Shown here one piece after another: positions 1 through 64,000 of a DNA stretch of 64,000 nucleotides (position 1 is its first letter; the number at the start of each line of letters is the position of its first letter). The position numbers were made by a program, and so were the translations under genes. A model generated the notes under the pieces. It did no database searches. It worked only from the letters and a program-made list of their open reading frames with translations, and was not told the DNA's origin. Where the stretch lies: NCBI RefSeq assembly GCF_900046475.1, contig NZ_FCOU01000003.1:345713-409712 (forward strand), written 5' to 3'. The stretch is from Collinsella ihumii (GTDB lineage: Bacteria; Actinomycetota; Coriobacteriia; Coriobacteriales; Coriobacteriaceae).

Positions 1-255
1 GGTGCAGGCGAACAGGACCATCATCGCGGAGCGAACGGTGCCTGCGGAGACCTCGCCGTCCTCGACGGCGTAGAACACGCCGCTGTAGACCCATTCGAAT
101 ACGTCCAAAACGTTCTGGCCGGTCAAGAGGCAGTAAATCATACCGGCGGCCAGAGGAACGACGGCAAGGCCGACATACGGGCTCAGCCAGCGCTTCATGA
201 CGCCGATGATGAAGATGAGAATCATGATTAGGCCAACGGCCGCAGCTAGAGTCAT
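1..255 (-). CDS. CitMHS-like citrate/carboxylate transporter, N-terminal fragment
   Basis: The first 85 codons of a membrane protein run off the left edge. The N-terminus is a hydrophobic helix followed by a K-R-W-L-S-P loop and a second hydrophobic stretch, which resembles the start of CitMHS citrate-metal/proton symporters. The start is set by a strong AAGGAGGG ribosome site at about 260-267. The next gene on the same strand is an aconitase-type hydratase, and an isocitrate dehydrogenase-like gene lies nearby, so import of citrate or a related acid is the most economical role. Only the N-terminus is visible, so substrate and family are inferred. Confidence 0.6.
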   Translation of the reverse strand, partial: MTLAAAVGLIMILIFIIGVMKRWLSPYVGLAVVPLAAGMIYCLLTGQNVLDVFEWVYSGVFYAVEDGEVSAGTVRSAMMVLFACT

Positions 256-382
256 GAATTCCCTCCTTTACCGTTGTGAGAGATTCCCCTGCGGGAATCA
301 CCCCTTATTCCTTCCTTATATGAAGCCAAGTGCGCGGGCCTGCCTGGCAGCTTGAAGCTGACCCGCGCACTCGTGCATCACC

Positions 383-2662
383 CTACTTGCGACGGTTGAA
401 GTTGATCAGGCAGCCGTCGAGGATGATCTCGCGCTCGTCGTCGGTGAGCGGCGCGGTGTAGAGGGCCATGGTGCCGGCGACCTTGCCGTCGCGGATGATG
501 TGGCCGCTAAACTCGCTCTTGCCGGTCGCGATCGCCTCACGCACGCCGGGGACGAAGATCCAGTCGCCCGGCTCGAACGCGGGCTCGTCATCGGACTGGA
601 AGGGCAGCATGCCCCAGTTGATGACGTTGGAGCGATACCGCTTGGTGGCGTACTGCTGGCAGATGTTCGCAAGACCGCCCAGCACGCGCTGGCAGCTTGC
701 GGCCTGCTCGCGAGCGGAGCCGTCGCCGGGCTTGATCGCGTAGACCATGGAGCCGATCTCGGTGTTGGCGGCGTCGGCGTCGGCGCACACGCCCTGGGCG
801 GCGGCGAAGACGTCGGCGATGTCGGCAGGAACCGTGCCCGCCTTGCGCTCGGCCTCGAGAGCGGCGGTCGCCTTGGCGCGGCCGACGTAGGCCGGATCGC
901 GACGGGACAGCGCGAACTCCGCCAGACCCAGCGGGTTGGAGCGGAACGAGGAGGTCTCGCCGGAGGGGATGAGCTCGTCGGTGGTGGTCACCGGGTCGAG
1001 AATCTTGGAGCAGACCTGGAGCAGGACGTTCTCGCCGAGTGCCTCCATCTCAGGCCAGTCCTTGATGTTCGGACCGTAGCACAAAGGCTCTTCCTCTTCG
1101 GCCTTGGAGAAGCCGTTGAAGACGCGGTGCTCGTAGGAGGAGGCGTCGAACTCGTGCTCGGGCACGTCGCCCCAGCAGTCGAGCGTCTCGGCGGAGGTCA
1201 GCACGCCGCCGTTTGCAGCCGTGGCCGCAATGGAGCGGGCGTCCATGAGCGCCACCGCGGACATCTGGCCCTGACCGGGCTTGGAGCCCTCGCGGTTGGG
1301 GAAGTTGCGGGTGGTGTGGCGGATGGACAGCGTGTTGTTGGCGGGCGTGTCGCCGGCGCCGAAGCACGGGCCGCAGAACGCGGTGCGGATGATCGCACCG
1401 GCCTGCATGAGGTCGAAGATGGCCCCCTTCTTGACCAGGTCGGCGAAGACCGGCTGGGAGGAGGGGTAGACGGACAGGTTGAACACGCCGTCGCCGCAGC
1501 TCTTGCCGCGCAGCGCATGGGCGGCCTCGATGACGTTCGTGTAGTTGCCGCCCGCGCAGCCGGCGATGGTGCCCTGCTGGACGTGCAGGCCGGCGGCGTC
1601 GACCTTGCCGCGCAGATCCAGCGCGCCCGCACGACCGGCGATCTCGTCGGCGCGCTTCTCGACGCTCGCCAGGATGTCATCCAGGTTGGCGTTGAGCTCG
1701 TCGATGGTGTAGACGTTGGAGGGGTGGAACGGCAGCGCGATCATCGGGCGGACCTTGGAGAGGTCCACACGGACGCAGCCGTCGTAGTAGGCGATGGCCT
1801 CGGGATCGAGCTGCTTGAACTCGTCGGCGCGACCATGGTCGGCCAGGTACTTCTGCGTATCGGCGTCGGTGCGCCAAATGGAGGACAGGCAGGTGGTCTC
1901 GGTCGTCATGACGTCGACGCCGTTGCGGTAGTCGGTGGTCATGCTCGCGACACCGGGGCCCACGAACTCCATGACCTTGTTCTTGACGTAGCCGCACTCG
2001 TAGACCGCGCCGATGATGGCGAGCGCGATGTCCTGCGGACCGACGAAGGGCGCCGGCTCTCCCTCGAGGTAGATCGCGATGACCTCGGGCGTGGCGACAT
2101 CGTAGGTCTGGCCCAGCAGCTGCTTGACGAGCTCGCCGCCGCCTTCGCCGATGGCCATGGTGCCGAGGGCGCCGTAACGGGTATGGGAGTCGGAGCCGAG
2201 GATCATCTTGCCGCCGCCGGCCATCATCTCGCGCATGTACTGGTGGATGACCGCGATGTGCGGGGGCACGAAGATGCCGCCGTAGTGCTTGGCGGCGGAC
2301 AGACCGAAGAGGTGGTCGTCCTCGTTGATGGTGCCGCCGACCGCGCACAGGGAGTTGTGGCAGCAGGTGAGCACGTAGGGAATCGGGAACTTGGTGAGAC
2401 CCGACGCCTTGGCGGTCTGGACGATACCGACATAGGTGATGTCGTGGCTCGTCAGCGCATCGAATTTGATCTTGAGGTTGGCATCGTCGCCGGATGTGTT
2501 GTGCTCCTGCATGATGCGATAGGCGATCGTGCCGCGGCGCGCCGCCTCGGCAGTTACCTCGCCCCCGGTCATGGCCTTGATGGCGTCCCCTTCGCTGGCC
2601 GGGACAACGGTCTCGCCGTCGACGAGAAACACGCCGCCTTCGTACAGCTTCACTGCATCCAT
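383..2662 (-). CDS. acn: Aconitate hydratase (aconitase/YbhJ-type hydratase)
   Basis: A 759-residue aconitase-superfamily protein, expected to interconvert citrate and isocitrate in the cytoplasm with a [4Fe-4S] cluster. Visible family marks are GSDSHTRYG (substrate and serine region), GCAGGNYTN and [13 protein letters not shown] carrying cluster cysteines, and a C-terminal swivel domain with [11 protein letters not shown]. The length matches the YbhJ-like branch rather than the roughly 900-residue AcnA. It follows the putative transporter on the minus strand and is divergent from a LysR regulator 220 bp away. The intergenic region holds an 11-bp palindrome at 2747-2757 that could be its operator. 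A different hydroxyacid substrate cannot be excluded. Confidence 0.85.
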
Positions 2663-2746
2663 ATGGGCACTCTCCTCCTGGTTGTGTGGACGTTCGATGG
2701 TTTCATTCTTGTTCCATTGACCCCGTCCAACAAATACTATCTTTCA

Positions 2747-2757
2747 ATAGACTCTAT
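2747..2757. promoter_or_regulatory. Candidate LysR operator palindrome
   Basis: ATAGA-C-TCTAT is an 11-bp palindrome between the divergent hydratase and LysR genes. LysR proteins usually bind such dyads (T-N11-A class) near the promoter of the target gene. The site is short and could be chance in this locally AT-rich spacer. Confidence 0.3.
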
Positions 2758-2882
2758 ACAGAATTGCCTATAACCGCAGGTACTTTAGGTGTTTGTTAAC
2801 GGAAACCCTTAAGGCCGAGTAAAAGTTGTCCCTCGCAATAGTCGTTTTTTAGATACTGTTTTACGTACCAGAAGGAATCTCG

Positions 2883-3857
2883 ATGGAAGCCGCCGAGGGA
2901 GCCCACGTGAACGATCGAGAACTCACGTACGTCAAGACCATTGCAGAAGAGGGAAGCGTGTCCGCAGCGGCGCGCAAGCTCTTCATCGCGCAACCGTCGC
3001 TCTCCCAGTCCCTGCAGCGCATCGAGGAGTCGCTGGGCGCGAAGCTCTTCGCGCGCACGCCCTCCGGCCTCAAGCTCACGCAGGCGGGCGAGAAGTACGT
3101 CGCCATGGCAAACCGCGTTCTCAAGCTTTACGACGACCTGCTGGCCGAGCTCTCCGATATGGAATCCCTCTCGGAGGGAAACATCAATTTCGGCATCACG
3201 CGCCTGCTCGCGAAGTTCCTGCTGCCGCAGGTGCTGCCCGATTTTCACAGACGGTACCCGAACATCAAGATCTCGATTCTGGAGAAGAACTCCAAGGAGC
3301 TCGACCGGGCGCTCACGGCGTGCGACATCAGCTTCGCCGTCATGCACCGCCTGGTGGGCGAGGGCAGCCGCCATATCGATTACGACGTGTTCTGGAAAGA
3401 TCCCTTCGTCGTCACCGTTTCGGCCGACAGCCCCATCGCGCGGAAGGCGACCAACGACCCCGCCTACCCCTACCCGCTCATCGACATCCGCCACCTGGCA
3501 GACGAACCGCTGCTCACCGTGCCATATGGGCAGCGCATCCGCCAAGTGCTCGACACCGTGTTCATGCGGACGGGCATTCGCCCCAACATCCTGCTGGAAT
3601 CGCGGGACTACACGACGGTGCAGAGCCTTGCCGCCAAGGGTATCGGCTACACCATCGGCCCGCAGAGCTATACGGCGCTCTCGAAGATCGAGCCGGGCGA
3701 GGCCCAGTTCCTGTCGCTCGACAACAGCCTGAACGCCGCGTGGGCACTGTGCATCGCTACGTTCGCGAACGGCTCGCTCTCCCGTGCCGACATGGAGATG
3801 CTTCGCTACTTCGAGGACGCCATCGCCCATGTCATGGAGCCCGATCCCCTGCCGTAG
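2883..3857 (+). CDS. LysR-family transcriptional regulator
   Basis: A 324-residue LysR-type regulator. It has an N-terminal winged HTH (S-V-S-A-A-A-R-K-L-F-I-A-Q-P-S-L-S-Q-S) and a C-terminal periplasmic-binding-like effector domain. An in-frame GTG at 2907 preceded by GAGGGAG (2895-2901) would give VNDRELTYVKT, which is the more typical LysR N-terminus. The ATG at 2883 also has an AAGGA site, so the start is uncertain by 8 codons. It is divergent from the hydratase and upstream of the isocitrate dehydrogenase-like gene, which makes citrate-module control the likely role, with citrate or a related acid as inducer (inference). Confidence 0.9.
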   Translation: MEAAEGAHVNDRELTYVKTIAEEGSVSAAARKLFIAQPSLSQSLQRIEESLGAKLFARTPSGLKLTQAGEKYVAMANRVLKLYDDLLAELSDMESLSEGNINFGITRLLAKFLLPQVLPDFHRRYPNIKISILEKNSKELDRALTACDISFAVMHRLVGEGSRHIDYDVFWKDPFVVTVSADSPIARKATNDPAYPYPLIDIRHLADEPLLTVPYGQRIRQVLDTVFMRTGIRPNILLESRDYTTVQSLAAKGIGYTIGPQSYTALSKIEPGEAQFLSLDNSLNAAWALCIATFANGSLSRADMEMLRYFEDAIAHVMEPDPLP

Positions 3858-3867
3858 GAATGGTGCT

Positions 3868-3955
3868 GCGCATCTCTGGGGACAGTCCCTTAATATTCAC
3901 CGAGGAGGCACATGCCTCCTCGGTGAATATTAAGGGACTGTCCCCAGAGATGCGC
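3868..3955. repeat. Perfect 88-bp palindrome (43-bp arms, 2-nt loop)
   Basis: The left arm 3868-3910 and right arm 3913-3955 are exact reverse complements around a 2-nt spacer. Each arm contains GGGGACAGTCCC, itself palindromic. It starts 11 bp after the LysR stop and could stop transcription on either strand. It belongs with the GGGACTGTCCC-containing hairpins at 9948 and 12019. Confidence 0.95.
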
Positions 3956-4076
3956 CACGGTTGTCACCATGCCGTGCCGGCATGGGGCCATGCCGGCTTT
4001 CAATTGGATTGCGGCGCGCGCCGGGCGCACCATGAAGACATGGTAAACGCCTGCGATCTCACATCTGGGAGGCATC

Positions 4077-5264
4077 ATGGACGCATTGCACACACAGGCC
4101 ATCGAGCGCGCAACCAAACGTTTCGGCGAGCTCCTCGCTGGAGAGTTCGAGCGCATCGAACGCGTCAAACAGGGCGGCAAGCCCAAGGACTACGCGAGCC
4201 TCGACCACATCACCATCGGCATCCTGCCCGGTGACGGCATCGGCCCCACCATCGTCCAGCAGGCGGTCCGCGTGCTGGAATGCCTGCTTGCCGACCAGAT
4301 CGCATCCGAGCGCATCGAGATCCGTCCTATCGACGGCCTGACCATCGAGCGCCGCGCGGAGCTGGGCGAGTCGCTCCCCCAAGACGTGCTCGAAGCCGCG
4401 CTTGCCTGCGACGTGCTGCTCAAGGGCCCGCTCGTCACCCCGCGCCCCGGCGACCCCTGGCCCAACCTGGTGAGCGCCAACAGCCTGCTGCGCCGCGGCC
4501 TCGACCTGTTCGTCGGTATGCGTCCCATCCGCATGCCGGACCAGGGTATCGATTGGACGTTTTTCCGCGAGAACCTCGAGGGCGAGTACATCTGGGGCGA
4601 CAAGGGAATCCAGGTGAATGACGACCTCGCTGTCGACTTCAAGGTGTGCACGCTTCCCGGCACCGAGCGCCTGGCGCGCATGGCGCTCAACTACGCACGC
4701 GACAACGGCAAGACCACGGTCACGGTGGTCACCAAGGCAAATATCGTCAAGCACGCCGACGGCAACTTCCAAAAGACCATCTGCGATGTCGCCGAGCGCG
4801 AGTACCCCGAGATCACCGTGCAGACGCGCCTGGTCGACGCGACGGCAGCTAAGCTCATGGATCCCGACTTCAACAAGGATTTCCAAGTCATCGTGCTGCC
4901 CAACCTCTACGGCGACATCGTGACCGATATCGCTGCCGAGCACCAGGGCGGCCTCGGCTCGGCGGCCTCGGCGAATCTCGGCACGCAGCACGCGCTGTTC
5001 GAGGCCATTCACGGCACGGCACCCACGCTCGCCGAACGCGGCCTGGCACCGTGGGCGAACCCCTGCAGCGTCATCCGCGCCGCCGGCCTGCTCGTGGGCC
5101 ATATCGGTTTCGCCGACCGCCGCGCCCTGCTGGAGCGCGCGCTCGACATCTGCTGTACCACCGAGCGGCGCGTGGTCATGGGCATGGGCGACGGCCCAAC
5201 TTCGGCCGATTTCACCGACTACCTGACCGAGACCATCGAGGGTCTCAAGGGAAACGCCGCGTAG
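4077..5264 (+). CDS. Isocitrate/isopropylmalate dehydrogenase family protein, probably isocitrate dehydrogenase
   Basis: A 395-residue beta-decarboxylating dehydrogenase that would oxidise isocitrate to 2-oxoglutarate and CO2. Visible marks are GDGIGP near residue 55, a K-G-P-L-V-T-P substrate loop, the basic VTKANIVK segment, and the late LPNLYGDIVTD and EAIHGTAP motifs. The real isopropylmalate dehydrogenase gene leuB sits in the leu operon at 33.9 kb, so this copy is unlikely to serve leucine synthesis. Beside the transporter and aconitase it completes citrate to 2-oxoglutarate, probably feeding glutamate synthesis. NAD versus NADP preference cannot be read here. Tartrate- or homoisocitrate-type activity is a less likely alternative. 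Confidence 0.85.
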   Translation: MDALHTQAIERATKRFGELLAGEFERIERVKQGGKPKDYASLDHITIGILPGDGIGPTIVQQAVRVLECLLADQIASERIEIRPIDGLTIERRAELGESLPQDVLEAALACDVLLKGPLVTPRPGDPWPNLVSANSLLRRGLDLFVGMRPIRMPDQGIDWTFFRENLEGEYIWGDKGIQVNDDLAVDFKVCTLPGTERLARMALNYARDNGKTTVTVVTKANIVKHADGNFQKTICDVAEREYPEITVQTRLVDATAAKLMDPDFNKDFQVIVLPNLYGDIVTDIAAEHQGGLGSAASANLGTQHALFEAIHGTAPTLAERGLAPWANPCSVIRAAGLLVGHIGFADRRALLERALDICCTTERRVVMGMGDGPTSADFTDYLTETIEGLKGNAA

Positions 5265-5301
5265 GCGCGCTATCGGCCAGATGACACCCGTTTTGAGAAG
5301 A

Positions 5302-5336
5302 ATGGGTCATTTGGGGACGTGCTTGTTCCAACCCAT
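5302..5336. repeat. ATGGGT...ACCCAT palindromic repeat, copy 1
   Basis: A 35-bp unit opening with ATGGGT, containing TTGGGGACGT, and closing with ACCCAT. Related copies are at 48460, 49309, 49694, 54845, 59690 and 63045. It lies between the convergent dehydrogenase and YbaK genes; the rest of that spacer shows nothing clear. Confidence 0.7.
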
Positions 5337-5433
5337 CGCACAGGGCAAAACCAGAAAAGTGGTTGCTCGACCACGTTTCCAGCTACGGGGCGCACCGCCT
5401 CCTCCATGAGGGGATGCGGGCGCCCCTCCGCCG

Positions 5434-5913
5434 CTATTCCTCCGCGCGCCACCCGCGGCACACATCGACCCAGCCCTCCGCGCGCGTGGCGCGCTCGAGC
5501 TCGGGAATGGTCAGGCGCACTCCGCTGTGGTCATCGCCGCAGGCGGGATACACCACGTCAAAGCGGCGCAGAGACTCGTCCAGATACACGCGCGCCTCGG
5601 GCTTGGCGCCAAACGGGCACACGCCGCCCGGCGCATGGCCCACAAGCTGCTCGACGACATCGCCGGGGACCATCTTCGCCTTGGTGTGGAAGAACTGCTT
5701 GAACATGCTGTTGTTCACGCGCGCATCGCCGGCGCACAGGACCAGCACCGGCGCATCGTCCACCAAAAACGCCATGGTCTTGGCGATATGCGCGGGCTCG
5801 CACCCGAGCGCCGCGGCGGCCTCCTCGACCGTCGAGCTCGGCGCCTCGGTCGCGATCACGCGGTCCCCGAGGCCGATGCTGTCCAGATATGCTTTTGCCA
5901 CGTCAAACGACAT
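5434..5913 (-). CDS. YbaK/EbsC-family aminoacyl-tRNA deacylase
   Basis: A 159-residue single-domain protein of the YbaK/ProX trans-editing family, which hydrolyses mischarged aminoacyl-tRNA (typically Cys- or Ala-tRNA(Pro)). Seen are the conserved K-T-M-A-F-L segment, the GDARVNN region, and GHAPGGVCPFG, characteristic of the family. The start at 5913 gives MSFDVAKAYLDS with an AGGAAAGGA-type ribosome site. Longer in-frame extension upstream reads as shadow sequence of the neighbouring gene and is rejected. Substrate specificity is unknown. Confidence 0.88.
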   Translation of the reverse strand: MSFDVAKAYLDSIGLGDRVIATEAPSSTVEEAAAALGCEPAHIAKTMAFLVDDAPVLVLCAGDARVNNSMFKQFFHTKAKMVPGDVVEQLVGHAPGGVCPFGAKPEARVYLDESLRRFDVVYPACGDDHSGVRLTIPELERATRAEGWVDVCRGWRAEE

Positions 5914-5945
5914 GTCTTCATTCCTTTCCTGCGCAAGTGCGCATG

Positions 5946-6950
5946 TTACAGCAGCAACAGGCCCGCAATCCACAAGATGATCGGTGCCAGATAGGTCAAG
6001 GGAAGATCCTTGGTCACCGCGCCGAACTCGCGAATGATCGAGCGCGCCCAGGTGTCGCCTGCGGTCGCCGCGCCCATGACGTCGGCGTCCAAGCCCATGC
6101 GGCATGCGAGGTAGCCGCAGCGATACGCATGGAAATCGCTGGTCACCAGCGCCACGCGATACGACTCCGCCGTCGTCAGGCCGCCCATGACCTCACGTGA
6201 GAACGCGAGGTTCTCGCGCGTCGTGGACGACCGGTCCTCCTCGACGAGCTGCTTTTTCGGCACGCCGCGATCGCGCAGGTAGTCGTGCATGACGCGGGCC
6301 TCGCTCAGCTCCTCGTCCGAACCCTGCCCGCCCGAAACGATGATCGTGCCCTTCTTGCCCTGACGCTCCCACAGCGTGAAGGCGCAGTCGAGCCGGTCCA
6401 TGAGCACGGGCGAGGGGCGCGTGCCCTCGATGGCGGCACCGTGCACGACGATGAACTTGTACGCGTTCTTGCGGTCGGGCGCGGCTTCGCGCGCGGCCAC
6501 CCGATAGACGAACGATGCGAGCGCGACCATGGCGAGCGAGAACGACATCCACAGCCCGACCAGCGAGACGAGCCCGAGCAGGGCGCTCGCCAGCTGGTTT
6601 CCGGCCCCCTCCACGACCATGGGGACCACGGTGAACAGCAGCGCGAGCACGACGGCGATGGCCAGAGGAACCGCCGACGCCGCGCGGACGCCCCCGTCGC
6701 GCGAGATCAGCAGCACGCCGTTCATGGCGAACAGCTCGACCGCGACCAGCACGAACACGATCATGAGCGAGCCGGAAGTCACCGTGAAGCCGCCGGAGGC
6801 CGCGCAGGTGGCGATCACGAGCCCCGCGAACAGCACCAACCCCGCAGGCACCGAAGCGCGACCGAACGCACGCGTCCCCATGCGGAACGTCACGACGAGC
6901 ACCGCGAGCGCCACGACGGCGAGCACAAGGCCCATCAGATGCACATCCAT
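5946..6950 (-). CDS. YdcF/SanA-type DUF218 membrane protein
   Basis: A 334-residue protein with about five N-terminal transmembrane helices (residues 5-150), a C-terminal DUF218 domain, and a last hydrophobic helix. Seen are the family's VVHGA opening, IIVSGGQGSDE, E-A-x-V-M-H-D-Y-L and VTSDFHAYR. Homologues (SanA, ElyC, YdcF) act in envelope integrity and polysaccharide metabolism, but the reaction is not known. It lies between the YbaK gene (32 bp) and the esterase, all on the minus strand. Confidence 0.85.
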   Translation of the reverse strand: MDVHLMGLVLAVVALAVLVVTFRMGTRAFGRASVPAGLVLFAGLVIATCAASGGFTVTSGSLMIVFVLVAVELFAMNGVLLISRDGGVRAASAVPLAIAVVLALLFTVVPMVVEGAGNQLASALLGLVSLVGLWMSFSLAMVALASFVYRVAAREAAPDRKNAYKFIVVHGAAIEGTRPSPVLMDRLDCAFTLWERQGKKGTIIVSGGQGSDEELSEARVMHDYLRDRGVPKKQLVEEDRSSTTRENLAFSREVMGGLTTAESYRVALVTSDFHAYRCGYLACRMGLDADVMGAATAGDTWARSIIREFGAVTKDLPLTYLAPIILWIAGLLLL

Positions 6951-6992
6951 GTTCTTTCGTCCTTTCGAGATGGTCCGCGCCCCTGCCGTCCC

Positions 6993-7910
6993 CTACAGCC
7001 CGCAACGCTCCAGGAAGGAGCACGCAAGACCGATCCAGGGACGCACGACGGTCTGCTCCTCGGCGTTATCGGCGCAGGTGTTGATATTCGCGACCGACAG
7101 GCCGTGCCCGCCCCGGTCGAAGACGTGCAGCTCATGGGCGACGCCGGCGCGCGCAAGCGCCGAGACGAAATCGTAGGCCTGGATGATCGGGCAGGTGCGG
7201 TCGTCGCTGGTCCCCCACACAAACGTCGGCGGCATATCGCGCGAGACGTGCGTCGTGGGGCACACCTCCGCCATGCGCTCGTCGGTCGCCTCCCCGCCGA
7301 TGACCATGGAGATGAAATCGTTGAGCAGGTCGCGTCCCGTCTTGCCGCCCGTCTTGGGAACGCGCAGGTCGATGCGGGGATCGCGCGTGCGCTCATCGCG
7401 CATCACGCGCATGTCGAGCAGCGGATAGCCCAGCACGACCGCATCGGGGCGAATATGGTCGGGACGCTCGCCGGTAAGCGCGGCGAACGGGCCGGTCTTC
7501 CACTGGGCCGCCAGCGACGCGCAGATGAAGCCGCCCGCGGAGAAGCCGACGACGGCGACCTTCTCGGGGTCGACGTGCCATGCCTGCGCGTTGGCGCGCA
7601 CGCGGGCGACCATCTTGGCAAGATCGGCCTCGGGGTTGGGGAACGACACGTTGCCCGTGGCGCTCGTCACGTAGTCGAGCACGAACGCCTGATAGCCCTG
7701 ATTCAAGAACGCGAACGCGACCGGCTCCTGCTCATGAGCGGCGATGTTGGTGAAACCGCCTCCGCCGCAGATGACCACGGCCGGGCGGGGCGCATGCTCG
7801 CGCGCCGGAACCGGGTCCGCCAGATAGGCGGTAAACGTCGCCGGATGCTCGTCGGTCGGATCGTCTCCCCAAAGGGCATGCTGTTCGATAACCATGAAGG
7901 CCCTTTCCAT
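6993..7910 (-). CDS. Alpha/beta hydrolase, acetyl-esterase/lipase family
   Basis: A 305-residue cytoplasmic alpha/beta hydrolase without signal peptide. The oxyanion region reads CGGGGFTN, the nucleophile elbow is G-F-S-A-G-G, the acidic residue lies in WGTSDDRTCP, and the catalytic histidine in RGGHGLSV. This arrangement fits the Aes/hormone-sensitive-lipase-like esterases that deacetylate sugars or short acyl esters. The start ATG at 7910 has a GAAAGGG ribosome site. Physiological substrate unknown. Confidence 0.88.
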   Translation of the reverse strand: MERAFMVIEQHALWGDDPTDEHPATFTAYLADPVPAREHAPRPAVVICGGGGFTNIAAHEQEPVAFAFLNQGYQAFVLDYVTSATGNVSFPNPEADLAKMVARVRANAQAWHVDPEKVAVVGFSAGGFICASLAAQWKTGPFAALTGERPDHIRPDAVVLGYPLLDMRVMRDERTRDPRIDLRVPKTGGKTGRDLLNDFISMVIGGEATDERMAEVCPTTHVSRDMPPTFVWGTSDDRTCPIIQAYDFVSALARAGVAHELHVFDRGGHGLSVANINTCADNAEEQTVVRPWIGLACSFLERCGL

Positions 7911-8153
7911 TCATTCTCTTCTGCGCGCCGCGGGCGCGGCGCATGTCTGCTTATCTTAGGGCATTCCCGCGCCGTGCGCCTGGCTCGCGCACGGTCTCCG
8001 CACATGCTTGAGGATGCCGCAAGCCGCCCGCGCCCCCAAACATGTGCTCCGAGGTCGGACTTGGGTTCATACCAAGCCATCCGGTGCGTATTTGGGTATG
8101 ATGAGCTTGATAAGCTGCGAACCGCAGCTGCCCCTCAACCTTTAGGAGGACCC

Positions 8154-8714
8154 ATGAACCTGCTCCAGAAGATCAAGAGCACCTTCTTCTCGACCGACGC
8201 GCAGGCCGCCCCCGAGCCCGCCTCGTTCGCCACGCGCTCCGACACGATCTATGCGCCGACCTCGGGCGTGCTCGTCTCCATCCAGGAGATCAACGACGGG
8301 GTCATCGCCTCCGGCCTGCTCGGCGACGGCTACGGCATCATCCCCATCGGCAACACCATCTACGCGCCCGCCGACGGCCGCGTGGACACGGTCACCGTCA
8401 CCAACCACGCTGTCGGCATCATGACCAAGACGGGCATCGAGGTGCTCATCCACGTGGGCATCGACACCGTCAACATGGAGGGCAAGGGCTTCGTGCGCCA
8501 CGTCGAGGCCAACCAGGAGGTGAGCGCCGGCACACCGCTGCTCTCGTTCGACCCCGAGGCCATCAAGGCCGCAGGCTACGAGGACATGGTCACCGTCGTG
8601 ATCAGCAACCCGCAGAACTTCCGCAAGATCGACCACGTGGGATCCTCCAACACCATGATCGCGGGGCGCCCGCTCGTCAAGATCGGCGACCCGCTGCTGG
8701 TGACCCGCAGCTAG
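8154..8714 (+). CDS. crr: PTS glucose-type EIIA component
   Basis: A 186-residue soluble EIIA-Glc domain that accepts phosphate from HPr and passes it to an EIIB. Seen are the beta-sandwich motif APTSGVLVSI, the first active-site histidine in TNHAVGI and the phosphorylated histidine in LIHVGIDTVNMEG. The start at 8154 is fixed by AGGAGGA six bases upstream; the much longer reading frame upstream is a shadow of the hydrolase. It is a stand-alone gene followed by a strong terminator, so it probably serves EIIBC proteins encoded elsewhere and may have a regulatory role. Confidence 0.93.
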   Translation: MNLLQKIKSTFFSTDAQAAPEPASFATRSDTIYAPTSGVLVSIQEINDGVIASGLLGDGYGIIPIGNTIYAPADGRVDTVTVTNHAVGIMTKTGIEVLIHVGIDTVNMEGKGFVRHVEANQEVSAGTPLLSFDPEAIKAAGYEDMVTVVISNPQNFRKIDHVGSSNTMIAGRPLVKIGDPLLVTRS

Positions 8715-8735
8715 GGAGCACCGACCGATTGCCTT

Positions 8736-8780
8736 CGCGCCCGGCGCCCGTCACGGAGGAGCCGGGCGCGAACTGTTTTT
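8736..8780 (+). terminator. Rho-independent terminator after crr
   Basis: CGCGCCCGGC pairs with GCCGGGCGCG (10 bp, 15-nt loop) and is followed by TGTTTTT. It separates crr from the aldo/keto reductase and argues against the earlier reductase start at 8729, inside this hairpin region. Confidence 0.85.
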
Positions 8781-8809
8781 GCCAGACGTTCGGCCAGATG
8801 GGAGACAAG

Positions 8810-9940
8810 ATGTCTGAGAACGAATTCGATATGATCGGCAAGCTGGGATTCGGCCTCATGCGCCTGCCCAAGCAGGGCGAGGACATCGATATCGAGCAGA
8901 CCAAGCAGATGGTCGACATGTTCCTCGATGCGGGCTTCACCTATTTCGACACCGCCTGGGCGTACAAGGGCAGCGAGGACGCCATTCGCCAGGCGCTTGT
9001 CGAGCGCTATCCGCGCGAGCGCTACCGGCTCGCGACGAAATGCGCCGCGTGGATCGACTGCAAGACGCGCGACGACGCGATCGCGCAGTTCGAGACGTCC
9101 CTTGAGCGCACGGGGGCCGGCTACTTCGACTTCTATCTGCTCCACAACCTGGGCGAGCATCGCACGGCACTCTTCGACGAGTTCGGCCTGTGGGACTGGA
9201 TCTTGGAGCAGAAGGCCGCCGGGCGCATCAAGCACGCCGGCTTCAGCTTCCACTCCACGCCCGAGGAGCTCGATGCGCTGCTCACCGCCCATCCGGAGAT
9301 GGAGTTCGTCCAGCTGCAGATCAACTACGCCGACTGGGAGAACCCCTCCGTGCAGTCGCGCGGATGCTACGAGGTGGCGCGCGCCCACAACATGCCGATC
9401 GTGATCATGGAGCCCGTCAAGGGAGGCATGCTCGCCGACCCGCCCGAGAGCGTCGCGCGCGTGCTGCACGATGCGGAGCCCGAATCCTCTGCCGCGAGCT
9501 GGGCGGTCCGCTTCGCCGCGAGCCTGCCGGGCGTCATCACCGTGCTGTCGGGCATGAGCAGCGTCGAGCAGATGGAGGATAACCTTTCGTATATGAAGGG
9601 CTTCACGGGCCTGTCCGACGCCGAGCGCGCCACGCTCGACAAGGCGCGCGCCGAGCTCGCCCGCATCCCGCTCATCCCCTGCACCGCCTGCAACTACTGC
9701 GCCAAGGTGTGCCCCATGGGCGTCGGCATCTCGGGGACATTCATGGCCATGAACATGCTGACCCTGTACGGCGACCTCAAGAAGGCACAGGACGAGGAGG
9801 CATGGCTCGTCGGCAAGCACGGGCACAAGCGGGCGACCTCGTGCATCGCGTGCGCAGCGTGCGAGCAGGCATGCCCGCAGCACATCAAGATTCCCGACGA
9901 GCTCGCACGCTGCGTCGAGACGCTGGGGATCGCCGAATAG
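8810..9940 (+). CDS. Aldo/keto reductase with C-terminal 2[4Fe-4S] ferredoxin domain
   Basis: A 376-residue fusion of an NADPH-type aldo/keto reductase barrel (Tyr in D-T-A-W-A-Y-K, Lys in L-A-T-K-C, His in LLHNLG) with a bacterial ferredoxin domain. The latter shows CTACNYCAKVCP and CIACAACEQACP, each able to hold a [4Fe-4S] cluster. Such fusions are common in anaerobes and presumably link carbonyl reduction to ferredoxin electrons. The start at 8810 has GGGAG 5 bp upstream and lies after the crr terminator. Substrate unknown. Confidence 0.9.
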   Translation: MSENEFDMIGKLGFGLMRLPKQGEDIDIEQTKQMVDMFLDAGFTYFDTAWAYKGSEDAIRQALVERYPRERYRLATKCAAWIDCKTRDDAIAQFETSLERTGAGYFDFYLLHNLGEHRTALFDEFGLWDWILEQKAAGRIKHAGFSFHSTPEELDALLTAHPEMEFVQLQINYADWENPSVQSRGCYEVARAHNMPIVIMEPVKGGMLADPPESVARVLHDAEPESSAASWAVRFAASLPGVITVLSGMSSVEQMEDNLSYMKGFTGLSDAERATLDKARAELARIPLIPCTACNYCAKVCPMGVGISGTFMAMNMLTLYGDLKKAQDEEAWLVGKHGHKRATSCIACAACEQACPQHIKIPDELARCVETLGIAE

Positions 9941-9947
9941 CCCATGA

Positions 9948-9982
9948 CCTGAAATTCTAGGGACTGTCCCTAATAATTCAGG
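9948..9982. repeat. GGGACTGTCCC hairpin repeat
   Basis: CCTGAAATTCTAGGGAC faces GTCCCTAATAATTCAGG as an imperfect inverted repeat. It matches the copy at 12019-12053 over nearly its full length and shares its core with the 88-bp palindrome at 3868. Confidence 0.85.
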
Positions 9983-9983
9983 G

Positions 9984-10051
9984 GTGCAAATCGGGGGACG
10001 TACCTGCTGCGTGCATTTTTGCACGCAGCAGGTACGTCCCCCGATTTGCAC
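9984..10051. terminator. Perfect 32-bp-arm hairpin, bidirectional terminator candidate
   Basis: Arms 9984-10015 and 10020-10051 are exact complements around TTTT. The stem contains GGGGGACGTACCTGCTG. It sits between the convergent reductase and permease genes and could end both transcripts. A degenerate relative occurs at about 48387-48440. Confidence 0.9.
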
Positions 10052-10052
10052 G

Positions 10053-10850
10053 TTACCGCCGCGCGGAGGGGCGCGTCAGCGCGCGGATGCACGTCGAGCT
10101 CGTCGCCAGGTAATAGGCGATCAGAATCGCCAGCGTGAGCCCGACCGTCGCCGCCGCGAACAGCACGAAGCCCTCCGACGCGAACATGATCGACAAAACG
10201 AAGATCAGCGCGAACCCAAAGAGGCAGTGCAGGCACGCCATGACGGCAGGAACGGCAAAGCTCACCCCCACCTGCGCGCGCACGGAAGATCGCATCAGGG
10301 CGGCATCGGCCCCCAGGCGGTCGAGCGTGCGGTAGGCGACGTCCGCGTCGGCCGCCTGCGAGAGCTGCTGTAAGGCGAGCACCGCCGCCGCGGCGACCAT
10401 GAACGCCGCGCCGTAGAACACGCAGGCGTAGGCGAGCGGGGCGAGCGCCCAAGCGCTCTCGAACAGGTCTCCCGAGCGCAGGCCCACGCTGAACACCAAG
10501 CCGGCCACGATCATGCACATCCCCGCGGCCAGCAACACGCACACCGCGGCCAGCGCCGTGCAGCCGCTCTCGATGCGTGCCTCGACCTGTCGCACGGTAA
10601 ACGGAACGAGCCCCGTGTAGTACCGCTCGGAACGCGCGCGCAGGCGCTCGGGCACGTGCGCCGCGAGCACGCGGAAGGCGAAGTAGGTGCCGCCCAGCGC
10701 GATGAACCCCATGGGGATGATGAACACGATGAAGTAGCCGGGGGCGAGCAGGCACGCGCCCCATACGAGCGCCAGCAGCGCGATCGCGAGCAGCCGCTGC
10801 GCGCCCACGGCGACCCGCCCCGACGCGGGTGAGCTAGTCGCGCTTCCCAC
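10053..10850 (-). pseudogene. FtsX-like ABC permease, C-terminal part (split by assembly artefact)
   Basis: About 265 codons of a polytopic membrane protein. It shows the YRTLDRLGADAALMR-SVRAQVGVSFAVPA-CLH segment typical of the C-terminal half of BceB/FtsX-type permeases that act in peptide or antibiotic export and resistance. It has no proper start: rightwards it runs into low-complexity C/T sequence and a misplaced copy of the VanZ gene. The N-terminal half of the same family lies at 11158-11661, so the intact gene very probably spans both. The matching ATPase subunit is not in the window. Confidence 0.8.
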
Positions 10851-10989
10851 CCCTCCCCTCCCCGCATTCCTCGCCCTCGCCCCCCCGCCTCTCTCCCACC
10901 CACCCTCCGCCCTCGCTCCTCCCCCGCCCGCCCCCTCCCTTCCCCCCCCCCCCTCCCCCCCCTCTTCCCCCCCCCCTCATCCTCCTCCT
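10849..10989. other. Low-complexity C/T tract, probably low-quality read sequence
   Basis: About 140 bases composed almost only of C and T, with runs of up to 12 C. It codes for nothing recognisable and lies between two chimeric joins. G-rich failure at read ends is a likely source. Confidence 0.75.
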
Positions 10990-11119
10990 CTCGCGCGCAA
11001 AGTCGCTGATCGGCGCCAGGGGATTGAGCTGCCAGGGCACGCCGTAGGTGATGCCCGGCCCAGACGTACCGTCGGGCAGCGGCTAGAGCGTGAATCACCC
11101 CAAGCCAAGCACATAGAGC
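10990..11119. repeat. Misplaced 130-bp copy of the VanZ-RDD gene
   Basis: Matches 12763-12892 with about three differences (a stop-creating C for A among them). It ends exactly at the adapter junction at 11120. This is a second sign that 10.85-11.16 kb is an assembly chimera. Confidence 0.9.
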
Positions 11120-11157
11120 CTGTCCCTTATACACATCTAGATGTGTATAAGAGACAG
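11120..11157. other. Nextera mate-pair junction adapter
   Basis: CTGTCCCTTATACACATCT followed by AGATGTGTATAAGAGACAG is the doubled 19-bp Tn5 mosaic end, with one mismatch, left by Nextera mate-pair circularisation. It is library sequence, not genome. Confidence 0.97.
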
Positions 11158-11661
11158 CGTGATGGCCGTGAACGCGAGGGCGGTCTGCGCGGCCGCCGCG
11201 GACGAGACCGTCACCACCGGCGTCCAGGGGACGCCGAACACGAACGCCGTCACCAGGCCGAACAGGGGCGAGAGCGCCACACCGAGCGCCATGCCCGCGA
11301 TAAGCGACACGATGCCCACCGAGGCGCTCTCGAGCGCCAGCACGCACGAGACCCGAGCGTGCCCCATGCCCAGCAGCTCGTACAGACCGAACTCGCGCTT
11401 GCGGCGGCGCACCAAAAACACGTTGGCGTATCCGATGAGAAACGCGAAGATCACGGCCACGAACACCGCGAACGCGACGAGTACCTCGCCGGACTTGGCG
11501 TAATAGAGCCGCTGCTCGGCCGTGAGGTCGAGCGCGAGCAGATAGTCGGTCGATGCCAGAAACGAGTACAGCAGGCAGACGGCGAAGGCGAGGGTCATGA
11601 AGTAGACCGAGAAATCGCGCGCGCTGCGCCGCACGTTGCCGAGGGCAAGCTTGATGAGCAT
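11158..11661 (-). pseudogene. FtsX-like ABC permease, N-terminal part (split by assembly artefact)
   Basis: 168 codons starting MLIKLALGNVRRSARDFSVY, the classic N-terminus of BceB/SalY-type permeases. It is followed by the first transmembrane helix, the region L-V-R-R-R-K-R-E-F-G-L-Y-E-L-L-G-M-G and further helices. The ATG at 11661 has GGAGG upstream. The frame is cut exactly at the mosaic-end adapter at 11157; the reading frame continuing through it encodes only the adapter tail. Together with 10053-10850 it represents one gene of normally about 650-700 residues. Confidence 0.85.
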
Positions 11662-11789
11662 GGGATCCTCCACGGTCGGGGACAGGACGACCTCTATGGT
11701 TCCACGTCGCGCGCGCCGATGTCTTACGGGCGGCTTACGGTTGGACGCTTGGGGCTAACGCTTTTGTAAGGTGCGACTTCTCGGATCGT

Positions 11790-12023
11790 TTGCCCCGGCA
11801 GCCGGGCCCGTCCCAAAAAGTCCCACCTGGCGTTTCCGGCCCAACGGTGCCATCATGGGGGCATCGGGTCGCTCATCTCAGCTGCGAGGCGGCGATAGCC
11901 GTCTGCGGCATCGTCCTCGCCGTCCTGTCCGCCTGCGTGCCCGCAGTCATGCTGCCCCTTGCATTCATGGGGTGCGCGGCCGCGGCCGCCCTCGTGGTTT
12001 CGCGGCTCATCGGTCAAGCCTGA
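11790..12023 (+). CDS. Small hydrophobic hypothetical protein (doubtful)
   Basis: A 77-codon frame with a TTG start and no convincing ribosome site. The last 45 residues form two short hydrophobic segments rich in Ala, Val and Cys. No family is recognised. It is the only possible gene in the 390-bp gap between the permease start and the VanZ gene, and its stop overlaps a repeat hairpin. It may be chance in GC-rich DNA. Confidence 0.2.
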   Translation: MPRQPGPSQKVPPGVSGPTVPSWGHRVAHLSCEAAIAVCGIVLAVLSACVPAVMLPLAFMGCAAAAALVVSRLIGQA

Positions 12024-12053
12024 AATTCTAGGGACTGTCCCTATAATTTCAGG
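12019..12053. repeat. GGGACTGTCCC hairpin repeat, second copy
   Basis: CCTGAAATTCTAGGGAC pairs with GTCCCTATAATTTCAGG with one mismatch. It is almost identical to 9948-9982 and lies directly behind the VanZ-RDD stop codon, so it may act as its terminator. Confidence 0.85.
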
Positions 12054-12054
12054 G

Positions 12055-13059
12055 CTAGAGGTAGTCGTAGGGCATGCGGCGAGCGACGAGGTAGAACAGG
12101 GCGAGCGCAAACCACGCGAACGGGATGAAGAGGTACGCGGTGCCCAGCACGACGAGGCGCGCCAGGTAAAACGCCACGCGCCGCGCACCGGTGCGCTCGC
12201 GAGTCTCGCAGCTCATGCGCACGAAGCCGCCGCCCGGCGTGGAACCCGCGTGCATCCAGGGCAGCACGCCCTCCACCAGCACAAACAGAAGCGCCATCAC
12301 GACGAGCATCCAAGGCGTGCCCGCCAGGTCGCGGGCGATGCCCTCGGGCAGGTTCCATAACATGATGGACACCGCACCGCTCACCACAAGCGACAGCAGT
12401 CCGATGATCAGCGTATCGAGCCAGAACGCCACGCAGCGACGGATGAAGCCCGGCGCATGGGTGACCTCGCCCTCCTCGGCAAGCGCCCCGGGAGGCAGCA
12501 CGCGGGCGAGGGCCGCGGCGCACAGCCAACCCAGCGCCGCCCCGCTCGTGTTGTAGATGAGGTCGTCGACGTCCGCCGTGCGATAGGCATACGGATAGAC
12601 GCCGAACAATCCGGTGCCCTGCGCCGCCTCGATCAGCAACGATGCGGCAAAACCCAAGACGATCGACGGCACGAAGCGCAGACGGAGCAGACGCCCCGCA
12701 ATAAAGCCCAAGGGAACGAAGAACACGACGTTGAAGGCGATCTGCGGCAGGACGGACAGGCCCTCGCGCGCAAAGTCGCTGATCGGCGCCAGGGGATTGA
12801 GCTGCCAGGGCACGCCGTAGGTGATGCCCGGCCCAGACGTACCGTCGGGCAGCGGATAGAGCGTGAAGCACCCCAGGCCAAGCACATAGAGCACCGCAAG
12901 GTACGTCGAGACGACCGATGCGAACTTGAGACGACCGTCGCGATGGTAGAGGTACGCCAGGATCGGGAGCGTCAGCGCAAACGAAGCCGCAGGCCACAAG
13001 GTGAGCGCGAGCAGGAAATTGTCGCTGTATCCCGATAAGAACCGTTTGATGAGGGACAT
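12055..13059 (-). CDS. VanZ-like / RDD-domain membrane protein
   Basis: A 334-residue fusion. The N-terminal half is VanZ-like, with helices around conserved L-Y-P-L-P-D-G, V-F-F-V-P-L-G-F-I-A-G, the S-L-L-I-E-A-A-Q pair and D-V-D-D-L-I-Y-N-T-S-G. The C-terminal half is an RDD domain, with R-R-C-V-A-F-W-L-D-T-L-I. VanZ proteins give low-level glycopeptide resistance in enterococci; RDD proteins are membrane proteins of mixed roles, including ion or osmolyte exchange. The start at 13059 has AGAAGG upstream. A 130-bp stretch of it is wrongly duplicated at 10990. Confidence 0.85.
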   Translation of the reverse strand: MSLIKRFLSGYSDNFLLALTLWPAASFALTLPILAYLYHRDGRLKFASVVSTYLAVLYVLGLGCFTLYPLPDGTSGPGITYGVPWQLNPLAPISDFAREGLSVLPQIAFNVVFFVPLGFIAGRLLRLRFVPSIVLGFAASLLIEAAQGTGLFGVYPYAYRTADVDDLIYNTSGAALGWLCAAALARVLPPGALAEEGEVTHAPGFIRRCVAFWLDTLIIGLLSLVVSGAVSIMLWNLPEGIARDLAGTPWMLVVMALLFVLVEGVLPWMHAGSTPGGGFVRMSCETRERTGARRVAFYLARLVVLGTAYLFIPFAWFALALFYLVARRMPYDYL

Positions 13060-13288
13060 CGATGCCGCCTTCTGCCGAATTGCCTGCAACAGGTGCGAAA
13101 TCGCACATATATATGTTCCTGCAGGCGGCAGGTCGGCCGCCATCGATTTGCCTTACGGTTGCATGACGGTTTGGTAAGGTTGCGCGGCCGGCCAGCCGAT
13201 GCGCGGCGCGAGAGGCCAAGCGGACACAGGTCGACAGCCCAACCGCCACGCCCGTCATCTCTTCCAGTCAATATTCTCGAAGTGGCTA

Positions 13289-13479
13289 AAAAGTTCTGAT
13301 TTGCTGTTGGGGACCCGTGAAAACGGGCCCAGATTCCGCCACTGGCGCCGTATGCTCCCAAAACGCCCTCGATTTGGAACGATCGGGCCTTCGAATCCGG
13401 GATTTCAAACGGTCAATAAAGACAGAACAGCCAACACGACCGCTCTTGCCCGAACCGGTCTACAGCAAAATAGAAATTT
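13289..13479. repeat. 191-bp region with imperfect terminal inverted repeats
   Basis: AAAAGTTCTGATTTGCTGT at the left faces ACAGCAAAATAGAAATTT at the right (about 15 of 18 pairs). It fills much of the 510-bp gap between the VanZ gene and the ABC-class ATPase; no gene is seen there. Its size and form resemble the other inverted-repeat elements in the window, without the same ends. Confidence 0.5.
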
Positions 13480-13571
13480 CTAGCCAGAAATCCAGATCGC
13501 CGGCTCACGATGAGGCGCCACAGCGGAACGCCCCATCATGTTCGGGAATCTGCAGGCCGAAGCCCCCGGCC

Positions 13572-15299
13572 TCAGCCCGCGGCGCGCCAGCGGTTGAGCG
13601 CGGCGAACAGCTCCTGCGGGCGCGGAAGCGCCAAGCCGCACGACGCATCGCCGTGCTCGGACCAGGCACTCCAACCGCGCTCGTCGATCATGGCGTAGAG
13701 CGTGGCCACGATATCGCCCGCCGTGTGCGCGCCATCGAGCAGGCCGCGCGCCGCCGCGCAGCGGACGCATTGCGCCAGCGCGGACGTCTGCTCCTCGTCG
13801 ACCAGCTGCTCGACAAGGCGCACGTCCACCGAGCCGCCGCCCACCGAGAACTCGTCCAGACCGCGGACGCGCACCTTGATCCTCGCATCCGAACCGCGAC
13901 GGCCTCCGCGCACCTGCGGCTTGATGCCAAAGATGCGCACGCGCCGCTCCCGTTGCGGCAGGGCGAACCCCGCAGCACGCGGGGTCTGGGGAGCCTGCAG
14001 GTCCGCGCACACCCGACGGACGCGCTCGGTGATATCGTGCGCTTCGTAGCGGTCCATCTGAATCACGGCATCGGCGACCGAGAAAAACGCTCCCGAGCTT
14101 CCCGCCACGATCACGCAGCTCACGCCCGCTTGCTCCCAGAGGTCGCGCACGCGCTCCACGAACGGCGTGATGGGCTCGTGCTCGCCGCTCACGACCGCCT
14201 CCATGAGAGCGTCGCGCACCATGAAGTTCGTCGCTGACGTGTCCTCGTCCACCAGCAGCGCCCGCGCGCCCGCCTCGAGCGCCTCGATGACGCCCGCCGC
14301 CTGCGAGGTGCTTCCGCTGGCGTCCTCAGTCGAGAACCGATGCGTGTCGCGCCCGTCGGGCAGGTCGCCGATGAAAAGCGAGATGTCGGTATCGTGCACG
14401 GGACGACCGTCCTCGGCGCGCAACTTGACCGCCGTGGCATCGGTGATCACGAGCTCGCGGCCATCGCCCGCGACATGGTTGTACACGCCGTCCTGCAGCG
14501 CGCGGAGCAGCGTCGACTTGCCATGATAGCCGCCTCCCACGATCAACGTGATGCCGCGCGCGATACCCATGCCGGGCGTGGGGCCGCGATGGGGCAGATC
14601 GATCGTCACGCGCATCGATGCCGGCGCGGCAAATGGGCGCGCACCCTTCAGCGGCTTTGCCGACACGCCCGTCGCGCGCGGCAGCACCGACCCGTCCGCC
14701 ACGAACGCCACCAGGCCCAGGCGCCCGAGCTCGTCGCGAACGGCCTGCTGGTCATCAGCCAGATCGACCGCACGCTGCGCCACGGCAAGCGCCCGGTCAT
14801 CGCACACAAGCGCCTCGTCGACGCAGCGCGGCACCAGGTCGAGCAGCATCCGCTCGCATGCGCGCGCATCGACCGTGCGCCCGTGAGCAGGAAGGCCCGC
14901 CTCAAAGCGCAGCGTGATCGAGCCGTCGCGGGAGACCTCGCACGCAGAGCGCGCCAGCACCTCCGGTCCGGGACGACTTGTGGCGAGAAGGCCGCTTTTG
15001 CCCGAACCGCCGACCTTGAAGCTCACGCGCGACGCGGCCTGGGCGAACCGGCGAATCAAGACGTCTTCGAGCGCAACCTTGCGGTGGGGCGCATCGAACA
15101 GCGGCCGGGGAAACCCCGCGGTCCGCGCCGGAACGACAACGCTCAGCTGGGACGGGGCCGCAAAGGGATCTCCCTGCACATGGTCGATCGACAGCGTGAA
15201 GCCGCCCATGTCGTAGCTTCCGCGTAAGCTCTTGTAGGCCGGATACCCTCGGCGCTCGATCGATGCCAGCTGGCGCGCCAGATCGCGATCTGTCTTCAT
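13572..15299 (-). CDS. Predicted ATPase of the ABC class (PF09818-type)
   Basis: A 575-residue soluble ATPase. The P-loop reads GGGYHGKST near residue 255, followed by an ABC-like acidic segment [16 protein letters not shown], the Walker B region of this family, and later [11 protein letters not shown]. These define the MRB1590-like ABC-class ATPases, found widely in anaerobes. The function is unresolved; a trypanosome homologue associates with RNA-editing complexes, so nucleic-acid binding is possible. It is a single gene on the minus strand, divergent from asnS. Confidence 0.85.
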
Positions 15300-15538
15300 G
15301 GGGAGACTCCTGTCGTTGTGCTCTCGTGCCTCGGATTGTAATCAATCCGCGCAGAACCGAGCGGCGACACATCCTGCGCACCGAAAAACCCGCCGCCCGC
15401 AACGCGGGAACGGAGCCGACGACGCAGCCGGCCACCTCTTCCCCATATTGGCAATGGCCAACATGCACCCGTCCCCCGTTTGCCTGCTATGATGGTCGAT
15501 GGTCTGTAATTCGCTTTAACCCAAGAACAGGGGCATCT

Positions 15539-16942
<1,404 letters not shown>

Positions 16943-16966
16943 TCTTCAAAACACGTTGCGACCGCT

Positions 16967-17008
16967 CAGCCCCCAGCGAACGTCCAGTCCGCTGGGGGCT
17001 GCTTTTGT
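16967..17008 (+). terminator. Terminator after asnS
   Basis: CAGCCCCCAGCG pairs with CGCTGGGGGCTG (12 bp, 11-nt loop), followed by CTTTTGT. Confidence 0.9.
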
Positions 17009-17155
17009 ATCGTTCGCCGATATATATTTTGCTTATCTTTCTATGTATACAGCAATTATCTGCTGCGTTGGCCACCATCAGGATGCCTGTTGGAAATCTG
17101 TTGGACCCCCTTTGCTAGGCTGGGCCCATCATCAGCCGTCTTACGGGAGGTATCC

Positions 17156-17464
17156 ATGGCACTCTATTGGCCCGAACAGCATGTCGCCCTCGAAATCGTC
17201 GACGATCCACACGCCCGCCCCTTCGATCGCGCGTCCGACCCCGACGCGACCGTCATCCAGGCAACCGTCGCCGAGATAAGCGACCTTGAATCATTCCGCG
17301 CGCTCGCCAAGCGGCTCGCCGCCGCACTCGGCGAGAACCTGCCCGAAGACACGCCGCTGTTCCGCCGGCGCCAAGCGGATCTGCACGCTTTCGCGTTTTC
17401 CCGCGCCAGCCGATGCCGTCCCTCCCTGCATAACCGGTGCGACACGACGGCGAAGGGTGACTGA
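17156..17464 (+). CDS. Small protein upstream of RelE-like toxin (possible antitoxin)
   Basis: A 102-residue protein beginning MALYWPEQHVALEIVDDP. No DNA-binding fold or known domain is recognised. It has a good GGGAGG ribosome site and stops one base before the GTG of the toxin gene, so the two are surely co-transcribed. Position suggests an antitoxin or a partner of the toxin, but the usual antitoxin of this toxin class is an XRE-type HTH protein encoded downstream, which is absent here. Function not assigned. Confidence 0.65.
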   Translation: MALYWPEQHVALEIVDDPHARPFDRASDPDATVIQATVAEISDLESFRALAKRLAAALGENLPEDTPLFRRRQADLHAFAFSRASRCRPSLHNRCDTTAKGD

Positions 17465-17465
17465 C

Positions 17466-17786
17466 GTGTACCGCATCGAAAGCACGGCCGAATTCGATCG
17501 ATGGCTCAACCGCGTACCTAACAGGCCGGTGCGCTTCTCGATCATCCGGAGGATCCGCGCCATCGCACGCGAGGGGCATCTGCTCGGAGATTGGAAGCAG
17601 GTCGCCAACGGCGTGTTCGAGCTGAGGTTTCGAGACGAGGCGAGGCATCGGGTCTATCTTGCGCGAAGGGGCTACCGGCTCGTTCTCCTTCTTGGCGGCG
17701 CCGGCCGCATCCGCGGAGCAGACGCCGTGCGGGCGGCGCACCTCTGGAGGCGCTGGAAGAAGCTCCATGGAAACAGGATTTTCTGA
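17466..17786 (+). CDS. RelE/ParE-family toxin (phage Gp49-like addiction module killer)
   Basis: A 106-residue basic protein with a GTG start. Its pattern F-D-R-W-L-N-R, I-x-R-R-I-R-A-I-A-R-E-G-H-L-L-G-D-W-K, G-V-F-E-L-R, R-V-Y-L and L-V-L-L-L-G-G fits the HigB/Gp49 group of ribosome-dependent mRNA interferases. Substitutions include I-R-G-A-D-A-V where most members have K-x-x-Q-x-x-D-I. It overlaps the regulatory space of the gene before it, and a 147-bp inverted-repeat element follows 70 bp downstream. Whether it is active, and which protein neutralises it, cannot be told from sequence. Confidence 0.8.
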   Translation: MYRIESTAEFDRWLNRVPNRPVRFSIIRRIRAIAREGHLLGDWKQVANGVFELRFRDEARHRVYLARRGYRLVLLLGGAGRIRGADAVRAAHLWRRWKKLHGNRIF

Positions 17787-17857
17787 CATACGGCGGGATC
17801 GGAACACGGTTGTGCCACCGAGACCGGCGGGAGCGGAGGCTCCGGCATCAAGAATTA

Positions 17858-18004
17858 CTGAAAAATCGACGTTGTGGACGGGTAGAATCCTGACCCGCGT
17901 GAAATGGCATCTTCGGTGTCAACGTTTCCGCAGGTAACGGCCGTACGACAGGTGCCCTTTTGCGAGCGTTCCAAACCAACTCGTCCACAACGTCGATTTT
18001 TCAG
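17858..18004. repeat. 147-bp element with perfect 23-bp terminal inverted repeats, copy 1
   Basis: The ends CTGAAAAATCGACGTTGTGG... (17858-17880) and 17982-18004 are exact complements. The interior carries GGCATCTTCGG and GTTTCCGCAGGTAAC, both found at the same offsets in the second copy at 41810-41955. It encodes nothing and has the form of a miniature inverted-repeat transposable element or a large hairpin RNA. Confidence 0.85.
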
Positions 18005-18135
18005 CAAAAGTTGGGGCCGAAGCCTCCGCTGAACCGATCCGGGAAGATCCGCGCCGGGCAATTCGGTCGGCGGGCAGATTTTTCCTATCGCCGGAGCAAA
18101 CGTTAATACTGTGTAACCTGCGCGACGGAATTAAT

Positions 18136-18154
18136 GGGCACCGCGGCGGTGCCC
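18136..18154 (+). promoter_or_regulatory. GC hairpin in the leader of the first binding-protein gene
   Basis: GGGCACCG and CGGTGCCC form an 8-bp stem with a 3-nt loop about 70 bp before the start codon, with TTAATACTG upstream as a possible -10 region. No U-run follows, so it may stabilise mRNA rather than terminate. Confidence 0.4.
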
Positions 18155-18221
18155 TCTATCATCAACAACTATCTATCTGCATATTCGTTCGGGAAGGAAC
18201 CGAAGAGAGGAAGGATTCGCC

Positions 18222-19235
18222 ATGAAACGGCTCAAGACCCTGGCATCCGCCGTCATTGCAGGCACGCTTGCGCTCGCGCTTGCCGCCTGCGGTGGCAACG
18301 GCGCCACGACCGAAACCACCGACGAAGGCAGCTCCACTGCCGAGGCCGCAACCGGCTCGACCTACAAGATCGGCGTGCTGCAGCTCACCGAGCACGCCGC
18401 GCTCGACGCCTCCAACGAGGGCTTTGTTGCCGCCCTCGATGACGCCGGCATCGACTACGAGATCGACCAGCAGAACGCGCAGAACGACCAGTCCGCCTGC
18501 CAGACCATCGCGAGCAAGCTCGTGAACGACGGCGACGACCTGATCCTCACCATCGGCACGCCCGCAGCGCAGGCGGTCGCGAGCGCCACGAGCGACATCC
18601 CCATCATCGGCACAGCCATCACCGACTTCGCCGAGTCCGGCCTGGTCGCCGACAACGAGGCCCCCGGCGGGAACGTGACCGGAAGCTCCGACCTCACCCC
18701 CGTCGCCGACCAGATCGACCTGCTCCAGCAGCTCGTTCCCGACGCCAAGACCGTCGGCCTTCTGTACTGCACCGCCGAGTCCAACTCCGAGGTCCAGATC
18801 GCCATGGCCGAGGAGGCGCTGGATGAGGCCGGCATCGCGCACGAGCGCTACACCGTGTCGTCCTCCAACGAGATCCAGCAGGTGGTCGAGTCCATGGTCG
18901 GCAAGGTCGACGCCGTCTACACCCCCACCGACAACACCATCGCCGCCGGCATGGCGACGGTCTCCATGGTCGCCAACGAGAACGGCCTGCCCGTGATCGT
19001 GGGCTGCGACACCATGGTCGAGGACGGCGGCCTCGCCTCCTACTCCATCAACTACTACGACCTGGGCTATAAGGCCGGCGAGATGGCCGTCGAGATCCTC
19101 ACCGAGGGCGCCGACCCCGCCGAGATGCCCATCGAGTACCTCGCCGCTGAGGACTGCCAGCTCATCGCCAACCAGGCGACCGCCGATGAGGTCGGCATCG
19201 ACATCTCCGGCCTCGAAGATGCTGAAATCGTCTAG
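18222..19235 (+). CDS. ABC transporter substrate-binding lipoprotein (PF04392 type), first paralogue
   Basis: A 337-residue lipoprotein with a Sec-type signal and lipobox L-A-A-C (Cys23). The mature protein is a PF04392 ABC_sub_bind domain with KIGVLQLTEHAALD, QNAQND, PAAQAVASATSDIPI, PGGNVTG and GKVDAVYTPTDNTIA. Relatives include the TrpX-like proteins linked to aromatic amino acid import in Gram-positive bacteria, but the ligand is not proven by sequence. It is followed by a close paralogue and then by permease and ATPase genes. Confidence 0.92.
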   Translation: MKRLKTLASAVIAGTLALALAACGGNGATTETTDEGSSTAEAATGSTYKIGVLQLTEHAALDASNEGFVAALDDAGIDYEIDQQNAQNDQSACQTIASKLVNDGDDLILTIGTPAAQAVASATSDIPIIGTAITDFAESGLVADNEAPGGNVTGSSDLTPVADQIDLLQQLVPDAKTVGLLYCTAESNSEVQIAMAEEALDEAGIAHERYTVSSSNEIQQVVESMVGKVDAVYTPTDNTIAAGMATVSMVANENGLPVIVGCDTMVEDGGLASYSINYYDLGYKAGEMAVEILTEGADPAEMPIEYLAAEDCQLIANQATADEVGIDISGLEDAEIV

Positions 19236-19336
19236 AATTACCGAACACGATACGGCTCACGCGCCGGGGCCGAATGACTGGACCCCGGCGTCGCATCCCC
19301 CTTGCGCTCCGCGCAAGGCAATATGAGGAGATAACT

Positions 19337-20371
19337 ATGGAACGCACCACGCTTTCCCGCCGCACATTTTCCAAAGGGCTCGCCGGCATGGCGGCGCTGA
19401 CCGCTGCCGGCACGCTCGGGCTTGCAGGCTGCGGCGGCGACACCGCCGAGAGCGGCTCCACCTCGGCCTCCGGCGACGGCAAGACCTATAAGATCGGCGT
19501 GCTGCAGCTGACGGAGCACGCCGCCCTCGACGCGGCGAACGACGGCTTCGTCCGCGCGCTCGACGAGTCGGGCATCTCCTACGATATCGAGCAGCAGAAC
19601 GCGCAGAACGACCAGTCCGCCTGCCAGACCATCGCCTCCACGCTGGTCAACGACGGGTGCGACCTGATCCTGGCCATCGCGACGCCCGCCGCCCAGGCGG
19701 TCGCCGGCGCCACGAGCGACATCCCCATCATCGGCACGGCCATCACCGATTTCGCCGCGTCCGGCTTGGTGGACGACAACGACGCCCCCGGCGGCAACCT
19801 GACCGGCACCTCCGATATGAACCCGGTGTCCGACCAGATCGACCTGCTGGCGCAGCTCGTGCCCGACGCCAAGACCGTCGGCCTTCTGTACTGCACCGCC
19901 GAGTCCAACTCCGACATCCAGGTCGCGCTGGCCGAGGAGGCTCTCGACGAGCTCGGCATCGCGCACGAGCGCTACACCGCCTCGAGCTCCAACGAGATCC
20001 AGCAGGTCTCCGAGTCCATGGTCGGCAAGGTCGACGCCGTCTACATCCCCACGGACAACACCATCTCCGCCGGTATCTCCACCGTCACCATGGTGACGAA
20101 CGAGAACAACCTCCCGACGGTCGTCGGCGAGGTCGGCATGGTCGAGGGCGGCGCGCTGGCGAGCGTGTCGATCAACTACGAAGAGCTCGGCTACCGCGCA
20201 GGCGAGATGGCCGTCCAGATCCTCACCGAGGGTGCGGATCCCGCCGAGATGCCCATCGAGCAGATGACTGCCGATGAGTGCGACCTCGTCTACAACCAGG
20301 AGACGGCCGATACGCTCGGCATCGACGTGTCCTTCCTGGCAGATGAAGGCGGAGAGGACGTCTCGGCGTAA
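19337..20371 (+). CDS. ABC transporter substrate-binding lipoprotein (PF04392 type), second paralogue with Tat signal
   Basis: A 344-residue paralogue of the preceding protein, nearly identical over long blocks of the mature part, so the two arose by tandem duplication. Unlike its neighbour, its signal has a twin-arginine motif S-R-R-T-F-S-K (residues 7-13) before the lipobox L-A-G-C (Cys32), which predicts Tat export. The start at 19337 has GAGGAG upstream. A strong terminator follows, so the permease is transcribed partly or wholly from its own promoter. A 48-bp piece (19429-19476) is duplicated inside the sufD fragment by misassembly. Confidence 0.92.
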   Translation: MERTTLSRRTFSKGLAGMAALTAAGTLGLAGCGGDTAESGSTSASGDGKTYKIGVLQLTEHAALDAANDGFVRALDESGISYDIEQQNAQNDQSACQTIASTLVNDGCDLILAIATPAAQAVAGATSDIPIIGTAITDFAASGLVDDNDAPGGNLTGTSDMNPVSDQIDLLAQLVPDAKTVGLLYCTAESNSDIQVALAEEALDELGIAHERYTASSSNEIQQVSESMVGKVDAVYIPTDNTISAGISTVTMVTNENNLPTVVGEVGMVEGGALASVSINYEELGYRAGEMAVQILTEGADPAEMPIEQMTADECDLVYNQETADTLGIDVSFLADEGGEDVSA

Positions 20372-20397
20372 CCCTCCCTGCAGACAGCTTGCACCTC

Positions 20398-20430
20398 AGG
20401 GCTGGAGACCTACGTCTCCAGCCCTTTTTC
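20398..20430 (+). terminator. Terminator after the second binding protein
   Basis: AGGGCTGGAGAC pairs with GTCTCCAGCCCT around CTAC, followed by TTTTTC. Read-through would be needed to express the permease from the binding-protein promoter. Confidence 0.92.
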
Positions 20431-20551
20431 GTTCGCGCCGGAGCCCGGTACCCCGGAGCTCGCACGTTTCAACTCCATTACAGATACCTTCTGGCTCCAT
20501 CGGGCAAGTCGCCGTGCTAGACTTGTCGGATGTATCTACATCGTTCTCGCG

Positions 20552-20585
20552 ATGAACCCCGGCGAGCATACCCGTCGGGGTTCAT
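20552..20585 (+). promoter_or_regulatory. Second hairpin between binding protein and permease
   Basis: ATGAACCCCG pairs with CGGGGTTCAT over a 14-nt loop, followed by TTGG, 25 bp before the permease start. It could be an attenuator or mRNA-processing site that sets the binding-protein to permease ratio. Confidence 0.5.
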
Positions 20586-20609
20586 TTGGCTGAATAAAGG
20601 AGGAGAGAT

Positions 20610-21539
20610 ATGGGGCTCGCCCTACTTGGCGCCGTATCCCAGGGTATTCTCTGGGGCATCATGGTCCTCGGCGTCTTCATCACCTATAAGCTGCTCGACA
20701 TCGCGGACCTGACGGTCGACGGCAGCTTTGCGCTCGGCGGCTGCGTGTGCGCCGTGCTCGTCGTGGGAGGCGTGGACCCCCTGGTCGCGATCTTGGCGGC
20801 CATGCTCGCCGGCATGGTTGCAGGCGCCGTCACGGGCTTTCTGCACACCGTGTTCGAGATCCCCGCGATTCTCGCCGGCATCCTCACGCAGATCGGCCTG
20901 TGGTCCATCAACCTGCGCATCATGGGCAAGTCCAACACGCCGCTGCTGAAAAACGAGACCATCTTCTCCAAGGTCACCGACATGACGGGCCTGTCCACGA
21001 ACGCCGGCGCCATCGTCGTCGGCCTTGTCGCCGCCGTCCTCATCATCGTCGTGCTCTACTGGTTCTTCGGCACCGAGATCGGTTCCGCCTGCCGCGCCAC
21101 CGGCAACAACGAGGCCATGGTCCGCGCGCTCGGCGTGAACACCAAGGTCACGAAGATGATCGCCCTCGTGCTCTCCAACGGCCTGGTCGGTCTGTCCGGC
21201 GGCCTGATCTGCGAGAGCCAGAAGTACGCCGACATCGGCATGGGCACGGGCGCCATCGTCATCGGCCTTGCCGCCATCGTCATCGGCGAGGTCCTGTGGC
21301 GCGTCCTGCCCGGCGCCAAGCTGCACTCCTTCGGCGGGCGCTTGGCGTCTGCCGTCGTGGGCTCCGTGGTCTACTTCCTCATCCGCGCCATCGTCCTTCA
21401 GATGGGCATGGATGCCAACGACATGAAGCTGCTGTCCGCCATCATCGTCGCCCTCGCCCTGTGCATCCCCGTCGTGTGGGAGAAGTACCAGCTCAAGCGG
21501 TCCTACACCCGTGCCGCACGCTCGGAAGGGGGGCGATAG
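20610..21539 (+). CDS. ABC transporter permease (BPD_transp_2 family)
   Basis: A 309-residue permease with eight or nine hydrophobic helices, of the branched-chain/ribose-type family PF02653. Seen are D-L-T-V-D-G-S-F-A-L-G and G-x-I-x-x-Q-x-G-L-W-S-I-N, and the cytoplasmic coupling region G-S-A-C-R-A-T-G-N-N-E-A-M-V-R-A-L-G-V-N. The start has AGGAGGAGA upstream. It is three bases ahead of the ATPase gene and follows the two binding proteins, giving a complete importer. Confidence 0.93.
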   Translation: MGLALLGAVSQGILWGIMVLGVFITYKLLDIADLTVDGSFALGGCVCAVLVVGGVDPLVAILAAMLAGMVAGAVTGFLHTVFEIPAILAGILTQIGLWSINLRIMGKSNTPLLKNETIFSKVTDMTGLSTNAGAIVVGLVAAVLIIVVLYWFFGTEIGSACRATGNNEAMVRALGVNTKVTKMIALVLSNGLVGLSGGLICESQKYADIGMGTGAIVIGLAAIVIGEVLWRVLPGAKLHSFGGRLASAVVGSVVYFLIRAIVLQMGMDANDMKLLSAIIVALALCIPVVWEKYQLKRSYTRAARSEGGR

Positions 21540-21542
21540 GCG

Positions 21543-22337
21543 ATGCTGAACATCACCAATGTCTGCAAGACCTTCAACGCCGGAACCATCAACGAGAAGC
21601 GCGCGCTGGTAAACGTCAACCTCACGCTTGATGCGGGCGACTTCGTCACCGTCATCGGCGGCAACGGCGCCGGCAAGTCGACCCTCATGAACATGATCGC
21701 GGGCGTCTACCCCATCGATTCGGGCGTCATCGAGCTCGACGGCAAGGACATCTCGCTGCTGTCCGAGCCCGCGCGCGCCAAGTACCTCGGCCGCGTGTTC
21801 CAGGATCCCATGATGGGCACCGCCGCCGACATGCAGATCATCGAGAACCTCGCTATGGCGAAGCGCCGCGGCAAGACCCGTACGCTCGCCTGGGGCGTCA
21901 CCAAATCCGAGAAGGACGAGTACACCGAGCGCCTGGCCGAGCTCGGCCTGGGTCTCGAGAAGCGCCTCACCAGCAAGGTGGGCCTGCTGTCCGGCGGCCA
22001 GCGTCAGGCGCTCACGCTGCTCATGGCGACGCTGACCGAGCCCAAGCTGCTGCTGCTCGACGAGCACACCGCCGCCCTCGACCCCAAGACGGCCTCAAAG
22101 GTGCTCGAGCTCACGGAGAAGATCGTCGGCGAGCACCAGCTCACCACGCTCATGGTCACGCACAACATGAACGACGCCATCCGCCTGGGCAACCGCCTCA
22201 TCATGATGCACGAGGGCCGCATCATCTACGACGTCAAGGGCGCCGAGAAGAAGGCGCTGACCGTCCCCGACCTCCTGCAGAAATTCGAAGAGGTCTCCGG
22301 CGGCGAGCTCGCGAACGACCGCATGCTCCTGTCGTAG
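21543..22337 (+). CDS. ABC transporter ATP-binding protein
   Basis: A 264-residue ABC ATPase. The Walker A is GGNGAGKST, the Q-loop is V-F-Q-D-P-M-M-G, the signature is LLSGGQRQ, the Walker B LLLLDEH and the switch histidine lies in MVTHNM. It powers the adjacent permease. Family context (TrpZ/PF04392 systems) supports small-molecule import. A terminator follows at 22365. Confidence 0.95.
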   Translation: MLNITNVCKTFNAGTINEKRALVNVNLTLDAGDFVTVIGGNGAGKSTLMNMIAGVYPIDSGVIELDGKDISLLSEPARAKYLGRVFQDPMMGTAADMQIIENLAMAKRRGKTRTLAWGVTKSEKDEYTERLAELGLGLEKRLTSKVGLLSGGQRQALTLLMATLTEPKLLLLDEHTAALDPKTASKVLELTEKIVGEHQLTTLMVTHNMNDAIRLGNRLIMMHEGRIIYDVKGAEKKALTVPDLLQKFEEVSGGELANDRMLLS

Positions 22338-22364
22338 CCCAACCGCCCTCACGAGCGCTTCTTT

Positions 22365-22395
22365 CGGCCCCGGTCCCAGCACCGGGGCCGTTCTT
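22365..22395 (+). terminator. Terminator after the ABC importer
   Basis: CGGCCCCGGT pairs with ACCGGGGCCG over a 6-nt loop, followed by TTCTT. Confidence 0.85.
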
Positions 22396-22458
22396 ATTCG
22401 GGCAGAGCGCAAGGCCCGGCGCCTTCGCTCTCCCGCCCCGTCCCATCCAAGGAGGCTT

Positions 22459-23446
22459 ATGCCGAAGCTCATCAAAAGCCGCGAGACGGATGCCGCCGAC
22501 GTTCGCACCGTCGGCATTCCGCGCGGTCTGCTGTACTACCGCTACCACACCCTCTGGCGCACGTTTTTCGAACGCCTCGGCCGCACGGTCATCGTCGACC
22601 AGCCCTCGACGCGCGCCACGTTCGCCGCAGGCGATGCCGTCTCGGTCGACGAATGCTGCCTGGCGTCCAAGCTCTACATGGGCCACGTCCTTGCGCTGCT
22701 CGACGGCCGTGGGCTCGACCCTGCGGGAAACCCCCGTCCCGTCGACGCCCTGTTCATCCCCAGCACCGCCAACTTCGGCCAGCTCAAGCACTTCTGCACC
22801 AAGTTCCAGGCCCTTCCCGACCTCGTGGCCAACTCGCTCCACGAACGCCATCCGCGCATCCTGTCCTTCGCGGTCGACGAGCTCGAAGCGCACATCTCGC
22901 TGCGCGAGGGCCTCATGGAGCTCGGGGCGCGCCTCGGCGAGCGTCCCCGCGACGTGAAGGCGACCATCCATGCCGCCCTGCATGAGCAGCAGCGCGCCGA
23001 GGAGATGCTCGCCCGCGCCCAACGCGACCTGCTCGACAGCATCGAGCGCCTGCCGCGCGCCGGACGCCCACTCACCATCCTCGTGGCGGCACACCCCTAT
23101 GTGGCGCACGACCCCTTCGTCGGCGGCGCGGTCGAAGACGCGCTGCGCGCGGCGGGCGCCGAGGTCATCTATGCCGACGAATACGACCGCGAGCGCGCCT
23201 ACAAGAAGAGCTTCGAGTTCTCGGCGACGCTGCCCTGGATCGTCAACCGCGAGCTCGTCGGCGCCATCCTGGCGCTGCACGACCGCGTCGACGGCATCGT
23301 GATCATGAGCGCATTCCCGTGCGGCCCCGACTCCATGACCGATGACGCCGTGCAGCGCTGCGTCCACGGCAAGCCGATCCTGGCGCTGACCGTCGACGCG
23401 CAGTCGGGCACCGCCGGCGTGGAGACCCGCATCGAGAGCTTCGTCG
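22459..23446 (+). pseudogene. Acyl-CoA dehydratase activase-related protein (DUF2229 type), 3' end lost to artefact
   Basis: About 329 codons of a DUF2229-type protein: VGIPRGLLYYRYHTLW, then cysteine motifs D-E-C-C-L-A-S-K and F-P-C-G-P-D, expected to bind iron-sulfur clusters. A good AAGGAGG site precedes the ATG. The family accompanies ATP-driven activases of 2-hydroxyacyl-CoA dehydratases and double-cubane-cluster proteins. The frame runs straight into mate-pair adapter at 23447, so the true C-terminus is missing. It very likely joined the gene now at 24886 in the real genome. Confidence 0.85.
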
Positions 23447-23484
23447 CTGTCCCTTATACACATCTAGATGTGCATAAGCGACAG
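23447..23484. other. Nextera mate-pair junction adapter (second)
   Basis: CTGTCCCTTATACACATCT and AGATGTGCATAAGCGACAG are the doubled Tn5 mosaic end with three errors. It interrupts the dehydratase-activase gene. Confidence 0.95.
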
Positions 23485-23504
23485 GAGCATACACGCCGGG
23501 GTTC

Positions 23505-23561
23505 AGCACGGAAGAGCGTCGAGCCGGGAATGAGTGTACATCTCGGTGGTGGCCGTATCCT
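23505..23561. other. Illumina TruSeq adapter sequence
   Basis: The sequence matches the reverse complement of the TruSeq universal adapter over 57 bases with about ten errors: GGAAGAGCGTC at 23510-23520, GAGTGTA at 23532-23538 and ATCTCGGTGGT at 23540-23550 are exact. The flanks 23485-23504 and 23562-23662 hold no gene and no recognisable homology; they look like error-rich read ends. Confidence 0.93.
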
Positions 23562-23662
23562 AAATCACCACAACCAGAGACACAGCACACGTATCAGATC
23601 ATACCCTCCCACACTCCTCCGTTTCCTTGGCTATGACGTCTGCAGCGTCTTCGAGTACGGCG

Positions 23663-23700
23663 CTGTATCTTATACACATCTAGATGTGTATAAGGGACAG
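23663..23700. other. Nextera mate-pair junction adapter (third)
   Basis: CTGTATCTTATACACATCT and AGATGTGTATAAGGGACAG, doubled mosaic end with two errors. Sequence to its right belongs to a suf operon. Confidence 0.96.
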
Positions 23701-23994
23701 GCGTCAACGACCTCGACACCCCGGCGCTGTCCGCCTACCAGAAGCGCGCCACCCGCGAGGAGATCGCGGGCGATGTCGCCGCCTCCTTCGAGACGGGCAT
23801 CCATATCGACGCGCGCTCGTATCTGAACTTCCTCGCCGGCAGCACCGTCGTGCTCGCCACCGAGAAGGGAGAGACCGAAAGCGCCGTGGTCCGCGTCGAC
23901 GGCGAGCCCGGCCACGCGGCGGGCGCCTCCGTCGACGTGGTGACTGCCCCCGACTCCACGCTCGACGTCACCATCTCGCTCGATGGCGCCGCTG

Positions 23995-24035
23995 CGGAAG
24001 CTGCAAGCACGCCGGCTTCGGCCTCGGCTTCGAGC
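23995..24035. repeat. 41-bp exact copy of asnS inside sufD
   Basis: Identical to 16819-16859. Its removal (net 34 bp) restores the sufD frame. Confidence 0.95.
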
Positions 24036-24208
24036 TGCGCGTGTTCGCCGGAGCGCGCTCCCGTGTGAACGTCGTCGTCTACGTGACCGCCGACGCGCCG
24101 TTCACCGTGATCGACGATTCCGGCTACGTGCTCGACGAGGGCGCGCGCGTGAACGTCCGCCACATCGTGCTCGGCGGCGGCCGCACCTACACCGGCCTCG
24201 CCTCCGAC

Positions 24209-24256
24209 CTGCGGCGGCGACACCGCCGAGAGCGGCTCCACCTCGGCCTCCGGCGA
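24209..24256. repeat. 48-bp exact copy of the second binding-protein gene inside sufD
   Basis: Identical to 19429-19476, which encodes the lipoprotein N-terminus. Its removal restores the sufD frame. Confidence 0.95.
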
Positions 24257-24697
24257 GGATGCGCGCGACTTCAACTACATCATCCGCCATCGCGGTCGCA
24301 AGACCTTCTCGAACATGGACGCCAACGGCGTGCTGACGGGCACCTCCCGCAAGGTGCTGCGCGGCACGATCGACCTCGTCCACGGGTGCAAGGGCTCCGA
24401 GGGCTCCGAGCGCGAGACGGTGCTTCTGGCCAACCAGGGCGTGGACAACAAAACCGTCCCGACCATCCTGTGCGACGAGGACGACGTGGCGGGCAACCAC
24501 GGCGCCACGATCGGGCACGTGCGTCCCGAGCAGCTGTTCTACCTCGGATGCCGCGGCCTTTCCCAGGAGCAGGCGGAGTCCCTGTTCGTGGCGGCGAAGC
24601 TCGAGGACGCCGCCCTTTCCGCACCGACTGACGACATCCGCGAGAACGTGGTGCGCCTCGGTTCCGCCCTCATCGATGGTTTCGAGGAGGAGATCGC

Positions 24698-24889
24698 ATG
24701 ATCGATATCGACGTGAATCCCTATAAGGCGGATTTCCCGCTGCTTGCGGGCAAGCCCGACATCGCGTTTCTGGACAGCGGCGCCACCGCCCAGCGCCCTG
24801 CCTGCGTGCTCGATGCGCAGCGCGCGTTCTACGAGACCATGAACGCCAACCCGCTGCGCGGCCTGTACTCGCTCTCCGTCGACGCGACA
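24698..24889 (+). pseudogene. sufS: sufS-like cysteine desulfurase, N-terminal fragment
   Basis: 64 codons: an F-P-L-L-A-G segment, then AFLDSGATAQRP, and N-A-N-P-L-R-G-L-Y-S-L-S-V-D-A-T, the conserved start of SufS-type PLP-dependent cysteine desulfurases, which supply sulfur to the SufBCD scaffold. It is coupled to sufD by an ATGA overlap. After codon 64 the sequence changes abruptly into the dehydratase-like gene in another frame, at a short shared string near GCGACAAG. The rest of the roughly 400-residue enzyme, including the PLP lysine and catalytic cysteine, is not here. Confidence 0.85.
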
Positions 24890-25959
24890 AGCATCACGCT
24901 GCGCGCCGCGTCGCCTTCTTCCATTACAGCTATTACGGCCCGGTCTTCAAATACTTTGTCGAGCAGGTCTTGAACGCCGAGTATCTCGACATGGGAGAGC
25001 CGACGCGCCGCACGCTCGAGATCGGCAGCCAGCACAGCAACGACTACGTCTGCGCGCCGTTCAAGCACATCATGGGCGCCTACATCGAGGCGCTCGATGC
25101 CGGCGCGGACGTGCTCATGCAGTTCACGGGCCCGTGCCGTCTGGGGTACTACGGCGAGCTGCAGGAGTCCATCCTGCGCGACATGGGCTACGACTTCGAG
25201 ATGCTGAACTTCGCCAACGTGCCGAGCGGCTCGATGAAGGAGTACGCGGCGTACTGCAAGCGCGTGGTCAATCCGCACCTGTCCATCCCCGCGGGCGTGG
25301 CAAACCTGCTCGCGTGCCTGCACATGGTCGAGCGCATGGACAGCTACAACGACGCCTACCTGGCCCGCGCCGGCTTCGAAGTCGAGCACGGTAGCTTCGC
25401 GGCCGCCCAGAAGCGCTTTTTCCAAGACATGCGCGACGCTACGTGCGCGGCGGACATCGACGAGGCCTACCGTCGCGGCATGGCGGAGCTCGGCGGCATC
25501 GCCATCGACAAGCCGGCGGACCCCGTGCGCGTCGGCATCGTGGGCGAGTATTTCACCGCCCAGGACGCTCCGAGCAACCTGCACCTGGAGGACAAGTTGC
25601 TCGCCATGCACGTCGAGCTCGCCCGCGCGCTCAACATGACGAGCAGGCACCTGCACTACAACGAGCCCAACCTGCGGCGCAGCATCTCCGAGTACGTCGC
25701 CTACGACATGGGGCCCACGAGCACGCTCACCATCGCCGCGGCCAAGCGCTACATGGAGCAGGGGTTCGATGGCATCGTGCACCTCAAGTCCTCGGGCTGC
25801 ACGCCCGAGATCGACGTCATGCCCGTGCTGCAGCGCCTCTCGCGCGACTATCACGTGCCCGTGCTGTTCCTCTCCTACGATTCGCAGACAAGCGATACGG
25901 GTCTGGACACGCGTCTCGAGGCCTTCTACGACATGATCGCCATGCGCAAGGCCCGCTGA
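24886..25959 (+). CDS. 2-hydroxyacyl-CoA dehydratase-like / activase-associated protein, 5' end uncertain
   Basis: About 357 codons beginning near RRVAFFHYSYYGPVFKYFV, a typical N-terminal motif of this family, then TLEIGSQHSNDYVCAPFKH, QFTGPCRLGYYGELQ and KSSGCTPEIDVMP, whose cysteines should hold an iron-sulfur cluster. The family resembles the dehydratase/double-cubane-cluster partner of the ATP-dependent activase encoded next. The start codon is lost at the chimeric join around 24886-24900. Gene order DUF2229 protein, this protein, then activase, suggests one operon for ATP-driven low-potential electron transfer; the final substrate is unknown. Confidence 0.85.
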   Translation, partial: DKHHAARRVAFFHYSYYGPVFKYFVEQVLNAEYLDMGEPTRRTLEIGSQHSNDYVCAPFKHIMGAYIEALDAGADVLMQFTGPCRLGYYGELQESILRDMGYDFEMLNFANVPSGSMKEYAAYCKRVVNPHLSIPAGVANLLACLHMVERMDSYNDAYLARAGFEVEHGSFAAAQKRFFQDMRDATCAADIDEAYRRGMAELGGIAIDKPADPVRVGIVGEYFTAQDAPSNLHLEDKLLAMHVELARALNMTSRHLHYNEPNLRRSISEYVAYDMGPTSTLTIAAAKRYMEQGFDGIVHLKSSGCTPEIDVMPVLQRLSRDYHVPVLFLSYDSQTSDTGLDTRLEAFYDMIAMRKAR

Positions 25960-26021
25960 TCGCAGCCTGCCCCGCGTTCCGAGCGCGACGGCGCCGCCCG
26001 ATCGCGACGAAAGGAAGAACC

Positions 26022-26984
26022 ATGATCGAAGCCTATCTGGGAGTCGACACCGGCTCCATTTCCACCAAGGGCGTCATCATCGACGCCGACAAGAACATCA
26101 TCGCCCGCTCCTACCTGTGGACCGAGGGTGATCCCACCGATGCCGCCCGGCGCGTGGTCGACGAGCTCGCTTCGCAGATCGACACCTCCGAGGTCCAGGT
26201 CGTGTCCGTGGGGACGACCGGGTCGGCCCGGCGCCTGGTGGGCGCCATGCTCGACGCGCAGGTGATCAAAAACGAGATCACCGCGCATGCGGTGGGCACC
26301 ACCTTCCTGCATCCCGACGTCCGCACCATCCTGGAGATCGGCGGCCAGGACTCCAAGATCATCTGCGTCGAGGGCGGCATCGCCGTCGACTACGCCATGA
26401 ACACGCTGTGCGCCGCGGGCACGGGCTCGTTTCTGTCCAGCCAGGCGCATCGTCTGGGCGTCGAGGTCGAGGAGTTCGGCGCCATCGCCCTGTCGAGCAA
26501 GAAGCCCGCGAACATCGCCGCGCGCTGCACGGTCTTCGCCGAAAGCGACCTCGTGCACAAGCTGCAGGTCGGCTATTCCAAAGAGGACATCATCGCCGGA
26601 CTGTGCCGCGCCGTGGCGACCAACTATCTCAACAACGTGGGCAAGGGCAAAAAGATCGTCGCGCCGGTGGTGTTCCAGGGCGGCGTATCCAAGAACATCG
26701 GCGTGGTGCGCGCCTTCGAGGACGCGCTCGGCATGGAGGTCCTCGCTGACCCCGACGGCCATCTCATGGGCGCGTTCGGCGCCGCGCTGCTTGCGGCAGA
26801 CGTGCCGACCTCGCAGCGCCGCCCCTTCGCCTTCGATGTCGACGACTTCGAGTTCCGCACGCGCGAGGTCGTCTGCAGCCGCTGCGCCAACCACTGCGAA
26901 ATCATCTGCGTCTACAAAGATGACGACCTGATCGACTCGTGGGGCAATCGCTGCGACCGCGGAGCGATTCGAGTGGGTAAATAA
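26022..26984 (+). CDS. Acyl-CoA dehydratase activase (BcrAD/HgdC-type ASKHA ATPase)
   Basis: A 320-residue ASKHA-fold ATPase: G-V-D-T-G-S-I-S-T-K-G phosphate loop, GTTGSAR, EIGGQDSK, NTLCAAGTGSFL with a cluster cysteine, and A-A-R-C-T-V-F-A-E-S-D with the second. A C-terminal CSRCANHCE motif adds further cysteines. HgdC/BcrA-type activases form homodimers that bridge one [4Fe-4S] cluster and use ATP to push electrons onto dehydratases or double-cubane proteins. The start at 26022 has GAAAGGAAG upstream. It is the intact member of the cluster. Confidence 0.93.
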   Translation: MIEAYLGVDTGSISTKGVIIDADKNIIARSYLWTEGDPTDAARRVVDELASQIDTSEVQVVSVGTTGSARRLVGAMLDAQVIKNEITAHAVGTTFLHPDVRTILEIGGQDSKIICVEGGIAVDYAMNTLCAAGTGSFLSSQAHRLGVEVEEFGAIALSSKKPANIAARCTVFAESDLVHKLQVGYSKEDIIAGLCRAVATNYLNNVGKGKKIVAPVVFQGGVSKNIGVVRAFEDALGMEVLADPDGHLMGAFGAALLAADVPTSQRRPFAFDVDDFEFRTREVVCSRCANHCEIICVYKDDDLIDSWGNRCDRGAIRVGK

Positions 26985-27024
26985 CCCCAGGGAAACACTG
27001 ATTACCTGCTTTCGCGGAGGAGCC

Positions 27025-27804
27025 ATGGAGATCAACGAGTATCTGCTCGCCTTTGCCACGAACCCCCTGGTCCAGCAAATCTTCTGGACCGTCGTACTCG
27101 GAGCGGCGACCATCATCGTCGCGCGCATCGCCGCGCGGGCGCTGCGCCATCTGCTCAACATGGACAGCAACCCGCTGCCCTCGTCGAGCATCATCGTCAA
27201 CATCGTGCGCGCCGTGATCTGGATCGTCGGGGCGAGCATCATCATCGACGGGGTTTACGGATACAGCACCAACGCCATCTTCACCGCCCTCGGCGTCGGC
27301 GGTATCGCCGTGTCGCTCGGCTTCCAGGACACGCTGTCGAATTTGATCGGCGGTCTCCAGATGACGTTCATGGGCATCATCAAGCCGGGCGACAACATCG
27401 AAATCGGCACCGAGAAGGGCGTGGTGCAGGACATCTCCTGGCGCCACACCACGATCAAGGACCCGATGGGGCAGACCGTGATCGTGCCCAACTCGGTGAT
27501 ATCCAAGACCGCACTTGTTCACCTGCTGCCGGCCAACCGCGTGTCCGTGCCGTTCGCCGTGCCCCGCTACAAGGACGACGCCCACGAGGACCTCTCGATG
27601 GACGCAATCGCCGACAGGCTCATCGCGATGGCGCGCGAGGCGGCGGGCGGCATCTCGCCGGTCACCGACGGGCCTAAGGTCTTCTTCTCCGAGATCACCG
27701 AACTCGGCATCAAGGGGACGATCGTTCTGCAGGTCGAGGATCCGGGCAAGGTGTCGCTCGCGGCGGACGCCATCGTGCGCGCCATCGCCAGCGACATGGC
27801 ATAG
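27025..27804 (+). CDS. MscS-family mechanosensitive ion channel
   Basis: A 259-residue small-conductance channel with three N-terminal helices. The pore helix is G-V-G-G-I-A-V-S-L-G-F-Q-D-T-L-S-N-L-I-G. A beta domain follows, with IKPGDNIEIG and MGQTVIVPNSVI. It releases solutes on hypo-osmotic shock. The C-terminal domain is of short MscS type. The gene follows the activase by 40 bp and may share its transcript; it is convergent with the HerA-like gene. Confidence 0.93.
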   Translation: MEINEYLLAFATNPLVQQIFWTVVLGAATIIVARIAARALRHLLNMDSNPLPSSSIIVNIVRAVIWIVGASIIIDGVYGYSTNAIFTALGVGGIAVSLGFQDTLSNLIGGLQMTFMGIIKPGDNIEIGTEKGVVQDISWRHTTIKDPMGQTVIVPNSVISKTALVHLLPANRVSVPFAVPRYKDDAHEDLSMDAIADRLIAMAREAAGGISPVTDGPKVFFSEITELGIKGTIVLQVEDPGKVSLAADAIVRAIASDMA

Positions 27805-27877
27805 CCCGCCGCCTCAGGGGTGTGTACGGCTGGCAGATTCGGCCCCGGCCCGGCTGACCGGGCCCGCGATCGCGCGG

Positions 27878-29452
27878 TTACCGGCGGCACCCTCCGAACA
27901 GGTTGCGCGTGATCTGTCTTGTCGCCTCACGGCCGAACGTGCCCAAGATCTGCTTCGCGAGCTTGCCGATGCCCTTGATCATCCGCTCCTGCTGCTTCTC
28001 GCGAGCCCGCTCGGCACGCTCCGCCTCGCGCTCGGCCTCTCGCGCAGCCTTGGCGGCGGCGCGCTCCGCCTCTTTGGCCTTCTTCGCCTCGAACGCGGCC
28101 TTCTCCTTCTCAAGCGCCTCGCGCTCCGCCGCGAGCCTGTCGGCTTCCGCCTCGTCGCGCGCGGCCTCTTCAAGCTGCTCGAACGCGCTCTCGCGATCGA
28201 GCGCCGTGCCGTACTTGGCCATCAGGTCGCCTTGGCCTGCACATGCCTCACGAAGCGCCTCGTCGGAGGCCGCCGCCATCAGACATTGCGGCGGCAGAAT
28301 CTTGGCGCGCTCCACGATCTCGGGCTGGCCTTCCGCGTTCAAAAACGACACCAGCGCCTCGCCCGTACCGAGCTCGAGGATCGCATCTTCGCTCTTGAAC
28401 GCGGGGTTTGCGCGAAACGAGCTCGCCGCGGCGCGAACCGCCTTCTGCTCGGCGGGCGTGTAGGCGCGCAGGCCGTGCTGGATGCGGTTTGACAGCTGGG
28501 CGAGCACCTCATCCGGAATGTCGGAAGGGCTCTGCGTGATGAAGTACACGCCGACGCCCTTGGAGCGGATGAGCTTGACGACCTGCACGATCTTGTCGAG
28601 CAGCTCGCTCGGCATGTCGTTGAACAGCAGGTGGGCCTCGTCGAAGAAGAACACGAATTTCGGCTTGTCCAAATCACCGGCCTCCGGAAGCGTGTCGAAC
28701 AGCTCGGAGAGCATCCACAGCAGAAACATCGCATAGATCTTGGGGCTCTGGATGAGCTTGGCCGCGTTCAGGATGTTGACATACCCCTCGCCGTTGGGCG
28801 CGCAGGCGAACCAGTCCGCCAAATCGAGCGCAGGCTCGCCGAAGAACACGTCGCCGCCCTGGTCCTCGATGGAGATGAGCGAGCGAAGTATGGCGTCGAC
28901 CGACTGAGACGACACCTTGCCGTATGTCGACTCGTACTCCCTGGCGTGCTCGGCGGCGTAGTTGAGCATGGAGCGCAGGTCTTTGAGATCGATCAGGAGC
29001 AGCTGCTTGTCATCGGCGATGCGGAACACGATGTCCAGCACGCCCTCCTGCACCTCGGTGAGCTCAAGCAGGCGCGCAAGCATGGTGGGACCCATGTCGG
29101 ACACCGTGATACGAACCGGAATCCCCTGTTCGCCGAGCATATCCCACAGTCGGACCGGACAGCCCGCATTGCTCCAGCCCTCGATTCCGAAGCGAGCGAT
29201 GCGCTCCTGCATGTCCTCGGAGTCCTTTCCCGCCTCGCACACGCCGGTTATGTCGCCCTTGACGTCGGCCATAAACACGGGGACTCCGGCCCGCGCAAAG
29301 CCCTCCGCCATGACCTTGAGCGTCACCGTCTTGCCCGTTCCCGACGCGCCGGAAATCAAGCCATGGCGATTCGCCTGGTTCAGAAGCAGACTGACGTGCT
29401 TGTTGTCGGGCTCGGTACCTACGCCCATCCAGATTGCGTTCTCTTGCAGCAT
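27878..29452 (-). CDS. DUF853/HerA-like ATPase (YjgR family)
   Basis: A 524-residue FtsK/HerA-superfamily ATPase. Walker A is GASGTGKT near residue 36, Walker B is FFFDEAHLLF, and the sensor region is YFITQSPSDIPDEVLAQLSNR. A charged, alanine-glutamate-rich coiled coil (about 425-495) precedes a C-terminal basic tail. YjgR-like proteins are common in bacteria and of unknown function; the HerA fold suggests a hexameric DNA translocase. Single gene on the minus strand. Confidence 0.9.
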   Translation of the reverse strand: MLQENAIWMGVGTEPDNKHVSLLLNQANRHGLISGASGTGKTVTLKVMAEGFARAGVPVFMADVKGDITGVCEAGKDSEDMQERIARFGIEGWSNAGCPVRLWDMLGEQGIPVRITVSDMGPTMLARLLELTEVQEGVLDIVFRIADDKQLLLIDLKDLRSMLNYAAEHAREYESTYGKVSSQSVDAILRSLISIEDQGGDVFFGEPALDLADWFACAPNGEGYVNILNAAKLIQSPKIYAMFLLWMLSELFDTLPEAGDLDKPKFVFFFDEAHLLFNDMPSELLDKIVQVVKLIRSKGVGVYFITQSPSDIPDEVLAQLSNRIQHGLRAYTPAEQKAVRAAASSFRANPAFKSEDAILELGTGEALVSFLNAEGQPEIVERAKILPPQCLMAAASDEALREACAGQGDLMAKYGTALDRESAFEQLEEAARDEAEADRLAAEREALEKEKAAFEAKKAKEAERAAAKAAREAEREAERAERAREKQQERMIKGIGKLAKQILGTFGREATRQITRNLFGGCRR

Positions 29453-29655
29453 CGGCAGCTCCTCACTCGGCAGAATCGGACGGACCTTCGGCCTCCACCC
29501 TTAGGTTGCTCCATCCACAATAACAAGCCGTCGGCGCACCTCGTTGCCAATACCGAGGAGGTCAAATAGCGGTTTAGGCCGCGTTCCGCGGCGCAGCGTT
29601 TTGCGGGGGCGAGAGTCGATCAGCTCGCCCCCTTCGCCTCGGAGAGGCGGGTGCT

Positions 29656-29738
29656 GATGACACAAAATGGGCAATTTGGCACGCTAAGAGCCTTTGCTGA
29701 CCCCCTTTAGCGTGTCAAACTGCCCGGTTTGTGTCATC
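29656..29738. repeat. 83-bp inverted repeat with 32-bp arms
   Basis: GATGACACAAAATGGGCAAT... at 29656-29687 faces a near-complement at 29707-29738 around a 19-nt loop. It lies in the 330-bp gap between the HerA-like start and the following membrane-protein stop, where nothing else is seen. It could terminate the minus-strand membrane-protein transcript. Confidence 0.8.
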
Positions 29739-29785
29739 GGCACCTCTTCACCCCTCTGGGAAACAATGTGCGGCGCACGATGGCC

Positions 29786-30769
29786 TTATTCTTTCGGAGC
29801 GGAACTGTCCGTACCCGCGCGATGCTTCATAATGCCGGCCTTGACGGCTGCGACATCTTTTCTGCTCACCATCATCCGGCGGCCTCGATTCGCGATGGCG
29901 TGCATAGGCGCGTCGACGTTGATGCCAAGCAGCATATTCGCGATCCAAAGGAAGAACAGCAGCACGAGGACGGGGATGACGCACGATGTGACCAACATGA
30001 CCGCGACGCCCTCGATCAACCGGTTGACCTGGGCGAGCAGGTCCTCGCCGATGCTGCTCGCCGCGTCGACGACGGTTTCGGGCAGGCTCAGGATAAAGTC
30101 GATGGGGTTGTCGGCGCCCTCTTCGGCATCCGTTTCCTCCTGAGGCTCCTCCTCGATGGTGTAGGAGATCTCATAGGTCCTATCGATCATATCGGTCACG
30201 GCGACGCCCGCGGGAACCGTCGCCACGAGCACCGCGCCGAGGACGACCAGCTTTGCCGCCAGGCGCGCGAGCACGGTTGAAGCCCCCGACCGGCGATACA
30301 GCAGAATCGCCCCGATGAGGAACAGCAGCGCTAACGGGATGAGAACGCCGAACGTAGCGAACCCGAAGATAGTCAGCAGGTACTTCTCCAGATAGAGCAC
30401 GCCCAAGATCAGCATGAGGTTCGAGCTCAGATCCATGAGCTTTTCGGCGATGGGCGTGCCGACGTCGTCGGGCACCGCCGTGATGGCGACCGAAGCGGCT
30501 GTCGACGCGGTGACCATGCCGAGCACGTTGGCCTTCTTCTCGTCAAGCGTCGCGATGGTCGACGCGAAGGTATCGGGTGACGAGAAGATCTCGCGCAGGG
30601 GAACGGCCGACACGATGCCGGCCACGATAAGCAGCGCGATCACGAAGAACTTGAACCGCATGATGGTGTCCATGGGACCAGCGGCAGCTTCGACGCCAAG
30701 TTCGCCCTCGCGCGTCACGATGACCGCGTCCTCAGGGATCTCGATAACCTGCAAATCATCTCGCTGCAT
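29786..30769 (-). CDS. Polytopic membrane protein of unknown function
   Basis: A 327-residue protein with about five hydrophobic helices: one after residue 35, a pair near 125-170, one near 185-205, and one near 270-290. It also has an acidic extracytoplasmic stretch E-E-E-P-Q-E-E-T-D-A-E-E and a basic cytoplasmic tail. No domain is recognised. The start at 30769 gives MQRDDLQVIEIPEDAV with a GGTGAG site; longer in-frame extension upstream lacks coding character. Single gene. Confidence 0.8.
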   Translation of the reverse strand: MQRDDLQVIEIPEDAVIVTREGELGVEAAAGPMDTIMRFKFFVIALLIVAGIVSAVPLREIFSSPDTFASTIATLDEKKANVLGMVTASTAASVAITAVPDDVGTPIAEKLMDLSSNLMLILGVLYLEKYLLTIFGFATFGVLIPLALLFLIGAILLYRRSGASTVLARLAAKLVVLGAVLVATVPAGVAVTDMIDRTYEISYTIEEEPQEETDAEEGADNPIDFILSLPETVVDAASSIGEDLLAQVNRLIEGVAVMLVTSCVIPVLVLLFFLWIANMLLGINVDAPMHAIANRGRRMMVSRKDVAAVKAGIMKHRAGTDSSAPKE

Positions 30770-30937
30770 AGCGCTCACCTCGTCGACGGTCGCACAAGTC
30801 CGGCTGCTGCCCTCCATCTTACCGGCACTGAAGCGCTCGCATCCCGATGAATCGAATCGTTTAGGCGAGGCCGCAAACGGCGGGGTGGGCTTAGCGCAAA
30901 AGCAGATGATCGAGGCGGAATCGGCTAGCACCCCCTA

Positions 30938-31023
30938 GGCCCCGCTCATTCATGAACGAGCGGGGCCGTTTTCGGCGTTTGCCCAGGATTCCATTGTTTG
31001 ACACCCGTACTTTTTCATGAACG
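30938..31023. repeat. TTCATGAA / TTTGCCCAGGA repeat element, copy 1
   Basis: A hairpin GGCCCCGCTC...GAGCGGGGCC with TTCATGAA at its tip, then TTTTCGGCGTTTGCCCAGGA, then TTGACAC and a second TTCATGAA. The same layout recurs at 40166-40264 and 53857-53943. It occupies the gap between the membrane protein and hcp. Confidence 0.85.
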
Positions 31024-31053
31024 AACGGATCTCACGGCGACAGTGCGGCGCAC

Positions 31054-31082
31054 AAAAAGCGCCCAGAGAGGACCCCGGGCGC
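31054..31082 (-). terminator. Terminator after hcp
   Basis: GCGCCC (31059-31064) and GGGCGC (31077-31082) close an imperfect hairpin; on the minus strand it is followed by TTTTT (31054-31058). Confidence 0.75.
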
Positions 31083-31108
31083 ACATCAGCCGATGAACCG
31101 GCGCTTCT

Positions 31109-32713
31109 TCAGCCCTGCAACATTGCCTGCAGGTCGTTCTCGGGCGTGGTGATGGCCGAAATGCCGTAGGTTTCCACCAGATAACGAAGCACGTTATCGG
31201 ACACGAACGCCGGCAGCGTGGGCCCGAGGCGGATATCGCGGATACCCAGGTACAGCAGGGTCAGCAGCACACACACCGCCTTCTGCTCGTACCACGACAG
31301 CACGATGGATAGCGGCAGCTCGTTCACACCGCAGCCGAACGCCTCCGCCAGCGCCAAGGCCACCTGCACCGCGCTGAACGCATCGTTGCACTGCCCCATA
31401 TCCATAAGGCGCGGCAGACCGGCGACCGTCCCAAGATCAAGGTCGTTGAAGCGGTACTTTCCGCACGCCAGGGTAAGCACGACGCTGTCGGCCGGCGTCT
31501 GCTTGACGAGCTCCGTGAAGTAATTGCGCCCCGGTCGCGCACCGTCACAGCCTCCGACCAAGAAGAAGTGGCCGATCTTGCCCTCGCGCACCGCATCGAC
31601 CACCTGATCTGCCACGGAGAGCACGGCGTCGCGCGCAAAGCCCGTCGTCACCTTGGTGCCGCCGTTGATGCCCGTGAACTGGCGGTCTTCGGGATACCCG
31701 CCCAACTCGAGCGCCATCTCGATCAGCGGCGAAAAATCCCGCTCCCGATCGATGTGCACAAGCCCCGGATAGTCGACGACACCGGTGGTGAACACGCGGT
31801 CCCGGTAGCTCGCGCGCGGCGGCATCAGGCAGTTGGTCGTGAACAGCACCGGTGCGGGAATGCCTGCGAACTCCTTTTGCTGGTTTTGCCACGCCGTGCC
31901 GAAGTTGCCTTTGAGATGGGAGAACTTTTTGAGTTCGGGATAGCCGTGCGCCGGCAGCATCTCGCCGTGCGTATAGATGTTGATGCCGAGGCCCTCGGTC
32001 TGCTCAAGAAGGCACCGCAGGTCGTACAGGTCGTGACCGGACACGACGATAAACGGCCCCTTCTCGACCAGCAGCGGAACCTCGGTGGGAACAGGGGATC
32101 CGTACGTGGCGGTGTTCGCGAGATCGAGCATCTCCATGCAGAGGTAGTTCTTCTCGCCCACCTCGAGCATGACCGCGAGCAGCTCATCCGGTGTCGCCGC
32201 ATCGTCGCCCACCGCGCGCAACGCCTTCATGAAGAACGCGTTCACCTCGTCTTTTGCATAGCCCAGCGCAAGCGCGTGATAGGCATACGCCGCCATGCCG
32301 CGGATACCGAACAGGATCAGGGACTTCAACGAGCGTATATCCTCGTCTGCATGCCACACGCGGTTCATGTCGTAATCCGACACCACAAAGGGAACACCCT
32401 CCGCGCATCGCGCCGATGCCGCCTCCGCCTGCTCGACATGGACGCGGTCGATGAGCTTCTGGAGCGCATCCCCGTCGAAGTTGACATTGGTGACGGTCGC
32501 GAACAGCCCCTCGATCACCAGATGCCACGCGCTCTCGGATACTCCTTCCGCCTCATCGCTCAGGCGCGCCAGCTCGATGAGCGCGCCCGTCAGCTCGTCC
32601 TGAAGATGAGCGACGTCGGCCGGCTTGCCGCATACGCCCGCCCTTCCCGTACAACCGCTGCAACCTGCCGTCTGCTCGCACTGGAAGCAGAACATCATGG
32701 GTTCGAATGCCAT
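31109..32713 (-). CDS. hcp: Hybrid-cluster protein (hydroxylamine/NO reductase)
   Basis: A 534-residue Hcp. The N-terminal cysteine motif C-F-Q-C-E-Q-T-A-G-C-S-G-C holds a [4Fe-4S] cluster, and the hybrid Fe-S-O cluster ligands appear in GGCDGARPG, TLACGKYRFND, GQCNDAF and WYEQKAV. Hcp reduces NO or hydroxylamine and acts in nitrosative stress defence and protein S-nitrosylation. The start at 32713 has AGGAGGG upstream. It is divergent from a Crp/Fnr-type regulator, whose likely operator lies 40 bp upstream of the predicted hcp start site. Confidence 0.95.
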   Translation of the reverse strand: MAFEPMMFCFQCEQTAGCSGCTGRAGVCGKPADVAHLQDELTGALIELARLSDEAEGVSESAWHLVIEGLFATVTNVNFDGDALQKLIDRVHVEQAEAASARCAEGVPFVVSDYDMNRVWHADEDIRSLKSLILFGIRGMAAYAYHALALGYAKDEVNAFFMKALRAVGDDAATPDELLAVMLEVGEKNYLCMEMLDLANTATYGSPVPTEVPLLVEKGPFIVVSGHDLYDLRCLLEQTEGLGINIYTHGEMLPAHGYPELKKFSHLKGNFGTAWQNQQKEFAGIPAPVLFTTNCLMPPRASYRDRVFTTGVVDYPGLVHIDRERDFSPLIEMALELGGYPEDRQFTGINGGTKVTTGFARDAVLSVADQVVDAVREGKIGHFFLVGGCDGARPGRNYFTELVKQTPADSVVLTLACGKYRFNDLDLGTVAGLPRLMDMGQCNDAFSAVQVALALAEAFGCGVNELPLSIVLSWYEQKAVCVLLTLLYLGIRDIRLGPTLPAFVSDNVLRYLVETYGISAITTPENDLQAMLQG

Positions 32714-32760
32714 GCCAGAGCCCTCCTTGCTCTCGGGGGTCACCGTATCCGACCCCGCGC

Positions 32761-32809
32761 TTGCCCAGTTATACCGGGAGGGCTACGATAAGTATGTTGT
32801 CGCAACAAC
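32761..32809. promoter_or_regulatory. Divergent hcp / Crp-Fnr promoter with GTTGT-N4-ACAAC operator
   Basis: GTTGTCGCAACAAC (32796-32809) is a 14-bp dyad with 4-bp spacer, the shape used by HcpR-type Crp/Fnr proteins. For the regulator, TTGCCC (32761) and TACGAT (32784) lie 17 bp apart, and the dyad would sit over the start site, fitting self-repression. For hcp, TATAAC on the minus strand (32768-32773) puts the dyad near -41.5, fitting activation. Confidence 0.65.
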
Positions 32810-32824
32810 GAAATGGAACTCCGC

Positions 32825-33478
32825 ATGAAGCACATCGCTCCCACACATGCCATGTTGTTCGAGGGCATCGATCCTTTGGACGCAGAGCGCATGCTCCCCT
32901 GCTTCGATGCCCATGAGCGCGCCTACGACAAGGGCGAAACGATCATGCACGCTGGAGGCATCACGCACAGCCTCGGCATCGTGCTGGACGGCAGCGTCAA
33001 CATCGTCGCGAATCATATCTGGGGCGCGCGCGACATCTTCGTGCATGCGGAGGCGGGGCAGATGTTCGGCGAGGCGTACGCCGTCAGCGCGTCGAAGCTG
33101 CTCGTCGATGCCGTCGCAGCGGAACCGAGTCGCGTCTTGCTGCTCAACGCCGAGAAATTGCTGCACGTGTGCGGACAGTCCTGCCCCTATCACCACCGCA
33201 TCATCCAAAACCTTGTGCGCATCGCCGCCCTGAAGAACATCGCGCTGTCGCGCCGCATCATGCACACGGCGCCCAAAACCATTCGCGAGCGCGTGCTATC
33301 CTACCTAGCGGAGCAGGCGCTCGAGCACGAAAGCCGCAGCTTTGCCATCCCCTTCTCGCGCGAGCAGATGGCCGGCTACCTCGGCGTCGACCGCAGCGCG
33401 CTGTCCGCCGAGCTCTCGAAGATGCAGCGTGACGGGCTCATCCGGTTCAAAAAGAACCACTTCGAACTGCTTGCATGA
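32825..33478 (+). CDS. Crp/Fnr-family transcriptional regulator (HcpR-like)
   Basis: A 217-residue regulator with an N-terminal cyclic-nucleotide-binding-like barrel (about residues 10-125) and a C-terminal winged HTH ending in SREQMAGYLGVDRSALSAEL. The N-terminal region does not show an Fnr-type four-cysteine cluster motif; scattered cysteines (FDAH region, VCGQSCPYHH) could bind a metal or heme. It is divergent from hcp, the usual arrangement for HcpR regulators of nitrosative stress. ATG 32825 is preferred over 32813, which lies 3 bp after the dyad and has no ribosome site. Confidence 0.88.
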   Translation: MKHIAPTHAMLFEGIDPLDAERMLPCFDAHERAYDKGETIMHAGGITHSLGIVLDGSVNIVANHIWGARDIFVHAEAGQMFGEAYAVSASKLLVDAVAAEPSRVLLLNAEKLLHVCGQSCPYHHRIIQNLVRIAALKNIALSRRIMHTAPKTIRERVLSYLAEQALEHESRSFAIPFSREQMAGYLGVDRSALSAELSKMQRDGLIRFKKNHFELLA

Positions 33479-33554
33479 TCGGTGGTACTTGCTGGGGCAG
33501 GCCACGCGAGATCGCAGGAGGTGACGATATGTTGCCGTCCCTGCGCGCTGAAAC

Positions 33555-33589
33555 CGGGTATTATGCCGGAAATCCCGGCATAATACCCG
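33555..33589 (+). terminator. Palindromic hairpin after the Crp/Fnr gene
   Basis: CGGGTATTATGCCGG pairs with CCGGCATAATACCCG around 5 nt. It is followed by AGATTAATATTT, a weak U-rich tail. Confidence 0.7.
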
Positions 33590-33642
33590 CAGATTAATAT
33601 TTAAGAATGGTTTTGCTTAGCTTGATTATATTGCTCAAAAAG

Positions 33643-33788
33643 AAAAGGGACTTTTGGGTACTTGTTCTGGGAACCGTCGGGAAGACCTATCGAACAGCAG
33701 CATATCATTATGCTTATAGTATGTTTTACTTGCTCTCAAATAGGCTCTACTCGCGCAATCCCGAAACATGTACCCAAAAGTCCCTTTT
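33643..33788. repeat. 146-bp element with 30-bp terminal inverted repeats
   Basis: AAAAGGGACTTTTGGGTAC (33643-33661, arm to 33672) faces GTACCCAAAAGTCCCTTTT (33770-33788, arm from 33759), 27 of 30 pairs overall. The interior is AT-rich (CATATCATTATGCTTATAG) in a GC-rich genome. Same size class as the elements at 17858 and 41810, with different ends. No gene is seen in the whole 33479-33910 gap. Confidence 0.8.
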
Positions 33789-33808
33789 TCGTAGCGGGCA
33801 GTGCGCAA

Positions 33809-33838
33809 AGAGCCCCGCGGCACGCGCCGCGGGGCTCT
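33809..33838 (-). terminator. Terminator of the leu operon
   Basis: AGAGCCCCGCGGC pairs with GCCGCGGGGCTCT (13 bp, 4-nt loop). On the minus strand TTTGC follows, so the U-run is short. Confidence 0.75.
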
Positions 33839-33910
33839 CACTCGGGTCCAACACCCAAAATCTGCCAAGCAGCCGGTCGATTCTGCGGCCCGCAACGGCC
33901 GCGAACAACC

Positions 33911-35020
33911 CTACAGGCGCGCGACGACGGCATCTCCCATGGCGGCGGTGCCCAGCACGTTCTCCTCGGGCGTACCGGCATCAGCGATATCGCGCGTGCG
34001 CAGGCCATCATCGAGAACCGCGCCCACCGCGGCGCGAATGGCGTCGGCGGCCTCCCCCATGTCGAAGCTGTAGCACAGCATCATCTCAACGGACAGAATC
34101 TGGGCAAGCGGGTTCGCGACGCCCTTGCCCGCGATATCCGGCGCGCTGCCGTGGCTCGGCTCGTACAGGGCCACGCCGTCGCCCAGGCTCGCGGAGGCGA
34201 GCATGCCGAGCGACCCGGTGATCTGTGCCGCCTCGTCAGACAGGATGTCGCCGAACATGTTCTCGGTCACCACGACGTCGAAGTCCGCAGGGCGGTTGAT
34301 GAGCTGCATCGCGGCGTTGTCCACCAGCACGTCCTCGAGCTCCACGTCGGCGTAGTCCTCGTCGTGGATGCGATGCACGATCTCGCGCCACATGCGGCTC
34401 GTCTCCAGCACGTTCGCCTTGTCCACGCTCGCCACCTTGCCGCGACGCTTGCGCGCCGCCTCAAAGGCCTGGCGGGCGATGCGCTCGATCTCGTACTCGC
34501 GATACTCGAGCGTGTCGTACGCGCGCTGGCCCGGCTTTCCGTCCGCACCCGAACCCTCTTCGTCATAGAAGCGCTCGCGACGCCCAAAGTACAGGCCGCC
34601 GGTGAGCTCGCGCACGATCATCATGTCCACACCATCGATGACCTCGGGTTTCAGCGTGGAGGCACCCGAAAGCGCCGAGAAGATCTGCACGGGGCGCAGG
34701 TTGGTGTACAGCCCCAGCTCCTTGCGGATCTTGAGCAGACCTTGCTCGGGACGCGGCGCGGTGGGATCGGTCGTGTCCCATTTGGGACCTCCCACAGCGG
34801 CAAGCAGCACGGCGTCGGAGGCGCGCGCGGCATCAAGCGTCTCGTCGGGCAGCGCGGTGCCGCATGCGTCGATCGCCGCGCCACCGATCAGGGCGTCCTC
34901 GCAGACAAACTCGACGCCGAACCTCTGACCCACGGCCGCAAGCACCTTCTTGCCCTCGGCCATGATCTCCGGCCCGATGCAGTCACCGGGCAGGCAGCAA
35001 ATCTTGTAGCTCTTCTTCAC
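33911..35020 (-). CDS. leuB: 3-isopropylmalate dehydrogenase
   Basis: A 369-residue LeuB, which oxidatively decarboxylates 3-isopropylmalate in leucine synthesis. Seen are [36 protein letters not shown] and the [15 protein letters not shown] coenzyme loop. A GTG start at 35020 (VKKSYKICC) with GGAG upstream is chosen; the extra upstream codons read through repeat-like intergenic sequence. It is the last gene of leuACDB, 90 bp after leuD. Confidence 0.95.
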
Positions 35021-35110
35021 GTTGCAGCTCCAATCAAGCGAGCTCGGGCCCGCGGAAAACGGATTGTCCATGAGCAAAAACGACCCCGTCCCAAAACGTA
35101 CCGGATGGCA

Positions 35111-35608
35111 TTACTGCGCGGCCAGCTTGGCGCGCGTGCGGTTGACCAGGCCGCCTGCCTCGATGATCTCGGCGATAAACGGCGGGAACGGCTCGGACGC
35201 AAACGCCTCCCCGGTATCGATGTTGGTGATGGTTCCGGTGTCGGTGTCGACCGAGACCCGCACGCCGTCGGCGATCGCGTCGACCGCCTCGGGGCACTCC
35301 AGAATCGGCAGCCCGATGTTGATGGCGTTGCGGTAGAAGATGCGCGCGAAGCTCTTTGCGATGACGCACGACACGCCCGCGGCCTTGATGGCAACCGGCG
35401 CATGCTCGCGGGAAGAGCCGCAGCCGAAGTTCTCCTCGGCCACGATGATGTCACCGGGCTTCATGCGCTCGACGAACGTGGGGTCGAGATCCTCCAGGCA
35501 GTGCGACGCCAGGTACGCATGGTCGGAGGAGTTGAGGTAGCGGGCAGGGATGATGACATCGGTGTCGATATCGCGTCCATAGCGGAACGCGGTGCCTTCA
35601 AAATGCAT
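35111..35608 (-). CDS. leuD: 3-isopropylmalate dehydratase small subunit
   Basis: A 165-residue LeuD, the swivel-domain partner of Leu[26 protein letters not shown], and [12 protein letters not shown], the substrate-binding loop. The start at 35608 has AAAGGA upstream. It follows leuC by about 78 bp; both spacers flanking leuD contain CCCCGTCCCAAAA-type strings. Confidence 0.95.
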
Positions 35609-35686
35609 GAGCGGTCCTTTCGTACTCACGATCTGGGCGGGACGGGGCCCGTATGAAACAAGATGGCCCCGTCCCAAAAGGAATCA

Positions 35687-36952
35687 TTACAGGTCGGATG
35701 GCGCGGCGATATGGCCGGCGACCGCGCTTGCAGCGGCGACCGCGGGACTTGCCAGATAAACCTCCGAGGTGGGATCGCCCATGCGGCCGACGAAGTTGCG
35801 GTTGGTGGTGGACACGCAGCGCTCGCCGGCGGCGAGGATGCCCATATAGCCGCCCAGGCAGGGACCGCACGTGGGGGTGGAGAACACGCAGCCGGCATCG
35901 ATGAAGACATCGGCCAGACCCTCCGCCATGCACTTCTTGAAGACCGCCTGCGTCGCGGGGATCACGATGCAGCGGACGTTCGGGTTGACGGTGCGCCCGC
36001 GCAGTACCTCTGCGGCCGCGCGCATATCCTCGATACGGCCGTTCGTGCAGCTTCCGATGACGGCCTGATCGATGGCGATATGGGTGCTCTCGCTCACCGG
36101 ATGGGTGTTGCCCGGCAGATGCGGCCACGCGACGCACGGCTTGATGTCGGCCGCGTCGATATGGATGACCTGCGCGTACTCCGCATCCGGATCGGCGTGG
36201 TACTCCACGTACGGACGCTGGCAGCGCCCCTCGAGCCATGCGCGCGCCACGTCGTCGACCTCCATGATGCCCGCCTTGCCGCCGGCCTCGATCGCCATGT
36301 TCGAGATGGTCATGCGGCCCTCCATCGACATGCTGCGGATGGCCGACCCGGTGAACTCCATGGCCTGGTACAGAGCGCCGTCGACGCCGATCATGCCGAT
36401 GATGTGCAGAATGACATCCTTGGGCGTCGCGCCGTCGACAAGCTCGCCTTCGATCTCGAACTTGATGGTCGGCGGGACCTTGAACCAGCACCGTCCGGTC
36501 GCCAGGCCCACGCCCGCATCGGTGGAGCCCACGCCGGTGGAAAACGCACCGAGCGCGCCGTAGGTACAGGTGTGCGAGTCGGCGCCGATGATCAGGTCGC
36601 CCGGCACGACGGTGCCCGTCTCGGGAAGCAGCGCGTGCTCGATGCCCGCGCAGCCCTGCTCCCAATAGTGCGCCACCTTCTGCTCATGGGCAAAGTCGCG
36701 CATCTTCTTGGTCTGCTCGGCGCTCTTGATGTCCTTGTTGGGCGCGTAATGGTCGGGCACGAGGCACACGCGGTCGCGGTCGAACACCTCGGTCGCGCCG
36801 AGCTCGCGGAACACGTCGATGGCGATGGGCGCCGTGATGTCGTTGGCCAGCACGATGTCGACATCGCACTCGACGAGCTGGCCGGGACGGACCTCATCGA
36901 GTCCGGCATGGGCCGCAAGGATCTTCTCGGCCACGGTCATAGGTCTTGGCAT
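35687..36952 (-). CDS. leuC: 3-isopropylmalate dehydratase large subunit
   Basis: A 421-residue LeuC of the short aconitase-like type. Cluster cysteines lie in VIGSCTNGRIED and PTCGPCLGG; GADSHTCTYG is the substrate region. The ATG at 36952 (MPRPMTVAEKIL) is preferred because AAAGGG is 9 bp upstream, whereas the in-frame ATG at 36961 directly abuts that site. With LeuD it isomerises 2- to 3-isopropylmalate. Confidence 0.95.
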   Translation of the reverse strand: MPRPMTVAEKILAAHAGLDEVRPGQLVECDVDIVLANDITAPIAIDVFRELGATEVFDRDRVCLVPDHYAPNKDIKSAEQTKKMRDFAHEQKVAHYWEQGCAGIEHALLPETGTVVPGDLIIGADSHTCTYGALGAFSTGVGSTDAGVGLATGRCWFKVPPTIKFEIEGELVDGATPKDVILHIIGMIGVDGALYQAMEFTGSAIRSMSMEGRMTISNMAIEAGGKAGIMEVDDVARAWLEGRCQRPYVEYHADPDAEYAQVIHIDAADIKPCVAWPHLPGNTHPVSESTHIAIDQAVIGSCTNGRIEDMRAAAEVLRGRTVNPNVRCIVIPATQAVFKKCMAEGLADVFIDAGCVFSTPTCGPCLGGYMGILAAGERCVSTTNRNFVGRMGDPTSEVYLASPAVAAASAVAGHIAAPSDL

Positions 36953-36997
36953 TGGTTGCATCCCTTTCTGTGATCTGACGTTGCGTGTCGCCTGCCG

Positions 36998-38539
<1,542 letters not shown>

Positions 38540-38612
38540 GGGTTCCTCCTGTGCTCGTGGTCGTATGCTGTGCCTGCAGGAGGTGGCACCGATTGCGGTT
38601 GCGCAAGATACG

Positions 38613-38674
38613 CAAAAGCACCCCGTCGCGCGTCACGCCCTGCAAGGCGTCGGTCAGATGCGCGATGGGGTGCT
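38613..38674 (-). terminator. Attenuator terminator in the leu leader
   Basis: On the minus strand AGCACCCCATCGCGC (38674-38660) pairs with GCGCGACGGGGTGCT (38631-38617), then TTTT. It sits between the leader peptide and leuA. Confidence 0.9.
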
Positions 38675-38717
38675 TCTGGAAGTGCCGGCTTATGCCATTC
38701 GTGCCATACGAAGGACC

Positions 38718-38813
38718 CTAGCGCGCATCGGCGGCTAGTAGGAGCGCTAGGGATAGGGACTGAGCAGCAGAGGCGCTCGCGCGCGAAGCCATGCTGTACT
38801 CCCTTGTTGCCAT
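38718..38813 (-). CDS. leuL: leu operon leader peptide
   Basis: A 31-codon frame MATREYSMASRASASAAQSL-SLALLLAADAR with AAAGGACGG upstream. The run L-S-L-A-L-L-L is encoded with CTA at four of five leucines, a codon that is rare in this GC-rich genome. A terminator hairpin follows 44 bp later and leuA 180 bp later. This is the layout of ribosome-mediated attenuation: leucine shortage stalls the ribosome at the CTA codons and permits antitermination. It is too short for usual gene callers. Confidence 0.85.
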   Translation of the reverse strand: MATREYSMASRASASAAQSLSLALLLAADAR

Positions 38814-38845
38814 GCGTTCCGTCCTTTCGTAGGCGAATGTATTGC

Positions 38846-38858
38846 AGTTTAGCAAACT
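38846..38858. promoter_or_regulatory. AGTTT-AGC-AAACT palindrome at the leu promoter
   Basis: A 13-bp perfect dyad 33 bp upstream of the leader-peptide start, in the only AT-rich part of the spacer. It may be an operator or overlap the promoter. Confidence 0.35.
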
Positions 38859-39064
38859 AAAGCGCTCATGCAAGCTACAATCCCGTAAACGGTCTGCGCG
38901 GCGCCTCTGGCAGCCCAGCGCGGGATGCCTAGGCGCGCCGAGGGGGCATCGGCAGGACATCGGCCTTCAGCCGGCCCGATGCCTCCGTCCGAACGATGCC
39001 GCCTCGCCCCACTCCCCGATCGCACGATATGATGGTGCCGCACCACCGGAACGAGGAGGCCACC

Positions 39065-40108
39065 ATGATCGACCTGCGCAGCGACACCCTCACCAAACCG
39101 ACGCCCGAGATGCTCGAGGCGATTCTCGACGCCCCGCTCGGCGACGACGACCGAACCCATGAGCTCGGCCGAGGTGAAGACCCCACGGTCAACGAGCTCG
39201 AGGACCTCGCCGCACAGGTCACCGGCAAACAGGCCGCGGTCCTCATGCCGTCGGGCAGCATGGCGAACACCGCAGCCGTGCTCGCCCAGGCAAAACCGGG
39301 AAGCACCCTGCTGGTGGATGAGCAGCAGCATCTGCTCATCAGCGAAAAATACCTGTTCGACCCCGACTTCGGACGCATGAAGTTCCAGACCTACCGCCAC
39401 GACGAGCACGGCCAGCCCGACCTCGCCGACATCGAACGGCATCTCGATGCGGGCGGCATCGACCTCGTCTGCGTCGAGAACTCGCACAACTACGCGGGCG
39501 GGGCCGTCGTCTCGCTCAAGCGCCTCGCCGCCATCCACGAGCTCGCAGGGAACCATGGCGTCCCCGTCCACATGGACGGCGCCCGCATGTTCAACGCAAC
39601 CGTCGCCCTCGGCATCGCCCCCGCCGAGCTGTGCGCATCCGTGGATACCCTTATGTTCTGTCTGTCCAAAGGGCTCTCGGCCCCCGTCGGCTCGATCGTC
39701 TGCGGAGACCAGGGCACCATACTGGAGGTGCGCCGCATGCGCAAGGCGCTCGGCGGAGCCATGCGACAGGCCGGCGTCATCGCCGCGCCGGGACTCTACG
39801 CACTGCGCCACAACATCGACCGCCTGGCAGAGGACCATGCAAACGCCCGCGCATTCGCCGATGCGATCCTCGGCCTTCCGCATACGCATATCGTGGGCGA
39901 TGTCGTCACCAACATCGTCGTGATAGACGTGAGCGACCTGGTCGATGATCCGCTGCGCTATTGCGAGCTTGCCGCCCAACGGGGCCTTATCATCCGTCCG
40001 GTCATGAAGCGCTACATCCGATTCGTCTTCTACCGCGGCATCACGCGCGACGAGGCCCTCGAAGCAGCCGCCATCGTGCGCGAACTCGAAAACGAGCTCG
40101 CGGGCTGA
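39065..40108 (+). CDS. ltaE: Low-specificity L-threonine aldolase
   Basis: A 347-residue PLP-dependent aldolase (beta-eliminating lyase family) splitting threonine or allo-threonine into glycine and acetaldehyde. Seen are MIDLRSDTLTKPTPEM, MPSGSMANTAAV, E-N-S-H-N-Y-A-G-G, HMDGARMFNA and the PLP lysine in MFCLSKGLSAPVGS. The start at 39065 has GGAGG upstream; the longer frame is rejected. It is divergent from the leu leader and convergent with the enolase-superfamily gene. Confidence 0.93.
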   Translation: MIDLRSDTLTKPTPEMLEAILDAPLGDDDRTHELGRGEDPTVNELEDLAAQVTGKQAAVLMPSGSMANTAAVLAQAKPGSTLLVDEQQHLLISEKYLFDPDFGRMKFQTYRHDEHGQPDLADIERHLDAGGIDLVCVENSHNYAGGAVVSLKRLAAIHELAGNHGVPVHMDGARMFNATVALGIAPAELCASVDTLMFCLSKGLSAPVGSIVCGDQGTILEVRRMRKALGGAMRQAGVIAAPGLYALRHNIDRLAEDHANARAFADAILGLPHTHIVGDVVTNIVVIDVSDLVDDPLRYCELAAQRGLIIRPVMKRYIRFVFYRGITRDEALEAAAIVRELENELAG

Positions 40109-40165
40109 CCTGCTCCCGGCAACGCGCGGAGCGGGTCGAGACGAATCGGCCCGCTCCACCCTCTC

Positions 40166-40264
40166 GGACCCCGCTTATTCATGAATAAGCGGGGTCCTTT
40201 TCGACGTTTGCCCAGGATTCAAATTTCTGACACCCCTCTTCATTCATGAATGAAGAGGGGTGTC
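40166..40264. repeat. TTCATGAA / TTTGCCCAGGA repeat element, copy 2 (two perfect palindromes)
   Basis: A perfect 32-bp palindrome at 40166-40197 and a perfect 36-bp palindrome at 40229-40264, both centred on TTCATGAA, are joined by TTTTCGACGTTTGCCCAGGA. It is the best-preserved of three copies and lies between convergent genes, so it could stop both transcripts. Confidence 0.93.
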
Positions 40265-40282
40265 GTCGTTGGCCGCGCACAG

Positions 40283-40310
40283 AAAAGCGCCCGAGGGGAG
40301 ACCTCGGGCG
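40283..40310 (-). terminator. Terminator of the enolase-superfamily gene
   Basis: CGCCCGAGG pairs with CCTCGGGCG; the minus strand continues with CTTTTC. Confidence 0.8.
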
Positions 40311-40335
40311 CACATCGGCCAACCAATCAGAGCTT

Positions 40336-41550
40336 CTAGCTCTCACGGATGATGGTATCGGGGCGCTGCTTGACCTCGGGACGCAGTTCGACGCCGAGTC
40401 CCGGCCTCTCGGGCAGACCGACATCACCGCCATCGATCTGGGGAAGCGCATCCGCCAGATCCTGATACCACGTCGCGAGGTTCGCGCGCACCACCTCTTG
40501 GAACATGGCCGTCGGTGCATACATGCCCAGATGCAGGCCCGCCCACAGCTGGACGGGGCCGGTGCAATCGTGCGGCGCGATGGGGATGTTGAAGCTCTCC
40601 GCCAGCGCGGCGATCTTACGCCCTTCCGTCAAGCCGCCGCACCAGCCCAGGTCGAGCATCGCGTAGTCGACCGCCTGCTCGGCAAGCAACCGGCGGAACA
40701 CCGGTGCCGAAGACAGCGTCTCGCTGCCGCAGATCGGGGTCCGCGTCCCGGCGCGAAGGTCTCGAAGCTGCTCGACGTCGTCCATCTTGCACAGCGGATC
40801 CTCCGCCCAAAAGACGTCCACCTCCTCGAGCGCCTGGCAGATCCTGCGCGCCGCCGGCACGCTCCACAGGCTGTGCAGCTCGCACATGACCTCCATCTGG
40901 TTGCCCACCGCGGCGCGAATCTTGCGGAACGGCTCCATGCCCGCCTGCAGATCCTCGTCGGAGATCCACATACCCTGGGTCGCCTTCGCATACGGATCGA
41001 ACGGCCAGATCTTCATCACGCGATAGCCTTCCGCGAGCAGGCTCTCGGCGAGCTTGCCCGCATCGCGCGTGAAGGCGATTTGATCGTCATAGGGACCGCG
41101 CATGCCGTCGGCATCGGTGATGACGCGACGGGCGTTCCCCGAGTCGTAGGCGCTGCTGCTCGCGTTGAACGAGTAGCCCGAGCACGTGTTGTACACCGGA
41201 AGCGAGGTCCGAGAGGCGCCGCCCAGGGCCTCGTACACCGGAATGCCGGCGCGTTTGCCGAACAGGTCCCACAGGGCGATATCCACCGCGCTCGCCGCGC
41301 GGACCTCTGCGCTGGCGCTATGGAAGCCCACGTAGGGCGTCAGCAGCGTGCGCGAGATAAACTCAATGCGACGGGCATCCTGGCCAATCAGCCAATCGGC
41401 CAGCTCGCTGTGCACAACCGCCTCGATCGCCGCGGCGCCGCGCCACGCCTCGCCCAAACCGACAAGCCCGTCGTCGGTCTCGACCTCGACCCATATGCAG
41501 TTCGGATACTGCTCTACGCGAATTGTTCGCAATGTGGTAATGATAGCCAT
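40336..41550 (-). CDS. Mandelate racemase/muconate lactonizing enzyme-family protein
   Basis: A 404-residue enolase-superfamily enzyme with an N-terminal capping domain and a barrel. The expected second-strand lysine is in VMKIWPFD; the usual K-x-K second lysine is Trp here, as in a group of acid-sugar dehydratase relatives. Metal ligands are in MCELHSLW, FWAEDPL and CGSETLS, and the catalytic histidine in APHDCTGPVQ. Likely a sugar-acid dehydratase or epimerase; substrate unknown. No transporter or kinase is adjacent. Confidence 0.85.
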   Translation of the reverse strand: MAIITTLRTIRVEQYPNCIWVEVETDDGLVGLGEAWRGAAAIEAVVHSELADWLIGQDARRIEFISRTLLTPYVGFHSASAEVRAASAVDIALWDLFGKRAGIPVYEALGGASRTSLPVYNTCSGYSFNASSSAYDSGNARRVITDADGMRGPYDDQIAFTRDAGKLAESLLAEGYRVMKIWPFDPYAKATQGMWISDEDLQAGMEPFRKIRAAVGNQMEVMCELHSLWSVPAARRICQALEEVDVFWAEDPLCKMDDVEQLRDLRAGTRTPICGSETLSSAPVFRRLLAEQAVDYAMLDLGWCGGLTEGRKIAALAESFNIPIAPHDCTGPVQLWAGLHLGMYAPTAMFQEVVRANLATWYQDLADALPQIDGGDVGLPERPGLGVELRPEVKQRPDTIIRES

Positions 41551-41703
41551 GGCCGTTCCTCCGTCGTCCGCGTCTCGAACCGAAGCGCATCATCAGCACT
41601 CCCTTTCATCCGTTCTATAGAGAAGCCACGCACTCGTCATCGGTACGAAATACACATTCGATAAACGGCAGCAACAGATATGGCAAAGGGACCACGGAGT
41701 AAG

Positions 41704-41801
41704 GGCTTCCGCAGGAGCACCCCGGGTAGGAAGCCGGCCCCACGGGGGCGCTTGGTGGCACGGCTTACCGGCCCGCAGCCCACTGCGGAGGGTTCTGGCC
41801 G
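41704..41801. other. Possible structured RNA region, three adjacent hairpins
   Basis: GGCTTCC/GGAAGCC, CGCCCCCG/CGGGGGCG-type pairing near 41740, and CGGCC-CGCAG/CTGCG-GGCCG can form three consecutive stems immediately before the inverted-repeat element at 41810. No reading frame is convincing in 41551-42111. It does not match the SRP, RNase P or tmRNA signatures known to me. Orientation unknown. Confidence 0.3.
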
Positions 41802-41809
41802 AGCGTTCG

Positions 41810-41955
41810 CTGAAAAATCGACGTTTTGAGCGCATCGATTTCAAACTCGAACAAAACGGCATCTTCGAGCCGATGTTTCCGCAGGTCACAGCCATTCAAC
41901 GGATGCGATTTTCAGGGCCTTCCAAATCCACTCACTCATAACGTCGATTTTTCAG
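41810..41955. repeat. 146-bp element with terminal inverted repeats, copy 2
   Basis: CTGAAAAATCGACGTT (41810-41825) is exactly repeated inverted at 41940-41955, with further imperfect pairing to 23 bp. The interior carries GGCATCTTCG and GTTTCCGCAGGTCAC, as in the copy at 17858. Length differs by one base from copy 1 while the other interior sequence has diverged. Confidence 0.85.
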
Positions 41956-42063
41956 CAATTCTGTACGGCTGAATCTCCGCTGGGCGTCCTCCCAGGACGC
42001 GAGCGCAAGGCCGCTTTATGCTACCCGCCGCAAAAGCAATTGTTCAGTGTTTCCCTAACGCAG

Positions 42064-42094
42064 GGGGGCGGGTATCTGAAAGATGCCCGCCCCC
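42064..42094 (-). terminator. GC-rich hairpin after the PadR-linked membrane gene
   Basis: GGGGGCGGGTATCT pairs with AGATGCCCGCCCCC with one G-T pair (14 bp, 3-nt loop). No U-run follows. Confidence 0.6.
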
Positions 42095-42111
42095 ATCCGA
42101 GAGGTATCAGG

Positions 42112-43245
42112 TTAGTTGCGCTCAGCCCGATCGGTTGCCGTGTCGTACACGTTCTCGCGCATCACCAGGTCGCGCACGGCGTTCCACTGGTCGCCGGATT
42201 CGAACAGCGAGGAGTTCAGCTGCGTGATCGAACCGCCGCTCGCATCCGACAGGAGCTGCTCGAGCATCGTGCGCTCAAAGCTGTAGATGTCGGTCTCGTA
42301 TTCGCTGTCGTACTGCTCGTGAACCGTGATGTTCACCGTATTGAGGTCCTCGTAGACCGACAGTGCCGCCACGGCGTCGTAGACGATCGCGCGGTCGAGA
42401 GCGTCGCCATCGATGTCCTCGCTCACATTGCTGTAGCGCACGTTGAAGCTGTCGCCGTTCTCTTCGACGCCGGAGCTATCAACATAGGAGCCGAGCGGAA
42501 GGCTCTCGAACAGCTGCACCTTGGTCGTGCCGTTCCCCGTATAGGACTTCAGCGTATCGATCGAGTTGTTGGCGATCTCGTTGTCGAGCGCCGTCGTCGC
42601 CTCCCACTCCCGCTGATCCTCAGGGTCGTCGAATTGCGGGGTCTGGGCCTGCGTTTGGGACTGGGTGTTCGACGACGTGGCCGCATCACCGCTCGTCGAG
42701 TCGCCCTGCGAGGTCTGCGGGCTCTGGTTCTGTTGCTCGCGCCACTGCTGCTCTGCCTGGGCCTCGGCGACATCCTCCTGATGATCCAGCATGGGATCGA
42801 TCACAAACTCGAACAGGCCGAGCACCGCGGCGATCAGGGCAACGGCGACGATGCCGAGCACGAGCGGCCATTTGGCCCGCGACTTGGGCGCCTGGTGCTG
42901 TGGGCCCTCAGAGGCCGCAGAGGATGTCGGTGGAGTCGGTCCTCGAGGCGTCTCGGATTTCACCGCGGGCGCAGCCATGACGACCGTCGGTTCCGTCTCG
43001 GGAAGCACGGTCGTCGGCGCCTCGACGGGCTCATCGGTGCCGGCACCTCCCGACAGCACGTCATCGATGCTTGGCACGCTTTCCTTCGTGCGCGCCATCG
43101 CCTCTTCTTCAGACAGTCCCTGGGCAAGATAATCCTCGTAGCGCGCCACGAGATTGCCGTAGATCTCTTCCTTGAGCTCGATGTTCTCTTCAGTGAGAAC
43201 CCTACCCTGGAACAGATGCTCAACGTACATACGAAGCTCGTTCAT
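42112..43245 (-). CDS. PadR-associated single-pass membrane protein
   Basis: A 377-residue protein. Residues 1-65 resemble the permease-prefix/DUF1700-like helical domain (V-E-H-L-F-Q-G-R-V-L, Y-E-D-Y-L-A-Q-G-L-S-E-E-E-A). A proline/threonine-rich linker, one transmembrane helix (about 127-148), a Gln/Ser-rich stalk and an extracytoplasmic domain without known fold follow. It overlaps the PadR gene by 4 bp, so the two are translated as a pair. The N-terminal domain often partners PadR repressors, which suggests envelope stress sensing; this is inference. Confidence 0.75.
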   Translation of the reverse strand: MNELRMYVEHLFQGRVLTEENIELKEEIYGNLVARYEDYLAQGLSEEEAMARTKESVPSIDDVLSGGAGTDEPVEAPTTVLPETEPTVVMAAPAVKSETPRGPTPPTSSAASEGPQHQAPKSRAKWPLVLGIVAVALIAAVLGLFEFVIDPMLDHQEDVAEAQAEQQWREQQNQSPQTSQGDSTSGDAATSSNTQSQTQAQTPQFDDPEDQREWEATTALDNEIANNSIDTLKSYTGNGTTKVQLFESLPLGSYVDSSGVEENGDSFNVRYSNVSEDIDGDALDRAIVYDAVAALSVYEDLNTVNITVHEQYDSEYETDIYSFERTMLEQLLSDASGGSITQLNSSLFESGDQWNAVRDLVMRENVYDTATDRAERN

Positions 43246-43592
43246 CGTCTGTCCCCCTCCTGTTTCAGCAGCCTATCGATAATATTGCGAACACGAACCC
43301 AGCGCTTCGTCGCTTCGGTGAGCTCATCGCCACCCGAAGGGGTAACCCGATAGTACTTGCGTCGGGCGCCTTGCGACTCATCCCCCCAGTAACTCTCAAC
43401 GTACCCTTGATTCTCCAAGCGCTTGAGGCTCGTGTACAGCGAGGGCTCTTTCATTTCGTATTCTCCCCCGCTGGCCGTGGCGATCTCTTTGAGGATCTCA
43501 TAGCCATAGCTGTCACCACTCGAAAGCGTGCACAAGATGATGGCGTCGATATTTCCGCGAATGAGATCGCTTACCGCATCCCTCGTGGACAT
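43242..43592 (-). CDS. PadR-family transcriptional regulator
   Basis: A 116-residue PadR winged-HTH: I-I-L-C-T-L-S-S-G-D-S-Y-G-Y-E-I-L, EPSLYTSLKRLENQGYVESY and RKYYRVTPSG. The start at 43592 (MSTRDAV) has GGGAGGTGA upstream. It probably represses its own operon, with the overlapping membrane gene as co-regulated partner. The 236-bp gap to rplA holds only the rplA terminator. Confidence 0.92.
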   Translation of the reverse strand: MSTRDAVSDLIRGNIDAIILCTLSSGDSYGYEILKEIATASGGEYEMKEPSLYTSLKRLENQGYVESYWGDESQGARRKYYRVTPSGGDELTEATKRWVRVRNIIDRLLKQEGDRR

Positions 43593-43761
43593 TGCGTCAC
43601 CTCCCGTCGGATACGTGCTTTCTGACAGCTCCAATGTAGCACAGATTACTTTGTGTGTTGATATACATGTTCACGCAGAGATAAACGGTAGATTAGGCAA
43701 GGTAAACGGTAGGATTTCGAAAGAACGTTCTGAAACGGGGCCATTTGCCCACAAGTGCACC

Positions 43762-43797
43762 AAAAAAAGCCCGGTACCGCGAACGGTACCGGGCTTT
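43762..43797 (-). terminator. Terminator after rplA
   Basis: AAAGCCCGGTACCG pairs with CGGTACCGGGCTTT around CGAA; the minus strand ends in a run of seven T. Confidence 0.93.
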
Positions 43798-43828
43798 CAG
43801 CAACACCGGAAATGTAAAGTGCTAAACG

Positions 43829-44536
43829 CTACTCCTCCATGAAGTTGCGCTGGACAGCGGAGTCGACCTTGACGCCGGGGCCCATGGTGGAGGTCAGCGT
43901 GATGCTCTTCACGTACTTGCCCTTAGCGGAAGCGGGCTTGACGCGCAGGATCTCCGTGTACAGAGCGGCGTAGTTCTCAACGAGCTTCTGGTCGTCGAAG
44001 GAAACCTTGCCCAGGGGCACGTGGCAGATGCCGTAGCGGTCAGCGCGATACTCGACGCGGCCGGCCTTGAGCTCGCTGACCATCTTGGCGACATCCATGG
44101 TGACGGTGCCGAGCTTGGGGTTCGGCATCAGGCCACGGGGGCCGAGGATCTTACCGATGCGGCCGACCTTCGCCATCATGTTCGGGGTGGCGATGGCGGC
44201 GTCGAAGTTGATCTCGCCCTTCTGGATGTCAGCGATCAGCTCGTCGGAACCGATGACGTCGGCACCGGCCTCACGAGCCTCGTCAGCCTTGGCGCCCTCG
44301 GCGAACACGGCAACGCGAACGGACTTGCCGGTGCCGTGAGGCAGGGAGATGGAGCCACGGATGTTCTGGTCAGCCTTGCGGGTGTCGATGCCCAGACGGA
44401 AGTGAGCCTCAACGGTCTCGTCGAACTTGGCGGGAGCGAGCTCCTTGACCAGCTTCACGGCCGCAAGCGGCGTGTAGAGCTGAGAACGATCGACCTTCTC
44501 CGCAGCTGCGCGGAACTTCTTACCATGCTTAGCCAT
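43829..44536 (-). CDS. rplA: 50S ribosomal protein L1
   Basis: A 235-residue L1 (L1 stalk of the large subunit and autogenous repressor). [16 protein letters not shown], the central F-A-E-G-x-K-A-D-E-A-R segment and [10 protein letters not shown] are typical. It follows rplK by 106 bp; the next ribosomal genes (rplJ/rplL) are not downstream, as PadR genes follow. Confidence 0.97.
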
Positions 44537-44642
44537 GATTCTTACCTCCTGTGGTGAACGGGCACGAGCCCTCCCACATCGATGTGCGCCCTATTGCGCA
44601 AAAGCAGGCGCGACCGAATGCCGCGCCTGCAAGGAAAGCAAC

Positions 44643-45074
44643 TTACGCGTCGGCGATGGTGACGCCCATGGAGCGGGCGGTGCCGGCGACGATCTTCTTG
44701 GCGGCCTCGATGTCGTTGGCATTGAGGTCCGGCATCTTGATCTCGGCGATCTTGGTGAGCTGCTCCTGCGTGAGCTGGCCAACCTTGTCGCGCTGCGGAA
44801 CGGCGGAGCCGCTCTTGAGCTTGAGCTCCTTCTTGATCAGGTGAGCCGCAGGAGGGGTCTTGCAGACGAAGTCGAAGGAGCGATCCTCGAAGACGGTGAT
44901 CTCGACGGGGATGATGTCGCCCTGCTTGTCAGCCGTAGCGGCGTTGAACGCCTGGCAGAACTGCATGATGTTGACCTGAGCGGCACCCAGGGCAGGACCG
45001 ACGGGAGGAGCGGGGTTCGCAGCGCCAGCGGGAATCTGGAGCTTGATGACGGTGGCAACTTTCTTCTCAGCCAT
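44643..45074 (-). CDS. rplK: 50S ribosomal protein L11
   Basis: A 143-residue L11: [22 protein letters not shown] and the C-terminal RNA-binding segment [14 protein letters not shown]. The start is MAEKKVATV at 45074; upstream codons are rejected. It binds the GTPase-associated centre of 23S rRNA. Confidence 0.97.
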
Positions 45075-45193
45075 GTCAAACCTTCCTAAACACGAACGTG
45101 TGAACAAGTGCTATATCGTCAGCGCGAACCCGTTAGAAGCACACCATCCGGTGAGCGGCCGGATGACGAAGCGTGCACGCGCGAACGGACAAC

Positions 45194-45730
45194 CTAACCG
45201 ATGACCGTGATCTGGTCGAACGAAAGCTCGACCGGCGTCTCACGGCCAAAGATGAGCAGCGTGACCTTGACCTTGCCGGACTCGGCGTTGACCTCAGACA
45301 CCTTGCCGTCGAAATCGGCCAGAGGACCGGAGATGACCTTGACGGCCGTACCGACCTCGATGGCGACCGACGTACGCTTGGGAGCGCCGCCCTTGGCGGA
45401 CTTGCGCATCATCTTGTTGTACTCATCGCGGGAGAGCGGAGCGGGCTTGCCGTTGGCGCCCAGAAAACCGGTCACGCCGGGGGTGTTGCGAACGCAGGTC
45501 CAAGCATCATCGTCCATCTCCATGCGGACCAGCACATAGCCCGGGAAGATCTTCGAATCCTTGGTCTCGCGCTTGCCGCCCTCTTTGATCTCGGTGACGC
45601 GCTCTACCGGAATCTCGATGTTGAAGATACGGTCCTGCATGCCCATGGTCTCGATGCGATGCTCGAGATCGGACTTGACGCGGTTCTCGTATCCGGAATA
45701 GGTGTGAACTACGTACCAACGCTTAGACAT
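45194..45730 (-). CDS. nusG: Transcription termination/antitermination factor NusG
   Basis: A 178-residue NusG with NGN domain (KRWYVVHTYSGYENRVK, PGYVLVRMEMDD, NTPGVTGFLG) and C-terminal KOW domain (G-T-A-V-K-V-I-S-G-P-L-A-D-F-D-G). It links RNA polymerase to Rho and the ribosome. It follows secE by 3 bp. Confidence 0.97.
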   Translation of the reverse strand: MSKRWYVVHTYSGYENRVKSDLEHRIETMGMQDRIFNIEIPVERVTEIKEGGKRETKDSKIFPGYVLVRMEMDDDAWTCVRNTPGVTGFLGANGKPAPLSRDEYNKMMRKSAKGGAPKRTSVAIEVGTAVKVISGPLADFDGKVSEVNAESGKVKVTLLIFGRETPVELSFDQITVIG

Positions 45731-45733
45731 GAA

Positions 45734-46144
45734 CTACCCCCTCAGTCCCGACAAGAGCAGAAGGCCCTCACCAATGACAACATCGAGGACGGCGATCACG
45801 ATACCAACGACAACGAGCGAAACGACGACCGCCACGGAGTAGTTGATGAGCTCCTTCTTGGACGGCCACACAACGCGCTTCATCTCGGAGCGGATGGAGC
45901 CAAGGTACTTCTTTGCACGGACGATGATACCCGGCTTGGCGTTCTTGGCCTTGGTGGTCTTCTTGGAAGCCTTCTTCGACGTCTCAGGGGCCTTCTCGCC
46001 CTTCTTGAAGAGAGACTTCTTCTCCTCCTTCTGAGGAGCGGCCTTCTTGGCATCCGCCTTCTTGCCGGCTGCCTGCGCAGGCTGGGCCTTAGAAGCAGCA
46101 GGAGAAGCCTGGTTGCTCTTCTTCTTGGACTTCTTGTTGGCCAT
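45734..46144 (-). CDS. secE: Preprotein translocase subunit SecE
   Basis: A 136-residue SecE. The conserved core W-P-S-K-K-E-L and the single transmembrane helix occupy the last 60 residues. The first 75 residues are a lysine- and alanine-rich cytoplasmic extension, longer than in E. coli-type short SecE and usual for this bacterial group. Start at MANKKSKKK (46144). Part of SecYEG. Confidence 0.93.
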   Translation of the reverse strand: MANKKSKKKSNQASPAASKAQPAQAAGKKADAKKAAPQKEEKKSLFKKGEKAPETSKKASKKTTKAKNAKPGIIVRAKKYLGSIRSEMKRVVWPSKKELINYSVAVVVSLVVVGIVIAVLDVVIGEGLLLLSGLRG

Positions 46145-46184
46145 GACGTTTACCTCCGGCCTAAACCACCTAGACATTAGAAAC

Positions 46185-46209
46185 CGTAAGCCTCACAAGG
46201 AGGCTTACG
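46185..46209 (-). terminator. Hairpin between tRNA-Trp and secE
   Basis: CGTAAGCCT pairs with AGGCTTACG; the minus strand continues GGTTTCT. It could partially terminate the tRNA transcript ahead of secE. Confidence 0.6.
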
Positions 46210-46219
46210 GATTACAAAC

Positions 46220-46295
46220 TGGCACGCCAGGAAGGACTCGAACCCTCAACACTCGGTTTTGGAGACCGATGCTCTACCAATTGAACTACTGGCGT
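46220..46295 (-). tRNA. tRNA-Trp (CCA)
   Basis: Acceptor ACGCCAG pairs with CTGGCGT, followed by G and encoded CCA. The anticodon loop is CTCCAAA with CCA. Lies between rpmG and secE, as in many actinobacteria. Confidence 0.96.
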
Positions 46296-46307
46296 ATGTA
46301 CGTGAGA

Positions 46308-46457
46308 CTAGCGAGTCTCTTTGTGCACGGTGTGACGACGGCACCAGGGGCAATACTTCTTGATCTCCATGCGATCAGGCATGTTTGCCTTGTTCTTGGT
46401 CGTCGTATAGTTGCGACGCTTGCACTCGGTGCAGGCAAGTGTAACGAGAGTACGCAT
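46308..46457 (-). CDS. rpmG: 50S ribosomal protein L33
   Basis: A 49-residue L33: [20 protein letters not shown], then [17 protein letters not shown]. Two C-x-x-C pairs show it is the zinc-binding (C+) form. Too short for length-limited gene callers. It lies between tRNA-Trp and tuf on the same strand. Confidence 0.95.
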
Positions 46458-46596
46458 GTATCTAATAACCTCCATTTACCGTCCCCTGCGGGCACGGTGG
46501 AACATTTAACCGCAGATACGGAAGTGTGTCAATGCTCCTTTGAAATCTGGTGGACATCTGCAAATTCGTTACACAACCTGTACAAAGGAGTAGACA

Positions 46597-46631
46597 AGAA
46601 AAACCCGGCTCCCCCGAAAAGGAGCCGGGTT
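46597..46631 (-). terminator. Terminator after tuf
   Basis: AACCCGGCTCC pairs with GGAGCCGGGTT over 8 nt; the minus strand continues with TTTTTCTT. Confidence 0.9.
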
Positions 46632-46662
46632 CAAGAAGCAAATCAGCTACGACTAACCGAAG

Positions 46663-47853
46663 TTACTCGATGATGGTGCTGACGACGCCGGAGCCAACGG
46701 TGTGGCCACCCTCGCGGATAGCGAAGCGCAGGCCCTCCTCCATGGCGATCGGGTGAATGAGGTCGCCCTCGATGGTGATGTGGTCACCAGGCATGGCCAT
46801 CTCGGTGCCCTCGGGCAGCTTGACGGAGCCGGTCACGTCAGTGGTACGGAAGTAGAACTGCGGACGGTAACCATCGAAGAACGGGGTGTGACGGCCGCCC
46901 TCCTCCTTGGTGAGGACGTAGACCTCGCCGGTGAACTTGGTGTGCGGGTGAACCGAACCGGGCTTGCAGAGAACCTGGCCGCGCTCGATCTGCTCACGCT
47001 TGATGCCGCGCAGCAGGATGCCGACGTTGTCGCCAGCCTCGCAGAAGTCCATGGTCTTGCGGAACATCTCGATGCCGGTAGCAACGGTGGACTGGGTCTC
47101 CTTGATGCCGACGATCTCGACGGGCTCGTTGAGCTTGAGCTGACCGCGCTCGACACGACCAGTAGCAACGGTACCACGGCCGGAGATGGTCATGACGTCC
47201 TCGACAGCCATCAGGAACGGCTTGGCGTCGTCGCGCTCGGGGGTCGGGATGTACTCGTCAACAGCCTTCATGAGCTCGCGGACGGAATCCATCCACTTCT
47301 CCTCGCCGTTGAGGGCGCCCAGAGCGGAGCCGCGGACAACGGGGATGTCGTCGCCGGGGAAGTCGTACTCAGAGAGGAGCTCACGGGTCTCCATCTCGAC
47401 GAGGTCGATAAGCTCCTCGTCGTCAACCATGTCGCACTTGTTCAGGAACACGACGATGTAGGGCACGCCGACCTGACGGGCGAGCAGGATGTGCTCGCGG
47501 GTCTGGGCCATGGGGCCGTCGGTGGCAGCGATGACCAGGATAGCGCCGTCCATCTGAGCAGCACCGGAGATCATGTTCTTGATGTAGTCAGCGTGGCCGG
47601 GGCAGTCGACGTGAGCGTAGTGACGCGTAGCGGTCTCGTACTCGACGTGAGCGACGGAGATGGTGATGCCGCGCTCGCGCTCCTCGGGAGCCTTGTCGAT
47701 GTTCTCGAACGCGGTGAAGTCGGCCTTGCAGCCCTCGGTCTCGGAGAGAACCTTGGTGATGGCAGCCGTCAGCGTGGTCTTGCCGTGGTCAACGTGACCG
47801 ATGGTGCCGATGTTAACATGCGGCTTAGTGCGCTCGAACTTTTCCTTGGCCAT
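46663..47853 (-). CDS. tuf: Elongation factor Tu
   Basis: A 396-residue EF-Tu: G1 [10 protein letters not shown]3 DCPGHADY, G4 NKCD, G5 G-S-A-L, and the three-domain length. It delivers aminoacyl-tRNA to the ribosome. Placed beside tRNA genes and rpmG-secE-nusG, with an AGGAGG site. Confidence 0.98.
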
Positions 47854-47944
47854 GAAGCCTCCTCCTTAAAGGTGTCCCCGGCGGGACGTACCAATAAACT
47901 TAGTGGCTCCCCTAGTATATAGGAAAGCCACCGTGTTACCTGGG

Positions 47945-48018
47945 TAGCGGTGACTGGATTCGAACCAGTGACGCCACGGGTATGAACCGTGTGCTCTAAC
48001 CAGCTGAGCTACACCGCC
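47945..48018 (-). tRNA. tRNA-Met (CAT)
   Basis: Anticodon loop TTCATAC with CAT; acceptor GGCGGTG pairs with CACCGCT (first pair G-T). 3' CCA is not encoded. Lacks the G-C triplet pattern of an initiator, so elongator type is likely. Confidence 0.93.
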
Positions 48019-48022
48019 GTAC

Positions 48023-48098
48023 TGGAGCCTGCGACCGGACTTGAACCGGTGACCTCCTCGTTACCAACGAGGTGCTCTACCGACTGAGCTACACAGGC
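48023..48098 (-). tRNA. tRNA-Thr (GGT)
   Basis: Anticodon loop TTGGTAA with GGT; acceptor GCCTGTG pairs with CGCAGGC (one G-T), then T and encoded CCA. Confidence 0.95.
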
Positions 48099-48107
48099 GT
48101 GAACGGG

Positions 48108-48189
48108 TGGGAGCTATAGGATTCGAACCTATGTAGGCATAGCCAACGGGTTTACAGCCCGTCCCCATTAACCACTCGGGCAAACTCCC
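48108..48189 (-). tRNA. tRNA-Tyr (GTA)
   Basis: Long variable arm, acceptor GGGAGTT, anticodon GTA in CTGTAAA. First gene of the Tyr-Thr-Met cluster ahead of tuf. Confidence 0.95.
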
Positions 48190-48386
48190 ATGTGTTCACG
48201 CGCTCGGAACGGCTGGCCGCTCCGTTGCGCAGGAAGGATATTACGACGCTCGGGGGCCGGATGTCAACGCAAAGTTGCTTAATACACGCCACCGGGCGTA
48301 TCCTATTTCTGTCACATAGGCGTCTACCTGCGGTTTTAGCGGCACTTTATCATGGTGAGCTTGTGAAGACGCAGGATTCCTGACGA

Positions 48387-48497
48387 GTGCAAATTGGGGA
48401 CGTACCTTCCGCTTGCACTTTTGCAAACTGGGGACACCCCTTCTGCTTCTGCGTCTGGGATGGGTTGTTTGGGGACGGGTTCATTTCAACCCATCCC
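48387..48497. repeat. Degenerate GGGGACGTACC hairpin plus ATGGGT...ACCCAT repeat, copy 2
   Basis: GTGCAAATTGGGGACGTACC and its broken complement at 48387-48440 are a decayed version of the hairpin at 9984. ATGGGTTGTTTGGGGACGGG...ACCCAT at 48460-48494 is a member of the 35-bp family. The 820-bp gap 48190-49009 otherwise holds no gene. Confidence 0.7.
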
Positions 48498-48812
48498 GTC
48501 GCCCGCGCCCGTCTCCCACGGCCTGCCCTCTGCCATTAGGGATGGGCGCTCATGGCAGACAAGTTGCTCGACCGACCGGTGAGCCCTGCTTCGATGCTCG
48601 AGCCCCCCGACGAAGGTCCAGCGTTCCGGATCCGCCTCGATTTCATGACTGGTTCATGACCGTTTCATGACTTGATGCGAATGGAATACAGCGACAGGGA
48701 TCTTTTCGCGCCCACTTCACCATATTTACTGGCGATTTACTGGCACTTCTTATTAACACTGGCAACAAAAAAAAACAGGCCAGACCGTTTACCGTGTCTG
48801 ACCTGCTGTTTT

Positions 48813-49030
48813 CTATGGAGCCAGCGACAGGAATCGCCGCGCGCTTACGCGCGCTCAGACCGCTGCGGCGGCTGCGCCGCCTTGCGCACTTCGCTGGGCA
48901 ATGCTCCGCATTGCCTCAGCTCCGTGCCCGCAACCGGGTTCGATCCCTGTCGGCCCGCAAAAGAAGCGAGCCCGGCGCTACAAGAGCACCGGACTCGCCA
49001 TCCATCCTATGGAGCCAGCGACAGGAATCG
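48813..49030. mobile_element. att-like direct repeat at a tRNA-Thr 3' end (element remnant)
   Basis: CTATGGAGCCAGCGACAGGA (24 bp in all) occurs at 48813-48836 and again at 49007-49030, where it is the last 21 bases of tRNA-Thr(TGT). Short direct repeats TTTACTGGC/ACTGGC lie at 48725-48765 and TTCATGAC is repeated three times near 48642-48670. This looks like an attachment-site scar from an integrated element; no integrase remains. Confidence 0.5.
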
Positions 49031-49084
49031 AACCCGCAACCCAATGATTACAAATCATTTGCTCTACCGTTGAGCCACGCTGGC
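49010..49084 (-). tRNA. tRNA-Thr (TGT)
   Basis: Anticodon loop TTTGTAA with TGT between AATGA and TCATT stems; acceptor GCCAGCG pairs with CGCTGGC, then T and encoded CCA. Its 3' end is duplicated at 48813. Confidence 0.95.
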
Positions 49085-49308
49085 ACGCTTGGCGCTTGCG
49101 CGCGAAGCTTCTTCAGGATACTGAAACCCCTCGAATCCGGCAAGACTTTGAAGCGTCATCCCAGAATAACTTCCGCTGCTCCACCATACTCGCAGCAGTC
49201 CAACGGAGGTCATGAAAGAGTGCGGGCTGAGGTCGTGGGAACCGCCACATCCATGCTGGCCTGACAGGAGTACGGGCATATCGAGAGTACGTCCCCGCCA
49301 TTCCACGA

Positions 49309-49357
49309 TGGATAGGTTGATACGAACACGTCCCCAGCCAACCCGTCCCCAACCAAC
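49309..49357. repeat. ATGGGT...ACCCAT family, copy 3 (tandem half units)
   Basis: A degenerate unit with ACGTCCCCAGCCAACC followed by CGTCCCCAACCAACC, so the CCCC-CCAACC half is doubled. Confidence 0.65.
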
Positions 49358-49440
49358 CGCGTCTGGCGGCTGGAGGCGTAGCGGCTTGAGCTCTTGTGCG
49401 AAGCGATCGCCCCAGCGAGCCGCCCGAAAACCGTGTATAC

Positions 49441-49575
49441 GAGTTTGTCACTGTTTTTCGGTGTCGTTCCTCCACATGCGCCACAGCCCCCGACGTTTCC
49501 GCAGGAAACAACTGGGAGAATGTCGAGGGGTATGCCGCATGTGGGGAAAGGGCACCGAAAAACAGTGACAAACTC
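49441..49575. repeat. 135-bp element with perfect 23-bp terminal inverted repeats
   Basis: GAGTTTGTCACTGTTTTTCG (arm 49441-49463) has an exact inverted copy at 49553-49575. Inside, CCACATGCG faces CGCATGTGG and the centre has the perfect dyad GTTTCC-GCA-GGAAAC. That centre matches the GTTTCCGCAGGT motif of the 147-bp family although the ends differ. The 670-bp gap 49085-49758 holds no gene. Confidence 0.85.
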
Positions 49576-49693
49576 AGCCTATGTCTCCGGTGGGTTTTAC
49601 TTTGGGCGATTTTTTATGCACGGTCTTTCTCGCCAACTGCGGGTTTATCAGGGCTTTATACATGGAATTCCGCCATGCCAACGGGCCGGCAAA

Positions 49694-49755
49694 ATGGGTC
49701 GAAACGAACCCGTCCCCAACCAACCCAGAAACGAACCTGTCCCCAACCAACCCAT
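49694..49755. repeat. ATGGGT...ACCCAT family, copy 4 (tandem)
   Basis: ATGGGTCGAAACGAACCCGT, CCCCAACCAACCC, then a second AAACGAACCTGTCCCCAACC-AACCCAT. Two units head to tail, four bases from the NYN gene stop. Confidence 0.8.
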
Positions 49756-49758
49756 TTC

Positions 49759-50448
49759 CTATCGGAAGCTGTTGCGGAGCGCCTCCAGACGCGCGAGAGA
49801 CTCGGGCGACAGGCGTCCTCCCAGCGTCATCTTGATCTTGGGGGCCTCCTCCGCCTCGCGCACGTCCTCGTCGACGTGACGAAGCTCCTCCACGAAGATG
49901 CGGGCCGAGATGCGCGCCACGCCTTTCCCCATCACGGTCGCCTGAATCGTGCCGTCGCTGGTGACCACCGTGCACGCACGGCCCGCCTCGCGGGCATCGG
50001 TGCACAGCTGCTGAACCACCGTGTCGGCCGATACGCCCGTGGGTGAGAACTCGATGCGCACGCCCGCCTGAGGCAGATTGGGCCGGTCGGCCGAAACGTT
50101 GCCGGCGCCGTCGAACACGATGACCGGTTCGTAGCGGCGGCCGGCGAACGCCGCGACGTCGGCGATCAGCGCCGTGCGCGCGCGGTCGTACACATCGTGC
50201 GAATAGGGGTCGTCCGACTTGTCGAAGATAAGCTGCTCGTAGCGCGGCGTCGCATGGATGACGTTGTAGCCGTCTACGACCAGAAGCTCGCGCTTCCCGC
50301 TCACGTTCGACCCGCGCGGCACGTCGGGCGTCGAGAAGGCCGAGGCGAACGCGTTGCCCACGCCGTAGGTGCTCGCATCGACGAACTTTTGCGCCGACCC
50401 CTCGCCGAAGCGCTTCGCCTTGGCCTTGGCCCGGTTCTTCTTGGTCAT
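49759..50448 (-). CDS. NYN-domain endoribonuclease (YacP/Rae1-like)
   Basis: A 229-residue protein. The PIN-like NYN domain shows LLVVDGYNVIHA, then Y-D-R-A-R-T-A-L-I, PVIVFDGAGN and V-V-T-S-D, providing the acidic metal site. Residues 1-50 are basic. YacP (Rae1) in Bacillus cleaves mRNA in a translation-dependent way; it is encoded beside rlmB and cysS there as well. The start is 4 bp from the rlmB stop. Confidence 0.88.
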   Translation of the reverse strand: MTKKNRAKAKAKRFGEGSAQKFVDASTYGVGNAFASAFSTPDVPRGSNVSGKRELLVVDGYNVIHATPRYEQLIFDKSDDPYSHDVYDRARTALIADVAAFAGRRYEPVIVFDGAGNVSADRPNLPQAGVRIEFSPTGVSADTVVQQLCTDAREAGRACTVVTSDGTIQATVMGKGVARISARIFVEELRHVDEDVREAEEAPKIKMTLGGRLSPESLARLEALRNSFR

Positions 50449-50451
50449 GGG

Positions 50452-51411
50452 CTACTCGCCCGCCCCGTCGACGAGCACGGCGCGGTTGCGGCGCATCCAC
50501 TCGAAGCTGAGAGCCGTCGCCGCCTGGGCGACATTCAGGCTCTCGGTCTCGCCGCGCTGGGGAAGCTTGGTCAGGAAATCGCACGTCTGGAGCACCAGGC
50601 GGGAGATGCCCTCGCCCTCTGAGCCCATGACGAGCGCGACCCGGCCCTCGAGCGGAGCGTCCCAGCACACCTGCTCGGCGTGTTCGGAGGCGCCGCACGC
50701 CCAAAAACCTGCCTCCTTGAGGTCCTCGAGCGCACGCGCGATGTTGGGAACCTGGGCGATCGGCAGATGCATGACCGCACCCGCGCTCGTCTTATAGGTC
50801 GCAACCGTGACCTCGGCGGCGCGCTTGTTCGCGATGACGACGCCCGCGGCGCCGACGACCTCGGCCGAACGCACGATTGCGCCGAAGTTGCCCGCGTCGG
50901 TCACATGGTCGAGCACGAGCACCAGCGCCGGACCGTCGCCGGCGCGCGCGATGATGTCCGACAGGTCGGCGTACGGGTACGAGCCGACCTCGAGCACGAT
51001 GCCCTGATGCGCACCATGGCTCGAGATGGCATCGAGCTGCTCGCGCGCAACGTAGCTGACAGGCGCGTTCACCGAGCGCAACGCCTCGATGATCTGCGTC
51101 AGGACGACATCTTTGCTCGAGCTCTCCGCAACCAGCGCGCGCTTGACGGGATAACCCGTGCGCAGCGCCTCGATGGCTGCGCGGCGGCCTTCGAGATACG
51201 AGCCCGCCGGCGCATGGGCGGGTTGGGCAGCGCGAGCAGGGCGCGTCGCTCCCCCGGAGCGCTGGCCGCCCTTGCCGGGATGCGCCTGGCTGCGTCCGCC
51301 CGGGCGCTGTCGCCCAGCGGCCTCGCGCTGCCTTTCGGGCCCCTTGCGGTTCGCACCGCGCCCTCCGCGAGCTTCGGGGCGCTGTCCCTTGTTGTTCTGC
51401 TGTCGTGCCAT
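50452..51411 (-). CDS. rlmB: 23S rRNA 2'-O-methyltransferase RlmB (TrmH/SpoU family)
   Basis: A 319-residue SPOUT methyltransferase. The knot motifs are L-D-H-V-T-D-A-G-N-F-G-A-I-V-R-S, VMGSEGEGIS and LPQRGETESLNVAQA. Residues 1-65 form a basic, low-complexity extension rich in Arg, Gly and Ala, common in actinobacterial homologues. It methylates a guanosine of 23S rRNA. It lies downstream of cysS as in other Gram-positives. Confidence 0.92.
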   Translation of the reverse strand: MARQQNNKGQRPEARGGRGANRKGPERQREAAGRQRPGGRSQAHPGKGGQRSGGATRPARAAQPAHAPAGSYLEGRRAAIEALRTGYPVKRALVAESSSKDVVLTQIIEALRSVNAPVSYVAREQLDAISSHGAHQGIVLEVGSYPYADLSDIIARAGDGPALVLVLDHVTDAGNFGAIVRSAEVVGAAGVVIANKRAAEVTVATYKTSAGAVMHLPIAQVPNIARALEDLKEAGFWACGASEHAEQVCWDAPLEGRVALVMGSEGEGISRLVLQTCDFLTKLPQRGETESLNVAQAATALSFEWMRRNRAVLVDGAGE

Positions 51412-51599
51412 GCGGCTCCCATCTGACTCTCATCGTTATTCGACCTTGCAGTATAGATGAGACGTCCTCGACGCCGGCACGTTGCGCAGATGTTCCACGG
51501 TTGGGAACGACGTCGGAGCCCTAAAAGGACGGCAGGGGCTTCGCAATCGAGACCCCTGCTCGCAGATGATTAAAGATGGCCCCGTCCCAAAAGGTGACG

Positions 51600-53066
51600 C
51601 TAGAGGTGCTTGATGCGCGATCCCGCGGCGGTGTCCTCGATCATGAGGCCCATGTCGCGAAGCTGGTCGCGAATCGCGTCGGCAAGCTCCCAGTTCTTGG
51701 CAGCGCGCGCCTCGGCACGGGCGGCAAGGATCTTCTCCGCGGCCTCGTCGACGTCATCGCCCGTATAGCCGACAAGCCCGGCGGCGACGCCGAGCAGGCC
51801 GACCGGCAGCTCCTCTTCCGGCTTCGGCAGCTCGATGCCCAGGATCGCGAACGCGCCCGCGATGGACACGGCGCACACGGTCGCCGCCTCCTCGTCCACG
51901 GCGGAGCCGGCCTGGTCGAGATAGGTGTTCGCCTCCGTCACCAACTGGAAGTACGCAGCGAGCGCGCCGGCAGTGTTGAAATCGTCGTTCATGCAGGACT
52001 CGAACTCCGCGGAAGCTCTCTCGGTCGCGGCAACGAGCGCGGCCACGCGCTGGGCGTCCGCCTCGCCCTCCGCGTGGTCGGCAGCCCACTTGAGGTTGTT
52101 CACCGTTCCCGCGATGCGCGCGAGCGAGTTCTCCGCGCCCTCGAGACGCTCCCAGCTGAAGTCGAGCGGGCTGCGGTAGTGCGTCTGCAGCATGAGCAGG
52201 CGAAGCGCCGCCGCGGAGTGCTTCTCGAGCACCTCCTCGAGCGTGAAGAAGTTGCCGAGCGACTTCGACATCTTCTCGCCGTCCACAAGCAGCATGCCCG
52301 TGTGCATCCAGGTGTTGGCAAAGCCCTGATGCCACGCGCACGAGGCCTGCGCGCACTCGTTCTCATGATGCGGGAAGGCGAGGTCGGAGCCGCCGCCGTG
52401 GATATCGATCGGCGTGCCCAGGTAGCGGTGCACCATCGCGGCGCACTCGGTATGCCAGCCGGGGCGCCCCTTGCCCCACGGGGAGTTCCACATGGGCTCG
52501 CCCGGCTTGGCGGCCTTCCACAGGGCGAAGTCCAGCGGATCGTTCTTGTCCTCGTTCTCCTCGATGCGCGCGCCGACCATCAGGTCGTCGATCTTGCGAC
52601 CGGAAACCTCGCCGTAGCTGGGGTCGCTACGGACCGCGAAGTACACGTCGCCGTTATCGGCCGCATAGGCGTGACCCTGCTCGATGAGCGTCTTGATCAT
52701 GCCGATCATGGGGCCGATCTCCTTGGTGGCGCGCGGACGGATGTCGGGATCCATCACGTTGGCCTTGTGCATGACCGCGATGAACTTCTCGGAGAACTCG
52801 CTCGCCACGTCCTCGGCCGTACGGCCCTGCTCGTTCGCACGGTTGATGATCTTGTCGTCCACATCGGTGAGGTTCTGCGCGAACGTGACCTCGAACCCGG
52901 AGGCGATCAGCCAGCGGCGGATGACGTCGAAGGAGATGAACGTGCGCGCGTTGCCGATGTGGATGTTGTCGTAGACGGTGGGGCCGCACACATACATGCG
53001 CACCTTGCCCGCCTCGATGGGCTGGAACTCTTCTTTGGTATGGGTCTTGCTGTTGTAGATCTTCAT
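51600..53066 (-). CDS. cysS: Cysteinyl-tRNA synthetase
   Basis: A 488-residue class I synthetase. Zinc-binding C in YVCGPTVYD, HIGH motif H-I-G-N-A-R-T, zinc ligands in GWHTECAAM and H-H-E-N-E, and KMSKSLGN. The start is ATG 53066 (MKIYNSKTHT) because GAGAGG is 9 bp upstream; the in-frame ATG at 53075 directly abuts it. Part of the cysS-rlmB-NYN group. Confidence 0.96.
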   Translation of the reverse strand: MKIYNSKTHTKEEFQPIEAGKVRMYVCGPTVYDNIHIGNARTFISFDVIRRWLIASGFEVTFAQNLTDVDDKIINRANEQGRTAEDVASEFSEKFIAVMHKANVMDPDIRPRATKEIGPMIGMIKTLIEQGHAYAADNGDVYFAVRSDPSYGEVSGRKIDDLMVGARIEENEDKNDPLDFALWKAAKPGEPMWNSPWGKGRPGWHTECAAMVHRYLGTPIDIHGGGSDLAFPHHENECAQASCAWHQGFANTWMHTGMLLVDGEKMSKSLGNFFTLEEVLEKHSAAALRLLMLQTHYRSPLDFSWERLEGAENSLARIAGTVNNLKWAADHAEGEADAQRVAALVAATERASAEFESCMNDDFNTAGALAAYFQLVTEANTYLDQAGSAVDEEAATVCAVSIAGAFAILGIELPKPEEELPVGLLGVAAGLVGYTGDDVDEAAEKILAARAEARAAKNWELADAIRDQLRDMGLMIEDTAAGSRIKHL

Positions 53067-53180
53067 GGCAAACATCCTCTCAGGGAGGTCCAAAGACGGC
53101 GAGGCGCGATGCGGCACCTCGCCCGTCCGTCGTGCGGTCGGTCGGAAATGGGGTCTTCGGGGCGGACGATGCGCCGGCTC

Positions 53181-53687
53181 CTAGGCCCGATCGCGGGAGC
53201 TACATCGCTCGAGCAGGCACACGGCCCAGGCGCCGATGCCGGCGCCCTCGCCTTCCCAGCCAAGCTTCTCGGTGGTCGTCGCCTTCACGCCCACCTGCTC
53301 GGCATCGACGCCGAGCGCGCGGGCGAGGTTGGCGCGCATCGCGTCGCGATGCGGCGTGATCTTGGGCGCCTGCGCCGCAATGGTGCAGTCGGCATCGACG
53401 AACTCGTAGCCGCGCTCGCGTGCGAACTCCATGACGCGCGAAAGCAGCACAAGCGAGTCCGCGCCCTCGTACGCGGGATCCGTGTCGGGGAATAGCTTCC
53501 CGATGTCGCCTCCTCGGCAGGCGCCGAGAATCGCGTCTGCCAGCGCGTGAGCGAGCACGTCGGCGTCCGAATGGCCGAGCAGGCCCTTCTCGTACGGGAT
53601 GTCCACGCCACCGATGATGCAGCGGCGTCCTTCCACCAGACGGTGAACATCGTAGCCGTGTCCTATGCGAAGTGCGGGCTGCTGCAT
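53181..53687 (-). CDS. ispF: 2-C-methyl-D-erythritol 2,4-cyclodiphosphate synthase
   Basis: A 168-residue IspF of the MEP isoprenoid pathway. The metal site is G-Y-D-V-H-R-L, then GLLGHSDADVL, GDIGKLFPDTDP and VKATTTEKLG. The start at 53687 (MQQPALRIGHGYD) has GGAAGG upstream; the longer start at 53729 is possible. The partner ispD lies 1.2 kb away, separated by a plus-strand peptidase gene and repeats. Confidence 0.94.
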   Translation of the reverse strand: MQQPALRIGHGYDVHRLVEGRRCIIGGVDIPYEKGLLGHSDADVLAHALADAILGACRGGDIGKLFPDTDPAYEGADSLVLLSRVMEFARERGYEFVDADCTIAAQAPKITPHRDAMRANLARALGVDAEQVGVKATTTEKLGWEGEGAGIGAWAVCLLERCSSRDRA

Positions 53688-53856
53688 GGCGCGATTGCCT
53701 TCCTGCTCGGTTTGCGTTGCCAGCATCATACCTCAGCAGGCGAAGGTTTGCCGGAAGGCCCCGAGTGAGGACACGATTGCATAGGGCATCGACCGCTCGC
53801 TTTCACACCGGTCGCTCGCAGCCGGTACACCCTGGACTGACCGAACTTCAGCTCCC

Positions 53857-53943
53857 CGGTTTTTCATGAACGAAGGACGCCATTTTCGGCGTTTGCCCAG
53901 GAAAGCGATTTCTGACATCGCACTTTTTCATGAAAAGCGAGCG
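53857..53943. repeat. TTCATGAA / TTTGCCCAGGA repeat element, copy 3
   Basis: TTTTTCATGAACGAAGGACG, then ATTTTCGGCGTTTGCCCAGG, ATTTCTGACA, and a second TTCATGAA hairpin. Hairpin arms are more decayed than in copies 1 and 2. A lone TTCATGAAAAAGCG follows the peptidase at 54814. Confidence 0.85.
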
Positions 53944-54072
53944 ATGGCGGGATGCGGCATACCACTGCCCATCGCACCCACATCGCACACCAAACTTGCT
54001 ACCATGGTGCGCGGCCAACCGACGCGAGAGCTCGGCTTGGCTTGTTGCACTCAACCGCCAAAGGAGAGCCCT

Positions 54073-54795
54073 ATGGATCGGCCGGTCATCGGCATTCTCG
54101 GCATGCGCACGATCGACGCGAGCGGAAACGTCCCCGTCATGCGCGACTTCACCAACGCCGCGTACTGTGCGGCCGTCCAGCGAGGCGGCGGCATCCCGCT
54201 GCTCATCCCCGCCACGACGGGCATCGATGACGTGGACAGGCTTCTCGCTTGCTGCCAGGGATTGCTCCTGCCGGGCGGCATCGACGTCGATCCGCGCCTC
54301 TACCACGAAGATCCCCTGCCCGAGCTGGGCGAAGTCGACCTGCAGACCGACCGGCTCTGGATAGCCGCCTGCACAAAAGCCCTCGAGCTGGATCTTCCCG
54401 TGCTGGGCATCTGCCGTGGCCTGCAGCTTGTCAACGTCGCCCTGGGAGGCAGTCTGTACCAAGACCTCGCTTACGCGAACCCCCGGCATCTACTGCATGC
54501 CCAGAAGCAAAACCGCGACTACCTGATGCACCGCATCGACATCGACGCTGCAAGCCGCGTGGCACGCATCCTCGGTACCACCTCGCTGTACACCAACACC
54601 CTCCACCACCAATGCGTCAAAGAAGCGGGACGCGGTCTTTCCGTGATCGCCCGTACCTCAGACGGCATCCCCGAAGCACTGGAATCTGCAGACGGCCAGA
54701 TCGTTTTGGTCCAATGGCACCCTGAAGAGCTGCTCGAAAGCGAACCGCGCATGCTCGGACTGTTTACCGACCTCGTGGAGCGCGCACAAGGTTAA
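54073..54795 (+). CDS. Gamma-glutamyl-GABA hydrolase-like class I amidotransferase (peptidase C26)
   Basis: A 240-residue PuuD-like hydrolase. The nucleophile lies in LGICRGLQLVNVALGG, the catalytic histidine and glutamate in QWHPEE, and L-L-P-G-G-I-D-V-D-P is typical. Family members cleave gamma-glutamyl amides (gamma-glutamyl-GABA, polyglutamyl folate or peptide side products). The start at 54073 has AAGGAGAG. It is the only plus-strand gene between ispF and ispD and is bracketed by repeat elements, suggesting later insertion. Confidence 0.88.
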   Translation: MDRPVIGILGMRTIDASGNVPVMRDFTNAAYCAAVQRGGGIPLLIPATTGIDDVDRLLACCQGLLLPGGIDVDPRLYHEDPLPELGEVDLQTDRLWIAACTKALELDLPVLGICRGLQLVNVALGGSLYQDLAYANPRHLLHAQKQNRDYLMHRIDIDAASRVARILGTTSLYTNTLHHQCVKEAGRGLSVIARTSDGIPEALESADGQIVLVQWHPEELLESEPRMLGLFTDLVERAQG

Positions 54796-54810
54796 GGGAG
54801 CACTAGACGG

Positions 54811-54879
54811 CGTTCATGAAAAAGCGCCGAACCGGGACGGCGGGATGGGTTGAAACGAACCCGTCCCCAAGCAACCCAT
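54811..54879. repeat. TTCATGAA half element and ATGGGT...ACCCAT copy 5
   Basis: CGTTCATGAAAAAGCG at 54811-54826, then ATGGGTTGAAACGAACCCGT-CCCCAAGCAACCCAT at 54845-54879, ending just before the ispD stop codon. Confidence 0.8.
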
Positions 54880-54882
54880 CGG

Positions 54883-55581
54883 TCAGCCGCGGGAGCGCAG
54901 CAGGAATTCAACCAAGGGCAGGTCTTCGGGCAGCGTGACCTTCAGGTTGTCGCGCGGAGCCTCGACGCAGCGGACGCGGCCGCCGGCGCGCTCGACGATC
55001 GATGCGTCATCGGTGCCCACGAAGCCCTCCGCGCGCACGGCGTCCTCGGCACGGCGGAGCGCCTCGACGCGGAAGATCTGGGGCGTCTGCACGGTCCAGA
55101 AGCGGCTTCGATCGGGCGTGTCGAGAATCACTCCGTCTTCGACGAGCTTGAGCGTGTCGACGGCGGGCTGTCCGCACACCACGCCGTCGAGCTCGGCGTC
55201 CTCACGCAGGACGCGCACCGCGCCTTCGATGACCTCTGGGGTGATGAGGGGGCGTGCGCCATCATGGATCGCCGCGAAATCACAGGTCTTTGGCACCTCC
55301 GCCAGACCGGAGCGCGTGGAATCCTGCCTGGTGTCGCCCGCAGGGGCAAAACTCACGGGCACCGTGAGGTCGAACGGATCGACCGCGCGGCGGCGCACCT
55401 CCTCGGTGCGCTCAGCCGGGCAGACCACCACGATATGGCCGACCGAGGGCGCGGCGTCAAACGCCAGAAGCGACCAAGTCATGAGCGGACGTCCCGCGGC
55501 ATCGATGAGCTGCTTGCCGCCGGGGTTGCCGAAGCGCTGCCCCGATCCGCCGGCTACGATGACCGCGCACACGTCGCCCAT
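54883..55581 (-). CDS. ispD: 2-C-methyl-D-erythritol 4-phosphate cytidylyltransferase
   Basis: A 232-residue IspD: A-V-I-V-A-G-G-S-G-Q-R-F-G nucleotide-binding loop, H-D-G-A-R-P-L-I and DDASIVERAGG. It makes CDP-methylerythritol in the MEP pathway. The start ATG at 55581 overlaps the end of disA nearly completely, so the two are co-translated; the longer frame is rejected. Confidence 0.94.
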   Translation of the reverse strand: MGDVCAVIVAGGSGQRFGNPGGKQLIDAAGRPLMTWSLLAFDAAPSVGHIVVVCPAERTEEVRRRAVDPFDLTVPVSFAPAGDTRQDSTRSGLAEVPKTCDFAAIHDGARPLITPEVIEGAVRVLREDAELDGVVCGQPAVDTLKLVEDGVILDTPDRSRFWTVQTPQIFRVEALRRAEDAVRAEGFVGTDDASIVERAGGRVRCVEAPRDNLKVTLPEDLPLVEFLLRSRG

Positions 55582-55582
55582 G

Positions 55583-56677
55583 TCAGGCACCCTGCTTGCC
55601 CTGCATGCGCGCGAGGGAATCGGCCAGGATCGCGGGGTTGTTGACGCCGAAGTCGCCCAGGCGCTCGGGGTCCTTCTGGATATCGCCCATGAGCTCCTGC
55701 AGCGAGCCGTATTCGTCGACGATCTTCTCGGCCACACCGTCGCGCACCACCGACACGCGCGAAAGGGTGCGCAGGCCGAGCGGCGTCATGACGGAATCCT
55801 CATCTAGGTCGTCGAAACCGAGCGCGTCGGCGACGCGCGCGGGATTGGAGAGCTCCTCGGGCGTCATGGAGCTGAAGCGCTCGCGGATGCGGCGCGCGTT
55901 CTCCTCCGACGAATCGCTCGCGTAGTCGCGGATCATGAGGTCGTATTCGGTATCCATGCTCTCGCCGGCGAGCTGCTCCATCTGCATCTGGACCAGCTTG
56001 CCCTGGTTGCCGAGCTTGACGATGCAGCTGCGAAGCTCCTCTTTGGCCTGCTGCATGATTTCGAAGCTCGAGAAGATGCCGGTGATGTCGGCGAGCGTGA
56101 CGTAGTCGTCCAGCTCAAGGGCGGTCAGGCGGACCAGCGATTTGTCGAGCGAGGCGCGCGTGGTCTGCAGCGTGGCGATGAGCTGGTTGACCGAGCTCAT
56201 GATGATGCCGACGGGCTGGATCTCGTAGGCCTTGCCCTTGACGTAGACGTTCACCACCGAACGGCGGGACGACACCGAGATCATGATGGCGTCGGTCAGC
56301 ACGCTCATGCGGGCGGCCGTGCGATGGCGCATGCCCGTCTCGCTCGTGGTGATGGAGGAATCCGGATTGAGATGGAAGTTGGCGCGCAGGATATGCGACA
56401 GGTCCTCGTCGATCACGACCGCACCGTCCATCTTGGAAAGCTCGAACAGGCGGTTGGAGGTAAACGAGATGTTCAGCGGAAAGCCGTCGTTGCCGGCGGC
56501 GAGCACGTTTTCGGTATCGCCGACGCAGATCAGGGCGCCGAGATGCCCGGCGATGATCATGTCGAGGGCGGTCCTGATGGGCTGACCGGGAGCGGTCAGC
56601 CTGATGGCCTGGTCCATGCGCTTTTGAATCTCGTTTTTATCCAATGTGCTACTCCATCTGCTCGCATTCTCAGTCAT
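55583..56677 (-). CDS. disA: DNA integrity scanning diadenylate cyclase DisA
   Basis: A 364-residue DisA making c-di-AMP. The DAC domain has K-M-D-G-A (84-86) and G-M-R-H-R-T (115-120; most enzymes have GTRHR). A linker helix domain and a C-terminal helix-hairpin-helix DNA-binding domain (around L-S-N-P-A-R-V-A-D-A-L-G-F) follow. The usual upstream partner radA is not next to it. The 308-bp gap to the next gene holds no clear feature beyond divergent promoters. Confidence 0.95.
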   Translation of the reverse strand: MTENASRWSSTLDKNEIQKRMDQAIRLTAPGQPIRTALDMIIAGHLGALICVGDTENVLAAGNDGFPLNISFTSNRLFELSKMDGAVVIDEDLSHILRANFHLNPDSSITTSETGMRHRTAARMSVLTDAIMISVSSRRSVVNVYVKGKAYEIQPVGIIMSSVNQLIATLQTTRASLDKSLVRLTALELDDYVTLADITGIFSSFEIMQQAKEELRSCIVKLGNQGKLVQMQMEQLAGESMDTEYDLMIRDYASDSSEENARRIRERFSSMTPEELSNPARVADALGFDDLDEDSVMTPLGLRTLSRVSVVRDGVAEKIVDEYGSLQELMGDIQKDPERLGDFGVNNPAILADSLARMQGKQGA

Positions 56678-56985
56678 GCAAATATTTTCTCATGGATACC
56701 ACCGCTTTGCGACAACGTTTTACAAAGTTAAACAGAAAAATGTCACCGCCAAGGTCGCTGCAGAGTTTCAACCTCAGTGCAACAATCCCTCCCTATCTTC
56801 CAACCGGACACCAAGACCGAAGCGCGGAGCCGCGCCGGCTCAGGTATTATCTGCATCTCCCCTATGACGCAAAACTGACGTCCCGTTTCCGCGCGGCCTC
56901 AATCAACTTTAGCAGCACAAGGCAAGCAACCCCTTCGACAGGCTGACCTATTATGGATACCATGACGATCCACTTGGAGGAATTC

Positions 56986-58950
56986 ATGGTGAACGAGCCG
57001 ATGATGTCACTGCGTATCTGGCGCATTCAGTCCGCCCTCTTGATGTCGTTGCCCTATGTCGTCCGAAACATAACCATGCCTGCCCTGCCGTTGCAGATAA
57101 CTCTTACGCCGCTATCATTGGCACTTATCCTTGTGGCGATCTTTCACGTGGCCGAATGGGATTCGAAGAGCGAGGGCAAGTCCCAGCACGTTTTTCGCAC
57201 GATTGGCCTAGGTTCAACTGCCGCGTTTCTTGCCGTTGAAATATACGCAGTCATACGCGGCAACGGGTATTTGACCACCGAAACCGCCGTAATCGTTAAC
57301 CAAGCTCTCAGTGTCGTAGAACTATTGTCTGCGTCACTAGCCCTAACCTGGTGGTGTCTATGCGCCCCAAAAGCCGCCGATAAACGTTCCGGCAACTATG
57401 CAACCATATCGCTGGGAATCGGATTCGTGTCCCCTCTGCTTGTGCAGCTCGTCGCTGATGCCCTCAAGGCGTTCTATCCCCCATCGTCCATGGTGCTCTG
57501 CTTTTCTTCTGGAGCACTAACTTATGTAATGACATCAATCAGCTCACGTTGGAAAGGGGGCGCGATTCAGCCTCTCGGAGTGATCTCCGGCCTGATCTCG
57601 TATCAGATCGTTCGAAGTTTTGTCCTCGGGGAAAATGCGTACTACGGCTTCTACAGCGGAGCAGCATCTCCGCTCTGGTATTGCCAGCCCCTCATTCTCC
57701 TTGCCCTCGTGCTGCTGATAATCCACTTTCCGAAAGAAGCATCGGAAGCAGCCGACGAGACCAAAATACCTGACCGCCAGGAAACCGCCATCCCGATTCT
57801 TGAAGGCTCATCGGCCTCCCAGCTAAGTGATAGAGAGCGCGCTATCGTTGCTTGTTCCGCTCTCGGATACTCGCAAAAAGACATTGCGTCCATGCTGGGC
57901 ATCGCCGCTAGCACCGTCTCCACCTATCGCGTGCGCGCGTTCAAGAAGCTTGAGGTCGACAATCTCTCAGAGCTCCAACGTTTGTTAAGGAGCAGAGACG
58001 CGGGCTTGTCAATCTCTCAATCCGTCAAGATGATTCCCGACAAGATATCTCCCGATCATCCCTTGAAACGACAGAAGGCATCTCCAATAGCACTACGTAT
58101 TGGTATTGTTATTATATGTATTATATTCTCTGTCATCGGTGTACCATTTCAGCCCGTTCTCCCTGATGGGACCGTCATATATCAGGCTTCACATATCATC
58201 GTATGGACTTTCGCGATGATTGTTCTTATGTATTCGGCACAAATCCAAGTAGGGGATGGCTTACAGGCACCAAGACAGCGTTACGCCGAGCAAACGTCCA
58301 TGCCAATCCTACTAATCATCGTAGGCATCTCCCTACTCTGGGGATTTCAGATTGGTCAGATTCCCCCTGGAGGGATCACAAGCCTCCTGTCGACGCTCGC
58401 TATCAGCTTCATTCCGACAATCATCTATATAGCCTCTCATCCCACCGGGACCTCAATACGTAACTTGGACAGATTGCGCGAGCTACGTGTGCGAGACGGC
58501 GTGAGCGCACTCATTTCGATATTCAAAATCGAAATGCTCCAGCTATTCGGCGCCGGACTTGTTCTGGCAAAAGCGCTAACTCCCTATCCGCCTCTATGGA
58601 CAATTAAACCCATCCTCATTGGCCTCATTGCAATCGCAAGTGCATGGTGGTATGCAACCATCACCAGCTCATGGAGAGACCACTGCACCGACATGGAAAC
58701 CGGCGATGACCAATTGCTGAAGCTCCTCAAAGAGCATGGAATGGGCGAGCTACAGGCGCTTGTCATACTCGATTGCATCAACGGCGCAAGCATCAAAGAG
58801 ACTTGCGCCCGCCGTCACACAACGGAAAACACGGTCAAGTCGTATCGGAAACGCGCATATCGCAAATTCGGCGTCAGCTGTGCTTCAGAGCTAAAGGAAA
58901 CGTTGCGCCGAGAGCTCGAAACTACAAAAGGGTGCACCTTGCACCCCTAA
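56986..58950 (+). CDS. Membrane-bound regulator with two LuxR-type HTH domains
   Basis: A 654-residue protein with an unusual repeated plan: about seven hydrophobic helices (residues 15-260), a LuxR-type HTH (about 280-335, L-S-D-R-E-R-A-I-V-A, DIASMLGIAASTVSTYRVRA), six more helices (about 365-560), then a second HTH (about 585-640, CARRHTTENTVKSYRKRAYR). Coriobacteriia are rich in single-unit membrane LuxR proteins; this looks like a fusion or internal duplication with diverged halves. Base composition is clearly lower in GC than neighbours, hinting at transfer. GGAGG before ATG 56986 decides the start. Ligand and targets unknown. Confidence 0.85.
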   Translation: MVNEPMMSLRIWRIQSALLMSLPYVVRNITMPALPLQITLTPLSLALILVAIFHVAEWDSKSEGKSQHVFRTIGLGSTAAFLAVEIYAVIRGNGYLTTETAVIVNQALSVVELLSASLALTWWCLCAPKAADKRSGNYATISLGIGFVSPLLVQLVADALKAFYPPSSMVLCFSSGALTYVMTSISSRWKGGAIQPLGVISGLISYQIVRSFVLGENAYYGFYSGAASPLWYCQPLILLALVLLIIHFPKEASEAADETKIPDRQETAIPILEGSSASQLSDRERAIVACSALGYSQKDIASMLGIAASTVSTYRVRAFKKLEVDNLSELQRLLRSRDAGLSISQSVKMIPDKISPDHPLKRQKASPIALRIGIVIICIIFSVIGVPFQPVLPDGTVIYQASHIIVWTFAMIVLMYSAQIQVGDGLQAPRQRYAEQTSMPILLIIVGISLLWGFQIGQIPPGGITSLLSTLAISFIPTIIYIASHPTGTSIRNLDRLRELRVRDGVSALISIFKIEMLQLFGAGLVLAKALTPYPPLWTIKPILIGLIAIASAWWYATITSSWRDHCTDMETGDDQLLKLLKEHGMGELQALVILDCINGASIKETCARRHTTENTVKSYRKRAYRKFGVSCASELKETLRRELETTKGCTLHP

Positions 58951-59087
58951 TGAAGTGGGAAAATCCGCCCTTCGGTCCCCATAATGAAACTGGCACTGCT
59001 TCCTAGAAGCCAGACTGGCTACTGGGAGGTCGAATCTCCCGTAGGAGGCATGCCCAGCTAACGTTGCCAGCTACTCCAAGGGACGTG

Positions 59088-59510
59088 ATGCAGATGAAGA
59101 GAATGCTTGATAATCCTTTGGCAATCGTTTTGGGACCGGTCATCCTCATGTGGGCGCTGTTCTTTGCCGTCTCCCTGGTAGTGCGCATCGATGGATATTC
59201 TTGGGTCTTTGTTATCGAAGTGATAGCCCTGGCGTTGCAAGCCCTACTTCTCTATCGGCTGTCAGCCCGAATAAGAAACCATGAAGCGCAACTTGCACGC
59301 AAGCAACCTTCGGACGGGGCTTCAGGAAAGTTGAAAGCTCTTGCCGTGCTGCTTGTGCTGCTGTTTCTCGCTTCGAACGCGGCTATTCGATTCTTTGGCT
59401 CGGAGATGCTGAACCCTGGCATCAGAATGCTCCTAAGAGCAAGCACATTCATGGCGTTCATTCTCCCCTACGGATTCATCTGGACCGCTACACGAGGATC
59501 CAAAGAATAG
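59088..59510 (+). CDS. Small four-helix membrane protein
   Basis: A 140-residue protein with four hydrophobic helices (about 10-30, 35-55, 80-100, 112-130) and a charged loop in the middle. No family is recognised. It has AAGGGA before ATG 59088, shares the lower GC of the regulator 137 bp upstream on the same strand, and is followed by a strong terminator, so it may be in the regulator's operon. Function unknown. Confidence 0.75.
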   Translation: MQMKRMLDNPLAIVLGPVILMWALFFAVSLVVRIDGYSWVFVIEVIALALQALLLYRLSARIRNHEAQLARKQPSDGASGKLKALAVLLVLLFLASNAAIRFFGSEMLNPGIRMLLRASTFMAFILPYGFIWTATRGSKE

Positions 59511-59565
59511 CGAGATCCGCGTTGCAGCCATCCCGCAACCACATTCCATGCAGACCTGAGAGAAA

Positions 59566-59604
59566 GAGGGTGCCCTCGTTAAGCTGAGGGCACCCTCCGT
59601 TTTT
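59566..59604 (+). terminator. Terminator after the LuxR-membrane protein pair
   Basis: GAGGGTGCCCTC pairs with GAGGGCACCCTC (12 bp, 8-nt loop), followed by CGTTTTTG. Confidence 0.93.
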
Positions 59605-59689
59605 GAAATACCTCAGTTAGGCCATCGTGGATACGCCGGTCCCTGCGATTCCGGCGGGTCGGAACGAGGGCGCCCCGCCGCCCGTCGCG

Positions 59690-59722
59690 ATGGGTTGATT
59701 GGGGACGTTCATTTTGACCCAT
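59690..59722. repeat. ATGGGT...ACCCAT family, copy 6
   Basis: ATGGGTTGATTGGGGACGTT-CATTTTGACCCAT. The gap 59511-60329 is filled with repeats and holds no gene. Confidence 0.8.
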
Positions 59723-59728
59723 CCCTGA

Positions 59729-59869
59729 CGAAGTGACGGTTTCTGCGGAAAGCTCGGGCGAAAGATGCATATTGTTTCGATTGATATACCAAACTACGAG
59801 GTAGATAGCTATATCGTTTTGGCTGTTATGCAAAACGCCACAGCTGTTCCCGCAGAAACCGTCACTTCG
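59729..59869. repeat. 141-bp element with 23-bp terminal inverted repeats
   Basis: CGAAGTGACGGTTTCTGCGG (from 59729) faces an inverted copy ending at 59869 with one mismatch in 23. The AT-rich interior includes GATATACCAAACTACGAGG. The arms carry TTTCTGCGG, close to the GTTTCCGCAGG motif at the centre of three other elements. Confidence 0.85.
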
Positions 59870-59953
59870 TTTTCTGCGGGAAGGTGCTGCGGCGGCTGGC
59901 GCGACAATTCCTCTGTCTTTTTGTCACGCCGCGACACGACGGGGGCGCCGCCT

Positions 59954-60078
59954 GAATCGAGAGTACGGTATAGGAACGCCGAGCGATTAAGAGTAGGGTA
60001 TAGGAACGTTTTTCGCTCGAAAACGTTCCTATACCGTACTCTCGGCGGATCCGCGTTCCTATAGCGTACTCTCGATTC
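59954..60078. repeat. 125-bp nested cruciform built from four copies of GAGTACGGTATAGGAACG
   Basis: Two direct copies (59954-59979, 59989-60012) are followed by two inverted copies (60020-60042, 60053-60078), giving an inner hairpin inside an outer one. The outermost arms read GAATCGAGAGTAC and GTACTCTCGATTC. No coding sequence. Confidence 0.88.
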
Positions 60079-60237
60079 GAAACACCCTTCCGCAGCACAG
60101 CACCCGACCAGCCAACGTAGCAAAAACGGCGCCCGCGCAGCCGCAGACGCCGTTCGAAAGGCCGTCGTTATCAGGATCTCGCAGCAGGGAGCCTGCAGGC
60201 CGCCCGGCACGCCCCTACGAGCGCGCTCCGGCGCCCC

Positions 60238-60310
60238 GATGTGTCTAAGAGACAGGCCCAGACCTCGGAGCCCGACCCGTCCTCCATGCCCTCGCTGTCC
60301 TGTCTCTTAT
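60238..60310. other. Nextera mosaic-end remnants
   Basis: GATGTGTCTAAGAGACAG (18 bases, one error) at 60238 and CTGTCTCTTAT (11 bases) at 60300 flank a 44-base insert. The join between the repeat-rich region and clpC is therefore suspect. Confidence 0.9.
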
Positions 60311-60329
60311 CCCAACCTCGCTGCGCATC

Positions 60330-62879
60330 CTACGGCTCGAACGACGCGCCCAGCACGCCGGTCGCCCGCGGGGCCGGAATCTCGCCCGTGCCATGGCTGA
60401 AGACGAACTCGTCGTCCACGACATCGGTGAGCACCGTGTCTCCCTCGCGCCACTCGCCCGCCAGCAGCTCCTCGCTCAGAGGATCCTCGATGAGGCGCTG
60501 GATGGCGCGGCGCAGCGGACGGGCGCCGTTGGTGAGGTCGGTGCCCTCGGCCACGATCTTGGCGATGGCGGCGTCGGTCAGCACGATGTTCATGCCGTTG
60601 GCGATCAGGCGCTGGCGCAGGTCGTCCACGAGAAGCTCGGCGATCTTGGTGAGCGACTCTCCCGCAAGCTTCTGGAAGACCACGATGTCGTCGATACGGT
60701 TCAAGAACTCGGGCCTGAACAGGCGCTTGAGCTCGCCCATGGCGCGGCTCTTGATCTCCTTGGCGGAAAGCCCGGTCTCGCCGGTGGTGCCAAAGCCCAC
60801 GCTCGCGTCCTGCGCGATCTCGCGCGCGCCCACGTTGGACGTCATGATGATCACGGTGTTGCGGAAGTCGACGGTCTTGCCCTGGCCATCGGTCAGGCGG
60901 CCCTCGTCGAGCACCTGTAGCAGCACGTTGAAGATGTCCGGGTGCGCCTTCTCGATCTCATCGAACAGCACGACGGAGTACGGATGCCGGCGCACGGCCT
61001 TGGTGAGCTGGCCGCCCTCCTCGTGGCCCACGTATCCCGGAGGGCTACCGATGAGCTTGGAGACCTCGTACTCGCTGGCGAACTCGCTCATGTCGAAGCT
61101 GATCAGCGCGTCCTTGCTGCCGAACAGGTACTCGGCGAGCGTCTTGGCGAGCTCGGTCTTGCCCGTGCCCGTGGGGCCGAGGAAGATGAACGAGCCGCCC
61201 GGGCGGCGCGGGTCCTTGAGCGGCGAGCGCGAGCGGCGGATTGCCTTGGCCACCGCGTGCACCGCCTCGTCCTGGCCGATGATGCGGGTCTTGAGCACGT
61301 CTTCGCAGGCGAGCAGGCGACGGGACTCGTCCTCGGTCAACGAGGACACCGGCACGCCCGAGGTCGCGGACACGATGTCGGCGATCTGCGGCACGTCGAT
61401 GGCAAGCGGGCTCGCGTCCATCTCGGCGTTCCAGGCGGCGCGGGCCTCGGACAGCTCGATCTCGGCGGCGTGCTGCTGCTCCTTGAGCTCGGCGGCGCGG
61501 TTCATGTCGTCGTCCTTCGTGGCCGCCTCGACCGCCACCTTGAGCTCGCCGACATGCGCCTCGGCGGTGCGAACCGGCTCGGGGGCGCGATTGGCCGCGA
61601 TGCGCGCGCGGGCACCGGCCTCGTCGATCAGGTCGATGGCCTTATCGGGCAGGAAACGATCTTGGATGTAGCGGGACGACAGGTTGGCCGCCGCCTCGAC
61701 TGCCGCGGGCGTGTAGCGCACGTGGTGGTGCTCCTCGTAGCGGGGCAGCAAGGCGTTCAGGATCTTGATGGTGTCCTCGACGCTCGGCTCCTCGACATCG
61801 ATCGGCTGGAAGCGGCGCTCAAACGCGGGGTCCTTGGTGAGGTACTTGCGGAACTCTTCGGCCGTGGTCGCTCCGATGATCTGGAACGAGCCGCGCGCGA
61901 GCACCGGCTTGAGCATGGAGCTCGCGTCGATGGAGCCCTCGGCGGAGCCGGCGCCGATCAGCGTGTGCATCTCATCGATGAACAGGATGATGTCGTCGGC
62001 CTCGGTGGCCTCCTGGATGACGTTCTTCAGGCGCTCCTCGAACTCGCCGCGGTACTTGGCGCCCGCGACAAGGCCCGGCAGGTCGAGCGTCCAGATGTTC
62101 ATGTTGACGAGGTTCTCCGGCACGTCGCCCGAAGCGATCTGCTGGGCCAGACCCTCGACGATGGCCGTTTTGCCCACGCCCGGATCGCCCAGGATCAAGG
62201 GGTTGTTCTTGGTGCGGCGGGAAAGGATCTCCATCATGCGGGAGATCTCCTTCTCGCGCCCGATGACCGGGTCGAGCTTGCCCTCGCGCGCCTGCGCGGT
62301 GAGGTTCGTGCCGAACTGGGCGAGCGTGCTGGCGTTCGCGTCGTCGGCGCGCGCCGACTCGCCCGAGAAGAACGGCAGGCCCGCGCCGGGACGCCCGGAT
62401 GCCGAGCCCGCCATGGGGCGCTTGCGCCCCTGGTCCTTCGACGTGAGCTTGTCCACCGCGCCGCGCACCGCGGCCGCGGACACGCCCAGGCGCTGGAGGA
62501 TGTCCATGCCCATGCCATCGCCCTCGTCGACCACGCCGAGCAGCAGGTGCTCGGTCGACACGTAGGTCTGGTTGTTCTCGCGCGCCAAGCGGAAGGAGCG
62601 CTCCATGACCGAGATGACGCGCGGGGTGAACGCGAGCTTGGCGGCCTCCGCGGGCTGCTCCTCATCGGGAACCGTGGTGCGGATCTCCTTGAGCTGCGTC
62701 AAGATGTCGTCGTAGCTGATATCGAGGGAGCGCAGCGCCTCCGCGGCGATGCCCTCCTGCTCCTTGGCGAGCGCGAGCAGCAGGTGCTCGGTGCCCACCT
62801 TCGTGGAATTCTGTGCCAGCGCTTCCTCCTTGGCCAAGGACATGACGCGCCGTGCACGGTCGGTGAATCGATCTAGCAT
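60330..62879 (-). CDS. clpC: ATP-dependent Clp protease ATP-binding subunit ClpC
   Basis: An 849-residue class I Clp/Hsp100 ATPase. Two Clp_N repeats (1-145), first AAA+ domain with Walker A GDPGVGKT (231-238), a middle coiled-coil region around D-D-M-N-R-A-A-E-L, and a second AAA+ domain with GPTGTGKTE and R-P-E-F-L-N-R-I-D. It unfolds proteins for ClpP. No ctsR or mcsAB genes are adjacent. Downstream sequence beyond 60310 is joined by adapter remnants. Confidence 0.96.
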   Translation of the reverse strand: MLDRFTDRARRVMSLAKEEALAQNSTKVGTEHLLLALAKEQEGIAAEALRSLDISYDDILTQLKEIRTTVPDEEQPAEAAKLAFTPRVISVMERSFRLARENNQTYVSTEHLLLGVVDEGDGMGMDILQRLGVSAAAVRGAVDKLTSKDQGRKRPMAGSASGRPGAGLPFFSGESARADDANASTLAQFGTNLTAQAREGKLDPVIGREKEISRMMEILSRRTKNNPLILGDPGVGKTAIVEGLAQQIASGDVPENLVNMNIWTLDLPGLVAGAKYRGEFEERLKNVIQEATEADDIILFIDEMHTLIGAGSAEGSIDASSMLKPVLARGSFQIIGATTAEEFRKYLTKDPAFERRFQPIDVEEPSVEDTIKILNALLPRYEEHHHVRYTPAAVEAAANLSSRYIQDRFLPDKAIDLIDEAGARARIAANRAPEPVRTAEAHVGELKVAVEAATKDDDMNRAAELKEQQHAAEIELSEARAAWNAEMDASPLAIDVPQIADIVSATSGVPVSSLTEDESRRLLACEDVLKTRIIGQDEAVHAVAKAIRRSRSPLKDPRRPGGSFIFLGPTGTGKTELAKTLAEYLFGSKDALISFDMSEFASEYEVSKLIGSPPGYVGHEEGGQLTKAVRRHPYSVVLFDEIEKAHPDIFNVLLQVLDEGRLTDGQGKTVDFRNTVIIMTSNVGAREIAQDASVGFGTTGETGLSAKEIKSRAMGELKRLFRPEFLNRIDDIVVFQKLAGESLTKIAELLVDDLRQRLIANGMNIVLTDAAIAKIVAEGTDLTNGARPLRRAIQRLIEDPLSEELLAGEWREGDTVLTDVVDDEFVFSHGTGEIPAPRATGVLGASFEP

Positions 62880-63044
62880 GCGAATACCTCTTACGTGCTA
62901 ACACTTGTTCGTTCGACCAGTGTGGTACCCAAAGTTGCACTATCTTAACCGAAACGTGAAATTTTAAAAGAAGCCCGTGGAAACACCGGCTAAAAACTCC
63001 TCGACGACATAACGAACGGGGTAATCGGTACCGGTCGCGTCGGC

Positions 63045-63079
63045 ATGGGTTGAAACGAACCCGTCCCCAGCCAACCCGT
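63045..63079. repeat. ATGGGT...ACCCAT family, copy 7
   Basis: ATGGGTTGAAACGAACCCGT-CCCCAGCCAACCCGT; its last base is the first of the ribokinase stop codon. Confidence 0.78.
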
Positions 63080-63966
63080 TATGCGGGCGGGCGGGCGCCC
63101 AGATAGGTCGTGGCGAGAGCCGACGCCTCGGTTGCACAGGATATGATCTGCTCCAGCGGAAGACCGGCGGCAAGGCCGGTGACCAGCGCGCCGATGTAGG
63201 TGTCTCCGGCACCCGTGGTGTCGACCACCTCGACCTTCGGCGGCACGGATCGAATCGGGCCGCCGTCGCCGAGCACCATGGATCCCTTGGCGCCGAGCGT
63301 CAGCGCGACGGTGCGCACGCCCCACGCCCTCATGAGCTCCATCGCGCGAAGCGCGCTCTCGTCGTCCACGGGAGCCGTGCCCGTGATGACCTCGCACTCG
63401 GTCTCGTTCAGGCACGCGACGTCGACGTGCCGCCACACCTCGACGGGCAGCTCGCGCGCCGGAGCCGGGTTGAACACCGTGCACATCCCGCGCCGGTGGG
63501 CGCACACCAGGGCCGCCAGCGTGGCCGCCACGTCGCACTCCAGCTGGACGAGGAACACCGACCCCGCTCCGTCGCCGCCGACCAGGCCGTCGAGCGCCCG
63601 GGCGACCGCATCGGCATCGAGCAGGTGGTTTGCCCCCGGGTCGAGCACGATGCGGTTGTCGCCCTCGCAGCGCGTGATGACCGCCACGCCCGTGGTGGCC
63701 CCTTTCGCTTCGGTCACATGCGAGCACCCGACCCCGTCCGCCCGCAGGCCCTCGACGAGCCGCTCGCCGAACACGTCGGCGCCGACTGCCCCGATCATGT
63801 CCACCTCGGCGCCCATGCGCGCGGCGGCCGACGCCTGGTTGGCGCCCTTGCCGCCCGCGCCGATGAGGAAATCGCCGCCCGTGATGGTCTCGCCCGCCCG
63901 CGGCATCCGCTCGCATGCGATGCTGAGGTCCATGTTGAGGCTGCCGAACACGATGACTCGTCCCAT
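63079..63966 (-). CDS. rbsK: Ribokinase (PfkB family)
   Basis: A 295-residue PfkB sugar kinase: FGSLNMDLSIACERMPRAGE, then GAGGKGANQASAAARMG, and the anion-hole signature DTTGAGDTYIGAL with catalytic Asp. Ribokinase feeds ribose 5-phosphate into metabolism, often salvaging ribose from nucleosides. It begins 9 bp after the end of another minus-strand gene, so it is in an operon. A related nucleoside-sugar kinase cannot be excluded. Confidence 0.9.
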   Translation of the reverse strand: MGRVIVFGSLNMDLSIACERMPRAGETITGGDFLIGAGGKGANQASAAARMGAEVDMIGAVGADVFGERLVEGLRADGVGCSHVTEAKGATTGVAVITRCEGDNRIVLDPGANHLLDADAVARALDGLVGGDGAGSVFLVQLECDVAATLAALVCAHRRGMCTVFNPAPARELPVEVWRHVDVACLNETECEVITGTAPVDDESALRAMELMRAWGVRTVALTLGAKGSMVLGDGGPIRSVPPKVEVVDTTGAGDTYIGALVTGLAAGLPLEQIISCATEASALATTYLGARPPA

Positions 63967-63975
63967 GAGCTGCTC

Positions 63976-64000
63976 CTAACCGATTGCCTCGATGGCAGAG
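63976..64000 (-). CDS. C-terminal end of an upstream gene (fragment)
   Basis: The last seven codons (S-A-I-E-A-I-G) and a TAG stop of a frame that enters from the right edge, 9 bp before the ribokinase start. Too little remains to name it. Confidence 0.35.

Follow-up and report, generated by a model that had tools for sequence, protein, structure and literature searches.

The stretch from position 23447 to about position 24888 of the window (the whole 64,000-nucleotide stretch of DNA that was analysed, C3:345713-409712 in the 2.84-Mb, 35-contig assembly of Collinsella ihumii) is almost certainly an assembly artefact of an untrimmed Nextera mate-pair library. Judged from the sequence, two real genes are broken on paper only, and the artefact carries no new biology. 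The original prediction had named an incompletely trimmed Nextera mate-pair library, an attribution strongly supported by the doublets, the outward TruSeq tail and the geometry of displaced flanks. It had also placed the damage within 250 bp, which is too short: the false stretch actually spans about 1.44 kb (23447 to ~24888), most of it an adapter-free copy of sufD-sufS. The features of the locus are as follows.

22459-23446, + strand: genuine DUF2229 gene of the 2-hydroxyacyl-CoA dehydratase/activase family (Pfam PF09989, E = 3.3e-36)
23447-23484, no strand: mosaic-end doublet 1, 3 mismatches in 38, read as a mate-pair circularisation junction
23485-23504, + strand: 20 bases read as the other end of the circularised fragment, native at 20564-20583 (+), 18/20 identical, 2.9 kb upstream
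23505-23562, + strand: TruSeq universal adapter, reverse complement, 48/58 identical in an ungapped alignment
23563-23619, no strand: unmatched stretch; best match in the window 11 bases, and 23566-23619 without another match in its own genome
23620-23662, + strand: 43 bases preceding doublet 2, 93% identical to C8:62139-62181, where the same doublet follows
23663-23700, no strand: mosaic-end doublet 2, 2 mismatches, with miscalls identical to those of C8:62182-62219
23701-24888, + strand: misplaced copy from contig C8 of most of sufD and the 5' part of sufS, ~95% identical, with foreign patches
23986-24035, + strand: 50-base patch in the sufD-sufS copy, 98% identical to window 16810-16859
24209-24256, + strand: 48-base patch in the sufD-sufS copy, 100% identical to window 19429-19476
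24889-25959, + strand: genuine HGD-D dehydratase-component gene (Pfam PF06050), ~62 N-terminal codons missing
26019-26984, + strand: activase ATPase gene (BcrAD_BadFG; Pfam PF01869, E = 7.5e-52, profile positions 1-271 of 271)

The doublets predicted at 23447 and 23663 were located exactly at 23447-23484 and 23663-23700. Each consists of two 19-base Tn5 mosaic ends set head to head over 38 bases with zero bases separating them. Doublet 1 is made up of 23447-23465 (−) with one mismatch and 23466-23484 (+) with two, doublet 2 of 23663-23681 (−) and 23682-23700 (+) with one mismatch in each. No mosaic-end match was found in 100 dinucleotide shuffles of the window, from which the expected number is zero. 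The half at 23466-23484 shares the same two miscalled letters with C2:101105-101123, part of a doublet far away in the assembly; this is perhaps chance, a common error tendency or one common read.

The 178 bases that separate the two doublets are composed of mate ends, adapter and unmatched bases. The original prediction of a 57-base TruSeq match at 23505 holds for the presence of the adapter and not for its exactness, 23505-23561 being a degraded copy with 48 identities. Elsewhere in the window the best score is 30, and none of 20 shuffled windows exceeds 31; the first 13 bases of the adapter, allowing one mismatch, are absent from the whole window. Directly before the adapter, the 20-base mate end matches at 18/20, a score that one of 300 shuffled 20-mers also reached when both strands of the whole window were scanned. 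Mismatches climb along the read, from 3/38 in the doublet through 2/20 in the mate end to 10/58 in the adapter, beyond which nothing is recognisable; the numbers are small, and such a rise is what the tail of a poor read would show. The unmatched stretch 23563-23619 is probably base-calling noise beyond the adapter. A survey of TruSeq residues at ~40 doublets (156 flank-by-adapter tests) gave a clear result at three, namely the target and one each on contigs C10 and C13, and a weak one at a fourth, on C12. The TruSeq tail is oriented outward from the junction, with the adapter lying where the insert is short.

The whole assembly holds 83 mosaic ends (≤3 mismatches), compared with 0 for the reversed pattern. 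The likelihood that these words resemble adapters by chance is vanishingly small: the shuffles of the window and the reversed control already refute it, and the adapter at 23505 was found with 48/58 identities vs ≤31 in shuffles. Within the window and 31 regions picked around genome-wide mosaic-end matches, 41 doublets with ≤9/38 mismatches were found, the loosest of which may be chance.

At the junction of a circularised fragment, the doublet has the far end of that fragment on its left and the near end on its right. If a doublet is such a junction, its left flank should therefore recur downstream, or its right flank upstream, on the same strand and at library distance. Matches were kept at E ≤ 1e-4, dropping those <200 bases from any doublet or ending >25 bases from the junction. 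Of the 39 that passed, 19 lie on another contig than their doublet; the remaining 20, contributed by 20 doublets, are same-contig matches, and 19 of these fit the predicted strand and sense, at distances of 1,693-7,180 bases. The single misfit, the right flank of C10:147372, points in the wrong direction; it is enclosed by two doublets separated by 168 bases and is at the same time the flank to the left of the second. Matches on other contigs are mostly repeats or <95% identical, a strong exception being the right flank of C12:355678, which matches C8:73880-73947 at 98.5% over 68 bases. With the distance and junction filters off, flanks read backwards gave 2 matches in 81 queries, and of 154 stretches taken 1-2 kb away, 11 had a copy on the same contig. 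Under the full filters 21 of the 41 doublets lack a same-contig displaced flank, including both target doublets, whose mate ends are short or degraded and which were therefore tested separately. Doublet 1 then agrees with the prediction by its 20-base mate end. Doublet 2 does so only by a 34/42 match, the C8 version of its preceding 43 bases having its best match at C8:65561-65602, 3.4 kb downstream on the same strand. This test of geometry is a cheap, read-free means by which adapter-like words in deposited genomes can be recognised as mate-pair junctions.

The same observations bear on a real insertion of a Tn5-type element or mini-transposon in the living strain. Since the 19-base ends are those of Tn5, a Tn5-derived tool could in principle leave them, yet the ends of each pair abut, with no transposase or cargo between them, and the listed junctions (≤9 mismatches) show no 9-base target duplication, overlaps being 0-6. 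Such an element would also have to occupy ~40 sites in the genome, adjoin a TruSeq adapter and show, at 19 of 20 places, flanks shifted by kilobases in a single sense. We consider a living insertion extremely improbable.

The sequence itself shows the first steps of the mate-pair reading. The fragment 20564-23446 received a 19-base mosaic end on each side and was circularised, which placed the 38-base doublet between bases 23446 and 20564. What was recovered of it stops 20 bases past the doublet, so that the read enters the TruSeq adapter and then noise. After the noisy tail comes a second junction sequence, one also found in sufD on contig C8, and with it the 1.27-kb mosaic copy of sufD-sufS, the true gene following afterwards. 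The gap itself was presumably a low-coverage place of ~220-235 bases, across which a de Bruijn assembler or a gap-closing program may have joined the pieces, the 38-base doublet acting as a shared, repeat-like word.

The sufD-sufS block carries most of the false sequence. Positions 23620-24888 (1.27 kb) are a 95% copy of C8:62139-63416, which comprises sufD and the start of sufS, and the copy includes the C8 doublet with both of its miscalls. The 43 bases at 23620-23662 are probably the mate end of the second junction. On C8, sufD is itself broken at C8:62139-62219, where the 43 bases and the doublet stand in place of ~14 residues; the gene is intact in four relatives. A pure insertion of the C8 doublet between contiguous bases was considered and dropped, the sufD genes of these four relatives showing that ~14 native residues have been replaced.

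A true second sufD-sufS at this locus, with adapters merely added close by, might account for an identity to C8 of 95% and not 100%, and for one patch in which the window copy is closer to relatives than C8 is. Against this, the copy starts with C8's junction and both C8 doublet miscalls, and it contains four TGA codons in its matched frame. Its differences from C8 are clustered in patches and not spread, and two of these patches match other genes of its own genome. The corresponding site in the relative G060 holds dehydratase genes only. A genuine second copy is very unlikely. In the patch that favours it, it is the C3 copy, not the C8 copy, that agrees with relatives, so both copies look composite.

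Under the artefact reading, the chances are about even that gap filling planted adapter-free patches of ~50 bases, taken from genes within a few kb, into coding sequence here and, through one or more patches of other origin, into the C8 source as well. If gap filling did so, such assemblies would carry silent mosaic errors invisible to adapter screening, part of which the geometry of displaced flanks could detect.

The native layout of the locus was taken from one close relative, G060 (89%); among 38 further genomes G060 alone is close, the other 37 having homologues ~23-31% identical or none. In G060 the DUF2229 gene (an ORF of 368 aa, from TTG) and the HGD-D gene (417 aa) adjoin, intact and with no insert, and the activase ATPase (322 aa) lies downstream of both. 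Over the DUF2229 gene the DNA is 80% identical to G060 up to 23452, and the alignment restarts at 24907. The HGD-D protein is 89% identical to that of G060. The DUF2229 gene loses about its last 14 codons, the G060 gene ending 14 residues past ...ESFV; in the record it runs instead into a false fusion ORF of 455 aa (22459-23826). Judging by the reading frame, genuine sequence probably restarts by about 24889 (range ~24889-24907). Relative to G060, ~220-235 native bases have been replaced, covering the end of DUF2229 and the start of HGD-D. The missing native stretch was sought in the genome with G060 DNA and no convincing copy was found elsewhere; the search returned 45 matches of ~14-56 bases (best E = 0.001) and works at ~80% identity, so that a short fragment could escape it.

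It had been claimed that the dehydratase-activase gene is destroyed. The locus is indeed broken, and the wording needs correction: DUF2229 is hit at its 3' end, HGD-D at its 5' end, and the activase ATPase gene is open over its full domain, so that two neighbouring dehydratase-family genes are cut at their junction. With ~220-235 bases of native sequence lost as well, the three adapter segments account for only part of the difference from the true sequence, and a product from the real locus is expected to be ~1.2 kb shorter than in the record.

A third doublet in the window lies at 11120-11157. The flank to its left, 10990-11119, repeats 12763-12892, 1.7 kb downstream, at 97.7% identity, as predicted for a circularisation junction. 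The sequence of 10990-11119 is found downstream in the relatives G060 and G013, on another contig in G021 and G016, and has no match in G008. Given the displaced copy, the region left of this doublet is misassembled too. Elsewhere in the window, a mosaic end at 60237-60255 (2 mismatches) is followed at 60300-60310 by an inverted one of which only the first 11 bases are present; the two are 44 bases apart with the genomic side inward, and 60237-60310 may be a very small tagged fragment that stayed behind between genes. At C2:101946-101983, a degenerate junction outside the cut-off (11 mismatches in 38) has the same 21-base direct repeat on both sides.

For users of this record the matter is one of data quality. 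Gene calls are suspect at ~40 places, examples being the 455-aa fusion ORF, the apparent second sufD and the broken sufD of C8, and claims of gene loss or duplication in the species drawn from this assembly are untrustworthy without the reads.

Comparable residues occur in other records. Mosaic ends with ≤2 mismatches are present in 6 of 58 genomes, the present one included, and in none of the other 52. The relatives G021, G034 and G054 have exact mosaic ends, some coinciding with the very start of a contig, so that these public assemblies too probably contain library residue; G024 and G032 each show a single mosaic end with 2 mismatches. The exact 38-mer was found in at least 111 stretches of genome_contigs, with 16 organisms (hand count) among the 80 matches listed, in 5 of 72,556 plasmid records and in 7 stretches of viral_contigs; it was found in 0 of 50,697 phage records and 0 of 20,395 E. 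coli records.

In likeness to the Nextera mate-pair junction adapter, the doublets have the same 38 bases up to 2-3 miscalls, an outward TruSeq tail, and flanks that are the two ends of one few-kb fragment. The present case differs in that the TruSeq adapter is only 83% intact and a copy of an unrelated locus fills the gap. According to the library description in PMC7357533, the 38-mer served there as ring adapter for a circularised library of ~4 kb and was ligated after ultrasound shearing. For the gut bacterium Hugonella massiliensis, the protocol passage of the genome report names the Nextera Mate Pair kit, MiSeq 2x251 sequencing and fragments of 1.5-11 kb (PMC5552949); assemblies were made there on trimmed and untrimmed reads, and gaps were reduced with GapCloser (PMC5552949). 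A protocol of this type could be the source of such an error, although it was applied to a different genome and its protocol passage does not mention the error (PMC5552949).

Two further repeats in the window were recorded. A dispersed repeat of ~36 bases around ATGGGTTGAAACGAACCCGTCCCCA lies at 48455-48505, 49688-49738, 54838-54885 and 63040-63082; it occurs in both orientations, has more copies on other contigs, and looks like a REP-type element. A near-perfect hairpin of 68 bases spans window 9984-10051 and is repeated at 97% identity at C2:11608-11675.
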